This document shows positions 1 to 30,892 of a stretch of DNA of 30,892 nucleotides, one piece after another. The notes under the pieces were generated by a model that had not been told where the DNA came from, did no database searches, and saw nothing but the letters and a program-made list of their open reading frames with translations. Made by a program: the position numbers and the translations under genes. This DNA comes from a virus. The DNA lies in the IMG/VR virus record IMGVR_UViG_3300023174_000471, positions 1 through 30,892 of that record; one strand, 5' to 3'. Each line of letters opens with the position of its first letter. The first letter of the stretch is position 1.

Positions 1-2
1 CA

Positions 3-338
3 ACAGACCCAGCACTTGCTACAGGTGATGAGTATGATGTTAGCTTTTTAGCTACTCCACATAGACACATCTTTCATTTTGAAGTGTCTATTGAAGTATT
101 TCACAACGACCGTGATATTGAGTTTATTCAATTTAAAAGATGGTTAGAGAATCAATATTCTCAAGGCATTCTAGAATTGAATTACAAAAGTTGTGAAATG
201 ATTAGTGATGATCTTTATGAGATTATTGCAACTCGGTATCCAGATCGTAATATCGCTATTCAAGTATCGGAAGATAATGAGAATGGTGCTACTATTGTCT
301 ATAACACAAACAAACCTTATCAACAACTCGCTATTTAA
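3..338 (+). CDS. QueD/6-pyruvoyl-tetrahydropterin synthase-like T-fold protein, 5' partial
   Basis: The reading frame is open to the left edge, so the gene begins outside the window; the internal GTG at 84 is not a convincing start. The visible 111 residues follow the QueD/PTPS layout: a metal-type H-R-H-x-F-H motif, a strand ending in the R-D-I-E-F segment (family D-F), a K-S-C-E segment where QueD has its S/C-E, and a C-terminal S-E-D-N-E-N-G-A strand. QueD converts dihydroneopterin triphosphate to 6-carboxytetrahydropterin in preQ0 synthesis. A clearer queD lies at 5591, so this may be a divergent paralogue with another pterin-type substrate. The T-fold call is an inference from motif spacing. 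Confidence 0.5.
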   Translation, partial: TDPALATGDEYDVSFLATPHRHIFHFEVSIEVFHNDRDIEFIQFKRWLENQYSQGILELNYKSCEMISDDLYEIIATRYPDRNIAIQVSEDNENGATIVYNTNKPYQQLAI

Positions 339-349
339 AGGAATATAAA

Positions 350-550
350 ATGGCAAAACAACAATCTAACCCACGTGTTCAACAAATCTTTGAGGATCTA
401 GAAAACTATCTAATGTTCTGTCAGGATTATGGATACAAGTTTGATGAATCAACACTATATGATATGCGTAGCTTTGCATATCGTCAGTTTACTAAAGCAG
501 TAACTGGCAAGTGGGCTAAAGATCAATGGGCCGAAGATACACGTCCATGA
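350..550 (+). CDS. Small conserved-type phage protein, unknown function
   Basis: The product has 66 residues and is rich in aromatic residues and glutamine. It starts at an ATG with a good AAAGGA ribosome-binding site, 11 nt after the previous stop. No catalytic motif or membrane segment is visible; the sequence suggests a compact helical protein. Its stop overlaps the start of the glycosyltransferase gene (ATGA), so the two are probably translationally coupled. I do not recognise a named family. Confidence 0.8.
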   Translation: MAKQQSNPRVQQIFEDLENYLMFCQDYGYKFDESTLYDMRSFAYRQFTKAVTGKWAKDQWAEDTRP

Positions 551-1725
551 GAAAACTGTTTTACATGGGTCTTGAACCCTACAAAGCACGTTACACTTTA
601 CAATTACAAGAGTGGAATGAACGTGTCTTTAAACAACGTGGCATTAACTATGTTATTGTCCCGGGTGAAACTCTCAGCAATGACCAAGCTATTGTTACAG
701 GTCAAGTACTAGATGCACATGGTCGTACATACTTCGGTATGAGTCAACTAATGAATTTAGTTAAGATGATGAAGCAAGGTGAGTGTAGTGATGAAGATAT
801 TGTATATTTTGAAGATATGTTTCAACCAGGTATTGAGAGTTTGCCGTATATACTTAAGCAAGTTCCTGCTAATCTCCGTCCTCGTATATTTGTCCGTTGT
901 CTTGCTCAGTCAATCGATCCGGATGATTTCGTACATGTATGGGGAATGAGTGAATTCATGGGTCACTATGAAAAAATGGTTGATAGCTTTGTAGATGGCG
1001 TACTAGCTACTAATGAAGAAATGATTATGCACATGAAGGTTGCAGGATGGAAGGCACCACTATATAACATTAGCGGGCTTGCATTCGGTAAACATGAAGT
1101 TCGTAGTCGTATCATTGGTCCTCTCAAACCTTTCAATCAACGTAAAATGCGTGTAGCATTTAGCGCAAGATGGGATCAAGAAAAACAACCAGACTTCTAT
1201 ATGGATTTGATTGAAGCATTCTATGCCAGATCAAATAATAATATTGAATTCTGTGTATTCAGTGGTAGTAAACTAAAAAGCAATAACGAAAGTTATATGG
1301 AACGCACTCGCAAATTACAGAGTGAAGGTAAACTTGTTATATATGAGGATTTAGAAAAAAATGACTACTATGATCTCCTTAATGATACTCGTGTGCTTTT
1401 TAATTGTGCGTTACAAGACTGGGTGTCTAACACTGTCAGTGAAGCAGATACTTTGGGTTGTAACGTTCTCTATCCTGCTTACCGTAGCTTCCCTGAAACT
1501 TTTGCAAATGACAATACAAGATTATACATCCCCTGGAGTATCGATGATGCTATGTCAAAATTGCAAAACTTGTTAGTAGCACCGCATAACTTTCAAGGTC
1601 GTATTAGCGATTACAATGATGGAACTATTGACCGTATCTGTGATATCATGGAAGGCAAGGGAGATCAATATTTACGCATGAGTAGTGACTATCGTAAATA
1701 CACAAGAGAAACAAAATACCCATAA
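547..1725 (+). CDS. GT-B fold glycosyltransferase-like protein
   Basis: The 392-residue product resembles the GT4/GT1 class of glycosyltransferases. The linker into the second Rossmann domain carries F-S-A-R-W-D-Q-E-K-Q-P-D (about residues 205-216), the usual position of the strand before the nucleotide-sugar site. A W-V-S-N-T-V-S-E-A segment (about 291-300) matches the E-x-x-x-x-E region that contacts the donor sugar. It could glycosylate modified phage DNA bases or a cell-surface glycan; the sequence does not say which. I chose the ATG at 547, which gives the 4-nt ATGA overlap used throughout this genome, over an ATG at 526 inside the previous gene. Confidence 0.65.
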   Translation: MRKLFYMGLEPYKARYTLQLQEWNERVFKQRGINYVIVPGETLSNDQAIVTGQVLDAHGRTYFGMSQLMNLVKMMKQGECSDEDIVYFEDMFQPGIESLPYILKQVPANLRPRIFVRCLAQSIDPDDFVHVWGMSEFMGHYEKMVDSFVDGVLATNEEMIMHMKVAGWKAPLYNISGLAFGKHEVRSRIIGPLKPFNQRKMRVAFSARWDQEKQPDFYMDLIEAFYARSNNNIEFCVFSGSKLKSNNESYMERTRKLQSEGKLVIYEDLEKNDYYDLLNDTRVLFNCALQDWVSNTVSEADTLGCNVLYPAYRSFPETFANDNTRLYIPWSIDDAMSKLQNLLVAPHNFQGRISDYNDGTIDRICDIMEGKGDQYLRMSSDYRKYTRETKYP

Positions 1726-1740
1726 CATAAAGGAAATAAA

Positions 1741-1935
1741 ATGAGCGCACAAAATGATATTGAAACTAGTTTGGCAGCATACAATGCTGAAAATGATAAG
1801 TTTAACAAAGGTAATGCAGCCGCTGGCACCCGTGCCCGTAAAGCATTGGCAGAGTTAGCAAAAGCAGTTAAGGCTCGCCGTAACGAAATTACAGCAGAAA
1901 AAGCCGCACGTGCAGAAGCAAAAGCTAAGGCGTAA
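1741..1935 (+). CDS. Histone H1-like small basic protein
   Basis: The 64-residue product is rich in Ala, Lys and Arg. Its central A-G-T-R-A-R-K-A-L-A-E-L-A-K motif resembles the core of bacterial histone H1-like (Hc1-type) proteins, and a K/R/A/E-rich helical tail follows. Such proteins bind DNA without sequence specificity and can compact it; that is family knowledge. The start follows an AAAGGAAATAAA ribosome-binding site. It lies between a glycosyltransferase and a small basic-tailed protein. Confidence 0.6.
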   Translation: MSAQNDIETSLAAYNAENDKFNKGNAAAGTRARKALAELAKAVKARRNEITAEKAARAEAKAKA

Positions 1936-1937
1936 TC

Positions 1938-2168
1938 ATGGCAACCCGCAAGAAGCAATCAGGTAATGTTCCTTCTGGTGGTTGGCCTAAAATCGTTCAG
2001 GGTACTCATCTCACTGTGAAAACATTTGAAGATGGGCACACTGAATTAGTTTGGGACTGGGACGCACTAGTTAATGAGGTACGAGAAGCGTGTGCTAGTG
2101 CTGAACTTGCTAACATGAAGCCTGCAGTTAAGGCTAAATCAAAAAAATCAGTTAGTAAAACAAAGTGA
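1938..2168 (+). CDS. Small phage protein with lysine-rich tail, unknown function
   Basis: The product has 76 residues: a basic N-terminus, a folded-looking middle with a V-W-D-W-D-A-L-V-N-E-V-R-E-A segment, and a Lys/Ser-rich C-terminus that could contact nucleic acid. It starts 2 nt after the H1-like gene, so the two probably share a transcript. Its stop codon overlaps the late-promoter-like GATAAATA of the next gene. No enzymatic motif is seen. Confidence 0.75.
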   Translation: MATRKKQSGNVPSGGWPKIVQGTHLTVKTFEDGHTELVWDWDALVNEVREACASAELANMKPAVKAKSKKSVSKTK

Positions 2169-2174
2169 TAAATA
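2167..2174 (+). promoter_or_regulatory. T4-type late promoter (GATAAATA) for the GIY-YIG gene
   Basis: GATAAATA differs by one base from the T4 late consensus TATAAATA. It straddles the stop of the upstream gene and lies 83 bp before the homing endonuclease start. Initiation would be expected near 2180. Confidence 0.5.
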
Positions 2175-2255
2175 CATATGTTGCATAAAGGCAACTAAAT
2201 AGACCTAGGTCTCGTTGAGCATTAACGATAGATGCTTTGAAAGGAACATATGTAT
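2172..2255 (+). promoter_or_regulatory. Long-range RNA pairing that would hide the GIY-YIG start codon
   Basis: The 10-base arm ATACATATGT (2172-2181) is exactly complementary to ACATATGTAT (2246-2255), which contains the ATG at 2250. Between them lie a GTTGC/GCAAC hairpin (about 2181-2196) and a perfect 12-bp palindrome, AGACCTAGGTCT (2201-2212). Read-through mRNA from upstream would carry both arms and mask the start; mRNA from the late promoter at 2167 would lack most of the left arm. The arrangement is that known for T4 I-TevI. Confidence 0.5.
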
Positions 2256-2933
2256 AAACTTTATCAAATAATCAATACGGTCAACGGAAAATCGTATATA
2301 GGTATCACAAAACTTTCCATAACTGAGCGATGGAATGCTCATATCTCCAATTCAAGAAAACTTAAATATCCTTTGCATTTTGCTATAGTAAAGTACGGAT
2401 CAACTTCTTTTACAATTAATCTTTTAGAAGAAAATGAGGATAGAAAAGTTATCAGTGGATTAGAAGAACCTACCATTCAACGATTAAAAACACACATTAC
2501 ACAACATGGTTATAATGTTGCTAAAGGTGGTTATGGTGGTGATTTGGGGCTGGAGGCTACTTCAAAAAGAATTGAAACAATCAAAAACTATTCACCTGAA
2601 AGAAAAGCCAAACATCAAGAAAAGTTGCGGTTGCGTAATTTAGGTAAGACAAAAGAAAATGATGCCGGAAGACTATCACAATCAGAAAAAATAAAAGGTA
2701 ATTCTTTTAGAAAAAACATACCACATACCCCTGAATCAAGTTTAAAAATTTCTAGGGCAAATACAGGTAAAATACGATCCGAAAGCTCTAGACAAAAATA
2801 TAGTAATAGTGCTAAACTAAGAGGAACAGGGCCGCAACTACAAGGTAAAAAAGTAAGTTGTATTTGCTGTAAAAGAGAGTGGGATTTAGGTAACTTTACA
2901 CAACATATAAGGAAAAATAAAAATGTCTTTTAA
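2250..2933 (+). CDS. GIY-YIG homing endonuclease with NUMOD3-like repeats
   Basis: The 227-residue product starts with a GIY-YIG nuclease domain: L-Y-Q-I at 4-7, S-Y-I-G at 15-18, T-E-R-W with Arg27 (the I-TevI catalytic position), and an acidic L-E-E around 72 for the metal-binding Glu. H-G-Y-N-V-A-K-G-G closes the domain. Residues of about 100-190 contain NUMOD3-like DNA-binding repeats (for example K-I-S-R-A-N-T-G-K). The C-terminus has a C-x-C-C motif and later His, possibly a small zinc site. It is free-standing and inserted just upstream of folE, overlapping its start by 11 bp; the folE ribosome-binding site lies inside this gene. Confidence 0.9.
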   Translation: MYKLYQIINTVNGKSYIGITKLSITERWNAHISNSRKLKYPLHFAIVKYGSTSFTINLLEENEDRKVISGLEEPTIQRLKTHITQHGYNVAKGGYGGDLGLEATSKRIETIKNYSPERKAKHQEKLRLRNLGKTKENDAGRLSQSEKIKGNSFRKNIPHTPESSLKISRANTGKIRSESSRQKYSNSAKLRGTGPQLQGKKVSCICCKREWDLGNFTQHIRKNKNVF

Positions 2934-3603
2934 CAAAACCAAAACAGATCCTGAGCTAGGATTAAAGGTACACGCACATCTAGTTAAAATGGGTGTTGAA
3001 ACTCCTACTATTCCAAATGGATTGAGTAGAACAGATAAAATTGATATCATTGAAGCAAAGTTTACCGATATTATGAAAGCCTTAGGACTTGATTTGTCTG
3101 ATGATAGTCTTATTGAAACACCCAAGCGTGTTGCTAAAATGATGGTAGGCGAAACAATGTGGGGTCTTGATTACGAAGCATTCCCTAAATGTACAACAGT
3201 TGACAACAAGATGCAATACAACGAAATGGTTGTAGAGCGTAATGTTAATGTTCAATCTAACTGCGAACATCATTTTGTAGTTATTGATGGATTGGCTACT
3301 GTAGCTTATGTCCCTAAACAAAAAGTATTAGGGCTTAGTAAGATCAACCGTATCGTAGAATATTTCAGCAAAAGACCTCAAATTCAAGAGAGGTTAACAG
3401 AGCAGATTTTTCACACCTTACAGTTCATCCTTGATACAGAAGATGTTGCAGTTATGATTGATGCACAACACTATTGTGTAAAATCACGTGGTGTAGAAGA
3501 TACAGGTAGTAGTACTGTTACTTGTCGTTTAGGTGGTGGTTTCAAAACTGACCCTGCGGCACGTAGTGAATTCTTACAGATTGCTAATAAGGGTTGCAAA
3601 TGA
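2923..3603 (+). CDS. folE: GTP cyclohydrolase I
   Basis: FolE converts GTP to 7,8-dihydroneopterin triphosphate, the first step of both folate and 7-deazaguanine (preQ0) synthesis. The 226-residue product is close to the E. coli length. It shows S-N-C-E-H-H (zinc ligands Cys114 and His117), H-Y-C-V-K-S-R-G (third ligand Cys185), the [10 protein letters not shown] segment and the [10 protein letters not shown]-terminal helix. The start is preceded by AAGGAAAAATAAA, which lies within the homing endonuclease gene. It overlaps the downstream DfrB-like gene by ATGA, and queD and queE lie 2.7 and 5.2 kb further on. Confidence 0.95.
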
Positions 3604-3797
3604 AATTTAAATTAGGTAACATGGTTAAAAAAGTGTCTGGCTCACAATGGCACGGTAAAGTAGTAGGCACATATTCAACAGAGTTAACACCTGAAGGATA
3701 TGCAGTTGAAAGCCACACTGAAAAAGGCTCTGTACAAATATATCCTGCAAAGGCCCTTGAGTTATGGACAGAAATGGAGACCAATAATGGGATTTAG
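3600..3797 (+). CDS. dfrB: Type II (R67/DfrB-like) dihydrofolate reductase
   Basis: The 65-residue product aligns without gaps to the SH3-like core of plasmid R67 dihydrofolate reductase. It shares S-G-x-x-W-x-G-x-(I/V)-V-G-x-Y, the block [10 protein letters not shown], and G-S-V-Q-I-Y-P-x-x-A-L-E. R67 active-site residues K32, Q67, I68 and Y69 correspond to K11, Q46, I47 and Y48. R67 works as a homotetramer with one central pore; that is family knowledge. The flexible N-terminal ~20 residues of R67 are absent. The ATG at 3600 gives an ATGA overlap with folE and has a GGG-type site upstream. It probably reduces dihydrofolate and would be expected to be insensitive to trimethoprim. Confidence 0.85.
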
Positions 3798-4023
3798 AAA
3801 ACCAATGGATTATAATAGTGTACATCATCAAATCTATATTGCAGGTGTAGAACTACATAGCAAATATAATGATGGGTTCAATCAATTTGAAATCAAAAAA
3901 GACCTACATCGTATCAAGTGGTTACTTGATGAAATAATGGCTGACAGTCCCACATTCGCAGGTGAAGAAGAATTCTTAAAAGAACACGACCAAACTAAGA
4001 TGTGGAGAACATTGTCAAAATGA
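3787..4023 (+). CDS. Small phage protein, unknown function
   Basis: The 78-residue product overlaps the dfrB-like gene by 11 bp and the following nucleotidyltransferase by ATGA. It contains an [10 protein letters not shown] helix and an acidic C-terminal half. No catalytic signature or membrane segment is seen. The ATG at 3787 is chosen because an upstream in-frame ATG at 3700 would run through most of the dfrB gene. Confidence 0.75.
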
Positions 4024-4493
4024 TTTTCAATCACATTAAGAAACTTAAACAAGAAGGTAAGAAAATTGGTATTACCTTTAGCACATTTGATATGCTACAT
4101 GCAGGTCATATTGCTATGTTAAGTGAAGCAAAGAATCATTGTGATTATTTGATTACAGGATTACAAACTGATCCAACGATTGATAGACCTGATACTAAAA
4201 ATAAACCAGTTCAAAGTATTGTAGAACGACAGATTCAACTTAGTGCATGTCGCTATGTTGATGAAGTAGTTGTATACCAGACAGAACAAGACTTGCGAGA
4301 CTTGTTGCTTATTCTTCCCGTAGATGTACGTATTTTGGGTATTGAATATGCAGATAAAGATTTTTCAGGTAGGGATGAATGCTTTGATAGAAACATTGAA
4401 ATTGTGTTTAATGGACGTGACCATAGTTTCAGTAGTTCAAGTTTAAGAAAACGGGTAGCTGATGCCCAAATTATAAATACACTTAATAAATAA
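4020..4493 (+). CDS. HxGH-family nucleotidyltransferase (cytidylyltransferase-like)
   Basis: The 157-residue product has the nucleotidyltransferase Rossmann fold: I-T-F-S-T-F-D-M-L-H-A-G-H (HxGH at 27-30), R-V-L-G-type I-L-G-I-E-Y after strand 4, and F-S-S-S-S-L-R-K-R-V (137-146), equivalent to the I-S-S-T-x-x-R motif. It is closest in pattern to glycerol-3-phosphate cytidylyltransferase and sugar-phosphate nucleotidyltransferases such as RfaE/HldE. It would activate a phosphorylated sugar or alcohol with CTP or ATP. The ATG at 4020 (ATGA overlap) is preferred over GTG 4002. The adjacent gene has a second HxGH domain. Confidence 0.75.
   Translation: MIFNHIKKLKQEGKKIGITFSTFDMLHAGHIAMLSEAKNHCDYLITGLQTDPTIDRPDTKNKPVQSIVERQIQLSACRYVDEVVVYQTEQDLRDLLLILPVDVRILGIEYADKDFSGRDECFDRNIEIVFNGRDHSFSSSSLRKRVADAQIINTLNK
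4472..4479 (+). promoter_or_regulatory. Possible T4-type late promoter (TATAAATA)
   Basis: A perfect TATAAATA lies inside the end of the nucleotidyltransferase gene, 16 bp before the ATG of the kinase fusion. Initiation about 6 nt downstream would leave a very short leader without an evident ribosome-binding site, so it may be fortuitous or serve genes further down. Confidence 0.3.
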
Positions 4494-4494
4494 T

Positions 4495-5289
4495 ATGACT
4501 CAAAGAATTTTAATCATGGGCTTACCAGGAGCCGGCAAAACATATCTGGCACAATATCTTAATGACCATTTACAATCTGAAAAGAAAAAAGTAGGATGGC
4601 TCAACGCTGACGATGTCCGTAAGAAATATAACGACTGGGACTTCAGCACAGAAGGTCGTATTCGTCAAAGTCATCGTATGCGTGAACTAGCAGATAGTAT
4701 GACAGACATGGATTATGTCATCTGTGACTTTGTTGCTCCGTTAGTTGAAATGCGTAACAACTTCAAAGCAGATTGGACTGTTTGGGTTGATACTATTGAA
4801 AAAGGTCGCTACGAAGATACTAATAAAGCATTTATTCCTCCTGAACAATATGATTTCCGTATCACTGAACAGAACGCAGAAAAATGGAGTGAATTCATTT
4901 TTGCTCATTTATATGACAACCGTCGTAGACCAGTATTTGATTGGCAAAAAGAAACAGTACAAATGTTAGGTCGTTGGCAACCATGGCATGCAGGACATCG
5001 TAAATTGTTTGAACGTGCTATCGCTAAGACAGGACAAGTAGTTATTCAAATTAGAGACTGTCAAGGATGGCAAGGTTCTAATCCTTTTGCAATTGACCAA
5101 GTTAAGAGTTTTATCAAACGTGACTTAGATATGTTATATCAAGGTCAGTATGAGATTCAAATCGTTCCAAACATTGTTAACATTACATATGGACGTGATG
5201 TTGGATATAAGATTGAACAAGAAACTTTTGACGATGCTACCCATTCTATCAGTGCCACAAAGATTCGTAAAGAATTGGGATTAAAATGA
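4495..5289 (+). CDS. Fusion of APS-kinase-like P-loop kinase and HxGH nucleotidyltransferase
   Basis: The 264-residue product has two domains. Residues 1-~145 are a small-molecule kinase: Walker A G-L-P-G-A-G-K-T (9-16), L-N-A-D-D-V-R (36-42) and D-F-S-T-E-G-R-I-R-Q (49-58), which is the pattern of adenylylsulfate (APS) kinase and relatives. Residues ~150-264 are a nucleotidyltransferase: G-R-W-Q-P-W-H-A-G-H (HxGH 165-168) and S-I-S-A-T-K-I-R-K-E-L (251-261). Kinase plus nucleotidyltransferase in one chain could phosphorylate and then activate one substrate. NadR has both activities in the opposite order, so it is not simply NadR. The true substrate is unknown. Confidence 0.8.
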   Translation: MTQRILIMGLPGAGKTYLAQYLNDHLQSEKKKVGWLNADDVRKKYNDWDFSTEGRIRQSHRMRELADSMTDMDYVICDFVAPLVEMRNNFKADWTVWVDTIEKGRYEDTNKAFIPPEQYDFRITEQNAEKWSEFIFAHLYDNRRRPVFDWQKETVQMLGRWQPWHAGHRKLFERAIAKTGQVVIQIRDCQGWQGSNPFAIDQVKSFIKRDLDMLYQGQYEIQIVPNIVNITYGRDVGYKIEQETFDDATHSISATKIRKELGLK

Positions 5290-5510
5290 ACAAATACCAT
5301 GTTAGATTTAATACCAAACACAATGGCAGTGATCTAGTGTGGAGAATTTTTGAGAATGGTGTAGAATATCTTGCTACTGATGTTAGAATTATCGGGGAAA
5401 CATTTACTGAATGTACACATGAACATGGTGAAACTAAATGGAATATTGCCTGTCATGGTAGAATGGTTTGGGTAGACAAGGTTGCGGTAATTGTAACAGA
5501 TAAAGATTAA
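5286..5510 (+). CDS. Small conserved-type phage protein, unknown function
   Basis: The 74-residue product overlaps the kinase fusion by ATGA. It contains F-N-T-K-H-N-G-S-D-L-V-W-R-I-F-E-N-G-V-E and a K-W-N-I-A-C-H-G segment, suggesting a small beta-rich protein. I recall similar short proteins in marine phages but no function. A promoter for the next transcription unit follows it. Confidence 0.75.
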   Translation: MNKYHVRFNTKHNGSDLVWRIFENGVEYLATDVRIIGETFTECTHEHGETKWNIACHGRMVWVDKVAVIVTDKD

Positions 5511-5543
5511 ATAATACAACCGGTCTCTTTGGGCTCATCCCGG

Positions 5544-5572
5544 TATACAAATTCTGCGTCCTATGCTATAAT
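5544..5572 (+). promoter_or_regulatory. Sigma-70-type promoter for queD
   Basis: TATACA (5544-5549), a 17-bp spacer, and TATAAT (5567-5572) with an extended TG (5564-5565). Initiation is expected near 5579, followed by AGGAGAAAAAC and the ATG at 5591. Confidence 0.65.
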
Positions 5573-5590
5573 ATAACATAGGAGAAAAAC

Positions 5591-6073
5591 ATGGCAAACA
5601 AAAAATTCTTTTCAACAAAAACATACAGACAAATAGGTCCTGTCGCATATCGTCAATGGCGTGCTGACAGTCATTGTAACTTAATTCATGGTTATGCTAT
5701 GAGTTTTCACTTTGAGTTTGAAGCTGATACATTAGATGCACGTAACTGGGTAACTGACTTCGGTGGATTACGACCACTCAAAGATAAACTAGAAGAATGG
5801 TTTGACCATACTCTATTAGTCGCACAAGATGATCCAATGCGTGAACATCTATTAGAACTAGGTCGTTTGAAACTAGCAAAGATTACAGAAGTAGAACGCA
5901 CTGGTTGTGAAGGTATTGCTGACTTCTTGTACGAATACGTTAACACAATCTTTTTACCTAATTGTGGTAGTGAAGAAGCAAAACGTGTTTGGTGCTGTAG
6001 AGTAGAAGTACGTGAGACTGACAGCAACATGGCAGGTCGTGGTGGTCACAGAGAAGATAGAGAGTTTGAATAA
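5591..6073 (+). CDS. queD: 6-carboxytetrahydropterin synthase (QueD)
   Basis: QueD turns dihydroneopterin triphosphate, the FolE product, into 6-carboxytetrahydropterin in preQ0 synthesis. The 160-residue product shows S-H-C-N-L-I-H-G-Y (27-35), V-T-D-F-G-G-L (54-60), the catalytic F-D-H-T (71-74), D-D-P (80-82), G-C-E-G-I-A (105-110) and a V-E-V-R-E-T strand (138-143). The classic H-G-H zinc motif is H-G-Y, so the third ligand may differ (His28 or His40 are nearby); I recall this variant in phage QueD-like proteins. It starts its own transcription unit and its stop overlaps the aldolase start (TAATG). Confidence 0.88.
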   Translation: MANKKFFSTKTYRQIGPVAYRQWRADSHCNLIHGYAMSFHFEFEADTLDARNWVTDFGGLRPLKDKLEEWFDHTLLVAQDDPMREHLLELGRLKLAKITEVERTGCEGIADFLYEYVNTIFLPNCGSEEAKRVWCCRVEVRETDSNMAGRGGHREDREFE

Positions 6074-6696
6074 TGTTAGAAACAATCTGCGATACATTAG
6101 TTGAAGCATATAGACGCAATTGGATTACCAGTCGTGATGGCAATGTAAGTATTCGTCATCACGACCGTGATCATTTTTATATTACACCCAGTGGCGTTCG
6201 TAAGCAGACCATGCAACCTGATCAATTTAAAAAGATCAAAATTGTCAGTAGTCTAATGTGGAGAGAAGAATCATACTCTGACATCAGTGCTAACTTAAAG
6301 CCCAGCGGAGAGATTCCATTACACTTTGGCCTACAGAAAAATATGGGGCAACACAGTAATGATGTTAGGGTAGTAGTTCATTTACATCCTACTTATTGTG
6401 TTGCCGCTATGCATCGTGGCATTGAATTAAGTAATCTTGCTAATGACTTTCCGGAACTAAGTAGGTATACTAAAGTAGCACCAAATGTAGGAGATGTTGC
6501 TCCTATCAGTCAAGAACTAGGTGATGAGTGTCATAAAAACTTACAATTAGATCATGACGGTAATATTGCTTACGACATTGTGGGTATTAAGGGACATGGT
6601 GTAGTTGCTATAGATACAAGTCCATGGCGAGCATTTGAACACATTGAACGATTAGAACATATTTGTCAAATTGTTTTAGCGTCGGGTAAATATTAA
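6073..6696 (+). CDS. Class II aldolase/adducin-family protein
   Basis: The 207-residue product matches the zinc-dependent class II aldolase family (fuculose-phosphate aldolase, ribulose-phosphate 4-epimerase, methylthioribulose-phosphate dehydratase). It shows S-R-D-G-N-V-S-I-R near the N-terminus, P-S-G-E with Glu80 as likely catalytic acid, zinc ligands in V-V-H-L-H-P (His103, His105), and K-G-H-G with His175. Family members act on sugar phosphates in the cytosol. It overlaps queD by one base, so the two are translated together, which links sugar-phosphate chemistry to the deazaguanine block. The substrate cannot be read from the sequence. Confidence 0.8.
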   Translation: MLETICDTLVEAYRRNWITSRDGNVSIRHHDRDHFYITPSGVRKQTMQPDQFKKIKIVSSLMWREESYSDISANLKPSGEIPLHFGLQKNMGQHSNDVRVVVHLHPTYCVAAMHRGIELSNLANDFPELSRYTKVAPNVGDVAPISQELGDECHKNLQLDHDGNIAYDIVGIKGHGVVAIDTSPWRAFEHIERLEHICQIVLASGKY

Positions 6697-6697
6697 C

Positions 6698-7333
6698 ATG
6701 AGTTACATTGTAGGATCGTTGCCACCTATCAAGTGTTGGATAAAACGTGAATTTCTCTACAACTTTGAAAAAGGTCACGGAGAATTAGAACCTGCTATAT
6801 GGGTAAGTCTTAAAGCATTGCGTGGACAAGTATTTCGTATTGAATCATTATTACCCAACTATGGTGCACTATACGACAAGTTGCCTATTCATGCTTACGT
6901 ATGGCAAGAAAACTATACAGGCAAGTTGCCCATAGATACTTTACAATTATGGGATTGCATGGGTTATCGTTTTACTATTATTGAAAAAATAGGCTTACGT
7001 AATTTAGGTGTTAAGTTTCTAGGTAAAGATAAAGAGTGGCATCACGGAACTTACTTGTTTACTGTAGACTTTTGTGCAGATGGCATGGATGTAGATACTG
7101 GGTTTACTGAAGTTGCAGAAGAACATAAATCGTTTAACTTTATTAAATTAGAAAACGGTCAGTTTGCTTGTCAACCTAACAACCGATGTTTGTGGTACGA
7201 TCAAAGTTTGATTTCAGGAAATGTTAAATTCCCAGACTTTAAAGCCGCACAGACTATATTCACAGTAGATGGCACACGTAAATGGAGTGCAGGAGATGAT
7301 TGGTTTTATTCTATTGAGGAAAAAAATGAATAG
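6698..7333 (+). CDS. Conserved-type phage protein, unknown function
   Basis: The 211-residue product begins G-S-L-P-P-I-K-C-W-I-K-R-E-F-L-Y and contains F-E-K-G-H-G-E-L, a W-H-H-G-T-Y-L-F-T-V-D-F-C segment, P-N-N-R-C-L-W-Y-D and a C-terminal W-S-A-G-D-D-W-F-Y. It is rich in Trp and aromatic residues and looks globular, with no signal peptide or membrane span. I recall similar proteins in many phages but no assigned role. It starts one base after the aldolase stop. Confidence 0.8.
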   Translation: MSYIVGSLPPIKCWIKREFLYNFEKGHGELEPAIWVSLKALRGQVFRIESLLPNYGALYDKLPIHAYVWQENYTGKLPIDTLQLWDCMGYRFTIIEKIGLRNLGVKFLGKDKEWHHGTYLFTVDFCADGMDVDTGFTEVAEEHKSFNFIKLENGQFACQPNNRCLWYDQSLISGNVKFPDFKAAQTIFTVDGTRKWSAGDDWFYSIEEKNE

Positions 7334-7517
7334 TTTAGAAAAAATATGGGCAAGAGCAACTGGTCATTTAATGGGTAATACAGATGATGATCGTCCGGAT
7401 GTTCCCATTCTTACATTAAGAGAAGCAAAAATCGCATTGTTCCTAAAAACTTTCTGGGTGGTGCTACATGTGATAACATGTTGTTTTATTATCGCAAACA
7501 CAATACATAATTGGTAA
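7326..7517 (+). CDS. Small membrane protein with C-terminal transmembrane helix
   Basis: The 63-residue product has a soluble acidic N-terminal half ending in T-L-R-E-A-K-I-A and one hydrophobic helix from about residue 36 to 59. This suggests a single-pass inner-membrane protein with a cytoplasmic N-terminus. The ATG at 7326 follows GAGGAAAAA and overlaps the upstream gene by 8 bp; an in-frame ATG at 7269 lies deep in the previous gene and is disregarded. Confidence 0.7.
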   Translation: MNSLEKIWARATGHLMGNTDDDRPDVPILTLREAKIALFLKTFWVVLHVITCCFIIANTIHNW

Positions 7518-7561
7518 AAATATAGTATTCAGAGTGTTGGTTAAATTATACTTTACCGTCA

Positions 7562-7583
7562 CCTTGTATAAATACATATAAGG
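7562..7583 (+). promoter_or_regulatory. Hairpin that would mask the ribosome-binding site of the HNH gene
   Basis: CCTTgTATA (7562-7570) can pair with TATAAGG (7577-7583), with one bulged G and loop AATACA. The right arm holds the AAGG of the AAGGAG ribosome-binding site. The late promoter sits in the left arm and loop, so late mRNA would start inside or beyond the hairpin and be free for translation. Confidence 0.5.
7567..7574 (+). promoter_or_regulatory. T4-type late promoter (TATAAATA) for the HNH homing endonuclease
   Basis: A perfect match to the T4 late consensus, 18 bp before the ATG at 7592. Initiation is expected near 7580, just at the ribosome-binding site. Confidence 0.6.
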
Positions 7584-7591
7584 AGATAAAA

Positions 7592-8155
7592 ATGATTAAG
7601 CAAAAAATACTCAACAGTAAAGAACGAACGACTAAGCGTAGAAAAAGATCAGATTTGATGAAAGATTTTGGAATAAATGCTGACCAGTATGAGGCAATGC
7701 TAGTAGAACAAAATTATGTCTGTGCAATTTGTAGTAGACATGATATATGCAATAGGGATTTAGCAGTGGATCATTGTCATGTTACAAAAAAGGTAAGAGG
7801 ACTACTCTGTACCAATTGTAATATGGCACTTGGGAAGTTCCAAGATGATTTACAAAATCTATTAAATGCAGTAGAATACTTAAAGCGAGATTATAATGTA
7901 CCCAATGTTTTGGATTCAATTGAGCGAATTACGCACAATGATAGACCTAATTGGAAAATGATGGTAACTACTCCTAATGGAATGTTTCCTTCAATGATAC
8001 ATGCGGCAAAACATTATAATGTACATGAAACAACTGTTAGGGGATGGTGTTTACCTAACAGTAAACGAAAAAAAGAGGGATTCACTTGTGAAAAACTCTA
8101 TATATCAATGAACGATTTGAAAGAACATATAAATGGCAAACATAAAAGTAAGTGA
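7592..8155 (+). CDS. Endonuclease VII-like HNH homing endonuclease with NUMOD1-like motif
   Basis: The 187-residue product has an endonuclease VII-type His-Me finger domain: zinc pairs C-A-I-C (44-47) and C-T-N-C (73-76), the active-site V-D-H-C-H (59-63), K-V-R-G-L-L-C, and Asn75 in the C-N position. A helical region with F-G-I-N-A-D-Q-Y-E-A-M-L precedes it. The C-terminus (about 126-155) has T-P-N-G-M-F-P-S-M-I-H-A-A-K plus T-V-R-G-W-C, a NUMOD1-type DNA-recognition helix typical of homing enzymes. This argues for a mobile gene and against the T4 gp49 resolvase role. It overlaps queE by 23 bp and supplies the sequence upstream of the queE start. Confidence 0.85.
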   Translation: MIKQKILNSKERTTKRRKRSDLMKDFGINADQYEAMLVEQNYVCAICSRHDICNRDLAVDHCHVTKKVRGLLCTNCNMALGKFQDDLQNLLNAVEYLKRDYNVPNVLDSIERITHNDRPNWKMMVTTPNGMFPSMIHAAKHYNVHETTVRGWCLPNSKRKKEGFTCEKLYISMNDLKEHINGKHKSK

Positions 8156-8981
8156 ACTTTTTTATAGTATACAAGGAGAAGGCCGATATATCGGAGTACC
8201 AAGTATTTTCCTACGAACATTCGGATGTAACTTTAAATGTGCAGGCTTTGGTATGCCTAAAGGTCAATTAAGCACAGAAGTAGAAGATATTGCCTCAAGG
8301 GTTCATTATTATGATGATTATAAAAAATTACCTTTAGTCAGTACAGGTTGTGACAGTTATGCTTCATGGGATCCTAGATTTAAGCATCTTAGTCCTGTTC
8401 GCCCTACTGATGATATTGTTGACGATATTATGGCTATGCTTCCTAACAATCGTTGGATGGATGAACATCTTGTTATTACAGGTGGTGAACCTTTACTTGG
8501 CTGGCAAAGAGCATATCCTGACTTACTTTCAAACGAAAAAATGAGGGGTCTCAAAGAAATTACATTTGAAACTAATGGTACGCAAGAACTAAGTCAAGAC
8601 CTCACAACTTATCTACAACGCTGGAAGATCAATCGTGAAAAGAATGCACTTACATTTAGCGTAAGTCCTAAACTAAGTATCAGCGGTGAGAAGTGGGAAG
8701 ACGCAATTTGCCCTAGTATTATTCGTCAATATGAAAGTATTGGTTTTGTATATCTTAAATTTGTTATTGCTACTAAAGAAGATGCACTAGAAGCAGATAA
8801 AGCAGTAAAAGAATTTCGTACAGGTGGATTCAGAGGTCCAGTATACTTTATGCCATGCGGTGGTGTAGAATCTGTATACAGCATGAATGCAAAGAACGTA
8901 GCAATTGAAGCAATGAATCGTGGTTATCGTTATAGCGATAGGCTCCAGGTGCCACTATTCAAAAACGCATGGAATACGTAA
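8133..8981 (+). CDS. queE: 7-carboxy-7-deazaguanine synthase (radical SAM QueE), split cysteine motif
   Basis: QueE rearranges 6-carboxytetrahydropterin to 7-carboxy-7-deazaguanine, using SAM and a [4Fe-4S] cluster. The 282-residue product shows the QueE N-terminus S-I-Q-G-E-G-R-Y-I-G-V-P-S-I-F-L-R and V-I-T-G-G-E-P-L-L (SAM contact). The normal CX3CX2C is altered: C32-N-F-K-C36 is followed by A-G-F (Phe39 in the third Cys place), and the C-D-x-x-x-x-W motif appears at T-G-C73-D-S-Y-A-S-W. An insert of about 34 residues thus separates Cys2 and Cys3. The start is the ATG at 8133 within the HNH gene. A 14-bp palindrome follows the stop. Confidence 0.88.
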   Translation: MANIKVSELFYSIQGEGRYIGVPSIFLRTFGCNFKCAGFGMPKGQLSTEVEDIASRVHYYDDYKKLPLVSTGCDSYASWDPRFKHLSPVRPTDDIVDDIMAMLPNNRWMDEHLVITGGEPLLGWQRAYPDLLSNEKMRGLKEITFETNGTQELSQDLTTYLQRWKINREKNALTFSVSPKLSISGEKWEDAICPSIIRQYESIGFVYLKFVIATKEDALEADKAVKEFRTGGFRGPVYFMPCGGVESVYSMNAKNVAIEAMNRGYRYSDRLQVPLFKNAWNT

Positions 8982-8995
8982 AATAGTATACTATT
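8982..8995. repeat. Perfect 14-bp palindrome after queE
   Basis: AATAGTATACTATT begins one base after the queE stop. It could be a protein-binding site or a small hairpin; there is no T-tract for an intrinsic terminator. Confidence 0.5.
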
Positions 8996-8999
8996 AAGT

Positions 9000-9040
9000 C
9001 CCCCAATGTTTTATAAATATTAGTATGAAAACATTAGGGG
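9000..9040 (+). promoter_or_regulatory. 13-bp hairpin masking the ribosome-binding site of the Vsr-like homing gene
   Basis: CCCCCAATGTTTT (9000-9012) pairs with AAAACATTAGGGG (9028-9040) with a single mismatch and a 15-nt loop. The right arm contains the only ribosome-binding-like purine stretch (AGGGGAA) before the ATG at 9045. The late promoter TATAAATA begins at the last base of the left arm and fills the loop. Confidence 0.65.
9012..9019 (+). promoter_or_regulatory. T4-type late promoter (TATAAATA) for the Vsr-like homing endonuclease
   Basis: A perfect late consensus placed in the hairpin loop. A start near 9025 would remove the whole left arm from the mRNA. Confidence 0.6.
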
Positions 9041-9044
9041 AACT

Positions 9045-9800
9045 ATGACTAATCCGATAAACAAAAAAACTAAAGAACAATTTATATCTGAAATACCAAA
9101 AGATTTAGATATAGAGATTATAGGTGATTATGTGAATACTGATACAAAAATTGAGTATAAGTGTAGTCACGGAACACATTTTAACTATCCATGGCAAATT
9201 AAGAAAATGAAGTACTGTTGCCGAAAAAGTTATTATGATAGCGGTAAAATGTGGGAAAAAAGAATTAATTCATTGGATGACTTGAAAGAAAGAGCAGTAA
9301 GAGATAGGTCCGATATTGATGTTTCGGAATGCTTCATAGATGAATCCGGGAAATACAAACGGCTGTCAAATATTCGATGTACCAAGCATAATATCTATTA
9401 TAGTTCAATTGCCCGAAATAAAACAGGCCAATGTCCTGAATGTTATAAGGAATATAACTTAGAGCGATTGAAATTAGCACAAGTAGTGGCTTGGGAAAGT
9501 CAATCTTCAGGTAGTTTTGTAAGCAAGAGCGAGACAAAATGGTTAGATGAATTATCCGTTAAGGATAGACAAGTGTGGTTAAAGGATGTAAAATACAAAG
9601 TAGATGGGTTTGATCCTAAAACAAATACGGTGTATCTTTATCATGGTAGATTTTGGCATGGTTGCCCTGAAACATTTGATCCAGAAATGATTCACCCCAT
9701 AGTCAAACTTCCTATGAAGGATTTATATGAAAAGACAATGATGTACGAGAATAAAATAAAAAACGCAGGATACAATTTAATAGTGAAGTGGGGGACATAA
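9045..9800 (+). CDS. Vsr-like (PD-(D/E)XK, EDxHD-type) homing endonuclease
   Basis: The 251-residue product has N-terminal Cys/His-containing segments (Y-K-C-S-H-G-T-H-F, R-C-T-K-H-N, Q-C-P-E-C) that look like small zinc-binding DNA-recognition modules. The C-terminal nuclease domain carries S-K-S-E-T-K-W (Glu163), K-V-D-G-F-D (Asp187), Y-L-Y-H-G-R-F-W-H-G (His200, His205) and ends G-Y-N-L-I-V-K-W. This is the pattern of Vsr repair enzymes and of the I-Bth0305I (EDxHD) homing endonucleases. It ends right after the final Trp strand, slightly short. It overlaps the next gene by one base. Confidence 0.7.
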   Translation: MTNPINKKTKEQFISEIPKDLDIEIIGDYVNTDTKIEYKCSHGTHFNYPWQIKKMKYCCRKSYYDSGKMWEKRINSLDDLKERAVRDRSDIDVSECFIDESGKYKRLSNIRCTKHNIYYSSIARNKTGQCPECYKEYNLERLKLAQVVAWESQSSGSFVSKSETKWLDELSVKDRQVWLKDVKYKVDGFDPKTNTVYLYHGRFWHGCPETFDPEMIHPIVKLPMKDLYEKTMMYENKIKNAGYNLIVKWGT

Positions 9801-9982
9801 TGAAACAAATAGTAATTACAAGAAATCAGTTTGAAAAGCTGAAGGAAGTATTTGAGATGTATGATCTTGATAGAGTGGTATGGAAAGAAGAATCACCAAG
9901 CGGCATTGGTCCTAATGTCACACTTGAATTCGATCCAAAGAGCACAATAAAGATAGATATTACCGATGTAGAGAGTTGGTGA
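9800..9982 (+). CDS. Small phage protein, paralogue of the product at 20421
   Basis: The 60-residue product shares with the one at 20421 an N-terminal helix (R-x-x-x-E-x-L-x-E-x-F), a central E-E-S-x-S-G-I-G motif and a C-terminal D-x-x-x-(D/E)-x-x-W ending. It looks like a mixed alpha/beta protein of unknown function. I recall the S-S-G-I-G pattern in many marine phage small proteins. The ATG at 9800 gives TAATG coupling with the homing gene, so late mRNA may extend into it. Confidence 0.75.
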   Translation: MKQIVITRNQFEKLKEVFEMYDLDRVVWKEESPSGIGPNVTLEFDPKSTIKIDITDVESW

Positions 9983-10206
9983 TGCCACTAGATGAAGTAC
10001 AATCATACGATTATTTCTATGACAAATTGATAGGTACTGAACTTAAGTTTGCTTGGTTACCACAAATTTGTGATATATCAGGCAAACGTATTTGGTTAAA
10101 GAAGGGCTATCGTATGACTAGAATGTATACAGGTCCCGGTGATCCTATCTTTGAGCATAGATGGCACGATAAAATAGAGCACATCATTTGGAAACTAAAA
10201 AGGTAA
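9982..10206 (+). CDS. Small phage protein, unknown function
   Basis: The 74-residue product has I-C-D-I-S-G-K-R-I-W-L-K-K-G-Y-R and G-P-G-D-P-I-F-E-H-R-W segments and many aromatic residues. It starts at an ATG overlapping the previous stop by one base (TGATG). No motif assigns a function. Confidence 0.75.
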   Translation: MPLDEVQSYDYFYDKLIGTELKFAWLPQICDISGKRIWLKKGYRMTRMYTGPGDPIFEHRWHDKIEHIIWKLKR

Positions 10207-10210
10207 ATAT

Positions 10211-10384
10211 ATGTATGAATTAAGATATCTTGTCCGAAACGGTTGGGACGGACCAGAAAAAGTGCTACAATATAGAACACAAATAGAAGTAACTGAGTAC
10301 AGCACTAAGACTGATGAAGGTAAATATATATCAGTAAAAAAATGGACTGACTGGCGTGACGTGCCCACTGTAAAAGATATATGA
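10211..10384 (+). CDS. 57-residue phage protein, unknown function
   Basis: This short gene translates to M-Y-E-L-R-Y-L-V-R-N-G-W, then L-Q-Y-R, then W-T-D-W-R-D-V-P. It starts 4 nt after the previous stop behind AAAAGGTAAATAT and ends with an ATGA overlap into the glycosyltransferase. That junction and the absence of any gap support it as real. The Q-Y-R and W-x-D-V pattern is familiar from phage small proteins; the role is unknown. Confidence 0.7.
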   Translation: MYELRYLVRNGWDGPEKVLQYRTQIEVTEYSTKTDEGKYISVKKWTDWRDVPTVKDI

Positions 10385-11718
10385 GAACATACGATAAACG
10401 AATTGGTTTTTTAGTAAGCTATCAAACACTTATTCCACATGGTGGCATAGGACAATTTACAAAAAGTTTTTGTGAGTTGATGGATAGTCATAACATTAAA
10501 GTTGATATCATTACAGATAAAGAACCTCATGATAATGAGTTCATTAAATCTATTCCCGCAAATATTATTGCACCATTAGAATCATTAAAGTATACCGATC
10601 ATAGCAATATCTTTATGTATGGTGATACATTTTGCTATGAGAGAATGGCTAACTTCCGTACAGCAATTGTAGAGGCATTAGAACATAATCTATATGATGC
10701 TCTAATATGCAATACGTATGAAACTGTACAGGTAGCAAGTACAATGGGATTAGAGGATGTAATTCAAGTCATTGCTTATACACATTTAGAAAGTCAAATC
10801 TTTACAGATACAAAGAATCCTTTCTTAAACGCAACAAATGAAATGATGCGTAAACAGTTAGAAATGAATGCTTTATTTGTAGGTACACAAAGTAAGTTTA
10901 ATCAATTAAGTATCAGTGATACAGTTTGGCATCTTCCCATTCCTATCAGCGAGCCTGCATTATTAGAAGAACATCATAAACAACGTGAAGGTATACTATT
11001 TGTCGGTCGTTGGGAAGAGGGTAAAAATCCTGAATTGTTCTTAGACTTGATTGAACAAACACAACTTCCAGCAAAAGTAATGACTAGCGCAAATGGTGCA
11101 AAAAAGTTTGAAGATAGACTGAAGAAGATTGGTGTACCATACGAAATTCGTGTAGGCATTATTGGACAAGAGAAAGTTGATTTTATGACTAGTGCTAGAA
11201 TTGCATTCAATCCTAGTATTGTTGAAAGTTATGGTATGGCATTCTATGAACAACATATTCAAATGCCTACCTTAGTATTAGAAAATCAGCGTTGGACTAA
11301 TAACTTTAACAAACATTTCTTTTATACTTGTACTAAAAAAGACATGGCAAGTAAAGCAAAAGAGTTGTATGATATTTTTGAAAAAGCAGAAAGATGGTAT
11401 AACTTAGGATCATTACAACATGCACAAGAACAAGAAGCCATAGTCTTTCACAAATGGAATACATGTTTTAATACGTTTGAGTCAAAAAAATCTAATAGTA
11501 ATACTGCTAAAATATGTAATGAGACTACAATTAAACATGTTGATTTTATTAGTGGTTTAAACCGTAGTATTATCTGTATTGATGATGTACGTAGTGTATT
11601 AACTAATAAGCATAAGTTTAGAGTTATCTATACAGACCAAGATACATACTTAACAAAAGATCCTAGTTTTGAACCAATAGAAGAAACAGAAGGTCTATCA
11701 TTATTTGAGGGTTTATGA
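10381..11718 (+). CDS. GT4-like glycosyltransferase (GT-B fold)
   Basis: The 445-residue product has the GT4 N-terminal glycine loop H-G-G-I-G-Q-F-T (20-27), the interdomain I-L-F-V-G-R-W-E-E-G-K-N-P-E-L-F (about 205-220), and F-N-P-S-I-V-E-S-Y-G-M-A-F-Y-E (about 277-291), the E-x(7)-E donor-sugar motif. About 90 C-terminal residues extend beyond the usual domain. The epimerase gene overlaps its end by ATGA, so the two may form a sugar-transfer pair. The target (modified DNA base or surface glycan) is unknown. Confidence 0.75.
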   Translation: MRTYDKRIGFLVSYQTLIPHGGIGQFTKSFCELMDSHNIKVDIITDKEPHDNEFIKSIPANIIAPLESLKYTDHSNIFMYGDTFCYERMANFRTAIVEALEHNLYDALICNTYETVQVASTMGLEDVIQVIAYTHLESQIFTDTKNPFLNATNEMMRKQLEMNALFVGTQSKFNQLSISDTVWHLPIPISEPALLEEHHKQREGILFVGRWEEGKNPELFLDLIEQTQLPAKVMTSANGAKKFEDRLKKIGVPYEIRVGIIGQEKVDFMTSARIAFNPSIVESYGMAFYEQHIQMPTLVLENQRWTNNFNKHFFYTCTKKDMASKAKELYDIFEKAERWYNLGSLQHAQEQEAIVFHKWNTCFNTFESKKSNSNTAKICNETTIKHVDFISGLNRSIICIDDVRSVLTNKHKFRVIYTDQDTYLTKDPSFEPIEETEGLSLFEGL

Positions 11719-12545
11719 AAAAAGTTTTAATTACAGGTAGTTCAGGCTACATTGGCAGTCATCTATGCAAAATGCTTGAGAATGAATATGAAGTTCATGG
11801 CTTAGATATTGATGAACCACAAGCACCGTTGAATGAGTTTTATCGTTGTGATATTAATAGACAATTTGCTATACCCGGCGATATTGAATACGATGCTGTT
11901 ATTCACTTAGCCGCATTAGTTCGTGTGGGCGAAAGTGAACAAATACCAATCAAATATTATATCACTAACTTGAATGGTACGATGAATGTTATTAACAGAA
12001 TAAAAGCAAAGAACTTTATATTTTCAAGTACAGGCACCGCACAAGATTGTCAAAGTGCTTATGGTATCAGCAAACGAGCCGCAGAAGATGTAGTTAGAGA
12101 ATATTGCACACAGCATAGAAAACAAGATTATACTATCTTTAGATTTTACAACGTTGTAGGTAGTGATGGGTATGAACCTACTAACCCTGATGGACTAATG
12201 TACAATCTAATGAAAGCACGTGAAACAGGTGAGTTTACTATATTCGGTAATGACTATGATGTAAGTGATGATGGAACATGTGTACGTGACTATGTTCATG
12301 TGAATGAGATTTGTGACGCATTAATGCAAGCAATTGAAAAACCTAGCAATAGTGTTGAATCATTAGGTCACGGAGTAGGATGGACTGTTAAGGAGATTGT
12401 TGATGAGTTTAAAAAAGTAAATAATGTTAACTTTAACGTATTATCCGGTCCAAGAAGAAAGGGTGATTTACCTAGTTCAGTACTAGCTAATGTATCACCC
12501 TATATGCGTAATCTGTATTCAATGGATCAGTTATTGAAAGTTTAA
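11715..12545 (+). CDS. NAD-dependent epimerase/dehydratase (GalE-like SDR)
   Basis: The 276-residue product is an extended short-chain dehydrogenase: G-S-S-G-Y-I-G NAD-binding loop (8-14), D-I at the end of strand 2, H-L-A-A-L-V-R-V-G-E-S (64-74), S-S-T-G-T (104-108) and the catalytic Y116-G-I-S-K120. R-D-Y-V-H-V-N-E-I-C-D-A is the usual GalE C-terminal motif. It is shorter than GalE (about 340). It probably interconverts a nucleotide sugar such as UDP-glucose/UDP-galactose. It ends convergently with the minus-strand operon, stops overlapping by 4 bp. Confidence 0.8.
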   Translation: MKKVLITGSSGYIGSHLCKMLENEYEVHGLDIDEPQAPLNEFYRCDINRQFAIPGDIEYDAVIHLAALVRVGESEQIPIKYYITNLNGTMNVINRIKAKNFIFSSTGTAQDCQSAYGISKRAAEDVVREYCTQHRKQDYTIFRFYNVVGSDGYEPTNPDGLMYNLMKARETGEFTIFGNDYDVSDDGTCVRDYVHVNEICDALMQAIEKPSNSVESLGHGVGWTVKEIVDEFKKVNNVNFNVLSGPRRKGDLPSSVLANVSPYMRNLYSMDQLLKV

Positions 12546-13021
12546 ATCAATCCAATCTTTCCTGGATACATTGGACCATCTTTAACTCTTTCACCCCCAT
12601 CAAAGTATCGTAATTCAATAGGCATATCTGGCCAGTTTAATCTATATGCAGCCATGATACGATGATTACCTTCATTGACCCAAGCTTCACCATTGTATGC
12701 TACCATGATGTAAGGTAGATATTCTTCACCTGCTCGTCCTGGTGGCAACTTACCAGTCTTTTCCATGTAATTCATTAGTGACTTTAGGTCATCTTTACGT
12801 ACATTGGTTTGTTCGTGACGCATACCTGGTAGTGAAGCTAAACGCATTACACGTACTCTAGGTGGAATTCCAATAACATGAGCAGTGGTACTACCCATAT
12901 ATGGAACACCATAACTGTTACGGCCTTTACTTTTAGCGTATTCAATCTTTTCCTGTAGCCAATCTTCATTGGGTACATCTACGCTAAGTTTTCCTTCAAT
13001 AATAAACTCTGTTGCTTTCAT
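12542..13021 (-). CDS. ParB-like domain protein with capsid-targeting-type N-terminus
   Basis: The 159-residue product begins M-K-A-T-E-F-I-I-E-G, which resembles the capsid-targeting peptide of T4 internal proteins and contains an I-x-E/G cleavage site for a gp21-type protease. The centre has Y-N-G-E-A-W-V-N-E-G-N-H-R-I-M-A-A (109-125), the ParB-like nuclease-domain signature (G-x-H/N-R), then R-Y-F-D-G-G-E. It is last in a three-gene minus-strand operon and overlaps its neighbour by TAATG. I infer a packaged and possibly injected protein; DNA binding or nuclease activity is unproven. Confidence 0.65.
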   Translation of the reverse strand: MKATEFIIEGKLSVDVPNEDWLQEKIEYAKSKGRNSYGVPYMGSTTAHVIGIPPRVRVMRLASLPGMRHEQTNVRKDDLKSLMNYMEKTGKLPPGRAGEEYLPYIMVAYNGEAWVNEGNHRIMAAYRLNWPDMPIELRYFDGGERVKDGPMYPGKIGLI

Positions 13022-14211
13022 TAATGTTTCAATAGTAACGTAGACAATACATCCTGTCTATTAGCACTGATATCACCTTCACCAGGAGCAATAATAACAT
13101 TCCATTTCTTAATGTTATTCTTTTGTGGAGTAGCCATCATCTCATTATAATCAATGATAGTATCACGCTTTAGATTATATTGTTGTGCTAATCTATCTTT
13201 CAGTTCGTCTAATGCGGCAGCATCTTTTGGTTGCCAAGCACCATCAGCAGTCTTATCTAATTTACCATCTTTATCTTTCTTCAATAAGTCATAGAATAAC
13301 TTACTTGGAACGATACGACTATTCTTAGTTACATCTAGTTGTGGGTCTTGTTGTTTAACTTGTTTCTCTTGGCTAGTGCTTGCACCTTCACTCCAGTTAA
13401 CAATGAAGTTACTTGGCTTTTGACCCAATGCCGCATCTGCTATCTTTGTATAAGCATAGAACTTAACATCAGGGTGAGAAGCCGCTAATTTAAATGCTAA
13501 ATCCATATATTCCGGGCTAAAGAAATCGCCAGCATCATGCCAACGAATAGTTAGATTATAACCACCCTTTTGTGCTTGTTTTTCTTCTTTTGTAATTTCA
13601 CCACTTAATTGATTGAAGAATCCATCTGGATCATTCAATAAGAAAGTAAGTATTCTTCCATCACTTAACCAAGGACCTTCAAACTGAACCTTACCACCCT
13701 TCATAGCGAAACAGTCTACTTTACATGAACCAGCACCCGGACATGTATTAACTACGATTAGTTCGTTTGTACCCTCATCTAATGCGATACCAACTAGTGC
13801 GGCAAAACCAATGTTATAGAATTGTTCTAGTTCACCATTAGAATGTTTCATCTTCTCATTTTGTTTAAGAAGTTTCTTTGGACGAACACCTAATGCTGTT
13901 TTGATTTGGTCTGTATCGTAGCGTTTACCTTCTTCATTGTAGTATTTGACTACACTTGAGCGATGGATGTAAGGTAGTTTATATTTGTCTGTTTTACCCT
14001 TTTCACGATTACGAATTCTATCTAAGTAATCGTCTAGTTCTTTACCTTTTAGTTCACGTGTTTGTGCTGGTAGTTTGGTTGCCTCATCTATTTCGTTGTC
14101 GGGTAAATCATCAGATTGAGCTAGGAATTGATCCATACTCATAACTTTAATGCCTCCCACAGCACCCGGTAATTTAGGTGTTGCACCCTCAAATAATTCT
14201 ACAAAATTCAT
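13021..14211 (-). CDS. GP88-like phage protein with capsid-targeting-type N-terminus
   Basis: The 396-residue product begins M-N-F-V-E-L-F-E-G, again an L-x-E/G prohead-protease-type site. Its core has N-T-C-P-G-A-G-S-C-K-V-D-C (Cys157, 163, 167; CX5CX3C) and I-R-W-H-D-A-G-D-F-F-S-P-E-Y (222-235), the signature I associate with the phage Gene Product 88 family. The three cysteines could hold a metal or Fe-S cluster. The biochemical role of that family is not known to me. It overlaps the upstream operon gene by ATGA (14208-14211). Confidence 0.7.
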   Translation of the reverse strand: MNFVELFEGATPKLPGAVGGIKVMSMDQFLAQSDDLPDNEIDEATKLPAQTRELKGKELDDYLDRIRNREKGKTDKYKLPYIHRSSVVKYYNEEGKRYDTDQIKTALGVRPKKLLKQNEKMKHSNGELEQFYNIGFAALVGIALDEGTNELIVVNTCPGAGSCKVDCFAMKGGKVQFEGPWLSDGRILTFLLNDPDGFFNQLSGEITKEEKQAQKGGYNLTIRWHDAGDFFSPEYMDLAFKLAASHPDVKFYAYTKIADAALGQKPSNFIVNWSEGASTSQEKQVKQQDPQLDVTKNSRIVPSKLFYDLLKKDKDGKLDKTADGAWQPKDAAALDELKDRLAQQYNLKRDTIIDYNEMMATPQKNNIKKWNVIIAPGEGDISANRQDVLSTLLLKH

Positions 14212-14873
14212 TTTTTAAGATTCCTAATTTTTTGTTCAGCTATCATTACTAGTTTTTCCATTTGTTGAACAGATTCGCAGTTCCAACGGCGTAATGCTTT
14301 ATTGATTGGGCTATTCGGATCTCGTTTAGTTTTAGCACTTGCTCGGGATTTTTTCATTCCACTCATTCTTGCACAGAATGATTTGCGGCGTTTAGCGGCT
14401 TTACTACCCTTTTTAAGTTTACTTGGTTTAGTAGTAACAGCAGTTTTTAACTTTGAGCCTGGATTCTCTCTACGATATGCCTTTACCGCTTTACGGCTCA
14501 TACCAGATGTTTTGTCCTTTTTGTTGACCTTTTGCCAATCCTCTGTCATTCCCTGTTGACCTAGTGGGATATTAGCAATATCATTTACAGTAATATTAAC
14601 TAAATTAGTTGTACCATTTGCTAGACGGGCAAACATTCCCTGATTATGTAAATTCATCATTGCGTAATAAAGATAGTTTGGGTCAATAACATCAGTTTTT
14701 ACAACTTTAATACCAATTCTTGATGGATCAAACTCTTTAACAGGCTTACCCACTGTCTTATCACTACCCTTACGCACTAACCAAAAGTCAGCGTCTGGCA
14801 TATTAGTAGCAATTTTTGCTAGGTCTTTCAGTCTAGGACTGACATTCTCTGATATAATTTCGGTAAATCTCAT
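14208..14873 (-). CDS. HsdS-like recognition domain fused to DUF6321-like basic domain
   Basis: The 221-residue product begins M-R-F-T-E-I-I-S-E-N, a third capsid-targeting-type N-terminus. Residues ~15-110 resemble a type I restriction specificity (HsdS) half-domain: D-P-N-Y-L-Y-Y-A-M, then A-N-G-T-T-N-L-V-N-I and D-I-A-N-I-P-L. Residues ~118-200 are strongly basic: M-S-R-K-A-V-K-A-Y-R-R-E-N-P-G-S-K-L, K-A-A-K-R-R-K-S-F-C-A-R-M, then N-K-A-L-R-R-W-N-C. This is the pattern I associate with DUF6321 in phages. It is the first gene of the minus operon, with GATAAATA upstream. A DNA-binding virion protein is likely. Confidence 0.65.
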   Translation of the reverse strand: MRFTEIISENVSPRLKDLAKIATNMPDADFWLVRKGSDKTVGKPVKEFDPSRIGIKVVKTDVIDPNYLYYAMMNLHNQGMFARLANGTTNLVNITVNDIANIPLGQQGMTEDWQKVNKKDKTSGMSRKAVKAYRRENPGSKLKTAVTTKPSKLKKGSKAAKRRKSFCARMSGMKKSRASAKTKRDPNSPINKALRRWNCESVQQMEKLVMIAEQKIRNLKK

Positions 14874-14891
14874 ATTGGTATCCGTAAATAG

Positions 14892-14920
14892 TTGACTTTA
14901 TTGTGTAGATATGCTACACT
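14892..14920 (+). promoter_or_regulatory. Sigma-70-type promoter for the UvdE-like gene
   Basis: TTGACT (14892-14897), a 17-bp spacer, and TACACT (14915-14920). Initiation near 14927 rules out the in-frame ATG at 14911 as start and supports the ATG at 14950. Confidence 0.7.
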
Positions 14921-14928
14921 ACATCTAT

Positions 14929-14936
14929 TATTTATC
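14929..14936 (-). promoter_or_regulatory. T4-type late promoter (GATAAATA, minus strand) for the internal-protein operon
   Basis: TATTTATC on the plus strand reads GATAAATA on the minus strand, about 56 bp before the ATG at 14873. It overlaps the leader of the divergent UvdE-like gene, so early plus-strand and late minus-strand transcription start within the same 50 bp. Confidence 0.5.
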
Positions 14937-14949
14937 ACTTTGGACTCCT

Positions 14950-15981
14950 ATGCACTCTTTTGACATTACCACTAAACGTATCGGTTTCGCTTGCAAATGG
15001 GCAGAAATCAACAAGAAAGGTGAGATTGTATCAGCCGAAGGACTTAACACAGGCGGTACAACTCATGCTTGGGCAAAGCGTAATACACGTAGTGTTGTAG
15101 AAGAAAAGATCATGGATGTTGCTAAACGCAATATTATGAATACTCACGCACTTGTTAAAAAAGTTGCTACACTTGACCCACAATTACGTATGTTGCGTCT
15201 TACTAGTGATATGTTTTCATTCTATACTATGGATGAATACAAAGACTTTTGGCATTCAACTGATGTACAGAATAGCTTAGAACGTTGGATGGCACCGATT
15301 GGTGAAACTGCACGTGCTAATGATGTACGACTAAGTTTTCATCCTGACCAATTTGTAGTTTTAGCAAGTGACCGTGAAGAAGTAGTAAATAAGAGTATAG
15401 ATGAATTTGAATATCATTGTGACATGGCTCGTTGGATGGGCTATGGTCAGAAGTTTCAGGATATGAAAATCAATGTACACATCTCTGGTAGAAAAGGTCC
15501 TCAGGGCATCAGAGATGTTTATGGTAGACTTAGCCCCGAGGCACGAAACACACTTACATTAGAAAATGAGGAATACACACATGGACTTACAGACTGCTTA
15601 TCATTATCTGACCTTGTACCGACGGTTATGGACATACATCACCACTGGATTCGGGAAGGTGAGTACATTGAGCCTAATGATGACCGTGTTAAGAGGGTCA
15701 TTGACAGTTGGCGTGGCGTTCGTCCTACTTTACATTATTCTGTCAGTAGGGAAGATTGTCTTGTTGAACACTCCCGAAATGAGCGTCCCTCCCATGATGC
15801 GTTGATTCTAGCAGGACACAGTAAACAAAAACTACGTGCCCATTCGGACTACTATTGGAACGATGCTGTTAACGATTGGGCATTGACATTTATTGATAAA
15901 TTTGATATGATGTGCGAAAGCAAAGCTAAAAATTTAGCCAGCTTTAAATTACTAGAAAGATACAAATGTTTGAAAAATTAA
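14950..15981 (+). CDS. uvdE: UvdE/UvsE-like UV damage endonuclease
   Basis: UVDE enzymes are metal-dependent TIM-barrel endonucleases that nick DNA 5' of UV photoproducts. The 343-residue product shows R-L-T-S-D-M-F-S (83-90), L-S-F-H-P-D-Q-F (128-135), I-N-V-H-I-S-G-R-K-G (174-183), T-L-E-N-E-E (203-208) and V-M-D-I-H-H-H-W (226-233). These supply the His/Asp/Glu metal ligands in the expected order. The K-R-I-G-F-A-C N-terminus is also typical. The ATG at 14950 lies 30 bp after the promoter's -10. It overlaps the next gene by 16 bp. Confidence 0.85.
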   Translation: MHSFDITTKRIGFACKWAEINKKGEIVSAEGLNTGGTTHAWAKRNTRSVVEEKIMDVAKRNIMNTHALVKKVATLDPQLRMLRLTSDMFSFYTMDEYKDFWHSTDVQNSLERWMAPIGETARANDVRLSFHPDQFVVLASDREEVVNKSIDEFEYHCDMARWMGYGQKFQDMKINVHISGRKGPQGIRDVYGRLSPEARNTLTLENEEYTHGLTDCLSLSDLVPTVMDIHHHWIREGEYIEPNDDRVKRVIDSWRGVRPTLHYSVSREDCLVEHSRNERPSHDALILAGHSKQKLRAHSDYYWNDAVNDWALTFIDKFDMMCESKAKNLASFKLLERYKCLKN

Positions 15982-16397
15982 AAAACTTATTTAAAAAGCA
16001 AGAGGTTAAGCCTGAAGTTAAAAAGAAGGAAACAAAGCCTAAACAGCAAAAACCTTCAGTACCTGAACTTACAGCAAAAGAAAAAGCAACGGCAGCAGGT
16101 GAACCATACATTGCTATTACTAAGGTAGAGATCAATCCTGAAAATATCAATGATGGTGCATTTGATTTAGATTTTAATGACAAGTTTGTATTGAATCTTA
16201 TCAAAGCAGGATATAGACAACGGGATGATGATACTGATATAATTATAGTAGATCGTTGGTTTCAAACAGTATGTAGGAATGTGGCATTAGAGATGTATGA
16301 ACAACAAGTAGCAGATCCGGAGAACCGTACGGAAAGCCGTGATGCAAGGGTAATACGTACTAAGGATTTAGGTAATGGCCGTACTGAGGTAAGCTAA
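15966..16397 (+). CDS. Conserved-type phage protein with lysine/proline-rich N-terminus
   Basis: The 143-residue product has a charged, disordered first ~45 residues (many Lys, Glu, Pro) and a folded part with G-E-P-Y-I-A-I-T-K-V, F-D-L-D-F-N-D-K-F-V-L-N-L-I-K-A-G-Y, W-F-Q-T-V-C-R-N-V and D-L-G-N-G-R-T-E-V-S at the C-terminus. I recall this C-terminal pattern from T4-like cyanophage proteins of unknown role. It overlaps the UvdE-like gene by 16 bp and ends just before a hairpin and a new promoter. Confidence 0.75.
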   Translation: MFEKLKNLFKKQEVKPEVKKKETKPKQQKPSVPELTAKEKATAAGEPYIAITKVEINPENINDGAFDLDFNDKFVLNLIKAGYRQRDDDTDIIIVDRWFQTVCRNVALEMYEQQVADPENRTESRDARVIRTKDLGNGRTEVS

Positions 16398-16403
16398 AAA
16401 GTG

Positions 16404-16425
16404 TTGTTTTGATACAACAAAACAA
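16404..16425 (+). terminator. Hairpin between transcription units, weak terminator candidate
   Basis: TTGTTTTG (16404-16411) pairs with CAAAACAA (16418-16425) around a 6-base loop. AAAATTT follows, with no real T-tract on the plus strand, so termination would be weak. The next promoter begins 4 bases later. Confidence 0.35.
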
Positions 16426-16428
16426 AAT

Positions 16429-16457
16429 TTGACATTAAATCCATTATCTGTTACATT
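16429..16457 (+). promoter_or_regulatory. Sigma-70-type promoter for the helicase-HNH gene
   Basis: TTGACA (16429-16434), a 17-bp spacer, and TACATT (16452-16457). The ATG at 16483 follows an AAGGAATTAC ribosome-binding site. Confidence 0.7.
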
Positions 16458-16482
16458 CTATATATAAACTATAAGGAATTAC

Positions 16483-18402
16483 ATGAGTCACTTATCTCCA
16501 AATACAATTAAACTAACAACTGCAACAAAGCAGATTGATTTAGCTTTTATGAGACCTCTACAACGTCAATATTTGCACGATGAAATTTTTAAATCTATCA
16601 GTGATTCTGAATTGGCTAATGACCAAAGAATTACCATTATCCCTGCAGGAACTAATGCAGGTAAATCTACTGTTATTACTAAGATTACGATTCCTTATGT
16701 AGTCTATCTTGATTCTTCAGTTAAATGTATTACTTTTACATCTCCTGATTCGGGATGTGTTGATGGTCCTTATCATAAGTTTCATGCTGAGTGGAATGGC
16801 AAACGTATCACATGTGCTGACGGTACTATTAAACAATTTAGGGCCCGTCGTAAAGACGATATTAAATTGTCTTGGATGATCGGTGAAGCTACCTCAGACG
16901 AGATTGTTGACGTATGGTTTGTATCTACTCAATGGTTACGTCAGATTTGGAGTGAATATAGTGAACCCTACATGCCAAAATCCATTGGTGTACCACAATA
17001 TATTTTTGTAGATGAAATTCATTTTGGTATGGGCACAATTGACGCTACTACAATCTTTTTGGATCAAGGCCGTAATAACAACAACTTTGATCCAAAATGG
17101 TTGCCTACTATTTATGGTATGGCAGTTGCTGGATCACGTGTTTTAGGTTATACAGGCACTGCTACTGTTAGTCAGCAAGGTGGAACTGCTTTAGGTGCAG
17201 GCGTGTTTAAATCATTGACACCAATGCCTGAAAATAAAAACACCAGTGTGTTTGCAGAAATTTTACCTATCAAAACTGATATGTTTTCATCTACCTACCG
17301 TAGTGAGTTATTGAATACATACGACTTGTCTAAGTTAGTTTATGAATTGTCTGTTAACAAGTGTGATAAATTTTTCAAAGAGATTGATGCAGACACCTGG
17401 CAAAAAGCAATGGATATTGGCATTGTAAAAATCATGCCCGGTGCATTCTTTAAGTTTGGTCGTGAAGATGCTACAAAATCTATTCCATTATATAGTACAC
17501 GCGGAAGGAGAAATGATTTCCTATCATTTGCCAGTGACTTAAATGCTAATATTGGTATTGTGACCAGTGATGAAAAGAAATACTTTAAACCAAATTACGG
17601 AAGACAGTACAAAGATGCATATTCTATCATTAGAGAGGCAAACGATCCATCAAATATTGTTGATCCTTTTTTGTTAAGCGTTATTATGCAAGGTAACATG
17701 GGTTGGGATATTCCTCGTCTGAAACAAATTTCATTCTTGGGTTATCCTAGTGCAAAGAATGTTTTCTTGATGCAACTTCAAACTATGGCACGTGCAAAGC
17801 GTTTAGTGTGTGATGTATATGACCATACTGATAAAGCACGACAAATTGCAGAATTGGATGTGTCTTCTGAACAGAAAGTTCTATTGGCTAAGTTTGTTGT
17901 ATTTGTAAACACGGCTAATATTGTTATTCCTAACGATTCACCATTGTTGGATAAAGCATATAATAACTTTCGTAAAAACATGTATACACCTGATCAAGGT
18001 TTAGACCTGTATTTAAACATCATTAATACGCATGTGCCTGTTACGAAGAACAATCTGTCTAAAGTAACCAAACCTCACTTTCACATGGGTTACAATCCCG
18101 GTTCACAAAATCAAATAAACAAGAAAGATTATTGTGAACATTGTACCGAATTGGGATTAGTTAACGACAAGGGAGTTACCTTCTGCAAAATTATTGGGAG
18201 AGTACAAGCAGAAGATGAGGCAGGACGTAAGTTGACTGATGTTGAATTTAACGAGTATTGGAAAGGCCAGTTAAAATTGGATCATCGTAATGGTGATCGT
18301 ACTGATAATCGTCCTGAAAATCTATATACACGTGATGGTATCAGCGATGGGTTGAAAACCTTAATTCATAAGGATTACTTGAATAGCTACAAAGCGGCTT
18401 GA
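16483..18402 (+). CDS. SF2 helicase-like ATPase with C-terminal HNH-like module
   Basis: The 639-residue product has helicase motifs in order: Walker A A-G-T-N-A-G-K-S (55-62), DEIH box F-V-D-E-I-H-F-G (175-182), G-Y-T-G-T-A-T (222-228) as motif III, M-G-W-D-I-P-R-L (406-413) as motif V, and Q-L-Q-T-M-A-R-A-K-R (431-440) as motif VI. The last 100 residues hold C-E-H-C (551-554), a later Cys568, and L-D-H-R-N-G-D-R-T-D-N-R-P-E-N-L (599-614), the core of HNH/His-Me finger nucleases. It has its own promoter and precedes the exonuclease, so a DNA-processing role is likely. DNA or RNA as substrate is unclear. Confidence 0.7.
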   Translation: MSHLSPNTIKLTTATKQIDLAFMRPLQRQYLHDEIFKSISDSELANDQRITIIPAGTNAGKSTVITKITIPYVVYLDSSVKCITFTSPDSGCVDGPYHKFHAEWNGKRITCADGTIKQFRARRKDDIKLSWMIGEATSDEIVDVWFVSTQWLRQIWSEYSEPYMPKSIGVPQYIFVDEIHFGMGTIDATTIFLDQGRNNNNFDPKWLPTIYGMAVAGSRVLGYTGTATVSQQGGTALGAGVFKSLTPMPENKNTSVFAEILPIKTDMFSSTYRSELLNTYDLSKLVYELSVNKCDKFFKEIDADTWQKAMDIGIVKIMPGAFFKFGREDATKSIPLYSTRGRRNDFLSFASDLNANIGIVTSDEKKYFKPNYGRQYKDAYSIIREANDPSNIVDPFLLSVIMQGNMGWDIPRLKQISFLGYPSAKNVFLMQLQTMARAKRLVCDVYDHTDKARQIAELDVSSEQKVLLAKFVVFVNTANIVIPNDSPLLDKAYNNFRKNMYTPDQGLDLYLNIINTHVPVTKNNLSKVTKPHFHMGYNPGSQNQINKKDYCEHCTELGLVNDKGVTFCKIIGRVQAEDEAGRKLTDVEFNEYWKGQLKLDHRNGDRTDNRPENLYTRDGISDGLKTLIHKDYLNSYKAA

Positions 18403-18427
18403 CATTAAATCAAAATAGTAGTATACT
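18399..18427 (+). promoter_or_regulatory. Sigma-70-type promoter giving a probably leaderless exonuclease mRNA
   Basis: TTGACA (18399-18404, overlapping the TGA stop of the helicase gene), a 17-bp spacer, and TATACT (18422-18427). The ATG lies at 18434, only 6 bases past the -10, so initiation would fall on or next to the start codon. Confidence 0.7.
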
Positions 18428-18433
18428 TACAGC

Positions 18434-19432
18434 ATGAAATACGCATTAATTGACACAGCAAACACATTCTTCCGTGCCCGTCACATAGCATCACGTAATA
18501 GTGATACATGGGAAAAGATTGGCATGGCCCTACATCTTACACTTGCATCATGTAATCAAATAGTTCGCAAATTTGGTATTGACCACGTTGTGTTTTGTCT
18601 TGAGGGCCGTAGCTGGCGTAAGGACTATTACGAGCCATATAAGAAAAATCGTATTGTTGATACTCAAGCACAAACTCAGGCTGAAAAAGAAGAAAATGAA
18701 ATGTTCTGGGACACTTATGAAAAGTTCACAACCTTCTTGCGTGAAAAAACTAACGTGTCAGTATTGCGTGATCCTAAGGCAGAAGCGGATGACTTAATTG
18801 CCCGTTTTATTCACTTGCACCCTGAAGATGAACATTTCATTATTAGTAGCGATAGTGATTACATTCAACTGATTACAGAAAATGTGAAACAGTACAATGG
18901 TATTAGTAATCAATTAATTACTACCGAAGGGTACTTTGATGACAAGGGTAAAATCGTCAAAGATAAGAAAACAGGTGAACCTAAATTGTTAGGTGACCCG
19001 CAATATATTCTATTTGAGAAATGTATGCGGGGTGATGCAACCGACAATGTATTTTCTGCTTTTCCCGGAGTTCGTAGTAAAGGTAGTAAGAATAAAGTTG
19101 GATTGATGGAAGCTTATGCTGACCGTAATAAACAGGGCTACTCGTGGAACAACATGATGTTGCAACGCTGGTCTGACCACAATGATGTGGAACATCGTGT
19201 ACGTGATGATTATGAACGTAATCGGGTATTGATTGATTTGACTTGTCAGCCTGATGAGGTGAAACAATCAGTAGATAAATATATCCGTGAAGGTGTGCGT
19301 ACAATTAATACACCTCAAGTTGGTATTCACTTTATGAGATTCTGTGGAAAATATGATTTGACTAAGATTAGCGAGCAAGCAGAAACTTATGCAAAATGGT
19401 TAAACAATCCTTATCAAGGCGTACTAGCATGA
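18434..19432 (+). CDS. 5'-3' exonuclease / flap endonuclease (PIN-FEN family)
   Basis: The 332-residue product carries the FEN/T4 RNase H acidic cluster: L-I-D-T-A-N-T-F-F-R (5-14), F-C-L-E-G with Glu57, E-A-D-D-L-I-A (117-123), S-S-D-S-D-Y-I-Q-L (138-146), and R-G-D-A-T-D-N-V-F (199-207) leading into the helix-turn-helix F-P-G-V. Such enzymes remove RNA primers and 5' flaps during replication. There is no ribosome-binding site before the ATG, and the promoter is immediately upstream. It overlaps the next gene by ATGA. Confidence 0.88.
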   Translation: MKYALIDTANTFFRARHIASRNSDTWEKIGMALHLTLASCNQIVRKFGIDHVVFCLEGRSWRKDYYEPYKKNRIVDTQAQTQAEKEENEMFWDTYEKFTTFLREKTNVSVLRDPKAEADDLIARFIHLHPEDEHFIISSDSDYIQLITENVKQYNGISNQLITTEGYFDDKGKIVKDKKTGEPKLLGDPQYILFEKCMRGDATDNVFSAFPGVRSKGSKNKVGLMEAYADRNKQGYSWNNMMLQRWSDHNDVEHRVRDDYERNRVLIDLTCQPDEVKQSVDKYIREGVRTINTPQVGIHFMRFCGKYDLTKISEQAETYAKWLNNPYQGVLA

Positions 19433-19683
19433 ACGAACGAATTAAACTACTTGCTGAACAGACTAAAAAGTATGCTCTTGATGCTATGATTAAAATCACA
19501 GACAAGGAACAAGCATTGAAAGTTTATTCAGAAACTTATGATACAAAGTTCGCCGAGTTGATTGTTCATCAAATGTTGGATATCACTGATGCACATACAG
19601 AGGTGTTCCAAACTGATCGGGACCGGGCCCTTATTGAACACATCAAACAATCCGTGAAACAACATTTCGGAGTTGAAGAATGA
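19429..19683 (+). CDS. KFAELIV-family small phage protein, copy 1
   Basis: The 84-residue product has the family layout: M-N-E-R-I-K-x-L-A-E-Q start, T-K-F-A-E-L-I-V core and K-Q-H-F-G-V-E-E end. It is predicted to be mostly helical and acidic. It overlaps the exonuclease by ATGA. Other copies lie at 19868, 21615, 21875, 22132 and 29169, with divergent ones at 23067 and 29389. Function unknown. Confidence 0.8.
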   Translation: MNERIKLLAEQTKKYALDAMIKITDKEQALKVYSETYDTKFAELIVHQMLDITDAHTEVFQTDRDRALIEHIKQSVKQHFGVEE

Positions 19684-19871
19684 AAACACCAAGATGGTAT
19701 AGTGCCGATGAAATCCGAACATGGAGTGTTCAAGCCACTGACAATAGAGGCTTTTATAAATGTTGCAGACCAATGAGTTATCCTGGATGGAATATTCGCA
19801 AACGATTGAAGATGGCTTGGTGGGTGTTTACTGGCAAAGGTGATGTTTTGATGTGGGAGGTTGAAGAATGA
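19680..19871 (+). CDS. Small phage protein (AWWVFTGK motif), unknown function
   Basis: The 63-residue product contains R-K-R-L-K-M-A-W-W-V-F-T-G-K-G-D-V-L-M-W-E, a pattern I recall in many marine phage small proteins. It overlaps both neighbours by ATGA, sitting between two KFAELIV-family genes. It may be a peripheral membrane or aromatic-rich binding protein, but nothing fixes a role. Confidence 0.75.
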   Translation: MKTPRWYSADEIRTWSVQATDNRGFYKCCRPMSYPGWNIRKRLKMAWWVFTGKGDVLMWEVEE

Positions 19872-20119
19872 ACCAACGAATTAAAGAACTTTCCGAACTG
19901 GCTGATGAATATGCTGAACAAACTGTTCATTATTACATGGGTCAGTTTGATGGATTGACTTGGGAAGGTAAAATCAAACAAACAAGAGATACAAAGTTCG
20001 CCGAGTTGATTGTGCAAGACTGTGCCAATTTTGTGCGTGAAGAATATGACCATGTTGACGCAGAGGGTATTGCATGGTACATGGAAATCAAATATGGTTT
20101 GCATGGAGATTATGCATGA
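19868..20119 (+). CDS. KFAELIV-family small phage protein, copy 2
   Basis: The 83-residue product shows M-N-Q-R-I-K-E-L-S-E-L and D-T-K-F-A-E-L-I-V-Q-D-C. Its C-terminus (M-E-I-K-Y-G-L-H-G-D-Y-A) has diverged from the H-F-G-V-E-E ending. The 20-nt core AAGTTCGCCGAGTTGATTGT is identical to copies 1 and 3', showing recent duplication or gene conversion. ATGA overlaps on both sides. Confidence 0.8.
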   Translation: MNQRIKELSELADEYAEQTVHYYMGQFDGLTWEGKIKQTRDTKFAELIVQDCANFVREEYDHVDAEGIAWYMEIKYGLHGDYA

Positions 20120-20424
20120 TTGACTATCACGAAGCCATTAAAGAAATGCACAAAGGCAATGTGGTCAAATATGTGGGCACAGTCAACGGTAATGTGATGA
20201 CAGATCGGGGCTGGAGTTGGTGTATGTGTCGTGGATGCGTTTTTCCCTACAACGGCGAGCCCTTATGGAACATGGGGGGCCGAATGGTTTATGATCCAGA
20301 CTTTCGTTATGTTCTAACAGGTGAAACTGTGGATCCTAGAGCTTGGCGGCCAGAGGAGAATAGAGACCGTAAAGATATCAAGAGCAAGTTAGGTTATAGT
20401 CGCATAGGATTGGGCAATATATGA
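20116..20424 (+). CDS. Phage protein with WSWCMCRGC motif, unknown function
   Basis: The 102-residue product begins M-I-D-Y-H-E-A-I-K-E-M-H-K-G-N-V-V-K-Y and has G-W-S-W-C-M-C-R-G-C-V-F, then D-F-R-Y-V-L-T-G-E. The C-x-C-x-x-C group might bind a metal. The first ~20 residues loosely recall the start of DUF2829 proteins, but the rest does not match. The ATG at 20116 (ATGA) is chosen over an in-frame ATG at 20074. Confidence 0.7.
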   Translation: MIDYHEAIKEMHKGNVVKYVGTVNGNVMTDRGWSWCMCRGCVFPYNGEPLWNMGGRMVYDPDFRYVLTGETVDPRAWRPEENRDRKDIKSKLGYSRIGLGNI

Positions 20425-20633
20425 AAAACACAGTAAGATTAAATCGTAGAGAAGTTGAACATTTATATGAATTGTTTAATAAGTTACATGAATCAGGCGA
20501 CCATGGGTCAGTAGTATTGTGTGAAGAAAGTGGTAGTGGTATTGGTGCAGTATTAACCGCTACATTTGTAATAACTCACATGGGTGTAGAAGGTGAATTT
20601 ACTTGCACCATTAGTGATGAAAGTAATTGGTGA
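20421..20633 (+). CDS. Small phage protein, paralogue of the product at 9800
   Basis: The 70-residue product shares the L-Y-E-L-F helix, the E-E-S-G-S-G-I-G motif and an acidic ending (S-D-E-S-N-W) with the 9800 protein. The two lie 10.6 kb apart and on either side of the minus operon. Function unknown; ATGA overlap upstream. Confidence 0.75.
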   Translation: MKNTVRLNRREVEHLYELFNKLHESGDHGSVVLCEESGSGIGAVLTATFVITHMGVEGEFTCTISDESNW

Positions 20634-20639
20634 TATATA

Positions 20640-20801
20640 ATGGGTTGGCGATATGAAGTTAATGTATGGGATAGTCCAGTTGATGGGCCTTACTATTGGT
20701 TACAGATTTACGCTGGACCAAGCGTAATCCGAGCCATCTACAATATGTGGTGGGCAAAACGCAACGGTTGGAAATGTATCAGACTGGAGTATAGACCGTG
20801 A
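20640..20801 (+). CDS. 53-residue aromatic phage protein, unknown function
   Basis: This short gene encodes M-G-W-R-Y-E-V-N-V-W-D-S-P and later A-I-Y-N-M-W-W-A-K-R, with seven Trp or more in 53 residues. It lies 6 nt after the previous stop and ends in a GTGA overlap with the next gene, which supports its reality. It is below the usual size cut-off and easily missed. Confidence 0.7.
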   Translation: MGWRYEVNVWDSPVDGPYYWLQIYAGPSVIRAIYNMWWAKRNGWKCIRLEYRP

Positions 20802-21031
20802 GAGTAGAATTCAATCAAGGTGTGCCTGAAGGGTGTGTTGAATGGTTGTATGAGAATGTGGGCAGAGGCAATCTTACCAATACCAAAGACTGTGCCGCGT
20901 ATGCTTGGTTTTATGATCGGGTGTTTATTCCCAAACCTAGTAGTCCTCAAAATGAAGGACGATATGTGCCTACTATCACAGTCAAAGATCCCAAGTTGGC
21001 AACTTGGTTTGCGTTGAGGTGGGCATCGTGA
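20798..21031 (+). CDS. Small phage protein, unknown function (GTG start)
   Basis: The 77-residue product starts at a GTG in a GTGA overlap. It contains P-E-G-C-V-E-W-L-Y-E-N-V-G and ends D-P-K-L-A-T-W-F-A-L-R-W, the latter a recurring C-terminal helix in phage small proteins. Globular, acidic; no catalytic motif. Confidence 0.75.
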   Translation: MRVEFNQGVPEGCVEWLYENVGRGNLTNTKDCAAYAWFYDRVFIPKPSSPQNEGRYVPTITVKDPKLATWFALRWAS

Positions 21032-21387
21032 GTACTAGTGAAATCAAGGGCTTGTTCTTCTTGCCTTCTGGTAGATATATCCCCATGGGTCTAAATATCT
21101 TACAGAAACTTTGGTGGCAATTTGTACCCGGAGTTGTAGTCAATGTTCGTTGGCCCAGAGAGGGATGGGTAGTATTAAATAAGGACAGCACCGGAGGTCA
21201 AGTTTCTACTTTGAGTGCTGATCCAAACGATCACTATCGTCCCTGGATGGAACAGCATGTTGGCCGGCAAGGTTGGGATTGGAACTGGGGTATGGCTGAT
21301 CGTGATGCCACAGACAACAGGTTAACCATAAAGATTAGACAACGGTATGCCAAGTATGCTACAATAGCGGCAATACAATGGAGTTAA
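21028..21387 (+). CDS. Phage protein with DPNDHYRPWM motif, unknown function (GTG start)
   Basis: The 119-residue product contains D-P-N-D-H-Y-R-P-W-M-E-Q-H-V-G-R-Q-G-W-D-W-N-W, which I recall as a conserved block in phage proteins without function. It looks like a beta-rich globular protein. The GTG at 21028 (GTGA overlap) is preferred over the TTG at 21004. Confidence 0.75.
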   Translation: MSTSEIKGLFFLPSGRYIPMGLNILQKLWWQFVPGVVVNVRWPREGWVVLNKDSTGGQVSTLSADPNDHYRPWMEQHVGRQGWDWNWGMADRDATDNRLTIKIRQRYAKYATIAAIQWS

Positions 21388-21390
21388 ACG

Positions 21391-21618
21391 ATGAAAGTCA
21401 TTATTGAAAAACCGGACGGATCGCCCTATATGAGTTTGCGTGAGGATGATAGATTAGCCTATATCCAAATACACAACTATGATTTTATGGGTGATCCCGT
21501 AGAGTTTAACTTTGATCGTAGAACTATTCCTGCCTTGATTGATGCACTTACTAGATTAAATCGCGGAGAAGATGACGCAACCATTCGTACCCATTACTTT
21601 AACCAGGATATAAAATGA
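21391..21618 (+). CDS. Small phage protein, unknown function
   Basis: The 75-residue product is a short beta-then-helix protein: K-V-I-I-E-K-P-D-G-S, Y-I-Q-I-H-N-Y-D-F, then I-P-A-L-I-D-A-L-T-R-L-N-R-G-E. The C-terminal helix resembles that of small phage regulators, but no DNA-binding motif is clear. It overlaps copy 3 of the KFAELIV family by ATGA. Confidence 0.72.
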   Translation: MKVIIEKPDGSPYMSLREDDRLAYIQIHNYDFMGDPVEFNFDRRTIPALIDALTRLNRGEDDATIRTHYFNQDIK

Positions 21619-21878
21619 CACATTACTCAAACACACGCAATCCCATTGACTTTCCAAAAAAGAAAGACATACCCTTCTTAGAAAAGTTTGCCGCACAAAG
21701 TCTTGTTGAACATGACGGAGAACTGATTTTCAGCAAAGAACGGTTCGCCGAGTTGATTGTTAAACGAATCATTGAAAACATCGAATGTCACGCTGACATG
21801 TATGACACGCCTGACACACGGTTTATCTGTGAGAAAATTGTAAATTCTGTGAAATTTGATTTCGGAGTTGAAGAATGA
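21615..21878 (+). CDS. KFAELIV-family small phage protein, copy 3
   Basis: The 87-residue product has a longer, different N-terminus (N-P-I-D-F-P-K-K-K) but the same R-F-A-E-L-I-V-K-R core and F-D-F-G-V-E-E end. The DNA around the end (TTCGGAGTTGAAGAATGAA) is shared with copies 1 and 4. First of three consecutive copies joined by ATGA. Confidence 0.8.
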   Translation: MTHYSNTRNPIDFPKKKDIPFLEKFAAQSLVEHDGELIFSKERFAELIVKRIIENIECHADMYDTPDTRFICEKIVNSVKFDFGVEE

Positions 21879-22135
21879 ACGAACGATTAGAACAACTTAA
21901 AAAGCAGGCTGTTAACTACGCAGAAGAAGTATTTGACTATCATGGTAAAGACTATCGAGAAATTGTAATGGAAAAGTTCGCCGAGTTGATTGTTCGGGAA
22001 TGTATTGATAAGATTACAACCTACGATTTGGTTCCTGGGCATTCAGCCAAGTGGGAAGATATCTACGAAATTCACGCTAGATTGCTACAAGATTTAGGTG
22101 AAGAATTAAAAGAACATTTCGGAGTTGAAGAATGA
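21875..22135 (+). CDS. KFAELIV-family small phage protein, copy 4
   Basis: The 86-residue product is the most typical copy: M-N-E-R-L-E-Q-L-K-K-Q-A start, E-K-F-A-E-L-I-V-R-E-C-I-D core, E-L-K-E-H-F-G-V-E-E end. Middle of the tandem trio. Confidence 0.82.
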   Translation: MNERLEQLKKQAVNYAEEVFDYHGKDYREIVMEKFAELIVRECIDKITTYDLVPGHSAKWEDIYEIHARLLQDLGEELKEHFGVEE

Positions 22136-22389
22136 AAGATTTAAAATTTACAACTGCAAGTGATTATATGAATACCGGCACTAAATTTGATGACCTAATG
22201 TATCGTGCAGGACTAACTGCACAGGGATGTTGGGATGAAATGGATGACTATGACCGTAAGGCTATTGAAAAGTTTGCCGAATTGATTGTTCGGGAATGTA
22301 TTGACACCGTATCTGATTGTAGTGTAGAATACTGCACCAGACCACAGATTGTTAGTGAGATTAAAGAACATTTCGGAGTTGAACTATGA
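22132..22389 (+). CDS. KFAELIV-family small phage protein, copy 5
   Basis: The 85-residue product has E-K-F-A-E-L-I-V-R-E-C-I-D-T and E-I-K-E-H-F-G-V-E-L. Its core DNA matches copy 4 over a long stretch from the core into TTCGGGAATGTATTGA, with a few silent changes. The N-terminal third is unrelated in detail, so the conserved part is the C-terminal half. Confidence 0.82.
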   Translation: MKDLKFTTASDYMNTGTKFDDLMYRAGLTAQGCWDEMDDYDRKAIEKFAELIVRECIDTVSDCSVEYCTRPQIVSEIKEHFGVEL

Positions 22390-22619
22390 TATTTACATCC
22401 CCGGACAACAACACAACTATTAAAACAATTCGGCAAAGTGATCCTGACTTTATGATTGACAATGGAATCGTTATGGCACCACGTGCTGGATTAGAAATTA
22501 GTAAACAATGCCCGAATAATTATGCAAGTTTGATTGCCGAATGTATTAATAACGGTTGGCTTAAACCCATAGCGTATATGAAAGAATCTGAATATGTTTG
22601 GGAAAAACTAGGAGAATAA
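22386..22619 (+). CDS. Small phage protein, unknown function
   Basis: The 77-residue product contains D-P-D-F-M-I-D-N-G-I-V-M-A-P-R-A-G-L-E-I and C-I-N-N-G-W-L-K-P-I-A-Y-M-K-E-S-E. It overlaps the KFAELIV trio by ATGA and is one base from the next gene. No known motif. Confidence 0.72.
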   Translation: MIFTSPDNNTTIKTIRQSDPDFMIDNGIVMAPRAGLEISKQCPNNYASLIAECINNGWLKPIAYMKESEYVWEKLGE

Positions 22620-22620
22620 A

Positions 22621-22818
22621 ATGGAAAGAGATTACAAAAACCTTCAATATATTTTAAACAAAAATCCTCATGAATTATTTGAGTGGTGGAACTCATTGGA
22701 TGATGAGGATCAAGCATATGCTTTAGAAATCATTACAGAATATCGTAAAATCCTTGAAGAACCTCTAGTAGAGGATCTATCTATTGCACGTGATCTATTA
22801 AAACAATTTATGTTATAA
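22621..22818 (+). CDS. Small acidic helical phage protein, unknown function
   Basis: The 65-residue product is almost fully helical and acidic (L-F-E-W-W-N-S-L-D-D-E-D-Q-A-Y-A-L-E-I). Good ribosome-binding site (GGAGAATAAA). Ends in a TAATG overlap with the next gene. Function unknown. Confidence 0.72.
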   Translation: MERDYKNLQYILNKNPHELFEWWNSLDDEDQAYALEIITEYRKILEEPLVEDLSIARDLLKQFML

Positions 22819-23057
22819 TGCCAAGTTTAGCAGAATATTTCAAAGCAAACCGATATCAGGGTAAATATAATATTGGTGATCGTGTTATTGGGAAATGGAA
22901 TAAGATTCCATTTGTAGGTACAGTGGGTAATGATACCCAAATTAATGAGATTGACGGTCCACGTATTAGTATACATTTAGATTTGCCGATTAAATACAAA
23001 GATATAATACATCGTGTTATAATTGTTAAACATAAGGATGTAAAGTTATTTAAATAG
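22818..23057 (+). CDS. Small beta-rich phage protein, unknown function
   Basis: The 79-residue product has G-D-R-V-I-G-K-W-N-K-I-P-F-V-G-T-V-G-N-D and I-S-I-H-L-D-L-P-I-K, an SH3/OB-like barrel pattern that I recall as conserved in marine phages. A small nucleic-acid or protein-binding barrel is a guess. Confidence 0.75.
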   Translation: MPSLAEYFKANRYQGKYNIGDRVIGKWNKIPFVGTVGNDTQINEIDGPRISIHLDLPIKYKDIIHRVIIVKHKDVKLFK

Positions 23058-23066
23058 AGGACAAAT

Positions 23067-23282
23067 ATGGATAACGAAAAACTTAAAGGAATAGCAGAAA
23101 AATGTATCAATGATGATCAATTTGCAGTTGGACTATTTGCATCAATATTAATTGATGAATGTTTACTTGCCATAGATAATACAGCAAAACCACATGTACA
23201 TACCTCATTTGATAAAACTCAACATGAGTCTGCTATTATAGAAGCAAAAAACGCAATAAAAAATCATTTTGGTATTAAATGA
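23067..23282 (+). CDS. Divergent KFAELIV-family-like protein
   Basis: The 71-residue product keeps the family outline, not the sequence: M-D-N-E-K-L-K-G-I-A-E-K start, F-A-S-I-L-I-D-E-C core (for F-A-E-L-I-V-R-E-C) and I-K-N-H-F-G-I-K end. It starts after GAGGACAAAT. Likely an old member of the paralogue set. Confidence 0.65.
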   Translation: MDNEKLKGIAEKCINDDQFAVGLFASILIDECLLAIDNTAKPHVHTSFDKTQHESAIIEAKNAIKNHFGIK

Positions 23283-23560
23283 CTATATCTGCTCCTACCC
23301 CCTTGCTTAATTATACCTTAAGGTATAATATGTTAAAAGATAATATGGAATTAGCAAAAGTTCGGGATATTGAAAAGGCTAAAGAGTTAGAAAAAGAAAA
23401 GATATTAAAAACACAATTGGAAAGACGATTAGTACAAGACAACAATTTCCAAGAACATATTGACGAAATTAAACGTTATGAATCATTAAAACTTACCCAA
23501 GAATATCAAGAGTACCGATATTTATATAATCTTGGTACAAAGGTTGACATATACATTTAA
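23279..23560 (+). CDS. Coiled-coil-like phage protein, unknown function
   Basis: The 93-residue product is mostly one charged helix (about residues 20-80, rich in Lys, Glu, Leu, Gln) with coiled-coil character. It overlaps the preceding gene by ATGA. The last codons contain the -35 of the next promoter. Confidence 0.7.
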   Translation: MTISAPTPLLNYTLRYNMLKDNMELAKVRDIEKAKELEKEKILKTQLERRLVQDNNFQEHIDEIKRYESLKLTQEYQEYRYLYNLGTKVDIYI

Positions 23561-23572
23561 ACATAGTATACT
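23544..23572 (+). promoter_or_regulatory. Sigma-70-type promoter
   Basis: TTGACA (23544-23549), a 17-bp spacer, and TATACT (23567-23572). A start near 23579 leaves a short leader with GAGGAATAAAC before the ATG at 23590. The -10 region (AGTATACTTACA) matches the promoter at 18399. Confidence 0.75.
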
Positions 23573-23589
23573 TACACAGAGGAATAAAC

Positions 23590-24051
23590 ATGACAAAAAC
23601 ACTTATTGCAAAACCCGTAGTTAAAAATCAATTTTGGATTGTTACTGATGGTAAAGAAAAAGTCGGCAATGTATTAGCTGACGGATCAGGATTTGAAGTA
23701 AAATTGAATGGCAATAAAAGCCATTATAAAAACACTAATGCTATTAAACGTAGGACAAATATTGAGTTTGAAATTGTAAAAAAAGCAGACAAAACTAAAC
23801 ACGATTTGCCCTTTAAGGTATATCCTACAACAGATAAAGTTTTTAATAGTATGTTAGATATTAAACGTAAATTGCATCTATTTACCACAGGCCCAAAAAG
23901 CAAATGCTATCATGCCGCAGGCTGGTTTAATATTCAACAAGGTAATGAAAGTGAAACTATTTTTTGCCCTAAATATATCTTTATTCAACGTTATCCTTAT
24001 CAAGGACCATACAAAACTGAATTTGATGCTAAAAAAGCGATAAATACTTGA
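23590..24051 (+). CDS. Conserved-type phage protein, unknown function
   Basis: The 153-residue product contains K-P-V-V-K-N-Q-F-W-I-V-T-D, L-P-F-K-V-Y-P-T, R-K-L-H-L-F-T-T-G-P-K-S-K-C-Y-H-A-A-G-W-F and C-P-K-Y-I-F-I-Q-R-Y-P-Y-Q-G-P-Y. I recall these blocks from T4-like cyanophage and related genomes without a function. Two cysteines and a histidine could bind metal, but this is a guess. It leads a new transcription unit. Confidence 0.78.
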   Translation: MTKTLIAKPVVKNQFWIVTDGKEKVGNVLADGSGFEVKLNGNKSHYKNTNAIKRRTNIEFEIVKKADKTKHDLPFKVYPTTDKVFNSMLDIKRKLHLFTTGPKSKCYHAAGWFNIQQGNESETIFCPKYIFIQRYPYQGPYKTEFDAKKAINT

Positions 24052-24251
24052 TGATACACATTAAACGATTTATAGATAAAGTATCCATAATGGAAACTAA
24101 ACAGGGAAAAGATGTTGTAATTCCTATAGGTGAAGCACGTGGATTACGTGATGAACTATCAAAATTACTTGTTGATAACTATGAATTGTTGCAGAATAAA
24201 ATTGCAATAGAGCCTGTATTTCAAGTAGAAATTAATGGTGGTAAATTTTAA
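24051..24251 (+). CDS. Small phage protein, unknown function
   Basis: The 66-residue product is helical, with D-V-V-I-P-I-G-E-A-R-G-L-R-D-E-L-S-K-L-L. The ATG at 24051 (TGATG) is preferred over the TTG at 24048. It overlaps the next gene by TAATG. Confidence 0.72.
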   Translation: MIHIKRFIDKVSIMETKQGKDVVIPIGEARGLRDELSKLLVDNYELLQNKIAIEPVFQVEINGGKF

Positions 24252-24544
24252 TGAGTAGAACACAACCAAAAGTCTTACTTGAACTAGTAGACAAAGTAAC
24301 ATATAAATGTGATCAAATTGTAGAAGCTGCCGGCATATGGGCAGTATTCTATGATGGTCAACCTATTAATTTAAAAAGCCAACATTACTTAGATAATGAA
24401 TCAACTCCTAAGTATAAGAAAACAAGTTTCAGTAATCCAGGTCATGCACGAAATTTGTGTCGTAAACTAAACCTACAATTTAAAACAGATAAGTTTACTG
24501 TAGTGTTTATGAATTCAGGTAGAGTAGTCTACCCAGATGAGTAA
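24251..24544 (+). CDS. Conserved-type phage protein (WAVFYDGQP motif), unknown function
   Basis: The 97-residue product contains G-I-W-A-V-F-Y-D-G-Q-P-I-N-L-K-S, K-Y-K-K-T-S-F-S-N-P-G-H-A-R-N-L and F-K-T-D-K-F-T-V-V. These blocks recur in marine phages in my memory. It looks like a small alpha/beta protein. Confidence 0.78.
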   Translation: MSRTQPKVLLELVDKVTYKCDQIVEAAGIWAVFYDGQPINLKSQHYLDNESTPKYKKTSFSNPGHARNLCRKLNLQFKTDKFTVVFMNSGRVVYPDE

Positions 24545-24944
24545 GCGTAAAAGTCTAAAAGAAACTATTACAGAAGTTGTATTGGCTCAACTTCCTGAAA
24601 CATTTAAACAAGAAAAAGCTATACCAGTAGATAAGCTACTATTTAAATGGTGGATGACTGGTCGCCAAGATGGATTACGTTTAACTGATTACGGTGATCT
24701 AGCATTTAGAATGGCAGAAATTGAATTTTATCAATATGAATTGAAATTGCAACCGGAAATTCAATATCATGCTTATATACTAGAACTTAATAAAAAAATC
24801 AAATGCCCCTATTATATGGGAGTAAATAAACTTGAAAAGAGAAGTTTTCCTTACATAAGATTTTATGATAGTAAAATAGCTATAATGATCAGTTTGTATG
24901 GAAATGTAAATGAATATTTAGATAGCATAAAGGTAACAAAATGA
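24537..24944 (+). CDS. Conserved-type phage protein (LLFKWWMTGRQDGLRLT motif), unknown function
   Basis: The 135-residue product has V-D-K-L-L-F-K-W-W-M-T-G-R-Q-D-G-L-R-L-T and A-E-I-E-F-Y-Q-Y-E-L, then a C-terminal domain with R-F-Y-D-S-K-I-A-I-M-I-S-L-Y-G. It overlaps the previous gene by 8 bp. No function known to me. Confidence 0.75.
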   Translation: MSKRKSLKETITEVVLAQLPETFKQEKAIPVDKLLFKWWMTGRQDGLRLTDYGDLAFRMAEIEFYQYELKLQPEIQYHAYILELNKKIKCPYYMGVNKLEKRSFPYIRFYDSKIAIMISLYGNVNEYLDSIKVTK

Positions 24945-25108
24945 CTGAAGAAAAGAAAAGCAAGAACCCTTTTATTAATATGGCTAATGCCGCTAAACAA
25001 AATAACAAACATCCAGGATTGGCAAAAGCACCTAAATCACAAGGTCCTAAACCAACTAAGGGTAATGGTGGTGCAACTGTTGTTCGTAGAAGTGGTCGTG
25101 GTGGTTAA
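24941..25108 (+). CDS. 55-residue basic, disordered phage protein
   Basis: This short gene encodes K-N-P-F-I-N-M-A-N-A-A-K, a Lys/Pro/Gly-rich middle, and an R-R-S-G-R-G-G tail, suggesting a flexible nucleic-acid-binding peptide. It starts in an ATGA overlap after AAAGGTAACAAA. Its stop overlaps that of the opposite-strand gene by 4 bp. Confidence 0.7.
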   Translation: MTEEKKSKNPFINMANAAKQNNKHPGLAKAPKSQGPKPTKGNGGATVVRRSGRGG

Positions 25109-25587
25109 TACCATTCACCTTCATTACGCATACGTTTGATAAAAGTTAAATAGGTGCTACATACTCCGTAGCATCTTAATTGTACTGTACTAAACAATGC
25201 TCTGTCTTTTATTTCAGGTAATACAACAATACTAGTATTATTTACCGGCACTGTGCCCGGTGTCCATAACTTATTACTACTAGTTAGTGCATTTACATTA
25301 GAATTAGGTTGATAAAAATAGTTAGGGTAATTTTTAAATGGTTGTGTTGTAAACCAATCATATGTTTCTTGATTCCCGCATTTAATCCAAAAACGATTAC
25401 CTTGCAAATATTTATCAGTTACTGGAATAGGTGCAGCTTCTGGGCCTACACAAAGTGTATTGTCTATTCGCCAAACATCAACCATACAAGCAAATCCATT
25501 ATTAAATGATTTACCTATTTGATTAGGTGTGTTGGCATATTCGTAGTTTTGTCCGTCGTAAATTCCCTGATAAGATATATATAACAT
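25105..25587 (-). CDS. Phage protein of GDPD-like pattern, catalytic residues not conserved
   Basis: The 160-residue product has Y-Q-G-I-Y-D-G-Q-N-Y-E-Y-A-N-T-P, M-V-D-V-W-R, F-W-I-K-C-G-N-Q-E-T and S-I-V-V-L-P-E. This order resembles the phospholipase/glycerophosphodiesterase-like TIM-barrel proteins of phage and surface-glycan loci (E-N-T-P, E-x-D-V-W, G-H-D, W-I-H-x-K-N, V-M-P-E). Here E-x-D is V-D, G-H-D is G-P-E and W-I-H is W-I-K, so the active site seems lost. It is the only isolated minus-strand gene in the window. Confidence 0.5.
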   Translation of the reverse strand: MLYISYQGIYDGQNYEYANTPNQIGKSFNNGFACMVDVWRIDNTLCVGPEAAPIPVTDKYLQGNRFWIKCGNQETYDWFTTQPFKNYPNYFYQPNSNVNALTSSNKLWTPGTVPVNNTSIVVLPEIKDRALFSTVQLRCYGVCSTYLTFIKRMRNEGEWY

Positions 25588-25680
25588 AATGTATTTATGT
25601 CAACTAAACACTTGTCTGATACGTTATATATATGTAGACATTAAAAAAAATCTACTTCATTAACATAAAGGAAACTTAAA

Positions 25681-25953
25681 ATGAAAACATTAGCAATCGC
25701 CCTTATCGCCACATTGTCAGTGGCAACAGCAATGGCTCAGGCTACAGCCCCTGTCGCAAAGCCAGCAACACCTGCTCCGGCTGCTACAGCCCCGGCTGCT
25801 ACAGCCCCTGCTAAAGCAGAAGCACCAAAAGAAGAAATGAAGTTAGCTAAGAAAAAGGATGCTCCTAAGGCAGACACTAAAAGTGATGCAAAGCCTGCTA
25901 ACTCAGCCCCAGCAAAAGCCGACGATAAAAAAGCCGAAGCTCCTAAGAAGTAA
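25681..25953 (+). CDS. Secreted Ala/Pro/Lys-rich low-complexity protein
   Basis: The 90-residue product starts with a Sec signal peptide (M-K-T-L-A-I-A-L-I-A-T-L-S-V-A-T-A-M-A, cut after A-M-A). The mature part is only Ala, Pro, Lys, Asp, Glu, Thr and Ser repeats, so it is disordered and would lie in the periplasm or envelope. Its GC content and codon use (GCC, CCG, CCC) differ from the AT-rich neighbours. It looks bacterial, similar in style to exported proteins of Betaproteobacteria, and may be a host acquisition. Confidence 0.75.
   Translation: MKTLAIALIATLSVATAMAQATAPVAKPATPAPAATAPAATAPAKAEAPKEEMKLAKKKDAPKADTKSDAKPANSAPAKADDKKAEAPKK
25777..25806 (+). repeat. Two perfect 15-bp tandem repeats
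   Basis: CCGGCTGCTACAGCC occurs twice head-to-tail, encoding P-A-A-T-A twice. A likely site of length variation by slippage. Confidence 0.85.
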
Positions 25954-25957
25954 TCCA

Positions 25958-26170
25958 TATAGACTTATAGCAATTAAAACTTGGGGCATTGATCCAAATT
26001 TGATTCTAATTGAGGATGAGGATATATTAGTTAATTCTCGTAGGATTGTATTAAAGATTGAAACCTCTTTAAATGAGAATGAGGAATTAACTGATTATGT
26101 CAAGTTAAGATTGTTTCTGTCTAGAGAAATAGCTATGTCAAAATATAGAGAAATCTATCAATCGGCATAA
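25958..26170 (+). pseudogene. Possible gene remnant with open frame but no good start
   Basis: From about 25958 a frame stays open to TAA at 26168-26170. It reads like a real C-terminal domain: L-I-A-I-K-T-W-G-I-D-P-N-L-I, I-V-L-K-I-E-T-S-L-N-E-N-E-E-L, K-L-R-L-F-L-S-R-E-I-A-M-S-K-Y-R-E-I-Y. The only upstream ATGs lie inside the 25681 gene, and no ribosome-binding site was found. It may be the tail of a gene whose 5' part was replaced when the Ala/Pro/Lys-rich gene arrived. Confidence 0.35.
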
Positions 26171-26173
26171 ATA
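26166..26173 (+). promoter_or_regulatory. Possible T4-type late promoter (CATAAATA)
   Basis: One mismatch to TATAAATA, overlapping the stop of the remnant frame and 63 bp before the phasin-like gene, with no other gene between. Confidence 0.4.
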
Positions 26174-26186
26174 TATATGAAGTTAA

Positions 26187-26210
26187 GGGTTCTTCATAAA
26201 AACCCAATTT
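26187..26210 (+). terminator. Small hairpin with T-run in the phasin-like gene leader
   Basis: GGGTT (26187-26191) pairs with AACCC (26201-26205) and AATTTT follows. The stem is short, so it may be a leader hairpin or a weak terminator. Confidence 0.3.
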
Positions 26211-26235
26211 TAAACACACACATAGGAGATATAAA

Positions 26236-26523
26236 ATGTTTAACACAGCAACTTACGCCTTTATTGACGGCGTTTCAGACTTCAAAAAACAATTCGTAGA
26301 ACAAACAGTTCAACACGAAGGAATCAAAAATGCATTAAATGGTTTTATTGATGCACAATCAAAATATACAAAACAAGCCGCAGATGCAGGAATGCAATCT
26401 ATGATGAGTTTAGGTATGATTTTCACAAGCAAAGATTTTTATACACAATTAGCGGATCAGTATAAAGCAATGGTACCTGCTTTTAATATTGCAAAATCTG
26501 CTAAATCTACAAAGGCTAAGTAA
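26236..26523 (+). CDS. Phasin-like small helical protein
   Basis: The 95-residue product is almost entirely amphipathic helix: F-V-E-Q-T-V-Q-H-E-G, then L-N-G-F-I-D-A-Q-S-K-Y-T-K-Q-A-A-D-A-G, then F-T-S-K-D-F-Y-T-Q-L. The pattern recalls phasins, which coat polyhydroxyalkanoate granules, and phasin-annotated phage proteins. It starts behind AGGAGATATAAA in a leader with CATAAATA, suggesting late expression. The family call is from pattern only. Confidence 0.45.
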   Translation: MFNTATYAFIDGVSDFKKQFVEQTVQHEGIKNALNGFIDAQSKYTKQAADAGMQSMMSLGMIFTSKDFYTQLADQYKAMVPAFNIAKSAKSTKAK

Positions 26524-26524
26524 T

Positions 26525-26692
26525 ATGAAGAAAATTCTAGGAATGCTAATAGTGTTCCTAGGTTTCTCTACAGATACCTATGGCACAGAGTTAGAAAAAT
26601 ATATAGTCGGCCGTAATCCACAAGATATAGGTGACATTGAGCGATTGACCTATGAGTTCCATCGCAAACAATCAGATTGGAGATATTTATGA
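26525..26692 (+). CDS. Small exported protein, 55 residues
   Basis: The product starts with a signal peptide or membrane anchor (M-K-K-I-L-G-M-L-I-V-F-L-G-F-S) followed by a short hydrophilic domain with D-I-G-D-I-E-R-L-T-Y-E-F. It is a likely envelope protein. First of four micro-ORFs joined by ATGA overlaps. Confidence 0.7.
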   Translation: MKKILGMLIVFLGFSTDTYGTELEKYIVGRNPQDIGDIERLTYEFHRKQSDWRYL

Positions 26693-26772
26693 ACACACTT
26701 AAAAAACTTTTTTATAGCCTCTTAGAGGCAATTCAGTCTATCAAAGACTACAAAGCGAGTAAAATGAAATGA
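26689..26772 (+). CDS. Micro-ORF, 27 residues
   Basis: Encodes a short amphipathic basic helix (M-N-T-L-K-K-L-F-Y-S-L-L-E-A-I). ATGA overlaps on both sides are the main support. Function unknown. Confidence 0.5.
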   Translation: MNTLKKLFYSLLEAIQSIKDYKASKMK

Positions 26773-26867
26773 ATTTCATTAACGACCTAATTATGCTAAT
26801 TAAATGGGCGAAAGAAGGTTGGGAAGTCCATCCAATAGTTGATAATGAATTTAAGGGTTGGATATGA
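26769..26867 (+). CDS. Micro-ORF, 32 residues
   Basis: Encodes M-N-F-I-N-D-L-I-M-L-I-K-W-A-K-E-G-W-E-V, a hydrophobic helix with a short acidic tail. Coupled by ATGA at both ends. It may be a small membrane-associated peptide. Confidence 0.5.
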   Translation: MNFINDLIMLIKWAKEGWEVHPIVDNEFKGWI

Positions 26868-26959
26868 TTAATTGGTGGCCTGTATCAGATGAAGAATGGG
26901 AGCGACTAAATTTTCCCGAAAGATTTGAGCAACCTAAAAAAATGTCATATACTATATGA
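26864..26959 (+). CDS. Micro-ORF, 31 residues
   Basis: Encodes M-I-N-W-W-P-V-S-D-E-E-W-E-R-L, Trp-rich and acidic, ending in a Lys/Tyr segment. Last of the four-gene ATGA cascade; the next gene has its own ribosome-binding site. Confidence 0.5.
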   Translation: MINWWPVSDEEWERLNFPERFEQPKKMSYTI

Positions 26960-26983
26960 ACATTAACACACAAAGGAAATATA

Positions 26984-27256
26984 ATGTCAGATTTTACACC
27001 AAAACTACCGGAAGTTAAATTTAATAAAAATGGCTACGAACTTCGTACCGATATTTTAGCAATGGCTAAAGACCTAGTAGGTCAAGAGTATCATGCTAAA
27101 TATATGGGATGGGAAGTTAGTGCCGAGCGTGATGAAAAGACAGGACAAATTGTTAGCAAAGTTAACATGCCAGAGTTTCCCGGTCTAGATAAGATCCTAG
27201 AAACTGCGGAAAAAATGTACAGTTTTGTTAATCAAAGTACTAATCTTAAAAAGTAA
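26984..27256 (+). CDS. Conserved-type phage protein (KLPEVKFNKNGYELRT motif), unknown function
   Basis: The 90-residue product contains L-P-E-V-K-F-N-K-N-G-Y-E-L-R-T, E-Y-H-A-K-Y-M-G-W-E, and M-P-E-F-P-G-L-D-K-I-L-E-T-A-E-K. I recall this arrangement from T4-like cyanophages, where the role is unknown. Clear ribosome-binding site (AAAGGAAATATA). A strong terminator follows. Confidence 0.78.
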   Translation: MSDFTPKLPEVKFNKNGYELRTDILAMAKDLVGQEYHAKYMGWEVSAERDEKTGQIVSKVNMPEFPGLDKILETAEKMYSFVNQSTNLKK

Positions 27257-27270
27257 TACTTTTAGTTCTC

Positions 27271-27300
27271 AAAAAATGCCCCGTTTTTGGGGCTTTTTTA
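27271..27300 (+). terminator. Strong intrinsic terminator
   Basis: GCCCC (27278-27282), loop GTTTTT, GGGGC (27289-27293), then six T (27294-27299); the flanking A-run (27271-27276) extends the stem against the T-run. The best terminator in the window. Confidence 0.9.
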
Positions 27301-27310
27301 TACCCAAAAT

Positions 27311-27371
27311 TTGACAATAAATGGACTTAGTGCTACAATAGAATCTTAGACAGTTAGATAAAGGACATGAA
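27311..27371 (+). promoter_or_regulatory. Promoter-leader cassette, copy 1
   Basis: TTGACA (27311-27316), a 17-bp spacer, and TACAAT (27334-27339), followed by a 32-nt leader (AGAATCTTAGACAGTTAGAT then AAAGGACATGA) to the ATG at 27372. Confidence 0.85.
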
Positions 27372-27704
27372 ATGACTAAGTTTAGCAAAGATAGTTTTTA
27401 TGGTACAGAGTACATTAACTACACTATGCCCGATGGTGCAAGCAAGTTTGTAGCCCGTTTCAAATATGCTAAAGGTGGCAAAGCAAGTTTCCTTACATTC
27501 CTTACAAAGAACTTTACAGTTGAGGAATACTTCAGCCGTTTGGACAAAGGTGAGTCTCCCCTCCCAATCTTGCAATCTAAAGGTTACATGCAACCCCATA
27601 TCAAAAAGATGTTGAAAGAACAGGGTTACCCAGTTACTAATGCAGGATTTGAACAGTTAGTCCAGGATAATGTTGCAAAAACGCAACAAAGATTAGCCGC
27701 TTAA
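27372..27704 (+). CDS. Conserved-type phage protein (KNFTVEEYF motif), unknown function
   Basis: The 110-residue product contains F-L-T-K-N-F-T-V-E-E-Y-F, G-E-S-P-L-P-I-L-Q-S-K-G-Y, P-H-I-K-K-M-L-K-E-Q-G-Y and T-N-A-G-F-E-Q. I recall these blocks in marine T4-like phages. It has its own early-type promoter, so probably acts early after infection. No catalytic motif. Confidence 0.8.
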   Translation: MTKFSKDSFYGTEYINYTMPDGASKFVARFKYAKGGKASFLTFLTKNFTVEEYFSRLDKGESPLPILQSKGYMQPHIKKMLKEQGYPVTNAGFEQLVQDNVAKTQQRLAA

Positions 27705-27706
27705 AT

Positions 27707-27767
27707 TTGACAATAAATGGGTTTGGGCTTATAATAGAATCTTAGACAGTTAGATAAAGGACACGCA
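27707..27767 (+). promoter_or_regulatory. Promoter-leader cassette, copy 2
   Basis: TTGACA (27707-27712), a 17-bp spacer, and perfect TATAAT (27730-27735), with the same 32-nt leader to the ATG at 27768. The leader differs from copy 1 only at its last bases. Confidence 0.88.
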
Positions 27768-28085
27768 ATGACTACATTCACAGATGAAAAATTTGACTAC
27801 TACAATCAGGTACGTGAGGATTTGGATTTGCTTGCAGTTTGGTCAATCTACGAGGTTGAGAACTTAAGTGAGCCGCATCCGTTTGTGGGTGTAGAAAAAG
27901 TTATCTATCGTGCTTATGGTTCCGGAGATCACGAGGTTACTATTGAGGGCAATACTTGGAAGTCATTGTACATTGCGGCAGATAAACTTATCCGTGAAAG
28001 TGGTGATAACCATCATATTTTTATTGAAACTTTTAAACAAAGCTCTATTGCACCGGAAATCTTATTTATATCAACTGGTTCCTAA
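27768..28085 (+). CDS. Small acidic phage protein, unknown function
   Basis: The 105-residue product is acidic and aromatic (D-E-K-F-D-Y-Y-N-Q-V-R-E-D-L-D-L-L-A-V-W-S-I-Y-E) with a strand-helix segment W-K-S-L-Y-I-A-A-D-K-L-I and H-H-I-F-I-E-T-F. I do not recognise a family. The perfect -10 of its promoter suggests strong early expression, so host-takeover activity is possible but unproven. Confidence 0.75.
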   Translation: MTTFTDEKFDYYNQVREDLDLLAVWSIYEVENLSEPHPFVGVEKVIYRAYGSGDHEVTIEGNTWKSLYIAADKLIRESGDNHHIFIETFKQSSIAPEILFISTGS

Positions 28086-28087
28086 AT

Positions 28088-28148
28088 TTGACAATAAATA
28101 AATTTGGGTATATAATAGAATCTTAAACAGTTAACTAAAGGACTAAAC
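28088..28148 (+). promoter_or_regulatory. Promoter-leader cassette, copy 3
   Basis: TTGACA (28088-28093), a 17-bp spacer, and perfect TATAAT (28111-28116), with a 32-nt leader (AGAATCTTAAACAGTTAACT then AAAGGACTAAAC) to the ATG at 28149. Confidence 0.88.
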
Positions 28149-28415
28149 ATGAAAGCACTACAATCATTTATTGACCAGAAGAATCACTGGAACAGTTTCT
28201 TCAAGGGTCCACAGTACGAAATTGCTACTCAAGCTGGTCGTCAACGTGTTGCGGATATGATTGATTCGGCTCTTAGCCCAGAGAATCTTACTTGCGACGG
28301 TGAGTTGCCCCGTGCAGAAGTTAACCGTCGTTACAAGGAATTGATGACAGCGGCCAAACAATTGAAGAAGTTGGACCCTTCAGTTACTTTTTACGAATAC
28401 GAAACTGAAGTTTAA
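28149..28415 (+). CDS. Small phage protein, unknown function
   Basis: The 88-residue product is helical: A-L-Q-S-F-I-D-Q-K-N-H-W-N-S-F-F-K-G-P-Q-Y, then Q-R-V-A-D-M-I-D-S-A-L, then E-V-N-R-R-Y-K-E-L-M. Expressed from cassette copy 3. The next gene starts 10 nt downstream, probably on the same mRNA. Confidence 0.78.
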   Translation: MKALQSFIDQKNHWNSFFKGPQYEIATQAGRQRVADMIDSALSPENLTCDGELPRAEVNRRYKELMTAAKQLKKLDPSVTFYEYETEV

Positions 28416-28425
28416 GGAGTTGATG

Positions 28426-29172
28426 ATGCCTGGATTTTATAATGTATCAAATATGACTAGCCGTCAAATTCAACGTATGGGTCACGCAGATGATAATGGT
28501 AGTGATTACTATCGTGCTAAAACTAGAACAAACAAAGTTGTAGTTAATCACAATGCCGATGACGTATGGAATGCGGCATGTGCGGCACAACGTATTAATG
28601 GCAGTTATATCAAGTTGAGTATGATTTCCGAATCGGATCCTACAGAAACAAAACTATCCAATCGTATGATTGTTGAACAACTGTTAGCCGATCAATCAGG
28701 TATCACTGATGAAGACCGTGAACAAGGTAAAAAGGTTCGTGCGTTTTATCAGGCATTGACATTCAAAATCTTGCAGGGTAAACATTTGACCGATTTTGAC
28801 AACACCGCAATGTTAATTGCTAATCGTGATATTATTACTAGCACCTATGATATTGCTGTTATTGCTAGTTTACCATCATGCTATGAGCGTGGTGTTGAAC
28901 GTCAAACAACAGAACAACGAGTTAACTTTGCTACAGGTGGTTTCATTGGTAAAATAGGTGATAAGGTAAAACTTGAAATTGAAGTTATCAAGTGTACATA
29001 TTCACAAAGTTATAATGTATTCTTTGTTACTGGAATTACTGAACAGGATCAACCGGCGTTCTTTAGTTATAAGGAAAAAGTGCCCACAGGAGACACAATG
29101 AACATTTTTGGTACTGTTAAAGCACATAGAGATAACATTACTCAACTTAATCGTGTAAAGGTGATTGCGTGA
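28426..29172 (+). CDS. Conserved-type phage protein, unknown function
   Basis: The 248-residue product has a helical first half and a C-terminal beta-rich domain: S-C-Y-E-R-G-V-E-R-Q, F-I-G-K-I-G-D-K-V-K-L-E-I-E-V-I-K-C, Y-N-V-F-F-V-T-G-I-T, and G-T-V-K-A-H-R-D-N-I-T-Q-L-N-R-V-K-V. The last part resembles an OB-type barrel, so DNA binding is possible. The ATG at 28426, 6 nt after AAGGAG, is preferred over the ATG at 28423. Confidence 0.75.
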   Translation: MPGFYNVSNMTSRQIQRMGHADDNGSDYYRAKTRTNKVVVNHNADDVWNAACAAQRINGSYIKLSMISESDPTETKLSNRMIVEQLLADQSGITDEDREQGKKVRAFYQALTFKILQGKHLTDFDNTAMLIANRDIITSTYDIAVIASLPSCYERGVERQTTEQRVNFATGGFIGKIGDKVKLEIEVIKCTYSQSYNVFFVTGITEQDQPAFFSYKEKVPTGDTMNIFGTVKAHRDNITQLNRVKVIA

Positions 29173-29396
29173 ATACAGAATTGATTCAGGAGTTAAAGGC
29201 AAAATGTATCGTCCGTGAAATGCGTGGTACTACTGCTTTTAACAGTTACATGGTTGATCGGTTTGATACTGAAAAGTTTGCAGAACTGATTGTACGTGAG
29301 TGTGACCGTTATGCCCGTAGTGCATGGGAACATGGCCCGTTGTTAGGTAGAGATTTGTTAATACATTTTGGAATTGAGGAGATGAGTGATGAATAA
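29169..29396 (+). CDS. KFAELIV-family small phage protein, copy 6 (GTG start)
   Basis: The 75-residue product has M-N-T-E-L-I-Q-E-L-K, E-K-F-A-E-L-I-V-R-E-C-D-R and L-I-H-F-G-I-E-E. It starts in a GTGA overlap and lies 6.8 kb from the tandem trio. Its DNA core has drifted more (AAGTTTGCAGAACTGATTGT). Confidence 0.78.
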   Translation: MNTELIQELKAKCIVREMRGTTAFNSYMVDRFDTEKFAELIVRECDRYARSAWEHGPLLGRDLLIHFGIEEMSDE

Positions 29397-29619
29397 AGAT
29401 ATTGAAAAACTTTTTAAACAGGCTAACGGTTATGTTGAAGTAGATGAGAAGGGTAACCGTTCTACTTACACATATGATTTTGATCCTGATCAATTTGCTA
29501 GTTTGATTATTCAAAATTGTATTCAAACATTAGTCAATCATGGCTATACGGATGCGGCAACTGTTTTAGAAAAAGAGTATGCTGAAGATTGGAAAAAATT
29601 GGAATTTCCGGAGATTTAA
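29389..29619 (+). CDS. Divergent KFAELIV-family-like protein
   Basis: The 76-residue product keeps a D-P-D-Q-F-A-S-L-I-I-Q-N-C-I core, matching F-A-E-L-I-V-R-E-C-I, and a similar leading helix (M-N-K-D-I-E-K-L-F-K-Q-A). The H-F-G ending is missing. The ATG at 29389 follows GAGGAGATGAGT and overlaps the previous gene by 8 bp. Confidence 0.68.
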   Translation: MNKDIEKLFKQANGYVEVDEKGNRSTYTYDFDPDQFASLIIQNCIQTLVNHGYTDAATVLEKEYAEDWKKLEFPEI

Positions 29620-29621
29620 TA

Positions 29622-29750
29622 ATGAAAAACTTTTTAATTGGAACAGTATTTGGCATCATTGTTGCTACTGTAGGATTTAGTGGTATTGCTAAAATGCTTG
29701 ACAATGGTGTAGATAAAGTTAAACAGGTAACTGTTGAACAAGCTAAGTAA
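29622..29750 (+). CDS. 42-residue single-pass membrane protein
   Basis: The product is M-K-N-F-L-I-G-T-V-F-G-I-I-V-A-T-V-G-F-S-G-I-A followed by an amphipathic D-N-G-V-D-K-V-K-Q-V tail. One N-terminal hydrophobic helix suggests an inner-membrane peptide. I recall very similar short phage proteins. It starts 2 nt after the previous stop. Confidence 0.7.
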   Translation: MKNFLIGTVFGIIVATVGFSGIAKMLDNGVDKVKQVTVEQAK

Positions 29751-29779
29751 AATATAAACGTAAACAAGTGGAGAATAAA

Positions 29780-30208
29780 ATGGGACTAGATATGTATGCG
29801 TATGTTGCTAAAAAAAGAGGGCAATACAATGAATTCTACGAAACTGCAGAGTTTGATAAAACAACAAATGATTTTGAAAGCGAGACAGTTACTAAGCCGC
29901 ATGAGCTTGCTTATTGGCGCAAGCATCCTAGATTGCATGGCTGGATGGAACAACTATGGATTAGCAAAGGTCGTCCAAGACAAAGTGTTGGTTGGCCTAT
30001 ATTCAACGGCATTGAACTTGAATTAACATGGGATGATTTGGACAATCTTGAACGTGCTATTCGTCACGGTCAACTTCCAGATACAGAGGGTTTCTTTTTT
30101 GGCAACCCTTCTGATAATCATTACTATGAACAAGACCTTGAGTTTGTTAACAACGCTAAGGCAGAAGTATTCTTAGGATTAAAAGTATTTTATAACAGTA
30201 GCTGGTAA
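29780..30208 (+). CDS. Conserved-type phage protein (MGLDMYAY start), unknown function
   Basis: The 142-residue product has M-G-L-D-M-Y-A-Y, L-A-Y-W-R-K-H-P-R-L-H-G-W-M-E, L-T-W-D-D-L-D-N-L-E-R-A-I, L-P-D-T-E-G-F-F-F-G and ends V-F-Y-N-S-S-W. This pattern is common among phages and prophages, function unknown to me. The ATG at 29780 after GTGGAG is preferred over the GTG at 29768. Confidence 0.8.
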   Translation: MGLDMYAYVAKKRGQYNEFYETAEFDKTTNDFESETVTKPHELAYWRKHPRLHGWMEQLWISKGRPRQSVGWPIFNGIELELTWDDLDNLERAIRHGQLPDTEGFFFGNPSDNHYYEQDLEFVNNAKAEVFLGLKVFYNSSW

Positions 30209-30315
30209 TGTATATTACAAACAAATATCAATCAGTAAAGTTACCATATAGCCCAGAAATGTTAGAGTGGCTATTGGTAACTTACCCTCATTCTAAATAT
30301 TACGTAGTGGAATAA
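30208..30315 (+). CDS. 35-residue phage protein
   Basis: The product is M-Y-I-T-N-K-Y-Q-S-V-K-L-P-Y-S-P-E-M-L-E-W-L followed by a tyrosine-rich end. A TAATG overlap upstream and one base before the next start support it. Function unknown. Confidence 0.55.
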   Translation: MYITNKYQSVKLPYSPEMLEWLLVTYPHSKYYVVE

Positions 30316-30316
30316 A

Positions 30317-30823
30317 ATGACTAAACTATACCGAATCACACCTGTAGATAAGAAATCTATCTATGCCGTTTATGATGTTTACAAAACAGATGAAGAGGGT
30401 AATACCCGAGGTTTTGTAGTACGTGAACTATATCGTTGGGGGCAGGGTTTCCGTGAACTTGATGAACCTATTCATGCAGAAGATACTTGCATAATCTGTA
30501 GTCCACAAATAGGTTGGGGTGCAGAACTTGATGACACTATCAGTATTGATTTTGAATTTGATGATGGCTTCACCGATGAGGAAAAAGAAGAAATTGAAAA
30601 CTTATGGTTCAATGGAGATCCTGACGATCCTGATGGTAGAACCAATGCCGCATGGTTATATGACTATAGCGATTGGGAAGTAGAAGATGACTATATTGAG
30701 ATTTTTGGGCCCTTTAAGGTTGACATTATTGACGAAGAAGATTATAATGTAATCATTGAAGAAAACATTGAATTGCAACCTCGCCCAAAACTAGACCCAA
30801 ATAGTTCGTGGCCTTTTAAGTGA
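30317..30823 (+). CDS. Acidic conserved-type phage protein, unknown function
   Basis: The 168-residue product is strongly acidic (many Asp/Glu, for example D-F-E-F-D-D-G-F-T-D-E-E-K-E-E-I), with G-D-P-D-D-P-D-G-R-T-N and W-L-Y-D-Y-S-D-W-E-V-E-D-D-Y. Such acidity is seen in DNA-mimic proteins but also in many unrelated phage proteins. The C-terminus ends in a Pro-rich tail. Confidence 0.75.
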   Translation: MTKLYRITPVDKKSIYAVYDVYKTDEEGNTRGFVVRELYRWGQGFRELDEPIHAEDTCIICSPQIGWGAELDDTISIDFEFDDGFTDEEKEEIENLWFNGDPDDPDGRTNAAWLYDYSDWEVEDDYIEIFGPFKVDIIDEEDYNVIIEENIELQPRPKLDPNSSWPFK

Positions 30824-30830
30824 GAAAATA

Positions 30831-30892
30831 ATGTCAGCAAGTTGGATTAATAAATTAAACGAATCAGATAGCCGCCTTCATAAAGAAGATGT
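30831..30892 (+). CDS. Start of a phage gene, 3' partial
   Basis: An ATG at 30831 opens M-S-A-S-W-I-N-K-L-N-E-S-D-S-R-L-H-K-E-D and runs off the window edge. The upstream sequence is GTGAGAAAATA. Too short for a family call. Confidence 0.6.
   Translation, partial: MSASWINKLNESDSRLHKED

Follow-up and report, generated by a model that had tools for sequence, protein, structure and literature searches.

Why should three consecutive genes that otherwise appear unrelated be preceded by the same 61-bp promoter and leader? The question arises in a virus record of 30,892 bases, here called the window (the whole stretch of DNA that was analysed), which we treat as a 30.9-kb fragment because its relatives are far longer. 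The features at issue are as follows.

27278–27293, + strand: terminator-like hairpin followed by a T run (intrinsic type), directly 5′ of cassette 1
27311–27371, + strand: cassette 1 (−35 at 27311–27316; −10 at 27334–27339; predicted +1 at about 27346–27348; leader with AAAGGAC)
27372–27704, + strand: gene 1 (family F0), 110 aa, phrog_22119, confident predicted fold
27707–27767, + strand: cassette 2, starting 2 nt past the stop of gene 1
27768–28085, + strand: gene 2 (family F16), 105 aa, swapped cargo gene
28088–28148, + strand: cassette 3, starting 2 nt past the stop of gene 2
28149–28415, + strand: gene 3 (family F4), 88 aa, right border of the gene 2 slot
28420–29172, + strand: gene 4 (family F2), 250 aa, not preceded by a cassette, conserved flank on the right of the slot

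The anatomy given in a preliminary description of this DNA is accurate. The distance from TTGACA (27311, 27707 and 28088) to ATG (27372, 27768 and 28149) is 61 bp in all three copies, the −35 is identical and the −10 nearly so (TACAAT, TATAAT and TATAAT in copies 1, 2 and 3) at a constant 17-nt spacing, and cassettes 2 and 3 start 2 nt past the TAA of the previous gene (27704 and 28085). The genes behind them are unrelated, as had been stated: the three proteins show no mutual BLASTP similarity at E ≤ 100, which rules out gene duplication as the cause of the copies. Compared over 72 nt, copy 2 is 88% and copy 3 is 75% identical to copy 1. The repeat begins about 5 nt 5′ of TTGACA and takes in the spacer between the hexamers; an A-rich stretch lies just 5′ of the −35, the hexamers are consensus, a TG precedes the −10 in one of the three copies, and copy 1 is the only one with a hairpin on its 5′ side. 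The unit pattern has three matches in the window, whereas 100 dinucleotide shuffles give none. Together with the reversed-sequence controls and long-record counts given below, these shuffles rule out chance similarity of the copies.

The encoded proteins say little about function. Gene 1 is 49% identical, over 65% of the query, to a protein found in the Sinorhizobium phages phiM12, phiM7, phiM19 and phiN3, which we take to be T4-superfamily phages, and the sole structural match to its predicted fold is the phiM12 protein S5M6N8, itself without assigned function. The structure model of gene 2 is of middling confidence (pLDDT 77). Searched against PHROGs and Pfam, the cassette genes match only families without a function, except for one AAA-type ATPase family.

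The cassette is far from private to this window. A search for further copies, chosen beforehand as the check on the idea, found at least 120 IMG/VR stretches with promoter and leader (pattern TTGACA-N17-TAYAATAGAATCTTA). A promoter model of 40 positions scored above 16 bits 593 times in 200 overlapping loci (1.97 Mb) and not once in the reversed sequences, a wide gap between signal and null, and a looser promoter pattern matched 24 of 25 long virus records, its reversed control pattern none. One 524-kb record holds 45 promoter matches, and copies lie on both strands of long records. The fetched loci contain 468 non-identical promoter copies; 436 copies with a leadered ORF stand upstream of genes from no fewer than 105 protein families. 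A single leader 14-mer is shared by 26 families (83 loci), a figure to be read with the bias of all leader-type counts, since the leader was itself part of the bait for fetching copies. Copies within one locus are barely more alike than copies from different loci (0.698 versus 0.670). Among ten promoter-bearing long records searched, three encode the major capsid protein of T4, Gp23 (PF07068); these are the three largest (348, 352 and 524 kb), and the other seven may be fragments.

A BLAST search of 50,697 phage records detected no similar element; the 69-nt consensus yielded short partial matches there, with E values of 2 to 6 among the best 40 of 141. Four cassette motif strings do not occur in the literature searched. 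The genome collection held one exact promoter match (L203), on a Clostridia MAG contig, of which the 701 bases inspected resemble, by eye, common bacterial sequence. We take this match as chance, and reject the idea of a host element copied by phage.

Conservation runs well past the promoter, as had been claimed: across 187 distinct copies with the window-type leader it extends from about −5 to +54. The core consensus of these copies joins an extended −35, TTGACAwTAAAT, to the spacer AATAAATGGnTTTGGGTA and the leader AGAATCTTArACAGTTAaATAAAGGA. Distances to the start codon are bimodal among the 468 copies. The ATG lies 58–63 from TTGACA in 380 (at 61 in 125 and at 62 in 109) and at exactly 35, without a leader, in 26 copies that belong to several unrelated families (for example L015:2336, L020:5455 and, on the minus strand, L055), with few ATGs between +35 and +58. 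As +35 falls six nt past the −10, these 26 copies probably give leaderless mRNAs, and the position probably marks the start of transcription. Genes are packed closely against the element: a same-strand upstream ORF ends between −70 and +15 in 412 of 436 copies, its stop lies 1–5 nt ahead of TTGACA in 136 of the 436, and in 154 the TGA within TTGACA is itself the stop, 132 of these ORFs being at least 60 codons long. On our preferred reading, the unit is a phage promoter of consensus sigma70 type, probably early, joined to a short leader without structure and a Shine-Dalgarno site. From the consensus sigma70 hexamers we infer that the genes behind it are strongly and early expressed; sigma70 use, early timing, promoter strength and a role of the leader in translation are all predictions of this kind.

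Whether the cassettes merely accompany the genes or also mark where genes are exchanged can be read at the place now occupied by gene 2. Gene order around gene 1 was laid out in 80 loci, L165, a partial match, having been dropped; 34 of the 80 enter the slot analysis, and the other 46 lack the full gene 1–gene 3 arrangement (in L133 it is cut by the contig end). Between F0 and F4 the slot has five states: empty (12 loci), F16 (10), F17 (7), F54 (3) and F75 with F17 (2). A tree built from the flanking genes (34 rows, 25 of them distinct) requires at least 10 changes of state, against a minimum of 4, and well-supported branches force more than one change each for empty, F16 and F17. Even the nearest relatives of the window, with flanks 87% identical, carry different cargo in the slot.

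If cassettes are joints, the cassette of an empty slot should be a chimera, and all three empty haplotypes (12 loci) are, with the left flank of a cassette that follows gene 1 and the leader of one that precedes gene 3. Six loci combine the spacer GGATTTGGGCT, found in 9 of 20 post-gene-1 and 0 of 20 pre-gene-3 cassettes of occupied loci, with the leader AAACAGTTAAACA, found in 14 of 20 pre-gene-3 and 0 of 20 post-gene-1 cassettes. One locus combines the spacer GGGTATTCTGC (4/20 post, 0/20 pre) with another leader (2/20 pre-gene-3, 0/20 post-gene-1). The remaining five have the spacer GGCTTTGGGTA (0/20 post, 8/20 pre), which places the switch further left. Post-type spacers in some empty haplotypes and a pre-type spacer in another therefore mean at least two breakpoints. 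L151 and L160, the two loci with double cargo, were placed on the tree and left out of the chimera table. Such junctions would fit either gain or loss of cargo, the direction not being readable from them. A second slot, in L009, holds an extra gene amid three cassettes that share one identical spacer. The same locus contains a 69-bp partial tandem duplication of the cassette, and one of its copies has the −10 TATACT.

The same division is seen across cassettes at large. For pairs of near-identical genes whose upstream neighbours differ (11 pairs from 6 families, 4-fold divergence 0.03), divergence is 0.275 in the spacer, 0.082 in the leader and 0.66 in the flank; for pairs with the same neighbour (12 pairs from 8 families, 4-fold 0.046) it is 0.114, 0.026 and 0.07. 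Flank and spacer follow the neighbour upstream; the leader remains with the gene that it precedes. A breakpoint map over all copies gives a clear difference for the upstream flank (0.118, bootstrap range 0.041 to 0.191) and a borderline one for discriminator and leader (−0.077, range −0.156 to 0.004). Turnover, with 52 of the 200 loci dropped as near-duplicates, is not raised at cassette intervals (10 of 14 variable versus 59 of 98 others, P 0.56), a comparison with greedy gene calls and few intervals. As far as the sequences go, the cassettes are recombination joints; because turnover at cassette-bordered intervals is not higher, a role as hotspots is unsupported. The suggestion of a module spread by recombination is supported, in that unrelated genes share the cassette, cargo swaps, and the junctions fall inside it.

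We think it likely that large uncultured phages of T4 type use the cassette phage-wide as a promoter-leader part, which also serves as a joint between genes. The distribution, the conservation, the swapping and the chimeric junctions are plain in the sequences themselves. Each copy would consist of an extended −35 and a consensus −10 on either side of a semi-conserved spacer, followed in most cases by an unstructured leader of about 25 nt with a terminal Shine-Dalgarno site. Host sigma70 RNA polymerase would probably transcribe the cassettes early, and every small accessory gene, having its own cassette, would have its own transcript. Two short blocks, the −35 extension and the −10/discriminator, are common to all copies and would allow the cassettes to act as joints at which recombination links genes. 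A gene could then be gained, lost or exchanged with promoter and ribosome-binding site left intact. Homology, and not just selection, probably sets the positions of the joints. A possible, still tentative extension makes this a system of standard parts, in which upstream gene with spacer and leader with downstream gene would assort independently at an invariant two-block core, and the core would have exchangeable outputs, leadered (58–63) or leaderless (35). If so, accessory genes would be expressed as soon as they are recombined in.

Selection alone could leave a similar picture, although we consider this unlikely. An optimal promoter and leader would be kept or re-evolved, recombination would be incidental, and junctions elsewhere would break expression and be lost. 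T4 early promoters are also widely conserved past the hexamers, according to PMC2988021, and the lack of excess turnover at cassettes speaks for this reading too. The leader likewise changes more slowly than 4-fold sites, at about 0.55 of their rate (0.116 at a 4-fold divergence of 0.19, 0.193 at 0.35 and 0.329 at 0.56), pointing to moderate constraint that may come largely from the Shine-Dalgarno site. What selection alone does not supply is exchange. Discrete leader types on the common promoter (AGAATCTTA..., AGAGTCTTATTCAG..., ACTTGTATTGA... and ACATACATAGACAG...) are common to unrelated genes, and a single gene family may bear different types in different phages; the exact chimeras of the slot need exchange besides point mutation; and so do near-saturated spacers that adjoin almost unchanged genes.

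The leader could also be a putative binding site for a phage protein that would place the cassette genes under joint control, for instance an RNA stabiliser or a translational repressor of the RegA kind. This is a doubtful reading. It would account for conservation 5′ of the Shine-Dalgarno site in the AGAATCTTA type, where the ACAG block is about 97% conserved, but the other leader types share little past the Shine-Dalgarno region and 26 copies have no leader. The leader also lacks structure: the mean fold z-score is +0.46 (138 of 436 leaders, base-shuffled control), that is, less structured than shuffled sequence, and a search of Rfam gave no family, just a chance sub-threshold hit. In the window, one leader folds with z −2.4 and the other two with about +0.4 to +0.5. 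The fold z-scores and Rfam together lead us to reject a structured or riboswitch-like RNA. The earlier proposal of a functional leader thus keeps moderate support, from slow divergence relative to 4-fold sites and the Shine-Dalgarno-like AAAGGA, and is weakened by the missing structure, the exchangeable types and the leaderless minority.

A true PeSL of T4-like phages, a unit of early promoter and stem-loop terminator, would explain copy 1, which is a hairpin followed by a promoter, and would suit T4-type phages with gene shuffling. Terminator-like hairpins are indeed enriched on the 5′ side of cassettes (37 of 434 have one at a distance of up to about 75 nt, versus 5/418, 10/403, 1/436 and 3/436 at control offsets). 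Still, the hairpin is missing in more than 90% of copies, copies 2 and 3 of the window included, and copies without it begin right at the previous stop, so that we regard membership of this class as rather improbable. Finally, local tandem duplication inside a single phage is barely credible as the source of the three copies, despite their succession and the partial tandem copy in L009, and is refuted by copies on both strands of long records ahead of unrelated genes, each window copy having orthologues at the corresponding position in related loci.

Several other features of the window deserve mention. An exonuclease gene at 18434, about 49% identical to homologues in jumbo phages such as PA5oct, has its ATG exactly 35 nt past a TTGACA (18399–18434: TATACT, six nt, ATG), for which a leaderless mRNA is predicted; its promoter shares TTGACATTAAAT with the cassette and does not have the cassette leader. 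Two further promoter-like sites also come without the shared leader: one at 16429, with TTGACATTAAAT, ahead of an HNH-containing gene of 639 aa, and one at 23544, with TTGACATATACAT, ahead of a gene at 23590. The HNH_3 segment within the 639-aa protein (16483–18402) may belong to a homing endonuclease, as may, by eye, a GIY-YIG-type ORF (2250–2933) and an HNH-type ORF (7592–8155). A folE gene (2923–3603) with QueD-like (5591–6073) and QueE-like (8133–8981) genes, the latter two below NCBIfam cut-offs, would make up a partial deazaguanine (queuosine-type) pathway, and a UvdE/UvsE-like UV damage endonuclease (14911–15981) is likewise below its NCBIfam cut-off. A small repeated gene family spans 19396–22389, recognized by eye from 'KFAELIV' and a 'HFGVEE'-like tail at 19396, 21615, 21875 and 22132, with a similar gene at 29169.

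The cassette is real and widespread, and its features are well accounted for by a phage promoter-leader part that doubles as a marker of recombination joints. Its value is threefold. First, it offers a clear, countable natural record of gain and loss of small accessory genes in large phages, with slot junctions readable at base level inside a 60-bp expression part. Second, the promoter model, which scores no hit once the sequence is reversed, is a specific marker of accessory-gene arrays in large uncultured phages, in which most functions still lack an assignment. Third, it provides a simple testable hypothesis on expression and recombination at cassettes.

How does the element compare with known systems? 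The conserved spacer and leader of T4 early promoters apparently differ from those of the cassette. The account of those promoters describes composite sigma70 promoters with extra conserved regions, and the cassette resembles them in its excellent sigma70 −35 and −10, in conservation past the hexamers and in many copies per genome (PMC2988021). It differs in having the TG of the UP/−35/TGn/−10 composite before the −10 in just one of the three window copies and in being undetectable in phage records by BLAST. Two archaeal viruses offer parallels. The class I intergenic repeats of halovirus HF2, about 58 bp long and ahead of genes, are promoters proven by reporter (PMC8707807); they are likewise short promoter-bearing repeats before genes, the promoter being a predicted one here, whereas the HF2 repeats hold their genomic positions across the genus. 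In HGTV-1, a motif with a TATA box and an inverted repeat precedes most ORFs of a region and was proposed to act in gene regulation and shuffling (PMC3950731). The likeness lies in a motif ahead of many ORFs and in the idea of shuffling, and the difference, apart from the archaeal host, in the inverted repeat. Among T4 relatives, the CBA120 authors state that early promoters were not identifiable by informatics (PMC3184105). This suggests that not all members of the group have such elements.

The closest comparison is with PeSLs, linked to the names of Arbiol et al. 2010 and Comeau et al. 2014, which are reportedly 'mobile regulatory cassettes' of T4-type phages. In T4-like phages they reportedly mediate shuffling and occur at high density where genes are shuffled (PMC4503421). 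The element described here is likewise a promoter repeated between accessory genes of T4-type phages (predicted to be early in our case), with consensus hexamers at 17 nt among its 468 copies. As for shuffling, joints lie within the cassette, yet turnover at cassettes shows no excess. The conserved partner differs, being a downstream leader with a ribosome-binding site rather than an upstream stem-loop, and the stop of the previous gene often touches or overlaps the −35. Because the stem-loop is so generally missing, we do not file the cassette as a member of the class, although it appears PeSL-like in its working. Promoter cassettes that shuffle are already known from PeSLs, and the one described here is apparently a variant mostly without the stem-loop.
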